NCBI GenBank assembly: GCA_009712185.1
Contig: WASQ01000019.1
Coordinates: 1 to 47,702, forward strand
DNA length: 47,702 bases
From: Telmatospirillum sp.
Lineage (GTDB): Bacteria; Pseudomonadota; Alphaproteobacteria; Rhodospirillales; Magnetospirillaceae
Direction of reading: 5' to 3'
The notes beneath the pieces were generated by a model, which saw nothing but the letters and a program-made list of their open reading frames with translations, did no database searches and was not told the DNA's origin. The position numbers and the translations under genes were made by a program. The first letter of the stretch is position 1. Every line of letters begins with the position of its first letter. Shown piece by piece: positions 1-47,702 of the stretch.

Positions 1-365
1 GCTCCTGTTCCGGGGCATGCGGTGGAGGTGTCGGCGTCGATAACTGCGGGAATCGATGTGTTAATTATTCAGCATGTTATTACACAGCGTATTCATCGTG
101 TAAGGCTGTCTCTGGTTGTTATAATTTACCGGGATATACGTGTGATTGTCCTGTCATTCCATGGTCGAAAAATCCGTCACACCCAAGCGGTATACCTGCG
201 CCAGGAGGCAATTATAACCCCTGGTCACCAGTGCCCGCTGGCTGTTCGTTCGTGAGATCCATTTCTGGAACAGATTTTAACACCGGAGCGCAGTGTGGGC
301 CGACAGCTAATGCAGGAGGTCTTTCCTCTTGTCGAGCCACCACAAATGAATTCATCTGTCGATAA
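1..365 (+). CDS. Cysteine-rich protein, C-terminal 120 residues (cut by left edge)
   Basis: Reading from base 3 gives an open frame with no stop until TAA at 363-365. It has no start codon because the gene begins left of the window. The 120 visible residues hold 13 cysteines, in spacings such as CSGAC, CGNRC and CDC, plus many Gly, Pro, Ser and Asn. This suggests a disulfide-rich exported protein. The last residues are NEFICR. Its stop overlaps the next ATG by one base (TAATG), so the two genes are probably translationally coupled. Base composition is more AT-rich than most of the window. I do not recognise a family. A competing ATG frame at 22-255 exists but is shorter and has no protein-like pattern. 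That this frame is coding is inferred from its openness, composition and the coupled stop. Confidence 0.6.
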   Translation, partial: SCSGACGGGVGVDNCGNRCVNYSACYYTAYSSCKAVSGCYNLPGYTCDCPVIPWSKNPSHPSGIPAPGGNYNPWSPVPAGCSFVRSISGTDFNTGAQCGPTANAGGLSSCRATTNEFICR

Positions 366-2119
366 TGAATTATAAAAATATATTATATTTTATATTTATT
401 TTTACAGCATTAATGGTGATTTTTTATAGATTATTTATTTCATATGGGGAAGCGCAAATGTTTGCCAATTCAAATATTTTGAATTTCGTCAATTATCAAA
501 ATGTCGCTCGTCATGCCCAGGGCTGGTCCTCTAACCTCTGTGCTGAAGGCGTGCAAACCTCCGCTACAGTGAATAGTGTCATTGGCTGGCAGTCGGCGGC
601 GTTGCCTACCTCCAGCACCCCCTGGATGGGCGGCAACAACGTCGTGCTGCTGGACGGCACGCGCGCCAATTATGGCGTCCAGATCGATGGCACCGGCCAA
701 TTGATGATCAAGGACATCGGGGCTGGCGATATCAACAATGGTCAGAGCATCATCGTGACCGGGGCCAGCTATGCGATTTTCAATGGTGGCGCCACGGCCT
801 CGCCCGGCGTCTACAGCCAGATGATTATGATTCAGAAGGGTGACGACGCTACTCTGGCGCGGATGTATGAGTCTTCTTTCGGCCGCATGCCCGATCCGGT
901 GGGGTATGAAAGTTGGAAGGCGCAACTCGATTCCGGCCAGATGTCGCTCCAGAAGATCGGGCAGTCCTTCGTTCAGTCGTCGGAGTTCCAGAGCTTGTTT
1001 GGTGTGAACAGTTCGGACCAGCAGTTTGTCGACGCGCTTTACGTCAATGTCCTTGGTCGGGCTGCCGACAAGGCGGGGGAGGCCGGATACACAGCCTATC
1101 TGGGATCGATTGAGCCGATCATGGGAATGGCTGCGGCTCGCGCTTCCTTGTTGGTTGCCTTGGCGGGAAGCTCGGAAGAAATTAGCCATTCGTCGTCATG
1201 GCTGATCGATCCGACAAAAGGAGGATACGCTGATAACGCAGTGCTAATGCCTGCTCAAACCGTGTTGAACCAGGCTGGATCGACAATCAATCTGACTCTC
1301 GCCGCAGCTCCGGAAAATATAATATATTCACCCGATGCGGTCATTAACAGTTGGGGGCATGTTACTAGTGGGTCGGAAATTAATCCAGCAAACGGAAATA
1401 TTCCAGCATCTCTTATGACATATAATAGCAATCAAATAATAATTGCAGGTAATTCTATTCCAGATGTAACTGCTTATGGTTCGAATGTTACTATTTATGG
1501 CTCTTCGTTCAATGGCGGTGCTATTGTTGTAAATTCAACGAGTGATGAAATAATAGTAGGGTCAGGTGCGACATCAATCGGATTTTCTTCATATAATCAT
1601 GCAAATGATCGGCCGTTATCCATTGCGGGTTTTAAATTAAATCTTGATTCTTATAATAATATAATTTCTGATATAAGTGCATCTTCCTCTGGGTCGATGA
1701 CAAATAATTATGTGATTTTAAATGCCTCTGCTGGATCTCATTTTGTGGGGGCATCTTTGACGTTCAATACGAGCATGCTTAATGGTGGGGGGCATCCAAA
1801 TTATATCCTGGAATTAGGGGGGGTGGGGAGAGGGACGAGCGCTGAAGTTGCTCAAGCGATTAACACTGTTTATGTGTTGTCTCATAATGCATCTGAACAC
1901 TTCACCGTGATTGGGCAAGTTACGCAAACATCATCGATCGCTAATGCGGGAGATACAATTGTATATTCTTATTTTAATATCGGTTCGGGAGGTGTTTACC
2001 AAAATGCTGATCTATCAGGGACGGGGCTGGTGACTGCTTCTGACCTGACTCTTGAGGCCAAACTGGTCGGGGTTGCCACGGCGTCCCTGACGCATGCCAA
2101 TTTCGGGAGCGGTCTGTAA
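365..2119 (+). CDS. DUF4214-domain secreted protein, mosaic composition
   Basis: From the first ATG it is 584 residues. Residues 5-26 are hydrophobic (ILYFIFIFTALMVIF), a possible signal anchor. Residues 90-150 (VVLLDGTRANYGVQI onward) resemble the N-terminal part of spirillum DUF4214 proteins. Two DUF4214-like units follow at about 160-275 (FGRMPDPVGYESW; LYVNVLGRAADKAG). The rest is a Ser/Asn/Gly-rich beta-type region ending in a Gly/Ala/Leu tail, like type I secretion substrates. A second start at 458 (MFANSN) has a much better ribosome site, GGGGAAG at 446-452, and may be the native N-terminus of a leaderless type I substrate. The 365 start is kept because it overlaps the previous stop. 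DNA at about 500-1230 and 2000-2119 is GC-rich, while 365-470 and 1230-2000 are AT-rich. DUF4214 has no firm biochemical role, so function is unknown. Confidence 0.75.
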   Translation: MNYKNILYFIFIFTALMVIFYRLFISYGEAQMFANSNILNFVNYQNVARHAQGWSSNLCAEGVQTSATVNSVIGWQSAALPTSSTPWMGGNNVVLLDGTRANYGVQIDGTGQLMIKDIGAGDINNGQSIIVTGASYAIFNGGATASPGVYSQMIMIQKGDDATLARMYESSFGRMPDPVGYESWKAQLDSGQMSLQKIGQSFVQSSEFQSLFGVNSSDQQFVDALYVNVLGRAADKAGEAGYTAYLGSIEPIMGMAAARASLLVALAGSSEEISHSSSWLIDPTKGGYADNAVLMPAQTVLNQAGSTINLTLAAAPENIIYSPDAVINSWGHVTSGSEINPANGNIPASLMTYNSNQIIIAGNSIPDVTAYGSNVTIYGSSFNGGAIVVNSTSDEIIVGSGATSIGFSSYNHANDRPLSIAGFKLNLDSYNNIISDISASSSGSMTNNYVILNASAGSHFVGASLTFNTSMLNGGGHPNYILELGGVGRGTSAEVAQAINTVYVLSHNASEHFTVIGQVTQTSSIANAGDTIVYSYFNIGSGGVYQNADLSGTGLVTASDLTLEAKLVGVATASLTHANFGSGL

Positions 2120-2277
2120 CCGTTCTTTCCGATGGCCGCCGTTGAGCATCGGCGAAACCGGCACTTGGTCGGTGGTCCGGAAAGGACGGTCTGCGGTCAA
2201 ACATCTTGATCTGATGGGGGGTGCCCCTCACTTACGGAAGGGGGTATTTTCGCCCCTCCGATATAGTGGACCTTGCC

Positions 2278-3648
2278 ATGCCAGATCTCCCCAGAGCCTC
2301 CGATGTTTCCGATCCCCTGGACGCCGCCGACACGCTGGGCGGACGGGTAAAGCGTTACGCCCGGGTGGCGACGGCGGGCGGGGGGCTGGCCGCGCGGCTG
2401 GCGGGTGAGAAGGTCTTCGGCATCCGGGGTGATAATTCCCGCATGGCCTCGGATCTGCGGGTTGCGCTTGGTGGTTTGAAAGGCCCGCTGATGAAGGTCG
2501 CGCAGATCCTGTCCACGATTCCCGATGTGCTGCCGCCGGGATATGCCGAGGAACTGTCGCAGTTGCAGTCGAATGCGCCACAGATGGGGTGGCCGTTCGT
2601 GCGCCGGCGCATGGCGGCGGAACTGGGGCCTGACTGGCAAAGCCGCTTTGCCCATTTCGATCATGACGCCGCGGCCGCGGCCTCGCTGGGGCAGGTCCAT
2701 CGCGCCCGTACTCCGGATGGGCGCGATCTTGCCTGCAAGCTGCAATATCCCGATATGGCGTCGGCGGTCGAGGCGGATCTGAAACAGTTGAAGCTGATCT
2801 TCAGTCTGTATCGCAGTTATGACACGGCTCTCGATCCTTCCAATGCTCATGCCGAATTGTCCGAACGCCTGCGCGAGGAGGTCGACTATACGCGGGAGGC
2901 CGCGAATATGCGGCTTTATCGGCTGATGCTGGAAAAGGAGACGGAAATCCATGTGCCGGAGCCGGACACCGCGCTGTCGACCCGCCGGTTGCTGACCATG
3001 GACTGGCTGGATGGCGAGCCTCTGGTCCGGTTCGTGGAACAGCATCAGGAGGCTCGCAACCGTCTGGCCCACACCATGTTCCGCGCCTGGTATGTGCCGT
3101 TCTACGATTATGGTGTCATTCACGGAGACCCCCATCCCGGCAATTACACTGTGCGCGCCGATCTCGGCGTCAATCTTCTGGACTTCGGCTGTATCCGCGT
3201 ATTCCCGGCCAGCTTTGTCGGAGGTGTGATCGATCTTTACAACGCGTTGCAGAATGACGATCCCGACCTGGCTGTGTCCGCCTATGAAAGCTGGGGGTTC
3301 TCCAACCTGTCGCGCGACCTGATCGACGTGCTTAATCTCTGGGCGCGCTTCGTCTACGGTCCCCTGCTGGAGGACCGCAAGCGGCTGATCCAGGAGGGGG
3401 AGGGGGGTGGCTACGGCCGTTCCGTTGCCGAAAAAGTGCATGCGGAATTGCGCCGTGTCGGGGGTGTCGCACCCCCGCGTGAGTTTGTGCTGGTCGATCG
3501 GGCCGCTGTGGGGCTGGGATCGGTATTTCTCCGGCTGAAAGCGGAAATCAACTGGTACCAGCTTTTCCACGACCTGATTCGCGATTTCGACCGGGATGCC
3601 ATGCGGAACCGGCAGGCCCGGGCGCTGGCCCAGGCCGGGCTCGTCTGA
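2278..3648 (+). CDS. ABC1/UbiB-family atypical protein kinase
   Basis: A 456-residue protein of the ABC1 (ADCK/COQ8/UbiB) kinase-like family. Visible motifs in order are the KxGQ-region variant MKVAQILSTIPDVLPPGY, the Ala-rich loop AAAASLGQVHRA, the lysine in LACKLQYP, the catalytic loop HGDPHPGNY and the metal-binding LLDFGC. There is no C-terminal transmembrane pair as in E. coli UbiB, so it is more like the soluble alphaproteobacterial ABC1 proteins. Family members support ubiquinone synthesis or lipid homeostasis by ATP-dependent steps; which one applies here is not shown. ATG 2278 is preferred over the in-frame GTG at 2221 because the family region starts soon after MPDLPRASD and residues encoded by 2221-2277 look non-homologous. 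It stands alone, with 158 bases before it and a long gap after it. Confidence 0.88.
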   Translation: MPDLPRASDVSDPLDAADTLGGRVKRYARVATAGGGLAARLAGEKVFGIRGDNSRMASDLRVALGGLKGPLMKVAQILSTIPDVLPPGYAEELSQLQSNAPQMGWPFVRRRMAAELGPDWQSRFAHFDHDAAAAASLGQVHRARTPDGRDLACKLQYPDMASAVEADLKQLKLIFSLYRSYDTALDPSNAHAELSERLREEVDYTREAANMRLYRLMLEKETEIHVPEPDTALSTRRLLTMDWLDGEPLVRFVEQHQEARNRLAHTMFRAWYVPFYDYGVIHGDPHPGNYTVRADLGVNLLDFGCIRVFPASFVGGVIDLYNALQNDDPDLAVSAYESWGFSNLSRDLIDVLNLWARFVYGPLLEDRKRLIQEGEGGGYGRSVAEKVHAELRRVGGVAPPREFVLVDRAAVGLGSVFLRLKAEINWYQLFHDLIRDFDRDAMRNRQARALAQAGLV

Positions 3649-3871
3649 TCGCCGCTTCCCGCAGAATGGTGATCCGCCGGTGTGTGTGGTGAGGGGTATA
3701 TTTATCGATATATTACTTATTGCAACCCGCCGGGCGGTTCAGTAGAAATGACTGAAGCGGTCCGATGGCGCAGAGCCGGCCGGGCAGGCCCCGGGGCATC
3801 GGGTGGGCCCTGTCTGACCGGATGACCTTATGCCGCCCGGGCGGAGGCCGCCGGCCTCCCGGGTTTCTTCG

Positions 3872-3915
3872 CCGGCTTCGCGGTGTCCGCGCCCGGGCGT
3901 TCACCGCGAAGCCGG
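3872..3915. repeat. 14-bp perfect inverted repeat
   Basis: CCGGCTTCGCGGTG (3872-3885) is the exact reverse complement of CACCGCGAAGCCGG (3902-3915). The 16-base spacer contains CGCCCGGGCG, itself a palindrome. It can form a strong hairpin on either strand and overlaps a dispersed repeat copy. Confidence 0.8.
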
Positions 3916-3933
3916 TGGCTCCATCCCGATGCC
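3905..3933 (+). repeat. Dispersed 29-base repeat, copy 1
   Basis: The 29 bases from 3905 match 28518-28546 at 27 positions. The core is CGAAGCCGRTGGYTCCATC followed by CCGATGCC. Both copies are intergenic and in the same orientation. Confidence 0.75.
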
Positions 3934-4501
3934 TTTTTTCGCGCTTTTGCCCGAAGGCCTGGTGCGCAGGACAGGCGAGGGGCGACATTGCCGATTTGAT
4001 CGTGTATCGTTGGGCATAATTCCGAGTGATTGAAACGATCCAGGTGGCACAACCAGGGCGGTACCCCGAGGGGCGGGTTTCCGTCCGGATTTTCGTGTGG
4101 ATTTCCGGGGTGGAGGGACGGTGTTGCCGTTCAATCGCCGATGTCAAAACCGGGGGTTCGTCACGGTCGCGTCGCTCCAGGGCGCGCATCTGCACGGGAG
4201 AACCATGCCTTGTCGCCGTTGCCGACAATAACCGGATGGGACAGCCGGGCGATTCCCGGACAGGACCGCTTATCCGGCCAGCGCCATTTCCGAGAGATTT
4301 GCTTATCAAATGGCCAGCGTGAAAGCCGCGTGGCGCCTCGCTTTTCTAAAGTCATAATTTTTTTGTGGATTTAGTTTGGCCGATCTGGTACGCAACTGAA
4401 ATTAGTAGCGGGTGGAATGCCCCTGCTGCTCTGTTCCGCCCGCACGCGGGACCGGTTCCGTCCGTCGGGACGGGACGGATCATTCCTCACCGGAGACGTT
4501 C

Positions 4502-5161
4502 ATGCCCAGCCCTGCCGTCACCATTCAATCCGCCAAAGGCACCCGGAAGTTGTCTGCCTACCTTGACTGGTTGCAGATGCTTTCTGGGGCGGCGCTTATC
4601 ATTTTCATGTGGACCCACCTCTGTCTGGTGTCCAGCGTCATCATCAGCCCGTCTGTGATGAATGCGATCGCGTGGTTCTTTGAGGTGACCGGCCTCGTCT
4701 ATCTGGTCGGTCCCGGGATTTTCCTGGTGTTTCTCACCCACTTCGTCCTTGCGGCGCGCAAGATACCGTTTGTGACGCGCCAGCAGACGGCGATGTGGGA
4801 CAATGCCAAACGGATGCATCACCAGGATACCTGGCTCTGGCTTGTCCAGGCCGGGACCGCGATGGTTATTCTGATCATGGGCGCGGCCCATATGTGGGTG
4901 GTTCTGACCGATCTTCCCATCACCGCGGCCAAGAGCGCTGCGCGTATTCAGGGCGGCGCCTGGCTGGTGTTCTACCTGGTCCTGTTGCCGATGGTCGAGT
5001 TGCATGTCGGGATCGGCTTCTACCGCATCGCAGTGAAGTGGGGATTCCTCAAGCGGTCGACCCGCAAGGGGTTCCATGCCAAGGAGAATATGCTGACGAT
5101 CATCCTGATCGGGATCGGCGTTGTGACCCTGTTGCGCTTCCTGTTCCTCCCCATCCACTAA
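4502..5161 (+). CDS. frdC: Fumarate reductase di-heme cytochrome b subunit
   Basis: The 219-residue membrane anchor of quinol:fumarate reductase carries quinone chemistry and two hemes b. It has five hydrophobic helices. His39, His80, His130 and His168 sit at the spacing of the four heme ligands in Wolinella succinogenes FrdC (44, 93, 143, 182). Glu61 (WFFEVTG) and Glu166 (VELHVG) fall where Wolinella has Glu66 (quinol site) and Glu180 (E-pathway), by the same offsets. ATG 4502 is chosen because GGAGA lies 5 bases upstream and the longer frame only adds a Cys/Pro-rich stretch. It is first in frdCAB, 10 bases before frdA. The single five-helix subunit is the epsilonproteobacterial type, not the E. 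coli FrdC+FrdD pair. Whether it uses menaquinone or rhodoquinone is not shown. Confidence 0.93.
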   Translation: MPSPAVTIQSAKGTRKLSAYLDWLQMLSGAALIIFMWTHLCLVSSVIISPSVMNAIAWFFEVTGLVYLVGPGIFLVFLTHFVLAARKIPFVTRQQTAMWDNAKRMHHQDTWLWLVQAGTAMVILIMGAAHMWVVLTDLPITAAKSAARIQGGAWLVFYLVLLPMVELHVGIGFYRIAVKWGFLKRSTRKGFHAKENMLTIILIGIGVVTLLRFLFLPIH

Positions 5162-5171
5162 GGACACGATC

Positions 5172-7025
5172 ATGCAGATCTTCCAAACCGACCTCCTGTG
5201 CATCGGGGCGGGCCTGGCGGGCGAGCGCGTTGCCATCGAAGCGGCGGGCAGCGGCTTCTCGGTGGTGTGCCTGTCGCTGGTTCCCGCCCGGCGGTCCCAT
5301 TCCTCGGCGGCGCAGGGCGGCATGCAGGCGGCCCTTGGCAATTCGGCGATGGGCGAGGGCGATTGCCCGGACGTTCATTTCGCGGATACGGTCAAAGGCT
5401 CCGACTGGGGCTGTGACCAGGAAGTGGCCCGGATTTTCGTCGAAAATGCGCCGATCGCGATGCGCCAGATGGCGTTCTGGGGCGTTCCCTGGAACCGCGT
5501 CGTTCCCGGCGAACAGACCTATTACAAGGGTGGCAAGCCCTTTACCGCGGTCGAAAAGAAAGAGAACGAGGGGCTGATCCATTCGCGCTCGTTCGGCGGC
5601 ACCGCGAAGTGGCGCACCTGCTATACCTCGGACGGCACCGGCCATTCGGTCCTGTTCGCGCTCGACAATGTGGCGGCGCAGCGGGGGGTTCAGGTTCACG
5701 ACAAGACCGAGGTGATTTCGCTGATCCATGACGGCGAAAGCTGCATGGGCGCGATCGTGCGCTGTCTCAAGACCGGCGAACTGCGGGCTTATCTGGCGCG
5801 CGCCACCCTGATCGCCAGCGGCGGGTTCGGACGCATCTATCGCGCGTCGACCAATGCCGTGATCAATGACGGCGGCGCCCATATCGCGGCGCTGGATACC
5901 GGTGTGGTTCCGATCGGCAACCCCGAGGCCATCCAGTTCCACCCCACGGGCATCGTCCCCAGCGATATTCTGGTGACCGAAGGTTGCCGCGGTGACGGCG
6001 GCACGCTGCTGGACGTCAATCAGTACCGCTTCATGCCGGACTATGAGCCGGAAAAGGCGGAACTGGCGTCGCGCGACGTGGTGTCGCGCCGCATGACGGA
6101 GCATATGCGCAAGGGTCTTGGCGTGAAGAGCGCCTATGGCGACCATCTGTGGCTGGACATCCGGCATCTCGGCGCCCACCACATCAATACCAACCTGCGC
6201 GAGGTGAAGGAGATCTGCGAGAACTTCCTCGGGGTCGATCCGATCTCCCAGTTGATCCCGGTGCGTCCGACACAGCACTATTGCATGGCGGGCGTCCGGA
6301 CCAATAAGGACGGCGCCGTCTATGGCCTGAAGGGCCTGTTCTCGGCGGGCGAGGCGGCCTGCTGGGATATGCACGGGTTCAACCGCCTGGGCGGCAATTC
6401 GCTGTCCGAGACGGTGGTGGCCGGCATGGTCGTCGGTGCCAAGGTGGTGGAGTATCTGAAGGGCGACGACACCACGATCAAGATGAGCGCCGTGCGCGAC
6501 GCCTACGCGAAGCAGCAGCAGCGGATCCGGGACCTGATCTCCGGCACCCACGGCCGCGAGAATGTCTTCGCGCTGCGCGAGGCCATGCATGACGCGTTGA
6601 TCAAGGGCGCGGGCATCTTCCGCAACGGCCAGGATCTGACCGCGGCGGTGGAAAGCCTGAAGGAGACGCTGGCGCGGGCGCGTCGCGCCGGTCTGGCCTC
6701 CAACGGCGTCGGCGCCAATCCCGAACTGGCCCTGGCGCTGAAGATCGAAGGCATGGTCAAGCTGGCGTTGTGCGTGACCCAGGGCGCCCTGATGCGGACC
6801 GAATCCCGCGGCGCCCATACCCGCGAGGACTATCCGGACCGCAACGATCGCGACTGGCTGAACCGGACCCTGGCCTATTGGGTCAAGGACGGCGATGACC
6901 TGCCGACGCTGAGATATGAGGCGGCGACGCCCAGCTTCGAACTGCCCCCGGGCGAACGCGGCTACGGCGGCGGCAAGATCATCCCGATGGACACCCCGCC
7001 CAAAACGGGCAAGAAAAGCGCCTAG
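5172..7025 (+). CDS. frdA: Fumarate reductase flavoprotein subunit
   Basis: The catalytic subunit, 617 residues, reduces fumarate to succinate at FAD. The N-terminal dinucleotide fold is GAGLAGERVAIEAA. His43 in RSHSSAAQGG matches the histidyl-FAD linkage of the family and has the same number as in Wolinella FrdA. Active-site segments are HPTGIVPSD, EGCRGDGG, HYCMAGVRTN and FNRLGGNSLSE. The C-terminal capping part is complete. AAGGA lies 7 bases before ATG. Gaps of 10 and 18 bases to frdC and frdB indicate one operon. The HYCMAGVRTN and RLGGNSL segments fit quinol:fumarate reductase. A pure succinate dehydrogenase role cannot be excluded from sequence, but the frdCAB order and the FrdC type favour fumarate reductase. 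Confidence 0.95.
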   Translation: MQIFQTDLLCIGAGLAGERVAIEAAGSGFSVVCLSLVPARRSHSSAAQGGMQAALGNSAMGEGDCPDVHFADTVKGSDWGCDQEVARIFVENAPIAMRQMAFWGVPWNRVVPGEQTYYKGGKPFTAVEKKENEGLIHSRSFGGTAKWRTCYTSDGTGHSVLFALDNVAAQRGVQVHDKTEVISLIHDGESCMGAIVRCLKTGELRAYLARATLIASGGFGRIYRASTNAVINDGGAHIAALDTGVVPIGNPEAIQFHPTGIVPSDILVTEGCRGDGGTLLDVNQYRFMPDYEPEKAELASRDVVSRRMTEHMRKGLGVKSAYGDHLWLDIRHLGAHHINTNLREVKEICENFLGVDPISQLIPVRPTQHYCMAGVRTNKDGAVYGLKGLFSAGEAACWDMHGFNRLGGNSLSETVVAGMVVGAKVVEYLKGDDTTIKMSAVRDAYAKQQQRIRDLISGTHGRENVFALREAMHDALIKGAGIFRNGQDLTAAVESLKETLARARRAGLASNGVGANPELALALKIEGMVKLALCVTQGALMRTESRGAHTREDYPDRNDRDWLNRTLAYWVKDGDDLPTLRYEAATPSFELPPGERGYGGGKIIPMDTPPKTGKKSA

Positions 7026-7043
7026 TGGAGCGAGGACCTGATC

Positions 7044-7799
7044 ATGTCAAGAACGCTTACGCTGAACGTCTTCCGCTACAACCCCCAGGATCCGGACTCC
7101 AAGCCCCATATGGAGCCCTTCATCCTGGAGGAAACCGAGTCGATGACCCTGTTCATCGCGCTCAACAAGATCCGCAATGAGCAGGATCCGTCGCTGCAGT
7201 TCGACTTCTGCTGCCGCGCCGGCATCTGTGGCGCCTGCGCCATGGTGATCAACGGCCGGCCGGGCCTTGCCTGCCGGACCAAGACCCGGGACCTTCCGAC
7301 CGAGATCACGCTGCTGCCGTTGCCGGTGTTCAAACTGGTTGCCGACCTGTCGGTCGACACCGGAACATGGTTCCGCCAGATGTACCAGAAGGTGGAATCG
7401 TGGATCCACACGGACAAGGAATTCGATCCGCATGCCCAGGAGGAGCGGATGGACAATGCCCTGGCCGAGGAGATCTACGAGCTCGACCGGTGTATCGAAT
7501 GCGGGTGCTGCGTGGCCGCCTGCGGCACGGCGATCATGCGGGAGGACTTCCTGGGGGCGGTGGCGCTGAACCGTATCGCCCGGTTCATGATCGATCCGCG
7601 TGATGAACGCAGCGTCGACGAATATTTCGACGTGGTCGGCACGGACGAGGGCATCTTCGGCTGCATGGGCCTGCTGGGTTGCGAAGATGTGTGCCCGAAG
7701 CAGATCCCGTTGCAGGAGCAACTGGGCAAGCTCCGGCGCAAGATGGCGCTCGCCGCCGTCAACTCCAAGCTGCCGAAATTCCTGAAGGCGCCGAAGTAA
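7044..7799 (+). CDS. frdB: Fumarate reductase iron-sulfur subunit
   Basis: The 251-residue electron-transfer subunit links the FrdC hemes to the FrdA flavin. The N-terminal ferredoxin domain has the [2Fe-2S] motif CCRAGICGACAM plus a later Cys in GLACRT. The C-terminal domain has CIECGCCVAAC and CMGLLGCEDVCPKQ, giving the [4Fe-4S] and [3Fe-4S] ligands. All expected cysteines are present. It ends the operon and is followed 22 bases later by a strong hairpin. Start ATG 7044 is supported by GAGCGAGGA upstream. Confidence 0.95.
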   Translation: MSRTLTLNVFRYNPQDPDSKPHMEPFILEETESMTLFIALNKIRNEQDPSLQFDFCCRAGICGACAMVINGRPGLACRTKTRDLPTEITLLPLPVFKLVADLSVDTGTWFRQMYQKVESWIHTDKEFDPHAQEERMDNALAEEIYELDRCIECGCCVAACGTAIMREDFLGAVALNRIARFMIDPRDERSVDEYFDVVGTDEGIFGCMGLLGCEDVCPKQIPLQEQLGKLRRKMALAAVNSKLPKFLKAPK

Positions 7800-7821
7800 A
7801 CCTTCGTCACCGCAGGGGAAA

Positions 7822-7860
7822 GGAAAGGGGCCCGGCCGCCAATTGCGGTCGGGCCTTTCC
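7822..7860 (+). terminator. Hairpin terminator after frdCAB
   Basis: GGAAAGG-gg-CCCGgCCGC, then a short loop, then GCGGtCGGGCCTTTCC, forms a long GC stem with one bulge and one mismatch. There is no clear T-run after it, so termination may be weak or Rho-assisted. Confidence 0.6.
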
Positions 7861-7922
7861 ATTATCCCGTTGCGGATAAGACCGGATCCCGATGCGGATA
7901 GGACCACGCAAGGGGTCGGCGG

Positions 7923-7980
7923 GCGGATAGCGGGCGAGGGCCCGCCAACTAGCGGATAGCGGGCGATGGCCCGCCAACTA
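7923..7980. repeat. Tandem pair of 29-base hairpin repeats
   Basis: Two head-to-tail copies (7923-7951 and 7952-7980) differ at one base. Each contains GCGGGC-gag/gat-GGCCCGC, able to fold as a hairpin. A third, shorter copy lies at 28327-28348. The rest of 7861-8126 shows no gene or other site. Confidence 0.85.
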
Positions 7981-8126
7981 TTTGAATTATGGCGGAAATC
8001 TAACCAATGGTGACGGTGCCTTCGGTCAGATTTTCATCGCGGGGGGCGGGGAAAAGCGCCTGGGCCGACCGAGGGCGTCGGCGGCCGTGTTCGGTCACTG
8101 GGGCAGGGTGATGCGGTCGCACCGGG

Positions 8127-8531
8127 TCACGGCGCCGGCCTGCCCCGTCCGGACAGGCATCGTTCCAGCAGGTCGAACACTTTCTGAGTATCGACCGGTT
8201 TGGTGACATGGCCGTCCATTCCGGCGGCCAGACATCGCCCCTCATCATGTTCGGCGGAACCGGCCGTCATCGCGATGATGGGCAGCAGACCTCTGGCTCC
8301 GGCCAGCGACCGGATCGCCCGCGTGGCCTCCAGCCCGTCCATCTCCGGCATCTGAATATCCATCAGGACGGCATCGAAGCTTCCTTCCGCCACCGCCTCG
8401 AAAGCCGCCTTGCCGTCACCCACGACCGTCACCTGATGGCCGAATCGCGTCAGCAGGGCCTGCGCGACCTTCTGGCTGATCAGATTGTCCTCGGCCAGCA
8501 GGATCCGCAAAGGCGGCAGGGTGGACGCCAT
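8127..8531 (-). CDS. Single-domain response regulator (CheY-like receiver)
   Basis: A 134-residue receiver domain with no output domain. Acidic pocket residues are Glu14/Asp15 (LLAEDN), the phospho-acceptor is Asp58 (VLMDIQMPEMDG), the switch Thr is Thr89 (MTA) and the conserved Lys is Lys111 (TKP). The NxxSQKVA and MPEMDG patterns resemble receivers of hybrid kinases, so it may be a shuttle between phosphorelay proteins. The start at 8531 (MASTLPPL) is chosen because GGAG lies 6 bases upstream. The longer frame would need TTG at 8582 without a good ribosome site. No kinase is adjacent. Two CCTTAAGG palindromes lie upstream. Confidence 0.9.
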   Translation of the reverse strand: MASTLPPLRILLAEDNLISQKVAQALLTRFGHQVTVVGDGKAAFEAVAEGSFDAVLMDIQMPEMDGLEATRAIRSLAGARGLLPIIAMTAGSAEHDEGRCLAAGMDGHVTKPVDTQKVFDLLERCLSGRGRPAP

Positions 8532-8969
8532 CGTCGTCTCCATCATTTTCGGGCGCTGTTCCTTAAGGGGTCGGTCTGTCAATCGGACAACTCTACCTTA
8601 AGGCGGGATGTGGCGATAGCATTTCACGGGTTGTTTGATGTCCGGCACAAGTCCATCACGGGGATGGTGACCAAAAGTTCTATGTCCGGTCATGACCCGG
8701 GGCCACCGGATCGGCACGGCGTCCCCTCGATCCTTTGGCGTGGGAAACGATATGACGAAAAGAAACCTGCCGGGGTAGTCCTTCCTTGGTTAGTATGAGA
8801 GTATGAAACAGACGATCGTCGCCGATATTCTCGAAATTTTTATGCCGAGTCCTGGGAATGCGCCGACAGATCGAAGTAAAACGGGTTTTCCGGGACGCCA
8901 TCAGGCCGTTGACCTTCCATCGGTGCCATGGCGTCGCCGCGTGTAATTTCGAGCCGGGTGGAAAGAGCG
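8532..8969. other. Divergent control region, 438 bases
   Basis: It lies between the minus-strand receiver gene and the plus-strand coiled-coil gene, so it should hold both promoters. Two CCTTAAGG palindromes (8561-8568 and 8596-8603) are 35 bases apart, start to start. No convincing -35/-10 pair and no coding sequence were seen. Confidence 0.4.
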
Positions 8970-11870
8970 ATGGCCGAGGAAAAGCAGACCGCCGTTTTAT
9001 CGGATGACACCATGGTGGCCCCCTCCTTTCCCGTAGAGTGGCCGCCCTCGACGCCCCCCGAATCGCCGCCGCCGGCGGCGGAGCCGCATCCCGCAGGCGG
9101 GGCGATCCCGGCGCGGGACTCCGAGGGAGATGGCGGATGGCGGGGCCGTCTCACCTATGGAGGGGGCGCCCTGGCGAGCCTCGCCTGGCTCGCCGTCTGC
9201 TTTACCTATATCGACAAGGCTTTGGGCTGGAGCAACCTGTTCGATTTGCAACCTCCCGAATTCGGTGGCGCTGTCGGGGCGGCGGTGATGCCGCTGGCTA
9301 TCCTGTGGCTTGTGATCGCCTTTATCGACCGCGGCGCCATCATGAAGCGGGAGGCGCAGGAATTGCGCCGGTATCTGGACCGCCTGACCTATCCGGCCGA
9401 CCGGGCGGAGGAGCGTGTCGCCCGCATTACCGAATCCCTTCGCCACCAGTCCGAGGCCCTGAGCGAGGCCTCGGATCAGGCGATCCGGAAAGCCGAGCAG
9501 GTCCGGGAGGAGCTGGCGCGGCAGGCCGGAACGCTGGGTGATCTGGCGTCGCGGCTGGAGACGGGGACACAATCCGTCGTGGCTGCCCTGAAGACGGAAA
9601 TCGAGGCTCTTGGCGCGTCATCGGAGGGCGCCTTGCAGCGCGTGGCCGAGATTCGCGATATGACCCGCGATCTGACCGTGGCGACGGGGGAGGCGGTCGA
9701 GCGCGCCAGAACGTTCGGCGACGGCATCGGTGCCGAGATCGCCCGTCTCGAGGAGGCATCGACCTCCACCGCCCGGAAGGCCGAACAGGCTTGCGCGGAT
9801 GTCGGGCGCGCCGTCGACACGCTGGGCCGCGCGGTTGGCACGGCCACCCAGTCGGTGGACGAGATTTCCCGCGTGATCGCGCAGCAAAGCGAGACCGTTT
9901 CGCGGTCTGTCGCCCTGTCAGGCCAGCGGGCCGCCGAAATGACCGAGGATCTGCGCCGCAGAGCGGAGGCGCTGGATCAGCTTTTCTCCCGCCAGAGTGC
10001 GGAACTGGCCAACGCCTCCTCGCGGCTCACCGAACAGGCCGGCCGCGTGGGCGAGGTCCTGGAGCAACAGGCTTCCGGCCTCGATCAGGTCACCGACAGG
10101 GTGTTGGCCCGGGTCAAGATCGTGGAGGAGGGGCTGGGCGTGCAGACGCGCGAGCTGTCGTCCGCTTCCGATCAGGCCATGGTCCGCTTCCGCGAGTTGT
10201 CCGAACAGATGGTCCGGCATGTGGACAGTTTGAGATCGGCATCCGATGAGGCCAGCCAGCAGTTGGGGAATGTCGGGGAAGTGTTCCTGCAAAGGCGCGA
10301 CGAGATCGAGACCGCGGCGGAACGCGCGATCGGTCGCGTCCGCGAAGCCGGCGAGGCCTTCTCGGGACAGAACAGGTCGCTGGCCGTGGCGTCGGATCAG
10401 ATGACGGTTCGCGCGCGTGAGCTGAACGACGCCTTGCAGGCGCATGTGGATGCGTTGGGACGGGCCGCGGAGAAGGCGTCGGCACAGGCCGAGTCGATCC
10501 GCCTCAGTCTCAAAGGACAGGCCACGGAACTGGCGGACATCGCCAATCTGGTGGCGACCCAGACGAAACTGTCGGAGGCCTCGCTTGGTCAGCAGTCCCG
10601 CCATCTCCACTCCACGTCGGAGCAGATCATGGCGCGGGTCAAGGGCGTCGCCGACGTCCTGCGGCAGAATGTCAACGATCTGGTCGCGGTTTCAAGCCGC
10701 GTCAGCGCGGATCTCCAGTCGGCGGGAGAGGTGCTCCGGCTTCACAGCGAGGAGGTCGCCCAGTCCTCGCAAAGGGCGGTCGAGGATGTGCAGCGGGTTG
10801 CGGATCTGTTCGACGATCGCAGCGGCCACCTTGCGCAGTCGGCGGAACAGGCTGGCGTCCGCCTTCGGGCGGTTGGCGAAGACTTGCGCCGGCAGAGCGA
10901 GGTGATCACTCAGGTCGGCGCCCAGGCCGAGTCCGCGATCGGCGCGGTCGGTCAGTCGGTTCGGGTCCAGACCGGCGAACTGACGCGGGTCGCCGGCGAT
11001 TCTTCGGATTTGCTGAAGGCGTTCGGCCAGCAGTTGCGCCAGAATGCCGCCGAATTGTCCGATACGGTTCAGCAGGCGCAACTCCAGGTGCGGGAGTCGG
11101 GCGATTCGCTCCGTCAACTGGCCTTGGAATTCGAGGAAACAGCGGGAAAAACGACCGCTCAGGTGGTCACCACGGCCGACCAGTTGCGTGGCGGGATCCG
11201 CGATCTGGCGGCGTCCTCGGACCGTATCACGGCGCAGGTGCGTGGCGCCGGCGAGAGTCTGCGCCGTCAGTCTCAGGAATTGTCGGATGCTACCGAACAT
11301 ACGGCGACGCAGCTTGAGAGCGTCTTCGAAATGCTCCGCCAGAAGTCCGGCGATCTCGGCCTGACCGGAGAGCGCCTCTCCCATCATACCGACGCCATGG
11401 TGCAGTCCTTTGCCCGGCAGGCGGAGGATCTCCTGTCCGCCTCCCGGGAGGCGGAGGAACAGGCCGCGCGGCTTGAACAGAACCGTAGCGCCGTGGGTAT
11501 CGAGAACTTCCTGCAGACAGCGGCCTATGTGGTCGAAAAACTGCAATCGCTGTCGGTCGATATCAGTCGCATCTTCCAGTCGGGAATCGATGACAAGACC
11601 TGGAAGGAATTCCATTCCGGCGACCAGTCGGTGTTCCTCCGGAAAATTCTGAAGAATCTCGACCGCCACCAGATCGCCGCGATCCGGACGCGCTACGAGG
11701 AGGACGGACAGTTCCGGGATTATGTGAACCGCTATCTCGCGGAGTTCGAGGCCCTCCTCAATCAGGCCAAGACCTCGGATCGCGCGGATGTCCTGACCGG
11801 CACCTTTACCAGCGCCGAAGTGGGAAAACTCTATCTCGTGCTGGCGAGGGCCCTCGGCCGCCTGGAGTGA
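8970..11870 (+). CDS. Membrane-anchored giant coiled-coil protein, TipN-like architecture
   Basis: A 966-residue protein. Residues 1-60 are Pro-rich. Two hydrophobic helices lie at about 62-80 and 100-120. Residues 125-840 are predicted coiled coil and 850-966 a compact C-terminal region (IENFLQTAAYVVEKLQSL to the LARALGRLE end). The rod is strikingly regular. Residues 160-334 hold seven 25-residue units, then 7 residues break phase, then residues 342-841 hold twenty more in perfect register, of the form QSxELxxASDQAxxxVxxxGExLR. Twenty-five residues equals 7+7+11, a coiled-coil period. Two N-terminal membrane helices plus a long cytoplasmic coiled coil is the plan of Caulobacter TipN, a pole marker; that assignment rests on architecture only. 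ATG 8970 is preferred over 8928 because GGAAAGAG lies just upstream. It is monocistronic. Confidence 0.8.
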   Translation: MAEEKQTAVLSDDTMVAPSFPVEWPPSTPPESPPPAAEPHPAGGAIPARDSEGDGGWRGRLTYGGGALASLAWLAVCFTYIDKALGWSNLFDLQPPEFGGAVGAAVMPLAILWLVIAFIDRGAIMKREAQELRRYLDRLTYPADRAEERVARITESLRHQSEALSEASDQAIRKAEQVREELARQAGTLGDLASRLETGTQSVVAALKTEIEALGASSEGALQRVAEIRDMTRDLTVATGEAVERARTFGDGIGAEIARLEEASTSTARKAEQACADVGRAVDTLGRAVGTATQSVDEISRVIAQQSETVSRSVALSGQRAAEMTEDLRRRAEALDQLFSRQSAELANASSRLTEQAGRVGEVLEQQASGLDQVTDRVLARVKIVEEGLGVQTRELSSASDQAMVRFRELSEQMVRHVDSLRSASDEASQQLGNVGEVFLQRRDEIETAAERAIGRVREAGEAFSGQNRSLAVASDQMTVRARELNDALQAHVDALGRAAEKASAQAESIRLSLKGQATELADIANLVATQTKLSEASLGQQSRHLHSTSEQIMARVKGVADVLRQNVNDLVAVSSRVSADLQSAGEVLRLHSEEVAQSSQRAVEDVQRVADLFDDRSGHLAQSAEQAGVRLRAVGEDLRRQSEVITQVGAQAESAIGAVGQSVRVQTGELTRVAGDSSDLLKAFGQQLRQNAAELSDTVQQAQLQVRESGDSLRQLALEFEETAGKTTAQVVTTADQLRGGIRDLAASSDRITAQVRGAGESLRRQSQELSDATEHTATQLESVFEMLRQKSGDLGLTGERLSHHTDAMVQSFARQAEDLLSASREAEEQAARLEQNRSAVGIENFLQTAAYVVEKLQSLSVDISRIFQSGIDDKTWKEFHSGDQSVFLRKILKNLDRHQIAAIRTRYEEDGQFRDYVNRYLAEFEALLNQAKTSDRADVLTGTFTSAEVGKLYLVLARALGRLE

Positions 11871-12172
11871 GCCCGGCCAAACGTCGAACGATCTTCCAGC
11901 GGGATCCGGGAGCGCCTCCGCGGCGCCTCTCCGGCCACCGGCGATCGGCATGATACCGGTCGATCGGGCTTGCGATCGCACCGGTCCGCGCTGATCGGTG
12001 CGATCATATGTCTGCGAAGCCCCGAAAGCAGGGCCCGTTATCCGCCCGCGGGACCGGGGTCGGGCCAGCCAGGCCTCGACGGTGAGCCGCACCCGTCGCA
12101 GATTGTTCTCAGAGACCCCCATCCGTTGAAATCAGGGTCAGGAATAACCGTGCGTTGCGCATGGTCAATTCC

Positions 12173-12200
12173 TTGACAGCACTATATCGTAAGCTATAAT
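12173..12200 (+). promoter_or_regulatory. Consensus sigma-70 promoter with overlapping palindrome
   Basis: TTGACA (12173-12178) and TATAAT (12195-12200) are both perfect, with a 16-base spacer. The inverted repeat CACTATAT (12180-12187) / ATATAGTG (12210-12217) spans the spacer, the -10 and the likely start, so it is well placed for a repressor. It points to the 12248 small ORF and the 12477 flavoprotein gene. Confidence 0.75.
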
Positions 12201-12247
12201 TAACACAACATATAGTGTTGATCATTTGATTTTTAACGGGTGGCGTT

Positions 12248-12313
12248 ATGAAACCAAAAGTTATTGAACGTGAAAAAATTGGTTTGCCGATTGATGTTTT
12301 ATTATTTCAATAA
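12248..12313 (+). CDS. 21-residue ORF, possible leader peptide
   Basis: ATG to TAA encodes MKPKVIEREKIGLPIDVLLFQ minus its last residue plus Q, 21 residues in all. GGGTGG lies 5 bases upstream and the ORF begins about 48 bases after the -10 box. It sits alone in AT-rich DNA between the promoter and the flavoprotein gene. It may be a leader peptide, a remnant of a lost gene or chance. No family is recognised. Confidence 0.3.
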   Translation: MKPKVIEREKIGLPIDVLLFQ

Positions 12314-12476
12314 TTTTAAAAAATTTCCTTTTCTAAAATAGTATCAACGTTTCAAAGAGAATTTTGTAACGATAAAAATTGATCATCTCTCCAATTTTCA
12401 TCCGGTTTTTTGAGTGTTTTCCGAAGACTCATCTGTTTGGTTATTTACATAATAATAAACTGTGGAGGTGACTGAT

Positions 12477-14012
12477 ATGTCTAAGACTGAAGTTAGCCGT
12501 CGCTCGTTGTTGCAGGCGGTGACCGTCGGGGCCGTCGCGGTCGGGGGCGGCGCAGCCCTGAACATGGCCGTTCCGGGCACCGCCGAGGCCCTGGTGCGCA
12601 AGCTTCCGGGAAATTGGGACGAGACCTGGGATGTCATAGTCGTCGGGTCGGGTTTTGCCGGTCTGGCTGCCGCCGCCGAGAGTGCCGCGGCAGGCGCTAA
12701 AACCATTCTCCTCGAAAAAATGCCGAGCTACGGCGGTAATTCGATCATCAATGGTGGCGTATTCGCGGCCTGGGATGACAAATGGCATTATCGCGAGAAA
12801 CTGAACCTCGGCACGGACAGCCCGGAACAGCATTTCCAGGACATTCTGAAGGGCGGCGACTATTACAGCATTCCGGAACTGGCCAAACTGGTGGCCGACG
12901 GTTCCGCCGACGCCCTGGCCTGGGTGGTGGACGAGGGCGGCGCCGAACTGCGTCCGACGGTTACCCGGGCGGGTGGCCATACGGCCTACCGGACCCACGC
13001 GGCCAAAAGCGGTGTCGGTCGGGAGTACACGGAAGCCTTGCGTAAGATTGCCGAGAAGCATGGTGTGAAGCCCACCCTCGGCACCGAGGTCACCTGGATC
13101 TGGCGCGCGGATGCCGATCCCAAGTCGCCGGTTCTGGGCGTTGAGGTGAAGCGTGGCAAGAAGGTGATGAATCTCAAGGCCAACAAGGCCGTCATCCTGG
13201 CGAGCGGTGGTTTCAGCCAGAATGTCGACATGCGCATGTCGCACAATCCGCGTCTGACTTCGGACTACAATTGCACCAACCATAAAGGGGCGACCGGCGA
13301 GATCCATAAGTTCGCCCAGGCGGTCGGCGCCGATACCCTGCAAATGAACTTCATCCAGCTCTACCCCTATGCCGAGCCGGAAACCGGCCTTCTGGATGCC
13401 CAGGCGGTCTATCCGTTCAACGGCCCGGGCTATGGCATCCTCTATGTCAGCAAGCAGGGCAAGCGCTTCGTCAATGAGCTGGAACGCCGCGACGTCGTCG
13501 CCTATGCGCAGATCAATCTCGGAAAGGACGCCAAGCCGACCTGGTCGATCTTCACCGAGGCGATGATTCTGCCGATGGGCGGCGCACCTGAGGAAATCGA
13601 GGACGGGCTGAAGCGCGGACGGTTCGTCAAGGCCGATACCATTCCGGAACTGGCCCAGAAGTGCAAAATTCCGTCCGATACCCTGGTCGATACCGTCAAC
13701 AAGTACATCCAGTATCACAAGGACGGCAAGGATCCGGAATTCAACAAGCCGATCACTCCGGCGATGTTCAGCCTGGAGAAGGGGCCCTATTACGCCATCG
13801 CGCAATGGCCGGCCGTGCATTTCTGCATGGGTGGTCTCAGGACCAACGCGAAGACACAGGTGATCGACGTCTTCGGCAGCCCGATTCCGAAGCTTTACGC
13901 GGCAGGCGAAGTGGTCGGCGGCGTCCACGGTTCCAACCGTCTGGGCTCGAACGCCATTCCAACCTGCATCGTCTTCGGACGGACGGCGGGACGGAACGCG
14001 GTCCTGGATTAA
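12477..14012 (+). CDS. Tat-exported flavocytochrome-c-type reductase, flavin subunit
   Basis: A 511-residue periplasmic FAD protein of the fumarate reductase / flavocytochrome c superfamily. A twin-arginine signal (SRRSLLQ, Arg8-Arg9, then a hydrophobic Ala/Val/Gly stretch) precedes the FAD fold IVVGSGFAGLAAA. Catalytic segments are RFVNELERRD (acid Arg), VHFCMGGLRTN (His) and HGSNRLGSNA (Arg). In soluble fumarate reductases the substrate segment reads QxHP; here it is FIQLYPYAEP, with Tyr instead of His. A Tyr there is, as I recall, a feature of urocanate reductases, so the acceptor may not be fumarate. Heme motifs are absent and instead lie in the separate cytochrome gene downstream, as in Wolinella fcc. 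GGAGGT lies 7 bases before ATG 12477. A strong AT-rich promoter region lies upstream. Confidence 0.88.
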   Translation: MSKTEVSRRSLLQAVTVGAVAVGGGAALNMAVPGTAEALVRKLPGNWDETWDVIVVGSGFAGLAAAAESAAAGAKTILLEKMPSYGGNSIINGGVFAAWDDKWHYREKLNLGTDSPEQHFQDILKGGDYYSIPELAKLVADGSADALAWVVDEGGAELRPTVTRAGGHTAYRTHAAKSGVGREYTEALRKIAEKHGVKPTLGTEVTWIWRADADPKSPVLGVEVKRGKKVMNLKANKAVILASGGFSQNVDMRMSHNPRLTSDYNCTNHKGATGEIHKFAQAVGADTLQMNFIQLYPYAEPETGLLDAQAVYPFNGPGYGILYVSKQGKRFVNELERRDVVAYAQINLGKDAKPTWSIFTEAMILPMGGAPEEIEDGLKRGRFVKADTIPELAQKCKIPSDTLVDTVNKYIQYHKDGKDPEFNKPITPAMFSLEKGPYYAIAQWPAVHFCMGGLRTNAKTQVIDVFGSPIPKLYAAGEVVGGVHGSNRLGSNAIPTCIVFGRTAGRNAVLD

Positions 14013-14016
14013 TGGT

Positions 14017-14050
14017 CCGGCCCGGGCGTCCGGATTTCCGGCGTTCGGGC
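14017..14050 (+). terminator. Imperfect hairpin after flavoprotein gene
   Basis: GGCCCGggcgtCCGG ... CCGGcgttCGGGCC starts 5 bases after the stop. It has no T-run. It may attenuate rather than stop transcription into the downstream cytochrome gene. A second hairpin, CTGACAGA/TCTGTCAG, follows near 14087-14117. Confidence 0.35.
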
Positions 14051-14180
14051 CATCCGGCCTCCCCGTTCTTTGATCGGGGCGATGATCTGACAGAGGACCG
14101 GACGGTCGTCTGTCAGGTCCGGCCATCCTGGTGCTGAACCTCTGACGGATCGAATCTGGAGCAGAGAGGAGCGGGCGTCC

Positions 14181-14203
14181 GCTCGCCTTCCGGAAAGGCG
14201 AGC
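14181..14203. repeat. 9-bp perfect hairpin
   Basis: GCTCGCCTT (14181-14189), loop ccgga, AAGGCGAGC (14195-14203). It lies just before the MITE-like inverted repeat, in the 559-base gap between the flavoprotein and cytochrome genes. Confidence 0.7.
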
Positions 14204-14211
14204 GGGAGAGC

Positions 14212-14337
14212 GTGTGAAAAAATCCCTCGGTGGGTCCGGTGGCCCTGCCGGACTCCGCCGCGAAAGCGGCGGAATGGCCGAACTCCGGCTTCGCCGGACC
14301 ACCGGCAGGGACGCCGGTGCCACAGATTTTTGCACAC
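14212..14337. repeat. 126-base MITE-like inverted repeat with internal hairpins
   Basis: The ends are GTGTGAAAAAATC (14212-14224) and GATTTTTGCACAC (14325-14337), a 13-bp inverted repeat with one mismatch. Further in, CCCTGCCGG pairs with CCGGCAGGG. The middle has two perfect hairpins, CCGCCGCgaaaGCGGCGG and CTCCGGCttcGCCGGA. The fold is a long stem topped by two arms. No target-site duplication is evident. 14338-14571 has no other feature beyond the ribosome site of the cytochrome gene. Confidence 0.75.
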
Positions 14338-14571
14338 CCCTGGATGCCCGCCCCACATTCGGACGTTGGTGTTCATCCACTGGTCTGTCATGTCGAGTAA
14401 AGGGGCCAGGGGGAGCCTGTCCGGCCGTTGGAGAGGCGTTCAGGATCGGGACTGGGGAGACCTCCTCCGGTCACGGCATCGCCGCAGTCGCGGAGGCCCG
14501 TGCCCGGATCCCGGTTCCGGACGCTTTGCCGCGGGACAATCGCTTCCTCCGGCCGAGGGGAGAAACACATC

Positions 14572-15282
14572 ATGAAGCGGAGTCCGCTTTTCCTGGCCAC
14601 GCTGCTGGCGTGTCTGGCAGGGGTTCTGGCGTGGCCGGAGGCGCGTGCCGCGGCACCGTCGGCAGGCGATCCTTGTGTTGCCTGCCATGCCGATCTCACC
14701 AAGCTTCTGCCCAAAGGGCACAAGGCGGTGAAAGGGACCGGATATGCGTCCTGCACATCCTGCCATTCCACCGGCGAGACCGGCAATGCCGAGGCCAACG
14801 CCTTTTCCACACAGCTCCATCTGACCCATACAACGCTGAAGAAACCCCTGGACTGCACATCCTGCCATCAGATCGTGGCCGGCAAGAGCTTCGGCCTGAT
14901 CGGGGGGACGCATTCCTGGGGAGCCCCGACGGAAGGAGATCTGTCGGCGATAAAGGAGGATTTCACCTCCTGGACCGCATCGCCGTTCAACGACAATATC
15001 CATGCCAAGGCGTCGATCGACTGCGCCGGCTGTCATGGCAAGGAGGTGCCTCCGGCCGATGCCACCGTGGCCAATGATCGGTGCCTTGCCTGTCACGGTC
15101 CGCTGGACAAGCTGATCGACAAGACGAAGAACGTCGAATTTCCGAAACGCAACCCGCATGCCTCGCATCTCGGAACCGACGTTCCCTGCGTCTCCTGTCA
15201 TCGCGGTCATCAGGCATCCGCCGTCTATTGCGCGGACTGCCACAAGACCTGGAAAATGGAGATCAAGGGGTCCGGAAAATAA
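14572..15282 (+). CDS. Periplasmic seven-heme c-type cytochrome
   Basis: A 236-residue protein with a Sec signal peptide (residues 1-27, cleavage after ARAAA) and seven CXXCH motifs: CVACH, CTSCH, CTSCH, CAGCH, CLACH, CVSCH, CADCH. The last four (from about residue 140), with the HASH and CHRGH spacing between them, match the tetraheme domain fused to or partnering flavocytochrome c fumarate reductases. The first three form an extra N-terminal segment. It probably passes electrons from a quinol-oxidising NapC/CymA-type protein (not in the window) to the Tat flavoprotein 559 bases upstream on the same strand. GAGGGGAGA lies about 8 bases before ATG. A perfect 13-bp hairpin follows the stop. 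Confidence 0.9.
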   Translation: MKRSPLFLATLLACLAGVLAWPEARAAAPSAGDPCVACHADLTKLLPKGHKAVKGTGYASCTSCHSTGETGNAEANAFSTQLHLTHTTLKKPLDCTSCHQIVAGKSFGLIGGTHSWGAPTEGDLSAIKEDFTSWTASPFNDNIHAKASIDCAGCHGKEVPPADATVANDRCLACHGPLDKLIDKTKNVEFPKRNPHASHLGTDVPCVSCHRGHQASAVYCADCHKTWKMEIKGSGK

Positions 15283-15288
15283 TGGGAA

Positions 15289-15322
15289 GGGCCTGTTGAT
15301 CTATGAGCTGATCAACAGGCCC
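15289..15322 (+). terminator. Perfect 13-bp hairpin terminator
   Basis: GGGCCTGTTGATC (15289-15301), 8-base loop, GATCAACAGGCCC (15310-15322), followed by TTATCCTC. It begins 6 bases after the cytochrome stop codon. Confidence 0.8.
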
Positions 15323-15487
15323 TTATCCTCATCTGAGCGGGCCGGCACCGGTCGACGCAGCCCTCATGCCGCCCTGTGCCCGGTTTCTCCGAAACCCTTG
15401 GGCCATCGCGCCACCGATGGCACGGGACCCGGGGGCGGGGCGGGGCCAACCGGCGATACCCCATCCATGCGTAACCTTCGGATCGGA

Positions 15488-17008
15488 TCACAGCAGGTCG
15501 GGCAGCAGCGGTTCCGGGGATTCCTCCCTCTTCGTGCCCGGGCCGGCTTTGACCGGTGTGCCGCTTTTCACCCCTTCATAGGCCGACAGTGCCCGCCGGC
15601 GCGCCTGATCGTGGTCGACGATCGGCCGCGGGTAGGTCCGCCCCAACTGGACCCCGGCCTTGGCGAGAATCGAATCCGACGCTTCCCACGGACGATGAAT
15701 CGCCTGATCGGGCAAACCCGCCAGTTCGGGGACCCAGCGACGGACATACACGCCCAGGGGATCGAACTTCTCGCCCTGAAGAGTCGGGTTGAAAATCCGG
15801 AAATAAGGGGCGGAATCCAGTCCACAGCCGGCCACCCATTGCCAACTGCAGGCATTGTTGGCGAGATCGGCGTCGACCAGGGTATCCCAGAACCATGCCT
15901 CGCCTTTTTGCCAGGGAATCATCAGATCCTTGACCAGGAAAGAGGCGACGATCATGCGAACCCGGTTATGGAGCCAGCCGGTCTCCCATAACGCCCTCAT
16001 TCCGGCATCGACAATCGGATATCCGGTACGCCCCCGAACAAACGCCTGCCATGCCTGCGGGTCATCCCGCCAGGGAAAGCGGGCGAACTCCGCCCGGAGC
16101 GGCGTCGTGGCCATATGCGGGAAATGATAAAGCGTATGATGGCTGAATTCCCGCCAGCCCAGTTGACGCAGGAAACCTTCGGACGGATGCGCGCCGGCCA
16201 TCCGCGCGGTATGCCAGATCTGACGGGGGCTGATTTCGCCGAACGCCAGATGGGGCGACAGGCGCGACGTGGCGTCCTGGTCCGGATGGTCGCGGCGACG
16301 GTCATAACAGCAAAAGCTGTCCTCCAGAAAATCTGCAAGGCGCGCGCGGGCGGAATCCTCTCCGGGTGTCCAGGCCGTGGCGATCCCCGCAGCCCAGTCG
16401 GGCTGACGGGGAAGCAACGCCCAGTCGGTGAGGCGGTCCGAGGCCGCGGCCGGCGGCGGCGGCAATCTCTCCGGCCGGGGGCGGGGGCGGTCCGGCGCCG
16501 GGTGGGTTTGCAGGCAGCAGCGCCAGAAGGAGGTGAACACCTGAAACGGTTCACCCGCACGGTTGCGGACATCCTTGGGAGAGAACAGAAGATTGCCGTC
16601 GAAGGCCTCGACCTGCAACCCTTCCGCCACCAGGGCGGATGTGATGGAGCAGTCCTTGCCGGTTTCCTGCCGTTCGTAACGACGGTTCCAGACGATGGTC
16701 CGCGCCCCGGTTTCCACCGCGAGAGCCTTCAGAACGTCGGCCGCCCGACCCCGCCGGAGGGTGAGGCGGCTGCCAAGCGATTCGATGTCCCGCGACAGGG
16801 CCTTCAGGCTGTGATGCAGCCACCAGCGCGCCGCGCCCGTCAGCGGCCGGGGGGCATCCTCCTCAAGGATATAGAGGGGAAGGACCGGCCGTCCGCTGTG
16901 CAGAGCCTCGCACAGCGCCGGATTGTCGGATGTGCGCAGATCCCGGCGGAACCAGACGATGACAGGGGCGACCGGGTCGGGCAGGTCGCCTGCGACAATT
17001 CTTGGCAA
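15488..17008 (-). CDS. phr: Deoxyribodipyrimidine photolyase (class I)
   Basis: Light-driven repair of cyclobutane pyrimidine dimers. The N-terminal alpha/beta domain begins VIVWFRRDLRTSDNPAL. The C-terminal FAD domain contains TSRLSPHLAFGEISPRQ, LGWREFSHHTLYHFP, GYPIVDAGMRALWETGW and NRVRMIVASFLVKDL, then NNACSWQWVAGCG and PYFRIFNPTLQGEKFDP, all hallmarks of bacterial photolyases. The start is uncertain because no ATG lies in frame before the family domain. TTG at 17008 (LPRIVAGD read as Met) has AAGGA 7 bases upstream and is preferred to TTG at 17068. Length from there is 506 residues, slightly above the usual 470-480. 15323-15487 downstream shows nothing. Confidence 0.93.
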   Translation of the reverse strand: MPRIVAGDLPDPVAPVIVWFRRDLRTSDNPALCEALHSGRPVLPLYILEEDAPRPLTGAARWWLHHSLKALSRDIESLGSRLTLRRGRAADVLKALAVETGARTIVWNRRYERQETGKDCSITSALVAEGLQVEAFDGNLLFSPKDVRNRAGEPFQVFTSFWRCCLQTHPAPDRPRPRPERLPPPPAAASDRLTDWALLPRQPDWAAGIATAWTPGEDSARARLADFLEDSFCCYDRRRDHPDQDATSRLSPHLAFGEISPRQIWHTARMAGAHPSEGFLRQLGWREFSHHTLYHFPHMATTPLRAEFARFPWRDDPQAWQAFVRGRTGYPIVDAGMRALWETGWLHNRVRMIVASFLVKDLMIPWQKGEAWFWDTLVDADLANNACSWQWVAGCGLDSAPYFRIFNPTLQGEKFDPLGVYVRRWVPELAGLPDQAIHRPWEASDSILAKAGVQLGRTYPRPIVDHDQARRRALSAYEGVKSGTPVKAGPGTKREESPEPLLPDLL

Positions 17009-17128
17009 AACCGTTTCCTTTATGACGAAAGCATCCCTCCATTTTGGGATGCCGGGGCAATCCTTCAACCGGGGTCTGTCATGACGGGCGCGGATGTCGG
17101 GCGGATCCGGTGGAAAAAGAGGAAAAGG

Positions 17129-18115
17129 TCAGGCCGGGGAGCGGTGGAGTTGCGCGTCGATGGCTTCCGCCACGGCGATGAGCGGAATGCTCTCCATTCC
17201 CTCGCCACCGAAGGACTGGGCGCGAAGGATCGTGAGATTGGGCGTGACTGGCGCGAACTTCTCCGGCGACGTGGGGCCGAAGAGGGAAATCTGCGGCACC
17301 CCCGCCGCGGCCAGCATATGGCCGGCGCCACTGTCGTTGGCAACCGCGACGGCCAGCCGGGTCGCCAGGGCGATGGTCAGGACGGGCGACGCACCCTTGT
17401 CGAGCGGCAGCAGAGCGCCGGGCACGGCGTCACGGATTTCGTCCTCCCAGTCCCGTTCCCCGGGGCCCAGGAAGATGACCGGAACCCGTCCGGCCTTCAC
17501 CTGTCGCATCGCCAGCGCGATATAGTTTTCAAGCGGCCAGCATTTGTGCTTTCCGCCGGCGCCGGGAGCCAGTCCGACGTAAAGAGGGCCGTCGGGCAGG
17601 CGTCTCTCCGCCTCCGCCAGGATCGCGGGATCGAGACGAAGCGGGGCGTCCGGGCGGGCGGCCTGACCATGCGCAATTTCGAGCAGCGCCAGCATCTGGC
17701 GGATCATCGCGGCCGGGCGCGGCGTTCCCTTCGCGGGGCGGAGGTCCGACAGATGCCAGTCGGCCGCCCCCGATATGAAGCAGCCATGCCGGATCCGGCG
17801 CAGGATGAGGGTGGTCATCACCCGCCTTTGCGTGTCGATCACCAGATCGAACCGCCTGCCCTTCAGCGGACGGGGAAGCAGAAGTTCCCACCAGCGGATG
17901 CCGATGCGCGCGTCCTCGATGACGTCGTCGACCAGTCCCGCCACCAGCGGCGCCAGAACTCCCGCGTAGACCGTCTTCCCCTGTCCCGCCAGCCAGGTGA
18001 CATGGGCGTCCGGGTACGCCGCGCGCAGAGCCCGGAGGAACGGCAGCTTCATGAGCCCGTCGCCCACAAGATCGAGACCGACGTAAACAAGAATGGAAAA
18101 AGGCGGGTTAGCCAT
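17129..18115 (-). CDS. Glycosyltransferase family 9 (heptosyltransferase-like)
   Basis: A 328-residue GT-B enzyme related to the WaaC/WaaF ADP-heptose:LPS transferases. Family segments are GLDLVGDGLMKLPFLRALR at the N-terminus, GLAPGAGGKHKCWPLENY in the linker to the C-terminal domain, and NDSGAGHMLAAAGVPQISL then FGPTSPEKFAP in the donor-binding region. It probably adds a sugar to the lipopolysaccharide core in the cytoplasm. The acceptor is not shown and no other LPS gene is adjacent. GGAG lies close to ATG 18115. It is followed 120 bases later by the photolyase start on the same strand; a shared transcript is possible. Confidence 0.88.
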   Translation of the reverse strand: MANPPFSILVYVGLDLVGDGLMKLPFLRALRAAYPDAHVTWLAGQGKTVYAGVLAPLVAGLVDDVIEDARIGIRWWELLLPRPLKGRRFDLVIDTQRRVMTTLILRRIRHGCFISGAADWHLSDLRPAKGTPRPAAMIRQMLALLEIAHGQAARPDAPLRLDPAILAEAERRLPDGPLYVGLAPGAGGKHKCWPLENYIALAMRQVKAGRVPVIFLGPGERDWEDEIRDAVPGALLPLDKGASPVLTIALATRLAVAVANDSGAGHMLAAAGVPQISLFGPTSPEKFAPVTPNLTILRAQSFGGEGMESIPLIAVAEAIDAQLHRSPA

Positions 18116-18314
18116 TGGCTCCGGAGGGGCACAGGATTCGGGACGGGGTTAAAGTACCCATCCCGGTCCTTCCGGGCAATCACCTTGGCGCGGTCCTGTC
18201 GCGTCCTTCGGGGCAACCGGTGTCGCCCGAGGGCCCCGACCGGGGCCGCAAACCGTGTGCCCCGGACCGGATATCTCAGCCCGGACGCACCATCCGGGGG
18301 CGGACGCCTTGCCG

Positions 18315-19001
18315 TCAGGCCTTCAGGTCGATGTGGCCGGTCGTGACAGGCGCGGGTTCGGACGACGACGTCTGATTTGCGATGGTCTCGACATTCGCCA
18401 TCGCGGTCAGGACCTGCTGGCGCATCTCATTGATGGCGATCCGGTCGGCGACCGGTTGGGTTGGTACGTTGGCCGCGATGTCGACAGTCTCCTTGGCCGA
18501 TCCCAGGCCGGCCCGTGCAATGTCGAGCACTGCCGGCAGGTCCGGTGTCGTGGTTTCGTCCTTGGCCGGAGACGGTCCGCCGGCCGAGGCGACGAAGGGT
18601 TTCGCCGACTCGGAGGTGGCGGCCGGCCCCTGTCCCATAATTCCGACCGAGGCCGGGATGGTGGAGGCGACATTGGCGGCCTCGGCCGCCAGATCCCGGG
18701 CAAGAGCGGCATTGCCGCTGGCCGCGGCGGCATCGGCCTCCCGCTTCAGATCCTTCAGCCGCAGATAGGCATTGCGCAGCTTGTTGGCGGTTTCGGCCTT
18801 CTGCTGATCATCCAGCGCCTGTCCCCGCCGGTTCTTTCCATCGCCATCGCGCGAGCTGAAGTTGTCTTGTGTCGAATCGCCGGGCTGGACCGGAGTATCG
18901 GCCGGGCGCGGCGGCGGCGGCGGCTCGATCGGCAGTGTCGGCGTGATCTGCTGCCGAATGGGGTCGAGCGGAATCGGCGTCTGCTGAACGGGTGTGATCA
19001 T
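18315..19001 (-). CDS. Conserved-looking protein of unknown function, Pro/Ala-rich
   Basis: 228 residues with no signal peptide. Residues 1-45 are Pro/Gln/Thr-rich (PIEPPPPPRPADTPVQPG). Residues 65-115 look like an Ala-rich helix (ETANKLRNAYLRLKDLKREA). The C-terminal part, about 160-210, is another helix (QPVADRIAINEMRQQVL). GGAG lies 7 bases before ATG 19001, which supports expression. The N-terminal Pro-rich tail plus short helices recalls small flagellar or cell-envelope accessory proteins, but I cannot assign it. The opposite strand carries a longer shadow frame, rejected for its Gly/Arg-rich composition. Confidence 0.65.
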   Translation of the reverse strand: MITPVQQTPIPLDPIRQQITPTLPIEPPPPPRPADTPVQPGDSTQDNFSSRDGDGKNRRGQALDDQQKAETANKLRNAYLRLKDLKREADAAAASGNAALARDLAAEAANVASTIPASVGIMGQGPAATSESAKPFVASAGGPSPAKDETTTPDLPAVLDIARAGLGSAKETVDIAANVPTQPVADRIAINEMRQQVLTAMANVETIANQTSSSEPAPVTTGHIDLKA

Positions 19002-19157
19002 CGGTGTGCTCCGTTTCCAATTCCGTCGTCAGGAAAGGTCGTTCTGCTTTTCAACACCGGAAACCTTGGTCAGTATGCTCCTGAACCGCGATTTCCAGAA
19101 TAGATGACAGCCTCCGGACCAGGTGACAGCCTCTAAAACAGCTGACAGGGGACAACC

Positions 19158-19955
19158 ATGTTGCGAGAAGCGATCGCCGCCCTGACGACGCCGGCAACCC
19201 GCCACGCACGACGCCTTGGTTATGTCCATGAAGGCATCGCTATCGAAGCGCGTTTCCGTCGTTGTTATACGGATTGGGACCCGCATATCGGGCGCTGTCA
19301 GAGGACGATTCTCTCGATCGCCGCGGATTGCCCGCAAAAAGGGCGCGTGGCGGTCCTCGGGTCCGGGCCGCTTTGCGATATTCCTCTGCCTGATCTGGCC
19401 GGGATATTCCACGAGGTTCTGCTGATCGATATTTTCCACCCGCCACGGGCGCGGGCGCTGGCCCGGCGTTTCGCCAATGTCCGTCTGGTCGACCATGATC
19501 TGTTGGGATTTGAGGGAGGAGGACCGGGGCCCGGTCACAATCCGGCCGTCATCCTGGCGGCCTGGCGCAAAAAGGTGGGGGCCGTCGATCTGACGATTTC
19601 CGCCAATCTTCTGGCCCAGCTTCCGCTGGTGCCGGGAAAGGCATGGGATGACGAGGGGCTGCGCCACCGGGGGCTGGATCCGAAGACCTGGGCCGACAGG
19701 ATCATGCAGGCCCATGTGGACGATCTCAGGAACGGTCCGGGGCGGTCCTGTCTGATCAGCGAATGGCGCCGCCGCTGGTATGACAGGGACCGGCACCTGA
19801 TCGAGGCGACCGACCCGCTGTCTGGTCTCACTTTGCCACCACCCCGGGAAAGCTGGTCATGGATGGTGGCCCCACCCGGCGAATTGCCGGGCGGGGCCAG
19901 TCTGTCCGTGGAGGTCGGGCGCTTCGATCTGTCCGATCCCCTGTCAACAGGCTGA
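19158..19955 (+). CDS. Rossmann-like protein, possible methyltransferase
   Basis: 265 residues. After an Arg-rich start, RVAVLGSGPLCDIPLPDLA at about 63-81 resembles SAM-binding motif I. It is followed by EVLLIDIFHPPRARALARR, where the acidic residue ending the second strand would bind ribose, then VRLVDHDL. DLTISANLLAQLPLVPG fits motif IV of class I methyltransferases. No substrate domain is recognised. CAGGGGAC sits before ATG 19158. It is divergent from the Pro/Ala-rich gene, sharing a 156-base promoter region. The methyltransferase call is inference. Confidence 0.65.
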   Translation: MLREAIAALTTPATRHARRLGYVHEGIAIEARFRRCYTDWDPHIGRCQRTILSIAADCPQKGRVAVLGSGPLCDIPLPDLAGIFHEVLLIDIFHPPRARALARRFANVRLVDHDLLGFEGGGPGPGHNPAVILAAWRKKVGAVDLTISANLLAQLPLVPGKAWDDEGLRHRGLDPKTWADRIMQAHVDDLRNGPGRSCLISEWRRRWYDRDRHLIEATDPLSGLTLPPPRESWSWMVAPPGELPGGASLSVEVGRFDLSDPLSTG

Positions 19956-19964
19956 TATTCACCC

Positions 19965-19988
19965 GCGCTGATCGGAACCGATCAGCGC
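19965..19988. repeat. 11-bp perfect palindrome, dispersed family
   Basis: GCGCTGATCGG-aa-CCGATCAGCGC starts 10 bases after the gene end. A close relative lies at 28384-28413. It could act as a terminator for the 19158-19955 gene. Confidence 0.75.
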
Positions 19989-20014
19989 AGCCATCGCTGG
20001 CCGGGAGGGGGGGC

Positions 20015-20062
20015 AGGGGGCGCCGGGCCGGGGGGGGGGGGGGGCGGGGGGCGCCGGGCCGG
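20015..20062 (+). repeat. Poly-G tract flanked by direct repeats
   Basis: A run of 15 G (20030-20044) is flanked by two copies of GGGGGCGCCGGGCCGG (about 20016-20031 and 20047-20062). Such runs are slip-prone in replication and difficult for sequencing. Confidence 0.8.
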
Positions 20063-20097
20063 CCACCCGGCGACGAGCCATGCTCATCGCCGGGTGG
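20063..20097. terminator. Long hairpin, likely bidirectional terminator
   Basis: CCACCCGGCGA (20063-20073) pairs with TCGCCGGGTGG (20087-20097). Inside, GAGC-cat-GCTC extends the stem with a single mismatch. It lies between convergent genes. Confidence 0.65.
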
Positions 20098-20124
20098 TAC
20101 CATCTGTCTGGTTTCTGTCACCTT

Positions 20125-20290
20125 GTGGTCAAAATCCAACAGACGAGTCCTTAGAATCAGGAGGGGGGCCAAGCGTCCCGCCCGCCGTTCGGCGAAAGCC
20201 GAAATGCCAGCATTTCCGCCGCTCTCGCGTCTGAGGCGGGCAGGATGCCCGCCCCACTCGCAAGGGATCCAAATGTTGGATTCCGACCAC
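20125..20290. repeat. 166-base MITE-like inverted repeat at a gene end
   Basis: GTGGTCAAAATCCAACA (20125-20141) and TGTTGGATTCCGACCAC (20274-20290) are inverted with 2 mismatches in 17. Internal hairpins are TTCGGCgaaaGCCGAA, GAAATGCcaGCATTTC and GGCGGGCA-gga-TGCCCGCC. The right end touches the last base of the acyl-CoA dehydrogenase stop codon. Confidence 0.75.
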
Positions 20291-22077
20291 TAGAGCTGTT
20301 CGGGAGAGAGAGACATCACGGTACGGGATCCCCGGATCACCGCCGCCGCCAGGGAGGCGCTGCGCGGCAGGAAAACCTCGGCATAGTGCCAGGCTGTTTT
20401 GACCTTGGTGGCCAGGAAGTCCTGGTCGGCTCCGGCATCCCCGGCCCGGGCGGTCGACAGCCGGGCGGCGCGCGCAAGCTGGTAACCTCCGAGCACGGTT
20501 CCCAGAAGCATCAGCAGGGGAACACCGGCGGCCGCCGCCTGGCGCGCGTCCGTGGGCGCTGTTTCGAGAAGCCAGGTTGTCGCTTTCCGGGCGTCTTCGA
20601 CACTGGTTGTCAGCGAGGCACCGATGTCGGTCAGCAGCGGATCGTTGTCGCGGGCCAGTTCGGTGGCCAGATCGGCGACCTCTGTCAACAGCGCGCGCAG
20701 CGACTGCCCGCCGTCACGCAGGATTTTGCGATTGACGAGGTCGTTGGCTTGAATGGCCGTCGTTCCCTCGTAAATCGTCGTGATGCGTGCATCCCTCAGA
20801 TGCTGCGCGGCTCCGGTCTCCTCGACATAGCCCATGCCGCCATGGATCTGAACGCCCTTGGAGGCGATATCGATGCCCCGTTCGGTGCACCAGCCTTTCA
20901 CGATCGGATTGAGGAGTTCGGCGAACCGCTTCGCCTCCTCGCGGGTTCCCTCGTCAGGCGAGGCCTCGGCCCGGTCCAGCGCGGCCGCGGCCACATAGGC
21001 CAGACCGCGCATGGCCTCGATTTCGGACTTCATTTCCATGAGCAGACGGCGGACGTCCGGGTGGTCGACGATCGGCGTGCGCGACGCGCTGCCGACGGGT
21101 TTGCCCTGGATGCGCTCGCCGGCGTAGGCCCTGGCCTGCTGGTAGGCCCGCTCCGCAATCGCAAGCCCCTGGAGACCGACATTGAGGCGGGCGTGATTCA
21201 TCATCACGAACATATATTCGAGACCCCGGTTCTCCTCGCCCACCAGATAGCCGACGGCACCGCCTTTGTCGCCATAGGCCAGGACCGCCGTCGGGCTGGC
21301 GTGGATGCCAAGCTTATGTTCGATCGAGACGCACTCGACATCGTTGGGCTCCAGCAGATTGCCCTGCGCGTCGACCTTGATCTTCGGCACGATGAAAAGC
21401 GAGATCCCCTTGACGCCGGGAGGGGCGTCCGGCGTCCGGGCGAGCACCAGATGGATGATGTTGCTGGTCAGATCGTGATCGCCATAGGTGATGAAGATCT
21501 TCTGGCCGCTGATCAGATAATGATCGCCGTTCTTGACGGCCTTGGTGCGGATGGCGCCCAGATCCGACCCCGCGCCGGCCTCGGTCAGGTCCATCGTGCC
21601 GGCCCATTCGCCTGAAGCCAGCTTGGGAAGGAACAATTCCTTCAGTTCGTGACTGGCACAGGATTCGATGGCGTTGATCGCTCCCTGGGTCAGCATCGGG
21701 CAGAGCGAAAAAGCCATGTTGGCCGACTGCCACATCTCGCTGACCGCGGCATTGACGACACCAGGCAAGCCCATTCCGCCGAATTCCTGCGGAGAGGACA
21801 GTCCAATCCAGTTGCCGTCGACCAGGGTTTGATAGGCGCCCGACCAGCCGGGGGCGGTTTTGACTGCTCCGTCGACACGCTGGGCTCCGGTCTTGTCGCC
21901 ATCCTGGTTGATCGGGGCCAGAACGTCGGAAGCGATCCGGCCAGCCTCCTCCAGAACGCTGCCGACAAGATCGGTCGAGCATTCCTCGAAGCCGGGCAGC
22001 CGGGTGATGTCGTCCAGGCCGGCGAGGTTGCGCAGGACGAATTCCATGTCTTTGAGGGGCGGGGTGTAGGTTGTCAT
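20290..22077 (-). CDS. Acyl-CoA dehydrogenase, long C-terminal type (DmdC-like)
   Basis: A 595-residue FAD-dependent acyl-CoA dehydrogenase. Segments visible are MDLTEAGAGSDLGAIRTKA (FAD binding), GQKIFITYGDHDL, NHARLNVGLQGLAIAERAY and IHGGMGYVEETGAAQHLRD. The catalytic base is the Glu of ITTIYEGTTAIQA. About 130 extra C-terminal residues match the Acyl-CoA_dh_C extension typical of the 3-methylmercaptopropionyl-CoA dehydrogenase (DmdC) and medium/long-chain relatives. The ligase gene 156 bases upstream on the same strand should supply its substrate. Together they could serve methylmercaptopropionate or general acyl degradation; sequence alone does not decide. The stop codon abuts an inverted repeat. 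Confidence 0.9.
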   Translation of the reverse strand: MTTYTPPLKDMEFVLRNLAGLDDITRLPGFEECSTDLVGSVLEEAGRIASDVLAPINQDGDKTGAQRVDGAVKTAPGWSGAYQTLVDGNWIGLSSPQEFGGMGLPGVVNAAVSEMWQSANMAFSLCPMLTQGAINAIESCASHELKELFLPKLASGEWAGTMDLTEAGAGSDLGAIRTKAVKNGDHYLISGQKIFITYGDHDLTSNIIHLVLARTPDAPPGVKGISLFIVPKIKVDAQGNLLEPNDVECVSIEHKLGIHASPTAVLAYGDKGGAVGYLVGEENRGLEYMFVMMNHARLNVGLQGLAIAERAYQQARAYAGERIQGKPVGSASRTPIVDHPDVRRLLMEMKSEIEAMRGLAYVAAAALDRAEASPDEGTREEAKRFAELLNPIVKGWCTERGIDIASKGVQIHGGMGYVEETGAAQHLRDARITTIYEGTTAIQANDLVNRKILRDGGQSLRALLTEVADLATELARDNDPLLTDIGASLTTSVEDARKATTWLLETAPTDARQAAAAGVPLLMLLGTVLGGYQLARAARLSTARAGDAGADQDFLATKVKTAWHYAEVFLPRSASLAAAVIRGSRTVMSLSPEQL

Positions 22078-22233
22078 AACGGTTTCTCTCTCTCCGATGT
22101 GACGTTGGGAGGGGCGGGTTCCGAAACCCGGATCTCCCCGGTTGGCCGGCCGCCGCCGTCGCGGTGTTCGCGGGACACGGTGGAGCCGTTCTTTATGCGG
22201 CGTGGCGGCGTCACCGCCGTCACGCCGTTCGGA

Positions 22234-23886
22234 TCACAGGTCCCTGCCGTCGTCCAGGTCCTTCGCCTGACGGCGCAGTTCGAACTTCTGGATCTTTCCG
22301 GTCGACGTCTTGGGCAAGGGGCCGAAAATGATGGAGCGGGGCACCTTGAAATGGGCCATATGGTCCCGGCAGTAGGCGGTCAATTCATCCCTTGTGATCT
22401 TTGCGCCGGGCTTCAGGGTGATGAAGGCGCAAGGGGTTTCCCCCCATTTCGGATCGGGCCTCGCGACCACCGCCGCCTCAAGAACCGCGGGGTGCCGGTA
22501 GAGGGTATCTTCGACTTCCAGGCTTGAGATGTTCTCCCCGCCGGAAATGATGATGTCCTTTGACCGGTCCTTGATCTCGACGTAACCATCCTCATGCCAG
22601 ACGGCGAGGTCCCCGGTGTGAAACCAGCCGCCCGCGAAGCATTCCGCCGTCGCCTTCGGATTCTTGAGATAGCCCTTCATGACGTTATTGCCGCGCATGA
22701 AGATCTCGCCCATGGTCCGGCCATCTTTCGGAACCGGCTCCAGTGACAGCGGATCGGCCACCATCACACCTTCCAGCATCGGGCCGCGGACGCCCTGGCG
22801 CGCCTTCAGGCGGGCTTTCTCCTCGATCGGGAGATCGTTCCAGCGGGTTCTCCATACGCATTGGACCGCAGGCCCGTAGGTCTCCGTCAGTCCATAGACA
22901 TGCGTCACCTGGAATCCCCGACGTTCCATCGTCTCAATGATCGCGGCCGGCGGCGCGGCTCCGGCGGTCATCGCCTTGACCGTATGGGTGATGCCGTCCA
23001 TCAATCCGGCGGGGGCGTTGCAGATCATGTTGAGCACGATGGGCGCGCCGCAGAAATGGGTCACCTTCTCGTCCCGGATGGCCGCCGCGATGGGTTCCAG
23101 GCGGACATGGCGGAGGCAAACGCTGGCCCCCGCGACGGCGGCCATGGTCCAGGGAAAGCACCAGCCGTTGCAATGGAACATCGGCAATGTCCAGAGATAG
23201 GTCGGGTTTGATCCCATTTCCCAGGACAGCGCGTTGGACACGGCATTCAGATAGGCGCCGCGGTGATGATAGACCACGCCCTTGGGATTTCCGGTCGTTC
23301 CCGACGTATAGTTCAGGGCGATCGCCTGCCATTCGTCCCCGGGCGGCTGCCAGACGTAATCGGGATCTCCGCCGGCGAGGAACGCCTCATAATCCATATC
23401 GCCCAGCAACTCGCCGCCTTCGAACTCGGGATCGTCGATGTCGATCACCCGGGGCGGGGTCGCCATGGCGGCGACGGCCTGCCGGACGACCTTGGAGAAC
23501 TCCCGGTCCGTAAACAGGATGCGGGCGTCGGCATGTTCCAGGATGAACTGGATGCTGGCCGCATCGAGACGCGTATTGATCGCGTTCAGAACGGCTCCGC
23601 TCATGGGAACGCCGAAATGCGCCTCGAACAGCTCCGGCGTGTTGGCTGCCACGACGGACACGGTGTCGCCCCTGCCGATTCCCGCCGCGACCAGCGCGGA
23701 GGCCAGTTGGCGGCACCGGCGAAGGGTTTCCGCCCAGTTGCGGCGGATTGAACCATGGATGACGGCAAGCTGATCCGGATAGATCGCCGCCGACCGCTCC
23801 AGGAAGGTGATCGGAGTGAGCGGGACATAATTCGCGGCCGTCCGGTCGAGGCCGGTTTCGTACGGACCCGGGGTCCTGCTTTCCAT
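22234..23886 (-). CDS. Acyl-CoA ligase (AMP-forming, DmdB/FadD-like)
   Basis: A 550-residue adenylate-forming enzyme that converts a carboxylic acid, ATP and CoA to acyl-CoA. The P-loop-like motif is LNYTSGTTGNPKGV, and the other core motifs are VYGLTETYGP, GWFHTGDLAVWHEDGYVEI, KDRSKDIIISGGENISS and the C-terminal Lys in KTSTGKIQKFELR. The MFHCNGWCFPW segment is common in the medium-chain/methylmercaptopropionate group. A strong AAGGAGG lies 8 bases before ATG 23886. It is first in a probable two-gene unit with the acyl-CoA dehydrogenase. The substrate is not shown. Confidence 0.9.
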   Translation of the reverse strand: MESRTPGPYETGLDRTAANYVPLTPITFLERSAAIYPDQLAVIHGSIRRNWAETLRRCRQLASALVAAGIGRGDTVSVVAANTPELFEAHFGVPMSGAVLNAINTRLDAASIQFILEHADARILFTDREFSKVVRQAVAAMATPPRVIDIDDPEFEGGELLGDMDYEAFLAGGDPDYVWQPPGDEWQAIALNYTSGTTGNPKGVVYHHRGAYLNAVSNALSWEMGSNPTYLWTLPMFHCNGWCFPWTMAAVAGASVCLRHVRLEPIAAAIRDEKVTHFCGAPIVLNMICNAPAGLMDGITHTVKAMTAGAAPPAAIIETMERRGFQVTHVYGLTETYGPAVQCVWRTRWNDLPIEEKARLKARQGVRGPMLEGVMVADPLSLEPVPKDGRTMGEIFMRGNNVMKGYLKNPKATAECFAGGWFHTGDLAVWHEDGYVEIKDRSKDIIISGGENISSLEVEDTLYRHPAVLEAAVVARPDPKWGETPCAFITLKPGAKITRDELTAYCRDHMAHFKVPRSIIFGPLPKTSTGKIQKFELRRQAKDLDDGRDL

Positions 23887-24291
23887 GGTTGCATCCTCCT
23901 TATGTTTTACGCGTTTTTTGGGAGCGTATCAGATGCATGGGGCGGCTGTCCTGATCCATCTTTCGCATCTGCGTGAGCGGCTGCGGCTTTGTCAATTCTC
24001 TGAAATTTCAAATGGCTCGGCACATGTTTGGGTTAAAAGTAATGAGCGGCAATTGCCCGGGTGAAGGGCCGCACTTGAAATGTTCCAATTTTGGTCCTTA
24101 TTATGCTGCATTGCAGCATTTCATGTGATGCTCCAGTCACCTCGCTGTTCCGGGAAAATCAGCCTGCTTTTCAAAACTTCGCCGGGCCTGTCTTTTTTCG
24201 CCGGGAGACCGGGTTTCCCCGGTCGCGTATTCCGCGGATTAATCCTGTCCTCGCAATCGACAGTTGGGTTATGGAGAGGAGTGACATCAGG
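23887..24291. other. Divergent promoter region, AT-rich
   Basis: 405 bases between the minus-strand ligase and the plus-strand patatin gene. AT content is raised from about 23990 to 24200. It holds the PhaR-like palindrome at 24103-24119. An open frame from 24091 continues into the patatin gene but its first 60 residues look non-coding. Confidence 0.5.
24103..24119. promoter_or_regulatory. PhaR-like operator
   Basis: ATGCTGCA-t-TGCAGCAT is a perfect palindrome. Its core CTGC-ATT-GCAG fits the CTGCN3GCAG site described for the polyhydroxyalkanoate regulator PhaR of Paracoccus denitrificans. It lies 172 bases before the patatin start. Confidence 0.5.
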
Positions 24292-25338
24292 ATGTTATGG
24301 GAAATCTTGTCAAACCGGACGGGGGGCGCGTCCCCGACAGCGGGAATGGCGGCGCAGCCGGTGTCCCTGGCGCTCCAGGGGGGCGGTGCCTACGGAGCCT
24401 ATGCCTGGGGCGTTCTCGATCGTCTGTTCGAGGAACGCGCCCTGAAAGTGGCGGGCTTGAGCGGAGCCAGCGCCGGGGCGATCAATGCGGTCGTGACGGC
24501 CTGGGGCCTGCTGGACGGTGGACCCGAAGGCGCCCGGGCGGCGTTGAACCGGTTATGGACGTCGCTCGGGCAGATGTCGCTTCTCAGTCCCCTGGGACTT
24601 CCGGGCGCCAGTTTGCAGTTCGACCTGATGACCCGCGTCCTGTCCCCTTATCAATTTAACCCATTCAATATCAATCCCTTGCGGGATCTGTTGCTGGGGA
24701 TGATCGACTTCGACCGGCTGAGGGCGGAAAGCCGGATGCCGCTGTTCATTGCTGCGACCAATGTCAATACCGGGGAGCTCAGGGTTTTCCGGGAACAGGA
24801 GATCTCCATCGATGTCCTGATGGCATCCTCCTGTCTCCCGCTGGTTCATCAGGCGGTCGAAATCGACGGACAGGCCTATTGGGACGGCGGTTTTTCCGCC
24901 AATCCGCCCCTGCTTCCTCTGGCACTGGAAACGGGATGCCGGTCATTGATGCTGGTGAAGCTGACCGCCGACGAGGAGCCCGAGGTTCCGACCTCGGCAC
25001 CGGAGATCTCGGCCCGGCTGAAGCGCATCCTGGTCAATGCCCCCCTGCTGCGCGACCTTGACGCGTTGTCCGAGATGCAGAGGTTGTTGCGGCGCTCCAG
25101 CCTGCTGCCGCCGGATCTCAAACGGTTCCGGGATTTGTCCCTGGTCAAGGTGGCGATCAGTTCATCCTTCTTTTCCGAAACCGGGGATTCCGCGCTGGAT
25201 CCGAAACCGGAACTTGTGACCCGTCTTTTCGAAGCGGGGCGGGCCGATGCCGATGTCAAGGCTCCGCTTCTGTTTCCGGCTGCCGCAGAGGTTGAGGCCA
25301 TGCCGGCTCGTCGGAAATGGTCGGGACCGGGCCAGTGA
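24292..25338 (+). CDS. Patatin-like lipid acyl hydrolase
   Basis: 348 residues from ATG 24292. The oxyanion hole is LALQGGGAYGAYAWG, the nucleophile is Ser60 in GASAGA (GxSxG) and the catalytic Asp lies in YWDGGFSANPPL, so the Ser-Asp dyad is complete. There is no signal peptide, suggesting cytoplasmic action on lipids or storage granules. GGAGAGGAG at 24273-24281 supports 24292 (MLWEILSN); ATG 24271 is an alternative. The PhaR-like operator upstream hints at a link to polyhydroxyalkanoate metabolism, as granule-associated hydrolases or structural proteins are often under PhaR. That link is inference; the family also includes phospholipases and toxins. Confidence 0.88.
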   Translation: MLWEILSNRTGGASPTAGMAAQPVSLALQGGGAYGAYAWGVLDRLFEERALKVAGLSGASAGAINAVVTAWGLLDGGPEGARAALNRLWTSLGQMSLLSPLGLPGASLQFDLMTRVLSPYQFNPFNINPLRDLLLGMIDFDRLRAESRMPLFIAATNVNTGELRVFREQEISIDVLMASSCLPLVHQAVEIDGQAYWDGGFSANPPLLPLALETGCRSLMLVKLTADEEPEVPTSAPEISARLKRILVNAPLLRDLDALSEMQRLLRRSSLLPPDLKRFRDLSLVKVAISSSFFSETGDSALDPKPELVTRLFEAGRADADVKAPLLFPAAAEVEAMPARRKWSGPGQ

Positions 25339-25444
25339 GACAAGGATTTCTGGGCCTTTGACCCGGCACCCCGGGTAAGGTACAGCTTGTCAGGTCTTTC
25401 CGCTTCCGGACAGGAGCGGGGGCGGGGCATGGTGACAATTCGCG

Positions 25445-26407
25445 ATGAACAAGGTGGGTGTCGTGTCGAGGAAATGGACAAAGGCCTTGGTGGTGTCATT
25501 GGCGCTCGGACTGGCGTTGCTGCCGGCGCTGGCGGAGGCCAAGGCGGGAGGCGGCAGCAGCATGGGCAGCCGCGGATCAAGGACCTATACGCCCAATACG
25601 GGGGCGCCGGTTCAGAGAAGTCTGACACCGCCGCCGGCCGCCCAGCCGTCGGCGCCGCCGATGGCGGCACAACCGGCGCCCGGTCTGCGGTCGGAAGCGC
25701 CTGCCATGGCGCCCCAGGCCAGCATGGCGCGACGAAATCCCCTGATGACCGGTATGATGGCCGGTTTCCTGGGGGCCGGCCTCGGCGCATTGATTTTCGG
25801 CGGACATGGTTTTGCCGGCGGTGGCCTGGGCGGCGTTCTCAGTCTGGTGCTTCAGGGGCTTCTGCTGTTTTTCGTGGTGCGGTGGGCCATGCGCCTGTTT
25901 GCCGGCCGTGGCCGCCCGGATTTTGCCGGCGCCGCGCCCCAGTCGCCGCCCGGCCCGGCTCCGGCTCCGGCTCCGGCCCATGGGCAGGCCCGCCAGCCCC
26001 AGGAGTTCCCGCTGACCCAGGAAGATCTGTCCTCCTTCGAACGGATTTTGACGGGAATTCAGGCCGCCTGGAGTCGTAACGACGTCGATGGCCTGCGGCA
26101 TCTTGTCACTCCGGAAATGGCCGGCTACATGGCCGAGCAATTGGCCGGGAACGCGGCGAGGGGGCTGAGCAATCAGGTTCAGCAGGTTCGTCTCCTGCAG
26201 GGCGACGTGAACGAAACCTGGCGGGAAGGCGGCGCCGAATATGCCACGGTGACCATGCGCTGGGAGGCGGGCGATTTCATGGTCCGGATCGACAATGGGG
26301 CGGGGGCTGCGGGGGACCCCCGGTCGCCGGTCGCGACCACCGAGGTGTGGACACTGGTTCGGCAAAGAAACGGCGGCTGGCTGCTCAGCGCTATCCAGCA
26401 AGGGTGA
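25445..26407 (+). CDS. Tim44-like domain membrane protein
   Basis: 320 residues. Residues 9-33 form a signal peptide or signal anchor (ALVVSLALGLALLPALAEAKA). Then comes a Ser/Pro/Ala-rich linker, a Gly-rich hydrophobic segment at about 102-150 (GMMAGFLGAGLGALIFGG; LQGLLLFFVVRWAMRLF), and a C-terminal Tim44-like domain at about 195-320 (LSSFERILTGIQAAWSRND, DGLRHLVTPEMAGYM, WTLVRQRNGGWLLSAIQQ). This plan is common to bacterial Tim44-domain proteins, whose role in bacteria is unsettled. It follows the patatin gene by 106 bases on the same strand. GTG codons just inside the frame are alternative starts. Confidence 0.85.
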   Translation: MNKVGVVSRKWTKALVVSLALGLALLPALAEAKAGGGSSMGSRGSRTYTPNTGAPVQRSLTPPPAAQPSAPPMAAQPAPGLRSEAPAMAPQASMARRNPLMTGMMAGFLGAGLGALIFGGHGFAGGGLGGVLSLVLQGLLLFFVVRWAMRLFAGRGRPDFAGAAPQSPPGPAPAPAPAHGQARQPQEFPLTQEDLSSFERILTGIQAAWSRNDVDGLRHLVTPEMAGYMAEQLAGNAARGLSNQVQQVRLLQGDVNETWREGGAEYATVTMRWEAGDFMVRIDNGAGAAGDPRSPVATTEVWTLVRQRNGGWLLSAIQQG

Positions 26408-26416
26408 TATCTGCCC

Positions 26417-26446
26417 GCGGCGGGTTTGGCGGCGTTGGCCCGCCGC
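26417..26446. terminator. Hairpin between convergent genes
   Basis: GCGGCGGG (26417-26424) and CCCGCCGC (26439-26446) form an 8-bp stem between the ends of the Tim44-like and lipoprotein genes. There is no T-run. Confidence 0.4.
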
Positions 26447-26495
26447 CGGTTGGCCCGCCCGCTCCGGGGGACATAATCGGTGGCGTGGACCCCTG

Positions 26496-26753
26496 TCAGC
26501 GCCAATGCCCCCCATAGCCCCAGCCATGTCCCCAACCGTGACCCCAGCCGTAACCCCAGCCGTAACCCCAGGACGGGGCGACGACAACCGGCGGTGCCGG
26601 GTAGACCGGATAGGTTGCGGCCGGCGCGTATACATATCCATATCCGGGATAGGGAGCGACCGGAGCGGGGCTGTAGACGGCGCAGCCGGCGAGACCCAGC
26701 GTCGCCGCCGCGAGACCGGTGATTAAAACAACCCTGGAAAGGCATGTCGTCAT
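26496..26753 (-). CDS. Small lipoprotein with Gly-Trp/Tyr repeat tail
   Basis: 85 residues. A lipoprotein signal ends in LGLAGC (lipobox, Cys24). A Pro/Tyr/Ala-rich middle (YPGYGYVYAPAATYPVYP) is followed by a tail of four-residue units GYGW/GHGW. The tail DNA is a short tandem repeat at about 26500-26575. GGAGG lies 5 bases before ATG 26753. It is probably attached to the outer or inner membrane. The aromatic-glycine tail may interact with envelope polymers, but no function is known. Confidence 0.75.
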   Translation of the reverse strand: MTTCLSRVVLITGLAAATLGLAGCAVYSPAPVAPYPGYGYVYAPAATYPVYPAPPVVVAPSWGYGWGYGWGHGWGHGWGYGGHWR

Positions 26754-27039
26754 AGCGTCCTCCGCCGCGAACGCAAAGGCGTGTTGGGTTCGGATTCCGG
26801 TCCTGTCCCGCGATCACGTCCGGCAGAAACCATCCGTCTCCGGCGATCCTGTCGCCCTGAACAGGAGTTGATCAGGAAATAGTGGCTATTGGATGGCCGG
26901 TCTGTCGTGCGTCCGTTTCGGACTGTATCGCGCCGTTTCCTCGTCCGATTCCGGCATCGGACTCATGTCCCGGGAAATGCCGGGGCGCAACTACGGCAAA
27001 TCCCCGCCACAAGGAATGGCCTCGCCCTGCCGGAATCCC

Positions 27040-27429
27040 TCAGGATGGCTTGGTGGTCCGCCGGTCTCCCGGATGGGCGGGCATCGCATCGAAATCGTCG
27101 TCATGGGCGTCGAGCGCATCTGCCAGCGAGATGCCGGCAAGGTCGGCGTCGTCCGGTCCCATCATGTCCTGAAGAAGGCCAACTTTGAGCGCCTCCATGG
27201 TGTCGAGGATATGGGCATAGTCCTCATCAGGCCCCTCGCGGCCTTCACCGGCCGGCGCCAGATCATCCCGTGCACCGCAGATGGAACGGATCTCCTCGAC
27301 GGAGAGGGCCTCGTCGTTACAGTCCATCATCAGGAAGAACACGGCAGATACGGCCTTGTGGAGCCGCTTTTGCGTCTCGTCCTTGTGCCGAATATTGATC
27401 GGCCACTCGTCATCGTTCCAATTTTCCAT
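27040..27429 (-). CDS. Small acidic protein of unknown function
   Basis: 129 residues starting MENWNDDEWPINIRHKDE. It is acidic, with an apparently helical middle (KRLHKAVSAVFFLMMDCNDE, LSVEEIRSICGARDDL) and an Asp/Ala-rich end (DDADLAGISLADALDAHDDD). GAGAGG lies 5 bases before ATG 27429, which is preferred to the start 8 codons upstream. It has no membrane segment or signal and I recognise no family. The upstream 600 bases are AT-rich, so it has its own promoter region. 26754-27039 downstream contains nothing I can support. Confidence 0.6.
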   Translation of the reverse strand: MENWNDDEWPINIRHKDETQKRLHKAVSAVFFLMMDCNDEALSVEEIRSICGARDDLAPAGEGREGPDEDYAHILDTMEALKVGLLQDMMGPDDADLAGISLADALDAHDDDFDAMPAHPGDRRTTKPS

Positions 27430-28068
27430 CGCAACCTCTCGGTAGCCACTCAAGTCAGGGGGCGACGACCTGAATTACCGGTATATGTTCTCGTTGAGTC
27501 TGGGTTCAAGAAGGATAAAAAATAGAAATTCTGTTTAATTACATTGAATTTACGAAATTAACACACAAACGTTATATCCCTGGAACATCCAATTAAATTT
27601 ATTGGCATATAAAAAGTCGGGCGACTTATAAAGGTTTGGTTCACATCACTAAAATAGTCCACAAAGATAAATTTTCAGTTATCCAAAACGGCCTGTACAA
27701 CTTTTGCCCGTCCCGGATCCGGTCCACAACGACCGTCCGGAACGGGCCCCTGTTCCCGCGGCGCTCTCTGGCGGGCGCGCAGCCACTGAGGGCGTCGCAA
27801 CGATGCTGGAGGGGGCATACCCTGGCCGGCACGACGGAGATCTCGCGTCCTGCGGGGGACTGTCCGTCCGGTCAGGCACTTTCTCATCCGAGAACCCACA
27901 TGTATACCAGGGTTTATCAACGGATACATATGCAAATGGTATCGGTCTGGCATTCCGTGATTTCCCTCGCGGAGGGCGGGTTATGACCATTATGTTGCAA
28001 TGCGAGAAATGGCGGATCGGGTCCGGTGCGGGGCCGCGAGAATGCCGTCCCATTCAGGAATCCGGATA
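27430..28068. other. 639-base intergenic region, AT-rich near 27500-27690
   Basis: It lies between divergent small genes. 27520-27690 is strongly AT-rich and contains the palindrome AAGTCG-gg-CGACTT (27614-27627) in an A/T context, a plausible operator. 27700-28068 is GC-rich; its frames give no protein-like product. CAGGA at 28055-28059 is the ribosome site for the following gene. No RNA gene was recognised. Confidence 0.45.
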
Positions 28069-28266
28069 ATGCCAAAAGATAGTGAGATGTTGACCGAGGC
28101 TGTCCTTCTGCACAGCCCGATCGGCGGTTTGAGTGATCCCTTGTTTCAGGCCTTCATGAGCGGCAGCGAACTGGGCGACGGCGTTGACGCCGCCATCTGG
28201 GCGAAATCTCCCGTCGGAGGGTTGAGCCTCCCGGAGTTCCTGCGTATCGCCGGAGTCACCGAGTAA
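28069..28266 (+). CDS. 65-residue protein with duplicated SPxGGLS motif
   Basis: It starts MPKDSEMLTEAVLL at ATG 28069, with AGGA 9 bases upstream. Two similar halves are visible: residues 16-30 (SPIGGLSDPLFQAFM) and 47-61 (SPVGGLSLPEFLRIA), 31 residues apart. Between them is an acidic Gly-rich link (GSELGDGVDAA). It has no cysteine, signal peptide or membrane helix. It is followed at once by a perfect hairpin terminator, which supports a real single-gene transcript. I recognise no family. The repeated motif suggests two equal binding units, but function is unknown. Confidence 0.6.
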   Translation: MPKDSEMLTEAVLLHSPIGGLSDPLFQAFMSGSELGDGVDAAIWAKSPVGGLSLPEFLRIAGVTE

Positions 28267-28268
28267 AA

Positions 28269-28307
28269 CCGGCCCGCGATGAGGATTGCTCATCGCGGGC
28301 TGGCCGG
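28269..28307 (+). terminator. Hairpin terminator of the 65-residue gene
   Basis: CCGG, then CCCGCGATGAG (28273-28283), loop gattg, CTCATCGCGGG (28289-28299), then a partly paired CCGG. The 11-bp core stem is perfect and begins 3 bases after the stop codon. Confidence 0.7.
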
Positions 28308-28326
28308 CTTATCCCTGGTCGCGCGA

Positions 28327-28348
28327 GCGGATAGCGGGCGATGGCCCG
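28327..28348 (+). repeat. Hairpin repeat, third copy of the 7923-7980 family
   Basis: GCGGATAGCGGGCGATGG then CCCG is identical to the first 22 bases of the copy at 7952-7980. It lies in a 419-base gap (28267-28685) that is otherwise made of repeats and shows no gene. Confidence 0.75.
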
Positions 28349-28383
28349 AGGGTTCCGGGGAAACCCGTTCATGCGGCATGAGG

Positions 28384-28413
28384 CCCGCGCTCATCGGTTC
28401 CGATCGGCGCGGG
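28384..28413. repeat. Palindrome related to 19965-19988
   Basis: CCCGCGC-tc-ATCGG-tt-CCGAT-cg-GCGCGGG. Compared with the copy near 19962-19988, it has compensating end pairs and a TC/CG mismatch. Confidence 0.65.
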
Positions 28414-28517
28414 TTGTTATGACGGGCCGGGCCGACCATCCGTCCCGGATGCCGCAGGGCAGGATGTCGCGGAACTTTGCCCTCCGGTGACCGTTGCGTG
28501 CCTTGTCAACGCGCCGG

Positions 28518-28546
28518 CGCGAAGCCGATGGTTCCATCCCGATGCC
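28518..28546 (+). repeat. Dispersed 29-base repeat, copy 2
   Basis: It matches 3905-3933 at 27 of 29 positions, again intergenic and in the same orientation. It lies upstream of pepD. Confidence 0.75.
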
Positions 28547-28685
28547 CCGGGTGCCGGAGCTGCCGGTTGCCCCGCCGGTCAGGCCGGGGACGCTTGATGC
28601 TGTCCCGCGATCCGGCCATACTGGATCCGCCGCTGTCTTCCCGACTCCGGTTTTTCTCCGTCTTTCACAATTCCGGGCGACATCC

Positions 28686-30134
28686 GTGACCTTTATCAAC
28701 CGACTGGAACCGTCTTCCGTCTGGCGTCATTTCGCTGAGATCTGCGCCATTCCCCGTCCGTCCCTCAGCGAGGCGGCGTTGCGGGATCATATCGCGTCCT
28801 GGGCCGGGGCGAGGGGGCTTGCGGTCCACGCGGACGCTGTCGGTAATCTGTTGATCCGTAAACCGGCATCCCGGGGACGCGAGAACCGGCCGGGAGTGGT
28901 GCTTCAGGCGCATCTCGACATGGTGTGTCAGGCCAACAGCGGGGTCGCCCATGATTTTTTGCGCGACCCCATCGTCGCGGTCGAGCGGGATGGCTGGCTG
29001 GTTGCGGAAGAGACAACGCTTGGCGCGGACAACGGGATCGGCGTGGCCCTGGCCCTGGCCGCCCTCGAGGATGAGACACTCGCCCATCCGGACCTGGAGG
29101 TCCTGCTGACGGTCGATGAAGAGGCCGGCATGGGGGGCGCGCACGGGCTTGAAGCCGGTCTCTTACGCGGAACGCGGATGCTGAACCTCGATACCGAGGA
29201 ATGGGGGGAGTTCTATCTCGGCTGCGCCGGTGGGTGCGACGTGACCGTATCCCGCCACTGCCATACCGAAATGGTTCCGTCCGACTACCGGTTCCGGCGA
29301 ATTACGGTGGCGGGGCTGGTCGGCGGACATTCCGGCGGAGATATCCACCTCGGCCGGGGAAACGCCAATAAGATGCTGGTGCGTGTCCTGCGTCAGCTTG
29401 AAAAATCGTTCGATTTCCGGTTATGCGCCTTTTCGGGCGGCACGGCGCGCAACGCCCTGGCCCGCGAAGCCTGGGCGGTCATCGCCCTTCCTCCGGGCAC
29501 TGACGAGGAGGCGGTGGAGGCCGTCCTGCGGGACGCCGGGACGCTTTATCGCGACGAACTGGCCGGGGTCGATGACGGCGTCTGCCTGTCCATGGAACCG
29601 GCGGAGGAAAGTCCAGCGGTCGGGCTGGCCGACCAGTCCGATTTGATGGCCGCGCTGCATGCCGCTCCCCATGGTGTCCGCCGGATGAGCGTCGCATTTC
29701 CGGACATTGTCGAGACATCGAACAATCTCGGGGTGATGGCGCTCGCCGACGGCCGTTTTTCGGCCAATCTGATGGTCCGTTCGCTGCGCGGTTCGGGAAC
29801 CAGGATGCTGGCCGACGAGATCTCGAGCCTGTTCGCGCTGGCGGGCTGCCGGGTCGAGGTCAGCGGGGAATATCCCGGCTGGACGCCTGACGCCGGTTCG
29901 GCATTGCTGGCGTTGTGCCAGGACGTGTTCCGGCGGGAATTCGGTCGCGACCCCAGTGTTAAAATCATCCACGCCGGGCTGGAGTGCGGGGTGATCGGGT
30001 CTAAATATCCCGGTCTGGACATGGTCTCGCTGGGGCCGACCATCCGGGGAGCCCATGCGCCCGGCGAGAGGGTGGATATCGCGACGGTCGCCGAATGCTG
30101 GAAACTGCTGGGCGCGCTGCTGGCGGCTCTCTGA
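28686..30134 (+). CDS. pepD: Aminoacyl-histidine dipeptidase (peptidase D)
   Basis: A 482-residue M20-family zinc peptidase that cleaves Xaa-His and other dipeptides in the cytoplasm. It aligns by eye with E. coli PepD (485 residues) from the first residues (LEPSSVWRHFAEICAIPRPS). Metal and catalytic segments are LQAHLDMVCQ, TLGADNGIGVALALA, LTVDEEAGMGGAHGL, LNLDTEEWGE and the late IHAGLECGVIG. GTG 28686 is chosen because it places the N-terminus exactly as in the family. Upstream ATGs in the same frame add a Pro/Arg-rich, non-homologous stretch that overlaps dispersed repeats. The ribosome site is weak. It is monocistronic, with a hairpin after the stop. Confidence 0.92.
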   Translation: MTFINRLEPSSVWRHFAEICAIPRPSLSEAALRDHIASWAGARGLAVHADAVGNLLIRKPASRGRENRPGVVLQAHLDMVCQANSGVAHDFLRDPIVAVERDGWLVAEETTLGADNGIGVALALAALEDETLAHPDLEVLLTVDEEAGMGGAHGLEAGLLRGTRMLNLDTEEWGEFYLGCAGGCDVTVSRHCHTEMVPSDYRFRRITVAGLVGGHSGGDIHLGRGNANKMLVRVLRQLEKSFDFRLCAFSGGTARNALAREAWAVIALPPGTDEEAVEAVLRDAGTLYRDELAGVDDGVCLSMEPAEESPAVGLADQSDLMAALHAAPHGVRRMSVAFPDIVETSNNLGVMALADGRFSANLMVRSLRGSGTRMLADEISSLFALAGCRVEVSGEYPGWTPDAGSALLALCQDVFRREFGRDPSVKIIHAGLECGVIGSKYPGLDMVSLGPTIRGAHAPGERVDIATVAECWKLLGALLAAL

Positions 30135-30147
30135 TCCTGTCCGGACC

Positions 30148-30175
30148 CTGCCTCCCGTCCCGGGGCGGGAGGCAG
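30148..30175. terminator. 10-bp hairpin after pepD
   Basis: CTGCCTCCCG (30148-30157), 8-base loop, CGGGAGGCAG (30166-30175). It lies between convergent genes, so it may serve both directions. Confidence 0.65.
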
Positions 30176-30208
30176 GCCGGCAGATGGTGACGGGAGGGGG
30201 CTTGCGGA

Positions 30209-30415
30209 TCAGATCTTGCGGCGGGGCCGCTTGCGTCGCCCATCCCGCTCCGCCGCCTTGCGGGCCAGAAACAGACGCCCCGCCTGATCGGCCGCCGCCC
30301 GGCTGATATAAAATCCACAGTCGAAGCTTTCATTATCGACGGTCACACGCAAAGAGAATTTCTGAGGCGCCACCTCTTCGATCGTGAGGCTCGAGCCATC
30401 GGCGGGACGGGGCAT
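30209..30415 (-). CDS. Small basic-tailed protein of unknown function
   Basis: 68 residues, MPRPADGSSLTIEEVAPQKF onward, then SLRVTVDNESFDCGFYISRA and an end rich in Arg/Lys (RDGRRKRPRRKI). The beta-strand-like start and the basic tail could suit nucleic-acid or membrane binding. The longer frame from 30589 is rejected because it overlaps the neighbouring gene and its extra residues are Ser/Arg-rich. It lies 7 bases after the 56-residue gene, probably the same transcript. Confidence 0.55.
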   Translation of the reverse strand: MPRPADGSSLTIEEVAPQKFSLRVTVDNESFDCGFYISRAAADQAGRLFLARKAAERDGRRKRPRRKI

Positions 30416-30422
30416 TGCGGAC

Positions 30423-30593
30423 TCAGTGGGTATTCTGTTTGAGGCGTTCGGCGACGACTGCCGACGTTTGTGTGAGCGAATCGACAATATCGGACAATCC
30501 GCGCTTTTCCGCCTCGTCGCGGATCTGCGCCAACTTGTCGAGGAAGGTCCGCCAGCCGTCAGCGGAGGTCCTGATGTCGTCCTTTTCAACCAT
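30423..30593 (-). CDS. 56-residue helical protein of unknown function
   Basis: It begins MVEKDDIRTSADGWRTFLDK and continues as charged helix (AQIRDEAEKRGLSDIVDSL, TQTSAVVAERLKQNTH). The heptad-like Leu/Ile/Val spacing suggests a short coiled coil. No good ribosome site is visible. The protein-like composition and tight spacing to the next gene support it. No family is recognised. Confidence 0.5.
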   Translation of the reverse strand: MVEKDDIRTSADGWRTFLDKLAQIRDEAEKRGLSDIVDSLTQTSAVVAERLKQNTH

Positions 30594-30631
30594 GGAATTG
30601 ACTATGACCGGGCCGGGCGGGGGCGGCAACC

Positions 30632-30659
30632 TTAAAACGCGGGGCTTTAAACGCGGGGC
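30632..30659 (+). repeat. 14-base tandem duplication
   Basis: TTAAAACGCGGGGC and TTTAAACGCGGGGC lie head to tail with one mismatch. They are in the 386-base gap (30594-30979) before rpsD, which otherwise holds only the promoter below. Confidence 0.7.
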
Positions 30660-30818
30660 CGTCCGGGGTCATCGGAACCGCCCGATTGCCCGGACGAATG
30701 CCGGTCTCGCGATGCCCCGGGCCCCGGTCCCGCCGCCATGCCGGACGGGTCCCGACCGCGCCGTCGGCGCCGTCGGATCCGGCGCCCTGGTGGAGAGGGG
30801 CGAAATTGGCGTTTTTCT

Positions 30819-30846
30819 TTGACTCTTTCACCAGGATTTGCATAAT
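30819..30846 (+). promoter_or_regulatory. Promoter of rpsD
   Basis: TTGACT (30819-30824) and CATAAT (30841-30846) with a 16-base spacer. The transcript would have a leader of roughly 125 bases before the rpsD ATG, room for the S4 autoregulation known in other bacteria. I could not identify a fold. Confidence 0.6.
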
Positions 30847-30979
30847 CCGCCCCTCTTCCGAGAATGTGGGCCGGTAGCCAACCCGTTCCCCGCCCCGGTG
30901 GCATGTCGATCCCGGAGAGGATTGACCGGCCGTTTCGCCTGGGGACTATCGGGACAACAACGACGGATATGAAAAGACC

Positions 30980-31597
30980 ATGAGCAAGCGTATTGAAGCG
31001 AAATTCAAGATCAACCGCCGCCTCGGCGTCAATCTGTGGGGCCGTTCCAAGAGCCCGCTGAACAAGGGTCACGAGAACCCCCCCGGTCAGCATGGCCAGC
31101 GCCGCAAGAAGCCGTCCGATTTCGGCACCCAGCTGATGGCCAAGCAGAAGCTGAAGGGCTATTACGGCAACATCGGCGAAAAGCAGTTCCGCAAGCTGTA
31201 TGACGAGGCCGTGCGCCGCCGTGGCGACACCTCCGAGAATCTGATCGAGCTGCTGGAACGCCGTCTGGACGCCGTGGTTTATCGCATGAAGTTTGCGCCG
31301 ACCCCGTTCGCCGCCCGTCAGATCGTCAACCACGGTCATGTCCGGGTCAATGGCAAGCGCGTCAACATCGCGTCCTATCAGGTCAAGGATAACGACGTGG
31401 TGTCGATCAAGGACAAGTCCCGCGACATGGCCCTGATCGTTGAGGCCGCCCAGTCGACCGAGCGTGATCTGCCCGATTATCTCAGTGTCGACCACAAGGA
31501 TATGAAGGGCACCTTCGTTCGCGCGCCGAAGCTCGCCGACGTGCCCTATCCGGTTCAGATGGAACCCAATCTGGTCATCGAGTTCTACTCTCGCTAA
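30980..31597 (+). CDS. rpsD: 30S ribosomal protein S4
   Basis: 205 residues, the full usual length. It binds 16S rRNA early in small-subunit assembly. The N-terminal segment [20 protein letters not shown], the [16 protein letters not shown] loop, and the S4 RNA-binding fold [20 protein letters not shown], then [19 protein letters not shown], are all present, with the conserved VIEFYSR end. AAAAGA precedes the ATG. As in many alphaproteobacteria, the gene stands alone rather than in the alpha operon. It is flanked by its own promoter and an excellent terminator. Confidence 0.97.
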
Positions 31598-31619
31598 TCG
31601 ACCGGATCCAGACACTGAC

Positions 31620-31654
31620 AAAAAGCCCGGCAGGATCCCTGCCGGGCTTTTTTG
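31620..31654 (+). terminator. Strong intrinsic terminator of rpsD
   Basis: AAAAAAGCCCGGCAGG-atc-CCTGCCGGGCTTTTTT is a perfect 16-bp inverted repeat with A and T tails, so it can act in both directions. Confidence 0.95.
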
Positions 31655-31735
31655 CATGCGCCGGAGAGCCGTCGCGCCAGCTTTTTCGACGATATGACGG
31701 ATCGCGGCGGAAGGGGGCGGCGGTCTGTCCGGATC

Positions 31736-32341
31736 TCAATAAAGCAATGGCCCCACGGCCAGGTAGTCCTCCTCGATGTCCACCCGGTTGCGCCGGCGCA
31801 CGATTTTCCGGGCCGCGGCATCTGCCGATTCCAGGGCTTCCTGCGAGGCATCATGCGACGCCGCAATGCTGCGCTGGGCGGCCCGGAGCGCGATCTCGAC
31901 GGCCGATGGAATGACATCATCGCCGGCGAAGCGTACCGAGGCTTCGACTTCTCGGGCGGCCGCCAGCGAGATATCGCGTCCCTTGTCATGGATCGCCTGT
32001 GTCACGGCGGCGGACGCGCGCTCGGCCAGGCGTTCGGAAATCTCGGCGATCATGGGCATCAGGTCCATCTGTGTCGCCGCCTCAGTGACCGACCGGGCGA
32101 TCACCATCGTCATTTTTTCGATGATCATTTCCGCGGCGGCCCTGGCGGCCGCCTCGGTGGCAAGACGGACGGCCCGGCGCACGCTGGCCTCGGTCGCCAG
32201 GCGGGCGGCGACCGCCGTCTGGCGCGCCGCCTTGGCCGACGCGCGGGCGGTGATCTCTGTAGCGGCTTTGGTCAGGATTTGAGCCGATGTCCGGGCGGAG
32301 GTCTCTGCGGCGATGTGGGCAGCGATACGCATGGATGCCAT
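31736..32341 (-). CDS. Ala-rich helical protein of unknown function
   Basis: 201 residues with about one third Ala, plus Arg, Glu, Thr and Ile in an amphipathic pattern. It begins MASMRIAAHIAAETSARTSA and has a Met-rich middle (AEMIIEKMTMVIARSV; TQMDLMPMIAEISERL). It ends VDIEEDYLAVGPLLY. It has no signal or transmembrane helix. It may form long helices that bind a surface such as a granule, filament or nucleoid; this is inference from composition only. GGAG lies 7 bases before ATG 32341. The plus strand has an overlapping frame of similar size, rejected because it lacks a ribosome site and has Gly/Arg/Asp-rich shadow composition. Confidence 0.65.
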   Translation of the reverse strand: MASMRIAAHIAAETSARTSAQILTKAATEITARASAKAARQTAVAARLATEASVRRAVRLATEAAARAAAEMIIEKMTMVIARSVTEAATQMDLMPMIAEISERLAERASAAVTQAIHDKGRDISLAAAREVEASVRFAGDDVIPSAVEIALRAAQRSIAASHDASQEALESADAAARKIVRRRNRVDIEEDYLAVGPLLY

Positions 32342-32662
32342 TGTTCCGCTCCATAACCCAAGGGTGGATTAATTAATAAGTCAGATCAACGTATGGATAA
32401 AATCTAGCACCCTGGGATATGCGCTGTCGACATTCAGTCGATCGGCGGAAGATATTCCCCAATATGACATCTTCAATAATGGAGAGAATCCATTCTGAAT
32501 AATGTCATGTGCAGACAATATATGGTGTCTGCTTCTGGCTGTGTCGGAATATCTATGGACGTCACACGCGAGACCTGCGTGAAAACTTCCCGGGCAAGAC
32601 TTTTTTTGCCCTTATGGCTGAAGGCTGGTGAGGGAGGCGGCGCCCCCCTCCTGCCGGTCTCA
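32342..32662. other. AT-rich intergenic region with three stem-loops
   Basis: Inverted repeats are ATGACAT...ATGTCAT (32464-32508, with further pairing TCA/TGA and AATGG/CCATT inside), GCAGACA...TGTCTGC (32511-32532) and GGGCAA...TTGCCC with seven T in the loop (32592-32611). The region may hold the promoter of the Ala-rich gene, the end of the grxD transcript, or a small RNA. There is no protein gene. Confidence 0.5.
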
Positions 32663-32995
32663 TCACTGGGCCAGCAGACCCTTGTCCTGCAAAAGGGTCG
32701 ACAGCTCACCGGTGGCGGCCATTTCGCGAACGATGTCGCATCCTCCCACAAACTCTCCCTGGACGTAAAGCTGGGGGATCGTCGGCCAGTTGGTGAATTG
32801 TTTGATCCCGTCGCGCAGGCTTGGATCCACCAGAACGTCGATACCTTTGAATTTCACGCCGATGTCGGAAAGGATCTGCACGACCGCTGCAGAGAAACCG
32901 CACTGGGGAAACATCGGCGTGCCCTTCATGTACAGCACGACCGGGTTCTCCTCCAGGTCCTTCTGGATACGGTCAAAAACGGGGTTGTCGCTCAT
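32663..32995 (-). CDS. grxD: Monothiol glutaredoxin (Grx4 type)
   Basis: 110 residues with the CGFS active site (Cys32 in PMFPQCGFSA), then WPTIPQLYVQGEFVGGCDI for glutathione binding. This class carries a labile [2Fe-2S] cluster with glutathione and pairs with BolA in iron sensing and cluster delivery. bolA lies two genes upstream in the same direction. In related genomes bolA and grxD are neighbours; here the rarD-like gene sits between them, 76 bases before grxD. Confidence 0.95.
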   Translation of the reverse strand: MSDNPVFDRIQKDLEENPVVLYMKGTPMFPQCGFSAAVVQILSDIGVKFKGIDVLVDPSLRDGIKQFTNWPTIPQLYVQGEFVGGCDIVREMAATGELSTLLQDKGLLAQ

Positions 32996-33071
32996 ATTCG
33001 CTCAATTCCTTCAAGGCCGCGGACGGCAAGTCCAGTCCGCTCCCCGCATATGGCGTCCGGGGCAGGTCTTG

Positions 33072-33944
33072 TCAACCGGCCCGCGCTCGCCGCCGCGGCA
33101 GGGAATAAAGCGCCAGTCCGCTCCAGATCAGGGCAAAGGTGACGCCGTGGGCCGGGGTGAAGGACTCTCCGAAAGCAAGGACCGCGATCGCCATCTGAAT
33201 GGTCGGGCTCAGATATTGCAACAGTCCGACGGTGGAAAGCGGCAGACGTCGCGCGCCGAAGGCGAACAGGACCAGGGGGATGGCCGTGACCGGACCGGCC
33301 GCTATCAGGAGTGACCGGGTCAGACCGTCCGCGAGAAGGATGGCGCCTCCTTCGGGACGGACGGCAAGATAGGCGAGAGCGAGCGGGGCAACCATCGCCG
33401 TCTCAACCGCGAGTCCCACCATCGCCTCCACAGGGACGATTTTGCGCAACAGCGAATAAAGGCCGAATGTCAGCGGAAAGGAAAGAACCAGCCAGGGTAG
33501 GGACTCTGTTCCGGACGCCAGAACCCCAACCCCCAGGCAGACCAGGGCGATGGCGCCGATCTGTCGCGGACCCTGCCGTTCCTTGAACACAACGGCGCCG
33601 ATCAGGACCGCGAACAGCGGGAAGATAAAATAACCGACGCTGGCATCAAGCGCATGGCCGTTGCCCACGGCCCAGATGAAGCAGACCCAGTTGGCCGAAA
33701 TGGCGATGGCCGAGGCCGTCAGTCCCGCCAGCCGCCTCCGGTCCCGGAAAATGTCCAGGAGCGCCCGTCCCTTGCCGCTGACGACGGCGACCCCGATCAT
33801 GAACAAGGCGCTCCAGAGGATCCTGTGGGCCAGGACCTCAAAAGCGGGGACATCTTTCAAGGCTTTGAAGTAGAATGGGAATACGCCCCAAAGGACGTAG
33901 GCGGAGACGACCGCCCAGCATCCCTTGCGGGCTTCGGTGCTCAG
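33072..33944 (-). CDS. rarD: RarD-like EamA-family transporter, non-canonical start
   Basis: A 10-helix inner-membrane permease of the drug/metabolite superfamily; the E. coli RarD substrate is unknown. The frame from CTG 33944 gives 290 residues, close to the 296 of E. coli RarD, and contains the first helix: [20 protein letters not shown], then [21 protein letters not shown]. No ATG, GTG or TTG precedes this segment in frame. The first standard start, TTG 33860, would remove helix 1. CTG 33944-33942 overlaps the bolA stop codon as CTGA, like a usual ATGA overlap, and ATT 33947 is another possibility. GGAGG lies 13 bases upstream. A sequencing error or a true rare start could explain this. 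Confidence 0.8.
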
Positions 33945-34189
33945 AATTTCGGGGCATCCTCCGGCGTGGCGGTCTGCAGGGCAAGGGCGTGCAGGTCTCC
34001 CCCCATTTTGCCCTGCAGGGCGGCGTAAACCATCTGATGCTGTTGAACCCGGCTTTTGCCGCGGAAGGCGGTCGAAACAACCAGAGCCGCGTAGTGGTCT
34101 CCGTCACCCCGAAGATCTTCGATTGTGACCTGGGCGTCGGGAAGCCCTTCCTTGATCAGTGATGTGATATGGGCGGCATCCATGGCCAT
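33941..34189 (-). CDS. bolA: BolA-family protein
   Basis: 82 residues. The fold is recognised by [19 protein letters not shown], then [15 protein letters not shown] and [18 protein letters not shown], with the His of [12 protein letters not shown]. It partners with the CGFS glutaredoxin encoded nearby. AAGGAG lies 9 bases before ATG 34189. A second ATG two codons in is also possible. It follows purL by 106 bases. The stop overlaps the proposed rarD start. Confidence 0.94.
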
Positions 34190-34295
34190 GGCGTGGGGCT
34201 CCTTGAAAAGTCAGTCTCTCGTCCGGCCTGCGGCGGCCACCCGGGGCGCGGCATACGAAAGCCGCCAACCCCTGATGCCGCCAAGCCCGGAGGCC

Positions 34296-36509
34296 TCAGG
34301 CGCCGGTCGCGGTGGCGGCCATATAGCCGGGCAGCCACCCCTCGTTCCTTTGCCGGAGATCCTGCACGGAGATGGAGCCCTGCCCCTCCACTGTCAAGGA
34401 GTCGCCAGCGGTATGGCCGATGACGCGCGCCGTGACGGAGGCCCGCTGAGCGGCCTCCAGAATGACCATGGCCTCAGCCGCGGTCGCCGTCAGGATATAG
34501 CGGCCCTGATCCTCTCCGAAACACCAGGCATGGGCCGGCAGCGTCTGCGGCGCCGCGATGCTGGCGCCGATTCCGGATGCTAAGGCCATTTCGGCCAGTG
34601 CCACCAGAAGGCCGCCATCGGACACGTCATGTACCGCCGTGACGGCGCCCTGCGCGATCATCCGCCGCACAAACTCGCCCTCCCGCTTTTCCCGGTGCAG
34701 GGCGACCGGCGGAGGAGCCCCGTCCTCGCGGCCGCATAGCTCGCGCAGATAGAGCGAACAGCCCAGCCACCCCTTCGTTTCGCCGAGGACGATGATCGTC
34801 TCCCCGACATTCTTGAAAGGCACGGACGCCGTTTTCGTCGCATCCTCGATCAGGCCCACCGCGCCGATGGTTGGGGTCGGCAGGATGGCGATCCCGTTGG
34901 TCTCGTTGTACAGCGAGACATTCCCGGAGACGACGGGGAAGGAGAGGGACCGGCAGGCCTCTCCCATTCCCTGAACCGCCTCGACGATCTGCCCCATGAT
35001 TTCCGGCTTTTCCGGGTTGCCGAAATTGAGATTGTCGGTCACGGCGAGCGGGCGGGCCCCCACCGCCGACAGATTACGGTAGGCCTCGGCGACCGCCTGG
35101 CGGCCCCCTTCATGCGGGTCGGCCAGGCAATAGCGGGGCGTGCAATCGGTGGTCATCGCCAGCGCCTTGCCCGTTCCGTGGACACGCACGATTCCGGCGT
35201 CGCCACCCGGGCGGCCGATGGTGTCGTTCATGACCATATGGTCATACTGCTCGTAGATCCACCGCTTCGAGGCCAGATCCGGGCATGCGATCAGGGTCTT
35301 CAGCGCCTCCATGACGGGATGCGCCGGCACCTCTTCAGGTGCGATCACCGGCTGTTTGACGCCGGGCACCCAGGGGCGGTCATATTCGGGACTGGCTTTC
35401 GCCAGCGGATCGATCGGCAGATCCGCAACCACCTCGCCCTGGTGGGTCAGAACCATGCGGCCGGTGTCGGTCAGATGTCCGACCACCGCGAAATCCAGTT
35501 CCCATTTCTCGAAAATCGCCCGGGCCTTGTCCTCAAGACCCGGCTTCAGCACCATCAGCATGCGCTCCTGGCTTTCCGACAGCATGATCTCATAGGGAGT
35601 CATGCCGCGTTCACGCTGGGGTACCGCGTCCAGGTCCATGGCGATGCCGAGGCCGCCCTTCGACGCCATCTCGAACGAGGACGACGTGAGCCCGGCCGCG
35701 CCCATGTCCTGGATCGCGACGATGCTGTCCGTTGCCATGAGTTCCAGGCAGGCCTCGATCAGCAGCTTCTCGGTGAAGGGGTCGCCGACCTGCACAGTGG
35801 GACGCTTCTCCTCCGAATCCTCGGAAAATTCGGCCGAGGCCATGGTGGCGCCGTGAATGCCGTCGCGTCCGGTCTTCGATCCGACATAGACCACCGGGTT
35901 GCCGACCCCCGCGGCGGCCGAATAGAAAATCCGGTCGGCGGAGGCGATGCCCACGGTCATGGCGTTGACGAGGATATTGCCATTGTAGGAGGCATGGAAA
36001 TTGGTCTCGCCGCCCACCGTGGGAACGCCGACGCAGTTGCCGTAGCCGCCGATGCCCGCGACCACGCCGGACACCAGATGACGGGTCTTGGCGTGTGAGG
36101 GATCGCCGAACCGCAACGCATTGAGATTGGCGACGGGGCGCGCGCCCATGGTGAAGACGTCGCGCAGAATGCCGCCGACACCCGTCGCCGCGCCTTGATA
36201 AGGCTCGATATAACTGGGGTGGTTATGGCTCTCCATCTTGAAGATGGCTGCCTGGCCGTCGCCGATATCGATGACACCGGCGTTCTCGCCCGGACCGCAG
36301 ATGACCCAGGGCGCCGTTGTCGGCAGGGTCTTCAGCCATTTCTTCGAGCTTTTGTAAGAACAATGCTCCGACCACATGACCGAGAAAATGCCGAGCTCGG
36401 TGATATTGGGCTCGCGACCCATGATCGAAAGGACAAGCTGATACTCGTCCGGGGTCAGCCCGTGGGCGGCGATCACATCGGGGGTGATGGGGGTTGTTTT
36501 GCTGCTCAC
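34296..36509 (-). CDS. purL: Phosphoribosylformylglycinamidine synthase subunit II
   Basis: 737 residues, the usual length of small-type PurL. It carries out the ATP-dependent amidation of FGAR in purine synthesis, with ammonia from PurQ. Visible are [15 protein letters not shown] with the catalytic His, [60 protein letters not shown] and [18 protein letters not shown]. The GTG start overlaps the purQ stop (GTGA), so the two are translationally coupled. Confidence 0.96.
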
Positions 36510-37195
36510 GACAATGCCTCCACCAGACCGTCGAACATGGCCTTTCCATCGGTACCGCCCAGCAGGTCGTCCGCCAGGCGTTCGGGGTGCGGCATCAGGC
36601 CCAGCACCGTCCGCTTTTCGTTGAAGATGCCCGCGATGTTGCGCGCGGCGCCATTGGGGTTGGCTTCCGCCGTCACGGCACCCTCGGGGGTCGCGTAACG
36701 GAAGGCGACGAGGCCCTCGCCCTCAAGGCGGTCCAGCGTCGCCGCGTCGGCGAAATAATTGCCTTCCGCATGGGCGATCGGGAAGCGCACGATCTGACCC
36801 GCCTCATAGTTGCGCGTGAAGACGCTGTCGGCGGTTTCGACCTTGAGATGGACGTCGCGACAGATGAATTTGAGGCCGGCGTTGCGGATCAGTGCCCCCG
36901 GCAACAAACCGGTCTCGGTCAGGATCTGAAATCCGTTGCAGATTCCCAGGACGGGCAGGCCGCCCGCGGCCTTGTCCTTGACCTCGCGCATCACCGGCGA
37001 TTGGGCTGCCATGGCTCCGCAGCGAAGGTAATCACCATAGGAAAACCCCCCGGGAACGACAACCAGGTCGACATCCGGCAGGACCGTCTCGCGGTGCCAG
37101 ACCATGAGGGGCGGGTGACCAAGGGCGGCTTCAAGAGCGACTGCGGCGTCACGGTCGCAGTTCGATCCGGGGAAGACGATGACGGCGGCTTTCAA
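36506..37195 (-). CDS. purQ: Phosphoribosylformylglycinamidine synthase subunit I (glutaminase)
   Basis: 229 residues. A class I glutamine amidotransferase that feeds ammonia to PurL. The nucleophile is the Cys of [13 protein letters not shown] and the dyad is His/Glu in [11 protein letters not shown]. The oxyanion region is [20 protein letters not shown] 37195 is proposed as the start because it gives [16 protein letters not shown], the usual family N-terminus, with GGAAGG 9 bases upstream. The nearby ATG 37204 would have that same site directly against it. purS is not between these genes or elsewhere in the window, although the small-PurL complex normally needs it. Confidence 0.94.
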
Positions 37196-37494
37196 GAACT
37201 TCATCCTTCCGAGAGGAGGTGAGGGGCATTGTTTACCGCGATCGTCCGATTCTTGCCAGGGGGATTGCAAGACCGGATAATCATCGGAACCCGATTGCGA
37301 GGGGCTCTGACACCCCCCATCAATCCCGGCGCGAGAACTTTTCCGGTCCCGGTTCGCCGCCGGACCAAGGGCGCGCCGCCGGCGCCAACGCCCTCCATCC
37401 GTTCTCGCGGTGACGGACGGCGCCGGGGTTCAACCGATTGCCCTGTTGCAAGACGGGGGTGCTCCCCCTACACTTCGCCGCGGAGGGTTTGTTC

Positions 37495-37725
37495 TTGACT
37501 CAAGAAACGACTTCATTCCCGCGTAGCCGCGGCGCCGTCGACCGGCTTGAAAAGGCGGTAGGCCGCCTGGAAAGCGTTGTCGGGCGTTCCGCCGTTGATC
37601 TGTTCGGCAATGCCGATCTCAAGGCCAGCCGGGAGGATTACGCCCGGCTGGAAGAGGCATCGCTCGCCGTCGAGGCCCGTCTCGACGCGGTGATCGGCCG
37701 CCTCAAGACTATTCTCGAGGACTGA
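37495..37725 (+). CDS. DUF4164-like small coiled-coil protein
   Basis: 76 residues from TTG 37495, with GGAGGG 7 bases upstream; no ATG gives a sensible product. The sequence VDRLEKAVGRLESVVGRSA and YARLEEASLAVEARLDAVIG, then RLKTILED, is almost all helix with Leu/Val heptads. In alphaproteobacteria a gene of this kind regularly precedes zapA, so it is probably linked to cell division, but its role is not established. It is 4 bases from zapA. Confidence 0.8.
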   Translation: MTQETTSFPRSRGAVDRLEKAVGRLESVVGRSAVDLFGNADLKASREDYARLEEASLAVEARLDAVIGRLKTILED

Positions 37726-37729
37726 GCCG

Positions 37730-38050
37730 ATGGTCGCAACCGTCAATATCATGGTGGTCGGTCGCACCTACGAAATCAGCTGCGACGAGGGCCAGGAGGA
37801 TGACGTCCGCGCTCTGGCGGCCGAGGTGGATCGCCGGACCGGCGAGCTTCTGCGCGCGGTCGGACAGGTCGGCGACGCCCGCCTGCTGGTCATGGTCTGT
37901 CTGACCATGGCCGACGAGATCGCGGAGTTGCGCCGCCGCGACGCCGTCCTGTCGGTGCCGCAGGAAGAGGCCGACGATGCCCTGTCGACGCGTATCGATG
38001 CTCTGGCCGGTCAGATCGAGGCCATTGCAGAAAGGCTGGAGAAGGCCTAA
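37730..38050 (+). CDS. zapA: Cell division protein ZapA
   Basis: 106 residues. ZapA binds and cross-links FtsZ at the division ring. The N-terminal part VNIMVVGRTYEISCDEGQED, the LAAEVDRRTGELLRAVGQVG segment and RLLVMVCLTMADEIAELRR match the family, and a coiled-coil tail (RIDALAGQIEAIAERLEKA) follows. The neighbours (DUF4164, 6S RNA, 5-formyl-THF cyclo-ligase) are the classic alphaproteobacterial set. Confidence 0.92.
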   Translation: MVATVNIMVVGRTYEISCDEGQEDDVRALAAEVDRRTGELLRAVGQVGDARLLVMVCLTMADEIAELRRRDAVLSVPQEEADDALSTRIDALAGQIEAIAERLEKA

Positions 38051-38104
38051 GTATTGGGTGGGGCGGGCGCTGCACGGTGCGATCGGTCAATTTATCCCCG
38101 GGGC

Positions 38105-38240
38105 CAATGTATGAACTCCAGGGAGCTGTCCCTGCCGGAATCGTGGTTCCGGTATATGGTTCCCACCTGCTAAGTGCAGGCCACGGAGGGATTATGCTAC
38201 CGGACGGCCGAGGCGGCTCCGCCCTGCTTTCATTTTGTTC
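38105..38240 (+). ncRNA. ssrS: 6S RNA
   Basis: It lies between zapA and the 5-formyl-THF cyclo-ligase gene, the standard 6S RNA site. The sequence folds into the expected rod. A closing stem pairs ATGAA with TTCAT, CAG with CTG and GGAGC with GCTCC. The central bubble comes next. The upper stem pairs CCGGTA with TACCGG, TCCC with GGGA and CTGC with GCAG around loop TAAGT. The ends are approximate. 6S RNA mimics an open promoter and binds sigma-70 RNA polymerase in stationary phase. Confidence 0.7.
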
Positions 38241-38303
38241 TGAACGGACGGTCGGCGTGGACTCGTTTCATCGACGGGGACTGATCCACCGGTCCGTGGC
38301 GGG

Positions 38304-38948
38304 ATGTCGTCACGGTTGGTGATGGCAGTCCCCACCCAGTCTCCATTGCCATCAGGCGAGACCTCGGGAGGTCAATCCGGGGGCGGCGGTAAAACCGATC
38401 TCCGCCGCGAGGCGCGTGCCCTGCGCCGGGCCGCCCATAGCCGCTCCGACGGGGCCGCCGCCGGAATTCTCCGGAATTTTGTGGAGGGCGTGCCCTGGCG
38501 ATCCCGCGCGGTTATCGCCGGTTACTGGCCCATATCAGACGAGGTCGACGTTCGTCCGCTGCTCGACGCACTGGCCGAACAAGGCTGCCTGCTGGCGCTT
38601 CCGGAAGTGGAGCGACGCCAGCAGCCGTTGATTTTTCGTCGCTGGAGTCCCGGCGCGCCGCTGGAGGCCGGGATCCATGGAACATTCCATCCCCTGCGGG
38701 AAAGCCCGTCCCTGCGGCCGGACCTTGTACTGGTGCCTTTGCTAGCGTTTGACCGCCGGGGAGGGCGGCTTGGCTACGGAGGCGGATATTACGACCGGAC
38801 CATGGCCGCATTGCGGTCTGAAAAGGAGATTTTGACTGTGGGGATCGCCTATGCGGCGCAGGAAATGAGCGAACTGCCGACGGAGCCGCATGATCAGCGG
38901 CTCGATTGGATTGTGACCGAGGACTGGGCGTTGGAGGCGCTGTCATGA
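38304..38948 (+). CDS. ygfA: 5-formyltetrahydrofolate cyclo-ligase
   Basis: 214 residues from ATG 38304; ATG 38322 is also possible. It converts 5-formyl-THF to 5,10-methenyl-THF with ATP. Family features are KTDLRREARALRRAAHSRS near the N-terminus, AGYWPISDEVDVRPLLDAL in the middle and the signature FDRRGGRLGYGGGYYDRTM. It lies downstream of 6S RNA and may be processed from the same transcript. It overlaps the next gene as ATGA. Confidence 0.93.
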   Translation: MSSRLVMAVPTQSPLPSGETSGGQSGGGGKTDLRREARALRRAAHSRSDGAAAGILRNFVEGVPWRSRAVIAGYWPISDEVDVRPLLDALAEQGCLLALPEVERRQQPLIFRRWSPGAPLEAGIHGTFHPLRESPSLRPDLVLVPLLAFDRRGGRLGYGGGYYDRTMAALRSEKEILTVGIAYAAQEMSELPTEPHDQRLDWIVTEDWALEALS

Positions 38949-39760
38949 GGCTTCTGTTTGGCGGCGACGTTCTGGGGCGGTCGGGGCGGGACGCCGTTCT
39001 GGAAGCGGTGCCCGATCTCCGTCGCCGGCTTCAGCTCGATTTCGTTGTCGTCAATGGCGAGAACGCCGCCCACGGTTTCGGCATTACTCCGAAGATCTGC
39101 GAGGATTTTTTCGCTGCCGGTGTCGATGTCATCACGCTGGGCAACCACACATGGGACCAGCGCGAGATCATTCCTTTCCTGGACGCCGATCCGCGCGTCC
39201 TGCGTCCGCGCAACTATCCTCCCGGCACGCCCGGCCGGGGGACCGGCATTTTTCCGGCGACGCGCGGGCGGAAGGTGATGGTCATGCAGGTCATGGGGCG
39301 GCTTTTCATGGATGCGCTCGATGACCCCTTCGCGGCGGTCGAGGCTGAGCTGGCGCGCCAGAGACTGGGCGCCACTGTTCATGCCGCCATTTTGGATGTT
39401 CACTGCGAAGCCACCAGCGAGAAGATGGCGCTCGGCCATTACGCGGACGGGCGCATGTCGCTGGTGGTCGGCAGTCACAGCCATATCCCCACCGCGGATG
39501 CTCAGATTCTTCCCGGAGGGACGGCCTATCAGACCGATGCGGGCATGTGCGGCGATTACGATTCGGTGATCGGAATGAAAAAGGACGTGGCCACCGCCCG
39601 TTTCATTCGCAAGGTTCCCGGAGAACGGCTCAGCCCCGCCGAAGGGCCGGGGACGTTTTGTGGTGTCTTCGTCGAAACGGACGACGCCACAGGTCTTGCC
39701 CGGCGGGTCGATCCGGTTCGCCTGGGCGGCCGTCTGGCGCCCCATTGTCCGGATCTGTGA
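38945..39760 (+). CDS. YmdB-type metallophosphoesterase
   Basis: 271 residues of the TIGR00282 family (Bacillus YmdB, a 2',3'-cyclic nucleotide phosphodiesterase). Metal-binding segments are FGGDVLGRSGRDAV, VVNGENAAHGFG, TLGNHTWDQREI, VHCEATSEKMALGHY and VGSHSHIPTADAQI. The ATGA overlap with the cyclo-ligase gene fixes the start and implies coupling. The alphaproteobacterial members are not well characterised. Confidence 0.92.
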   Translation: MRLLFGGDVLGRSGRDAVLEAVPDLRRRLQLDFVVVNGENAAHGFGITPKICEDFFAAGVDVITLGNHTWDQREIIPFLDADPRVLRPRNYPPGTPGRGTGIFPATRGRKVMVMQVMGRLFMDALDDPFAAVEAELARQRLGATVHAAILDVHCEATSEKMALGHYADGRMSLVVGSHSHIPTADAQILPGGTAYQTDAGMCGDYDSVIGMKKDVATARFIRKVPGERLSPAEGPGTFCGVFVETDDATGLARRVDPVRLGGRLAPHCPDL

Positions 39761-40132
39761 CGCGGGCGTCTGGGCCTGGTGCGACGTCATCGTTCCAAGC
39801 CCTTGGATTTTCTCAAGTCCTTGGTTTTCCGGCGGCGCGTCCACTCTGCGGAGGCCCTGCTCAACCGCCGCGAGGGGCTTGAGAGTCCGTTGAGTCACTT
39901 TTTGCTCAACGGGCCGTAGGGGACGTCACCGTCGGCGCGGATTGCCCCTCGGCCAACCACGGGGGCGGCCGAGCATCCTGCGAGGTCGTCGGCCATCGGC
40001 CCAGATCGCCCGGCCCCGACAAAGCCCGGCCCCGACAAAGCCCAGGCCCGGGACGGCTTTTTTCCCATTCAGGTCAATCCCCTGCGACGAGGCTCTCGTC
40101 ACAGGGGATCAGCTTCGGTCGTACGGGATCCG
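39761..40132. other. 372-base region between convergent genes
   Basis: There is no gene. It contains a hairpin CCGTTGAG/CTCAACGG (39887-39912, with a T-rich loop), a perfect 16-base tandem duplication (40009-40024 and 40025-40040, unit CCCGGCCCCGACAAAG), and a long stem ATCCCCTG-c-GACGAG-gct-CTCGTC-a-CAGGGGAT (40077-40109). The last begins 24 bases after the rne stop and is probably the rne terminator. Confidence 0.6.
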
Positions 40133-42883
<2,751 letters not shown>

Positions 42884-43424
42884 AAAACTCAGAGCTCCAA
42901 GACGCTGTCGTTGGCGCAGTTGGCGCCGTCACGCAGCAAAATGATCCGACAAAACCGGCGGCGCCTGCGGTTTCCTGGTTCAGCGTCTTGGTCATGTGAG
43001 AGACGAAGGGCATGGAGGGAGGAATCCTGGCGGGCTGCACGCCCGGTTCTGAAAACTGTACAAACGAAACCGTTTGGCGGATAACGGCCGACTGGCCCTG
43101 CGTCGCCGGCCGGAAACGTCACCGGCCCTCAAACACAGCACCCACCCCCGAGTCACCTCTCCCATGGGAGGGGATCCGACCGCAGGTTTCGCGTCAACAC
43201 CATACCCGCAGCGCATTGTTACGGCAATGATCTTCTTCCGATTTCGGGTGGATTATTCGAATGATTCCAATGTTAGGTGCCGACAATCCGTCCGGGAGGC
43301 CCCAATGGCCGCCGGGATGCCTGTCCCGATCCTTTATGCGCGATCGAATACAAAGGGTTTAACATTGAACAGGGGGAATCGAATCGGCTATATGGGGGCG
43401 CCTTTGCTGAAGGAAGATGCAAAG
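42884..43424. other. Divergent rne/amiC control region
   Basis: 541 bases. rne mRNA usually has a long autoregulatory leader, which would lie here on the minus strand. A perfect palindrome CTCCCATGGGAG lies at 43157-43168, extended by CC/GG. 43210-43290 is AT-rich and probably holds the amiC promoter. No protein gene is supported; the open frame from 43074 merely leads into amiC. Confidence 0.5.
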
Positions 43425-44906
43425 ATGGGGCGTTGTTGCGGTTTGCTCCTCCGCATCCTCATGATTGTTCTGCTGACGCCGTTTGCGGCCGCCTTCGGCG
43501 CCGAGCGGCCGGCGGTGACGGCTGTTCGCGTCGCCGACCATGACGGCGTGACGCGGTTCGTGATGGAACTGTCGGCGGCGGCCCAGTTTCAGGTGGAGGC
43601 CCAGTCCGATCCCCGGCGCATCATTGTCGATTTTTCGGATCTCGGCTGGTCGGCCGGAATCCGCTCGCTGGCGCGGCCCGTCGGACTGGTCCGGAATTTC
43701 CGCTTCGAGGAACCGGGCGGGGAGGCGGGACGGCTGGTTCTCGAAACCCGCCATCCCGCCACGGTGAACAAGGCCTTTCTGATTCCGCCCGCCGCGGGGG
43801 GCAATTTCCGGCTGGGCGGCGATGTCGGCGTCATGGCCACCGCGACGCCGCCCGGCGCGGCCAGTCCCAGAACGGCCGCCCAGGCTTCCGCACCCCAGGG
43901 CACAACGTCCCAGGGCTCAACGTCCCAGGGCACAACGTCCCAGGGAGCGGTGTCCCCGGGAGCGGCCTCCCCGGCGGGCGCGGGCCAGCAGGGATCCGCC
44001 GTCGTTCCGACGTCGGCGCCGGTCCCTCCGGCGTCTCCCGCGGCTGCCCAACCCTCTCATCGCGAGGGGCAGGGCGCCAAGGGAACCGGCCGGGTGCCGC
44101 CGGCCGCGCCAAAGGCGCCTCCGGCGCCGGCTCAGGCCCAGGCTGCGATCCCGTCCGCCGCCGCGCTGGCCGTCCCGGGCGGGGCCGAAAGGAAGGCGTC
44201 GCGCGTCGGCAAGCCGGTCGTCGTTATCGATCCGGGACATGGCGGCGTCGATCCGGGCGCCACCAGCATCACCGGCGCCTACGAAAAGAACATTGTCCTG
44301 GCGCTGGCGCGCGCGGTGAAGGCCCAGCTCGACAAGGATGGCAAGGTCAAATGCGTTCTGACCCGGGACCGCGATGTGTTCATTCCCTTGCGTGAGCGCG
44401 TCGCCATTGCGCGGGCGGCCAACGCCGATCTGTTCCTGTCGCTCCACGCCGACACCGTGACCGATGGCGACATCCGGGGGTTGTCGGTCTACACGCTGTC
44501 GCAGACCGCCTCGGACGCCGAGGCGCAGGCGCTGGCCGACAAGGAAAACAAGGCGGACATCGTGGCGGGAATCGATCTTTCCAATGAATCGCCCGAAGTC
44601 ACCAACATCCTGATCGATCTGGTGCAACGGGAATCGATGAACCTGTCCGCGGTGTTCGCACACCGGCTGATCCGCGAGGTCTCGCGAGAGACCCGGCAGC
44701 TTCTTCAGAACACCCACCGTTTCGCCGGTTTCGCCGTATTGAAGGCGCCTGATGTGCCCTCGGTCCTGGTCGAGACGGGATATCTCTCGAACCCCAAGGA
44801 CGAGCAGATGTTGCGCCGGCCCGAATACCGCGCCAAATTGGCGGGCGCGATGGCGCGGGCGATCGAGCAGTATTTCGTGCAGACGCGTAAGGCAAGGCGA
44901 ACCTGA
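43425..44906 (+). CDS. amiC: N-acetylmuramoyl-L-alanine amidase with AMIN domain
   Basis: 493 residues. It splits peptidoglycan side chains from glycan during daughter-cell separation. The signal peptide is residues 1-26 (LLLRILMIVLLTPFAAAFGA). An AMIN domain (about 28-125, VRVADHDGVTRFVMELS) is followed by a Pro/Ala/Ser linker with a 15-base DNA repeat. The Amidase_3 domain (about 262-490) has VVVIDPGHGGVDPGA, YEKNIVLALARAV, LFLSLHADTV and the Glu of SVLVETGYLSNP, giving Zn ligands and catalytic Glu. ATG 43425 is chosen for AAGGAAG 8 bases upstream and correct signal-peptide placement; the longer frame adds 117 non-homologous residues. Confidence 0.94.
   Translation: MGRCCGLLLRILMIVLLTPFAAAFGAERPAVTAVRVADHDGVTRFVMELSAAAQFQVEAQSDPRRIIVDFSDLGWSAGIRSLARPVGLVRNFRFEEPGGEAGRLVLETRHPATVNKAFLIPPAAGGNFRLGGDVGVMATATPPGAASPRTAAQASAPQGTTSQGSTSQGTTSQGAVSPGAASPAGAGQQGSAVVPTSAPVPPASPAAAQPSHREGQGAKGTGRVPPAAPKAPPAPAQAQAAIPSAAALAVPGGAERKASRVGKPVVVIDPGHGGVDPGATSITGAYEKNIVLALARAVKAQLDKDGKVKCVLTRDRDVFIPLRERVAIARAANADLFLSLHADTVTDGDIRGLSVYTLSQTASDAEAQALADKENKADIVAGIDLSNESPEVTNILIDLVQRESMNLSAVFAHRLIREVSRETRQLLQNTHRFAGFAVLKAPDVPSVLVETGYLSNPKDEQMLRRPEYRAKLAGAMARAIEQYFVQTRKARRT
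43894..43953 (+). repeat. Four 15-base tandem repeats in amiC linker
   Basis: The unit is CCCAGGGCACAACGT with small changes, in frame, encoding PQGTT, SQGST, SQGTT and SQGAV. Degenerate copies continue for about 30 bases. Copy-number change would alter linker length without a frameshift. Confidence 0.85.
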
Positions 44907-45026
44907 CGGGTCGCAATCTGGTCCTCGGGCGTCAGCGAAGCCCTGTCCCGCATGTCCACCGTTCGGGCGGTCGGGGCGCCGGAACGGTGCCTCCGACCTG
45001 GTCCGGGGCGGGAGGGCGCGCGAAGC

Positions 45027-45113
45027 GCGGGTGGCCGCATGAGGGGCGGGTGGCTGCATGAGGCGCGGGTGGGGCGGCCCGATGAAATGCCCGATGAAAC
45101 GCCCGATGAAACG
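45027..45113 (+). repeat. Two adjacent tandem repeats in the mrcA leader
   Basis: 19-base units (45027-45045, 45046-45064, then a partial one; GCGGGTGGCYGCATGAGGS) are followed by three 12-base units (45078-45089, 45090-45101, 45102-45113; CCCGATGAAAYG). They fill most of the gap between amiC and mrcA and end 17 bases before the mrcA ATG. Confidence 0.85.
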
Positions 45114-45130
45114 AAGGATGACGCGGTGTC

Positions 45131-47702
45131 ATGTTAAGGTTCCTTGCCCTGGTTTTCAGCACGCTGATCCTGTTTGCCATCATCGGCGTGGCAGGCGTTC
45201 TGGGCGTGTTCTGGCATTACGGACGCGACCTGCCGGATTATCATCAGCTCGCCCATTACGAGCCGGCGGTCACGACCAGGGTCTATGCCGGCGATGGCCG
45301 GCTGGTGGCCGAATATGCGGTCGAGAAGCGCAGTTTCGTTCCGATCGGCGCGATGCCCCAGCGGGTCATCAATGCCTTTGTGGCGGCCGAGGACAAGAAC
45401 TTCTACCTGCATTCGGGCATCGATCCCATGGGCATCGCCCGCGCGGTGGTCACCAATCTCAAGAACCGCGGCATGGGAAGCGACCGCCGGCCGGTTGGCG
45501 CCTCGACCATCACCCAGCAGGTCGCCCGCAATTTCCTGCTCAACAACGAGGTGTCCTATTCGCGGAAGATCAAGGAGGCGATCCTGGCCTTCCGGATTGA
45601 GCAGGCCTTTACCAAGCAGCACATCCTTGAGCTTTACCTGAACGAGATCTATCTGGGGCAGGGGTCTTACGGCGTCGCGGCGGCGGCGCTCAACTATTTC
45701 AATAAGGGCCTTGACGAGCTGTCGGTGTCCGAGGCGGCCTTCCTTGCCTCCCTGCCGAAGGCGCCCAGCCGGAATCCCCAGGCCTTCCGCGAACGGCGGG
45801 ACTATGTGATCAACCGTATGCTGGAGGACGGTTACATCTCCGCGGCGGACGCCAGTGCGGCCGTGGCGGAGCCGATCTCGACCCGCCCCCGCGCCGAGTC
45901 CGTTCTGGGGTCCGGCGGCGAATATTTCGCCGAGGATATTCGCCGGGAACTGGCGGGTGAATATGGCGAGGACTCTCTTTATAAGGGAGGGCTGTCGGTC
46001 CGCTCGACCCTCGATCCGGCCTTGCAGGAAATCGCGACACGGGTGCTGCGCAACGGGCTGATCGCCTATGACCGCCGCCATGGCTGGCGCGGCCCGGTGA
46101 CGCGAATCGAGGCGGGGGCGGGTTGGAACCGCCGTCTTGCGGCGCTGGCGCCCCGGCCCGAACTGGCGCCCTGGCCCGTGGCGATGGTTCTGGCGGTCAA
46201 CGAGCCGGGAGCCGCGGAAATCGGATTCGCCGACGGCCGCAAGGGACGCATTCCCATGGCCGAGCTGCGCTGGGCCCGGCCGGTCTCCGGTCAGTCCATG
46301 GGCGCCGTGCCGCGCCGGCCGGCGGATGTGCTGCAGCCCGGGGACGTGATCGCCGTGGAGGCGGTCGCCAAAAGCGACGATGGCAAGGAGCGTTACGGCG
46401 CCGATACCTATACGCTGCGCCAACTGCCCAAGGTCGAGGGGGCGCTGGTGGCCATCGATCCCCATACCGGCCGCGTGCTCGCGATGCAGGGCGGTTTCTC
46501 CTATTCCCGCAGCCAGTTCAACCGTGCGACCCAGGCTCTGCGCCAGCCGGGATCGGCCTTCAAACCGTTCGTCTATATGGCCGCGCTGGACAGCGGCTAC
46601 ACACCGTCGTCGCTGGTGCTGGACGCCCCGATCGAACTGGAGCAGGGGGCCGGACTGCCGAAATGGCGTCCGAAGAACGACCACAACGACTATCTCGGGC
46701 CCACGACATTGCGGGTTGGCGTCGAGAAGTCGCGCAACCTCATGACGGTGCGTCTGGCAGCCTCGATCGGCATCACCAAGGTGGCCGCCTATGCCGAGAA
46801 ATTCGGAGTGGTCGACAAACTGCCGCATGAGCTGGCGATGGCTCTGGGGGCCGGTGAGACCACGCCCCTGCGCCTCACCGCCGCCTATGCTCAGATCGTC
46901 AATGGCGGAAAGAAGATCACGCCGACCCTGATCGATCGCATCCAGGACCGCAACGGCGCCACGATTTACCGCCATGACGCCAGAGCCTGCAACGGTTGCC
47001 AGGCAACGTTCTATACCGACCAGGACATGCCGGACGTCCCGGACGACAGCGAGCAACTGGTGGATCCGATGACCGCTTATCAGATGGTTCATATCCTGGA
47101 AGGTGTGGTCGAGCGGGGAACCGGACGGATCGTGTCGGCCGTCGGCAAACCTCTCGCCGGCAAGACCGGGACCAGCAACGATTCCAAGGATACCTGGTTC
47201 GTCGGATTCTCGCCCGATCTGGCCGTCGGCGTGTTTGTCGGCTTTGACGACCCGGTGAGCCTGGGCGCCCATGAGTTCGGCGCGACCATTCCCGCCCCGA
47301 TCTTCCGCGATTTCATGACGGAGGCCCTGAAGGATAAGCCGCCGACTCCCTTCCGCGTGCCGCCGGGGATCCGGCTGGTGCGGGTCGCTGCCGCCACCGG
47401 CCGGCCGGCGCAGCCCGGCGACGCCAACGTGATCTATGAGGCCTTCAAGCCCGATCAGGTTCCGTCCGGCGGGACGACGGACGAACAGGTTCTGGACAAC
47501 GGTGCCGGAGTCATGGGGTTGGGCTATGGCGCCATGCCAGGCGTCGACGCGGCCGAGGATCAGCCCGGCGCGCCGGCCGGGGCCGCCGGCCCGGATGGCG
47601 AAGGCGGGGCGTCGTTGTCGGGATTACCCCCCCAGGGCGTTCCGCCGACCGCTTTCCCGTCGCCGGCCGGTGCCGGTCCGGTGCCGGGGGCGACGGGAAA
47701 GC
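45131..47702 (+). CDS. mrcA: Penicillin-binding protein 1A (cut by right edge)
   Basis: 857 residues are visible and the gene runs off the window. It is a bifunctional class A PBP that polymerises and cross-links peptidoglycan. Residues 1-30 are a signal anchor (FLALVFSTLILFAIIGVAGV). The transglycosylase domain has AAEDKNFYLHSGIDPMGI with the catalytic Glu, GASTITQQVARNFLL and LYLNEIYLGQGSYGVAAAA. The transpeptidase has the SxxK serine in RQPGSAFKPF, SRN in EKSRNLMTV and KTGTS in LAGKTGTSND. An OB-like insert lies between the domains, and the visible tail is Pro/Gly/Ala-rich. An in-frame stop at 45119-45121 makes ATG 45131 the first start. rne, amiC and mrcA adjoin in many alphaproteobacteria. 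Confidence 0.96.
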   Translation, partial: MLRFLALVFSTLILFAIIGVAGVLGVFWHYGRDLPDYHQLAHYEPAVTTRVYAGDGRLVAEYAVEKRSFVPIGAMPQRVINAFVAAEDKNFYLHSGIDPMGIARAVVTNLKNRGMGSDRRPVGASTITQQVARNFLLNNEVSYSRKIKEAILAFRIEQAFTKQHILELYLNEIYLGQGSYGVAAAALNYFNKGLDELSVSEAAFLASLPKAPSRNPQAFRERRDYVINRMLEDGYISAADASAAVAEPISTRPRAESVLGSGGEYFAEDIRRELAGEYGEDSLYKGGLSVRSTLDPALQEIATRVLRNGLIAYDRRHGWRGPVTRIEAGAGWNRRLAALAPRPELAPWPVAMVLAVNEPGAAEIGFADGRKGRIPMAELRWARPVSGQSMGAVPRRPADVLQPGDVIAVEAVAKSDDGKERYGADTYTLRQLPKVEGALVAIDPHTGRVLAMQGGFSYSRSQFNRATQALRQPGSAFKPFVYMAALDSGYTPSSLVLDAPIELEQGAGLPKWRPKNDHNDYLGPTTLRVGVEKSRNLMTVRLAASIGITKVAAYAEKFGVVDKLPHELAMALGAGETTPLRLTAAYAQIVNGGKKITPTLIDRIQDRNGATIYRHDARACNGCQATFYTDQDMPDVPDDSEQLVDPMTAYQMVHILEGVVERGTGRIVSAVGKPLAGKTGTSNDSKDTWFVGFSPDLAVGVFVGFDDPVSLGAHEFGATIPAPIFRDFMTEALKDKPPTPFRVPPGIRLVRVAAATGRPAQPGDANVIYEAFKPDQVPSGGTTDEQVLDNGAGVMGLGYGAMPGVDAAEDQPGAPAGAAGPDGEGGASLSGLPPQGVPPTAFPSPAGAGPVPGATGK

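Follow-up and report, generated by a model that had tools for sequence, protein, structure and literature searches.

The stretch of DNA analysed here (the window, 47,702 nucleotides of Telmatospirillum sp. contig WASQ01000019.1) contains a gene whose sequence suggests that its product is a long, membrane-tethered helical rod of 25-residue repeats, ending in a tail like that of the cell-pole organisers of related bacteria. The features of the locus are collected in Table 1. Residues are numbered in the 966-aa frame that starts at 8970, so that positions 9447-11492 correspond to residues 160-841; an in-frame upstream ATG at 8928 would make the coding sequence 980 aa. Within the rod, codon differences from three relatives fall mostly at the third position, for example 141/98/357 by codon position over 682 codons against one of them (L060).

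Table 1. Coordinates of the rod gene, its parts and its divergent neighbour in the window
Feature	Coordinates	Strand	Description
Receiver gene	8127..8582	-	divergent neighbour, single-domain response-regulator receiver; Response_reg, E 1.5e-24
Coding sequence, 966 aa	8970..11867	+	N-terminal tail, membrane helices, 25-residue-repeat rod, C-terminal domain
Membrane segment	9168..9326	+	two predicted membrane helices (residues 67-85 and 101-119) and the Arg/Lys-rich stretch after them
Rod part A	9447..9992	+	residues 160-341; seven units, starts near 160, 185, 210, 231, 256, 281 and 306
21-residue unit (25-4)	9597..9659	+	residues about 210-230; from unit decoding and family alignment
36-residue unit (25+11)	9885..9992	+	residues about 306-341; from unit decoding
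Rod part B	9993..11492	+	residues 342-841; 20 units of exactly 25 residues
C-terminal domain	11493..11867	+	residues 842-966; homologous to the C-terminus of RgsE, and to that of probable TipN at profile level

The membrane anchor proposed in an earlier sequence-only reading of this DNA is supported by helix prediction. The helix at 101-119 is strong (mean hydropathy 2.54) and that at 67-85 weak (1.43), with a maximum of 1.15 elsewhere in the protein. At a hydropathy threshold of 1.5, two helices are called in 71 of 93 proteins (the window protein and those of 92 homologous loci) and one in 18, including the window protein. The stretch upstream of the rod, measured from the preceding stop, varies between proteins from 111 to 248 residues. 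The general layout of membrane helix or helices, long rod and C-terminal domain is similar across the window protein and its relatives.

In the window and in all three same-genus loci examined, the divergent upstream neighbour is a receiver-domain gene; a small Hpt gene takes its place in 12 of the 92 loci, including those of S. meliloti, Shinella and Sphingomonas. This neighbourhood may reflect a phosphorelay link or lineage history, and we regard it as a lead.

Repeat units and their register

Comparison of residues 135-850 with themselves gave peaks at offsets 25, 50 and 75 (z 14.4, 14.2 and 14.1), the off-diagonals that the earlier reading had predicted for a self-alignment. In 1000 shuffles of this segment, z did not exceed 4.3 at any of 130 offsets; offsets 32, 36 and 11, which are also coil-compatible, reached 5.9-6.9 in the protein itself. 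As a control for the 25-residue signal, we used 679 ORFs of at least 300 aa from the same loci that did not overlap the gene. Their median z at offset 25 was 0.2 and their maximum 9.9, compared with a median of 11.5 for the 92 homologous ORFs, 55 of which exceeded the control maximum. That maximum came from a pentapeptide-repeat gene (25 is a multiple of its 5-residue period), and the next highest value (8.6) from the antisense shadow of the same gene.

The twenty units in exact register over residues 342-841 were confirmed, each exactly 25 residues long. Two parts of their proposed signature were likewise recovered: unit position 1 is Gln in 10 units and another polar residue in 8 (18/20 in total), while position 5 is hydrophobic in all 20 and Leu in 16. 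Residues 160-334 taken alone gave a weaker signal (z 4.1 at offset 25 and 5.3 at offset 50); the best shuffle at any offset reached 5.7, and by this any-offset standard the 25-residue offset in this segment is not significant. We nevertheless consider these units real, because the family profile and alignment show them.

Decoding of the window rod with a 25-state unit profile placed a change of -4 near residue 232 and one of +11 near residue 339, for a net +7, with a third register change near residue 133, upstream of the rod. What had been read as a single 7-residue slip is thus two changes, one making a 21-residue and the other a 36-residue unit. The seven units described for residues 160-334 are present, but not all are 25 residues long. 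The rod comprises 27 units, 25 of them 25 residues in length. The +11 change was decoded in all 19 family relatives examined, whereas the 21-residue unit is found in the window protein and 7 of the 19, the other 12 having four more residues at 228/229. Identity between window units at offset 25 is ~20%, and the units are therefore old and diverged. A literature search for "25-residue repeat" with coiled coil and bacteria returned no match.

Hydrophobic period and predicted structure

Over residues 160-841, the hydrophobic period was strongest at 3.572, which agrees with 25/7 (3.5714); the peak ratio was 26, against at most 9.5 in 200 shuffles. The consensus core positions (23, 1/2, 5, 8/9, 12, 16 and 19) are spaced by 3 and 4 as one hendecad and two heptads, in line with the earlier interpretation of the unit as a 7+7+11 coiled coil. 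An undistorted helix is given as 3.63 residues per turn in PMC9858780, and a period of 25/7 lies below this value, so the coil would be weakly left-handed. Leu 5 has core neighbours four residues away on both sides. In hendecads this is the place directed towards the axis, where a large residue would be expected to favour more than two strands.

Folding covered the window sequence only. AlphaFold run without an alignment gave mean pLDDT values of 52.5 for the whole protein and 53.5 for the C-terminal domain, too low for a fold or an oligomer to be read from them. In these low-confidence models, the C-terminal domain is all helical, and in the whole protein helix extends from 101 to 842, interrupted by short breaks.

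The rod also resembles the DivIVA-like Scy/FilP proteins of actinobacteria, in that both are non-heptad rods. Scy/FilP-type hendecad rods with small core residues are described in cell-division and polar proteins (PMC9858780). The likeness is one of working principle: Scy/FilP rods are built of hendecads, whereas the window rod follows 7+7+11, and no DivIVA domain was found among the Pfam matches of the window protein up to E 1.

Rod length and repeat type across relatives

Rod length was compared in 20 family proteins from 14 genera, with pairwise rod identities of 39-96% (median 50%). Across the 682-residue rod (160-841), these proteins differ by a single indel, the four residues at 228/229, and there is no indel in the last 20 units. 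Ahead of the rod, 7 of the 19 relatives have three more residues at 122. The most conserved unit positions are 1, 5, 12 and 23 (0.86-0.89). Between families, rod length ranges from 366 to 1969 residues (89 uncut proteins). The suggestion that rod length is selected therefore agrees with the constraint seen within the family and does not extend across families, where length differs.

Other families of the order were compared over about 1,130 residues (29-42% identity), with L085 as the reference and the two edges left out. Relative to L085, length was unchanged in two proteins (L086 and L089), one residue shorter near the end in L083, and longer by 11 in L088 and by 22 in L087. An excess of 196 residues in L082 was aligned as 100 and 96, and that of 588 in L084 equals 3 x 196. 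The 196-residue blocks of L084 are 63-92% identical over their core, and 196 is 7 x 25 + 21. In more distant class members (the L090 and L110 sets), indels are frequent and of many sizes; a fixed rod length therefore holds within lineages only.

Such a pattern could also arise in a structural rod with no role in polarity, shaped by generic coiled-coil constraint and drift, in which length conservation is a by-product of disfavoured indels. Long coiled coils usually avoid indels, and indel avoidance alone is no proof of a ruler. The several-fold difference in rod length between families, the low identity between units and the frequent indels of distant class members all fit such a rod. We consider this explanation improbable, given that conservation at unit position 1, where most residues are polar, matches that of the core Leu (0.86 vs 0.87), and that the C-terminal domain is common to two proteins of known polar function (see below).

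Repeat type was evaluated in rods of at least 150 residues in the 93 proteins, 20 of them from the window protein's own family. The best offset was 25 or 50 in 75 rods, and the median hydrophobic period was 3.572. The other 18 peaked at 11, 14, 18, 22, 29, 32, 36, 39, 44 or 47. Among the rods examined, those of the Rhizobiaceae type (L135, L140, L141, which is RgsE, and L142) have periods of 3.654-3.662, matching 11/3, and repeats of 11 and 22 residues. The rod of L136 has an offset of 29 and a period of 3.624, and three others (L101, L103 and L104) fall in between (3.616-3.634). Unit length thus does not vary freely in most homologs, as it does in a minority, and a strict 25-residue unit cannot be claimed for all of them, given the 11/22-residue repeats of the Rhizobiaceae type.

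We also considered whether 22-residue rods are tied to the loss of MreB. Both searched genomes with such rods (G109 and G227) lacked a strong MreB match; their best matches, at E near 1e-16, are presumably related ATPases. The idea was dropped and any such link is not strict, as three genomes with 25-type rods (G013, G138 and G205, carrying L065, L109 and L100) were also without strong MreB.

Distribution of the C-terminal domain

The last 125 residues of the protein (P0002) served as the marker for relatives, and a profile of the C-terminal domain (A1) was built from 63 rows. The window domain matched no Pfam family, and the 63 members together gave four weak matches to three families (best E 0.0009). 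The marker was present in 34 of 41 near relatives, the host genome included, and in 71 of 190 genomes from an even draw over the class. With profile A1, the same even draw gave 75/190, or 61/153 among good-quality genomes. The gene is absent from the other 115, and its role therefore cannot be universal.

In a draw from the whole phylum, the domain was found in 59 of 249 genomes, comprising 59 of the 67 class members and 0 of the 182 others. A few large families are heavily represented in this draw, which holds just eight class members lacking the domain. The statement that most alphaproteobacteria carry the domain would follow from this skewed 59/67, and was rejected on the even class draw. 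Thirteen of the 59 matches were weak (E 5e-11 to 5e-7); they belong to one family (f39) and lie in frames of 329-377 aa. Some genomes (G061, G086, G112 and G192) have comparable short, weak matches next to a long copy. A scan of viral contigs found no relative. The C-terminal domain is widespread but patchy, and was seen only in Alphaproteobacteria. The C-terminal part singled out in the sequence-only reading is thus a conserved domain.

Comparison with RgsE and GPR

In a plasmid collection, the C-terminal domain matched a 2089-aa coding sequence annotated as "kinesin" in a 3.7-Mb S. meliloti record. This is the length published for RgsE (2,089 aa), which is described as homologous to GPR (2,115 aa); more distant homologs are placed in Emcibacterales and Rhodospirillales (PMC7327166). 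The C-termini of the window protein and RgsE are 35% identical over 113 residues with no gap, and when the whole window protein was used as the query, the RgsE match was limited to the C-terminal part (residues 853-965). GPR of Agrobacterium forms a hexameric ring at the growth pole, and complementation is strongly blocked when 221 or 332 aa are deleted from its C-terminus (PMC8262873). From the RgsE sequence compared here, the window protein and RgsE have homologous C-terminal domains. N-terminal membrane helices and a very long helical rod are predicted as well, but in the window protein the first membrane helix is weak and the helical model is of low confidence. The two proteins differ in size (about 2,100 aa vs 966) and in rod period, that of RgsE being 3.654 (11/3) with 22- and 11-residue repeats and that of the window protein 3.572 (25/7).

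GPR has been classed as an apolipoprotein with bacterial kin mostly in Rhizobiales (PMC8262873), and the best Pfam match of the window protein is also to the apolipoprotein family PF01442 (E 1.1e-7). By this analogy, the rod would be an amphipathic helix lying on the inner membrane and organising lipids, as proposed for GPR, instead of a projecting coil. RgsE matches PF01442 with 257.8 bits (E 7.6e-77), whereas the window protein scores 32.2 bits against a cut-off of 90. Its seven core positions per 25 residues, spaced by 3 and 4, form a narrow stripe, and its period lies on the side of 3.63 that specifies a left-handed supercoil in the account of PMC9858780, unlike the 11/3 of Rhizobiaceae-type rods. 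A lipid-organising helix is thus an unlikely reading of the window rod. As neither the PF01442 cut-off nor the 22-residue (11/22) period of RgsE was found in the window protein, we rejected its identification as GPR.

A similarity to human apolipoprotein A-IV is a weak one between amphipathic repeats (phmmer E 0.0012) and is likely compositional. Apolipoprotein A-IV is a small soluble lipid-binding protein, without the membrane anchor and the C-terminal domain.

The rod could instead be the force- or signal-transmitting arm of an ion-driven complex, in the manner of ZorA or TolQ. Residues 602-840 gave a weak NCBIfam match to ZorA (E 1.7e-4), and an RgsE-TolQ interaction is described from two-hybrid work (PMC7327166). 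The ZorA score is 20 bits against a cut-off of 190, the match is confined to the rod, and no MotA, ExbB or TolQ family appeared among the Pfam matches up to E 1, all of which makes such an arm very improbable. The ZorA, MCE, apolipoprotein and DUF948 matches of the window protein were all below cut-off and were taken as coiled-coil resemblance.

Comparison with TipN

TipN, described as a protein of 882 aa (PMC13170164), is a marker of the new pole that binds to the recruitment of TipF and to an interaction with ParA (PMC9178275). For comparison with the window protein, we selected ten Caulobacteraceae genomes out of 80 loci that had been reached by way of PopZ. The C-domain profile search gave one match in each of nine (E 2.7e-17 to 9.3e-10) and none in the tenth, a metagenome-assembled C. 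vibrioides; in six of the nine, the genome search spanned just 74-86 of the 125 C-domain positions. Counted from the first ATG, three candidates are 888 (L241), 890 (L233, from C. vibrioides OR37) and 892 aa (L235) long, and the other six range from 823 to 1026 aa. A profile of the nine C-termini, none of which is in A1, aligned with A1 in hhalign at 98% probability (E 4e-15, 111 columns). Because three of the lengths are near 882 aa and the two profiles match, we call the nine (L233-L241) probable TipN. The assignment rests on length, membrane helices and uniqueness in the genome, as opposed to an accession. In a tree of 93 C-terminal domains, the probable TipN proteins group together, set apart by a long branch of 2.19 changes per column; the tree is poorly resolved and carries a warning of too few columns.

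Probable TipN has a C-terminal domain homologous at profile level to that of the window protein. A long coiled coil and N-terminal membrane helices are predicted in both, the coiled-coil period of the window protein being clear and its first membrane helix weak. It shows a weak 25-residue signal (z 4.5-7.0), and the region from about 224 to 698 of L241 is free of indels in the nine proteins. It differs in a somewhat shorter rod that decodes with 7-13 register changes, a hydrophobic period near 3.59 over the first 470 residues, and an indel-rich linker ahead of the C-terminal domain. The earlier comparison with TipN is supported by the 98% profile match; that reading did not name RgsE/GPR, the closer characterised relative.

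Published passages describe TipN as Caulobacter-specific or absent from most alphaproteobacteria (PMC4460556, PMC5182065). GPR has been said to have "similarity to" TipN (PMC8546619), and TipN has been called "analogous" to GPR (PMC13170164), so the link between the two is not new. The passages of these two papers that treat the link do not mention a shared C-terminal domain.

Proposed role

We propose, with a probability of about 0.6, that the window protein is a scaffold of the TipN/GPR kind, sited at the pole or the division site, with a 25-residue coiled-coil rod of a length fixed within its lineage; its localisation, oligomeric state and function are inferred from sequence. The two N-terminal helices, the first of them weak, would anchor the scaffold in the inner membrane and leave the rod in the cytoplasm. 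Since the hydrophobic face repeats every 25 residues as 7+7+11, the rod is most likely an in-register parallel coiled coil, which would measure about 100 nm (682 residues x 0.1485 nm). The well-conserved Gln or other polar residue at position 1, together with the scarcity of indels, suggests that the axial register is important, whether for self-assembly or to set the distance between the membrane and the C-terminal domain. That helical domain, common to distant relatives, would be the probable partner-binding end. By homology, the scaffold most likely serves as a landmark or organiser at the new pole or division site, where it would position envelope synthesis, flagellum assembly or chromosome-segregation partners.

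A TipN-like landmark role seems more likely for the window protein than a GPR-like growth ring. The host genome encodes MreB, unlike the Rhizobiales in which GPR works, and a DUF2497 protein, a family that we take to be PopZ; with these two genes the host is closer to Caulobacter than to Rhizobiales.

More broadly, TipN, GPR/RgsE and many unnamed proteins may form a single alphaproteobacterial family of polar rods, a proposal to which we give slightly less than an even chance. Such a family would have kept its anchor and its Pfam-less C-terminal domain, joined by a modular-ruler rod with units of 25 residues (7+7+11) in most sampled lineages, 22 (11+11) in the Rhizobiaceae type and 29 in at least one other. 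Rod length would be fixed within lineages and altered in steps that preserve helix phase (4, 11, 22 or whole 196-residue blocks). Relatives of this kind may have been missed, as among the three rods scanned from the start, the 22-residue rod of RgsE alone passed the apolipoprotein cut-off.

If this proposal is true, the C-terminal domain common to TipN and GPR, detected in 75 of the 190 genomes of the even class draw, would unite them in one wider family, and would be indicated as their common functional end. The rod would then be predicted to follow a rule by which length changes of 25, 11 or 7 residues are tolerated and other amounts are not.

Gene neighbourhood of the rod gene

Some loci carry a phosphorelay gene next to the rod gene, in divergent orientation. 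In the window and in 3 of 3 same-genus loci examined, it encodes a receiver domain. In 12 of 92 loci, including those of S. meliloti and Sphingomonas, this upstream position is held by a gene for a small Hpt protein. The pentapeptide-repeat gene neighbouring the rod gene in locus L086 imitates the 25-residue signal in autocorrelation because its period is 5 residues.

Features in the window and in related loci and genomes
Feature	Location	Coordinates	Strand	Score
Receiver-domain gene, divergent to rod gene	Window	8127-8582	-	
6S RNA (RF00013)	Window	38064-38223	+	49.5 bits (cut-off 46.4)
Pentapeptide-repeat gene	L086	2480-4003	-	
Hpt gene upstream of rod gene	L116, L119, L130, L131, L132, L134, L135, L138, L140, L141, L142, L143			
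Short frames with weak C-terminal domain match	13 genomes of family f39 (phylum draw)			
Short frames with weak C-terminal domain match	G061, G086, G108, G112, G151, G166, G192 (even class draw)			

MreB and rod relatives across genomes

The 0.9 Mb genome G003 lacks the rod gene but retains MreB; this genome is assigned to the same genus as genomes of 5.7-7.1 Mb. In contrast to G000 and G003, the best MreB-model match in G013 reached only E 3e-17, which may reflect an assembly gap. G013 is a relative from the same family, and its completeness is given as 100%.

The short frames that weakly match the C-terminal domain are mostly 297-408 aa. They may represent a distinct short relative whose rod is minimal or absent. 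In G061, G086, G112, and G192 the short frame coexists with a long copy.

Rod extension by tandem blocks

In L084, a member of another family of the same order, the rod is made longer by a 196-residue block (8 units) that recurs in tandem across residues about 500-1200 of the main ORF. The copies are 63-92% identical to one another, which suggests that this rod grew fairly recently by whole blocks.
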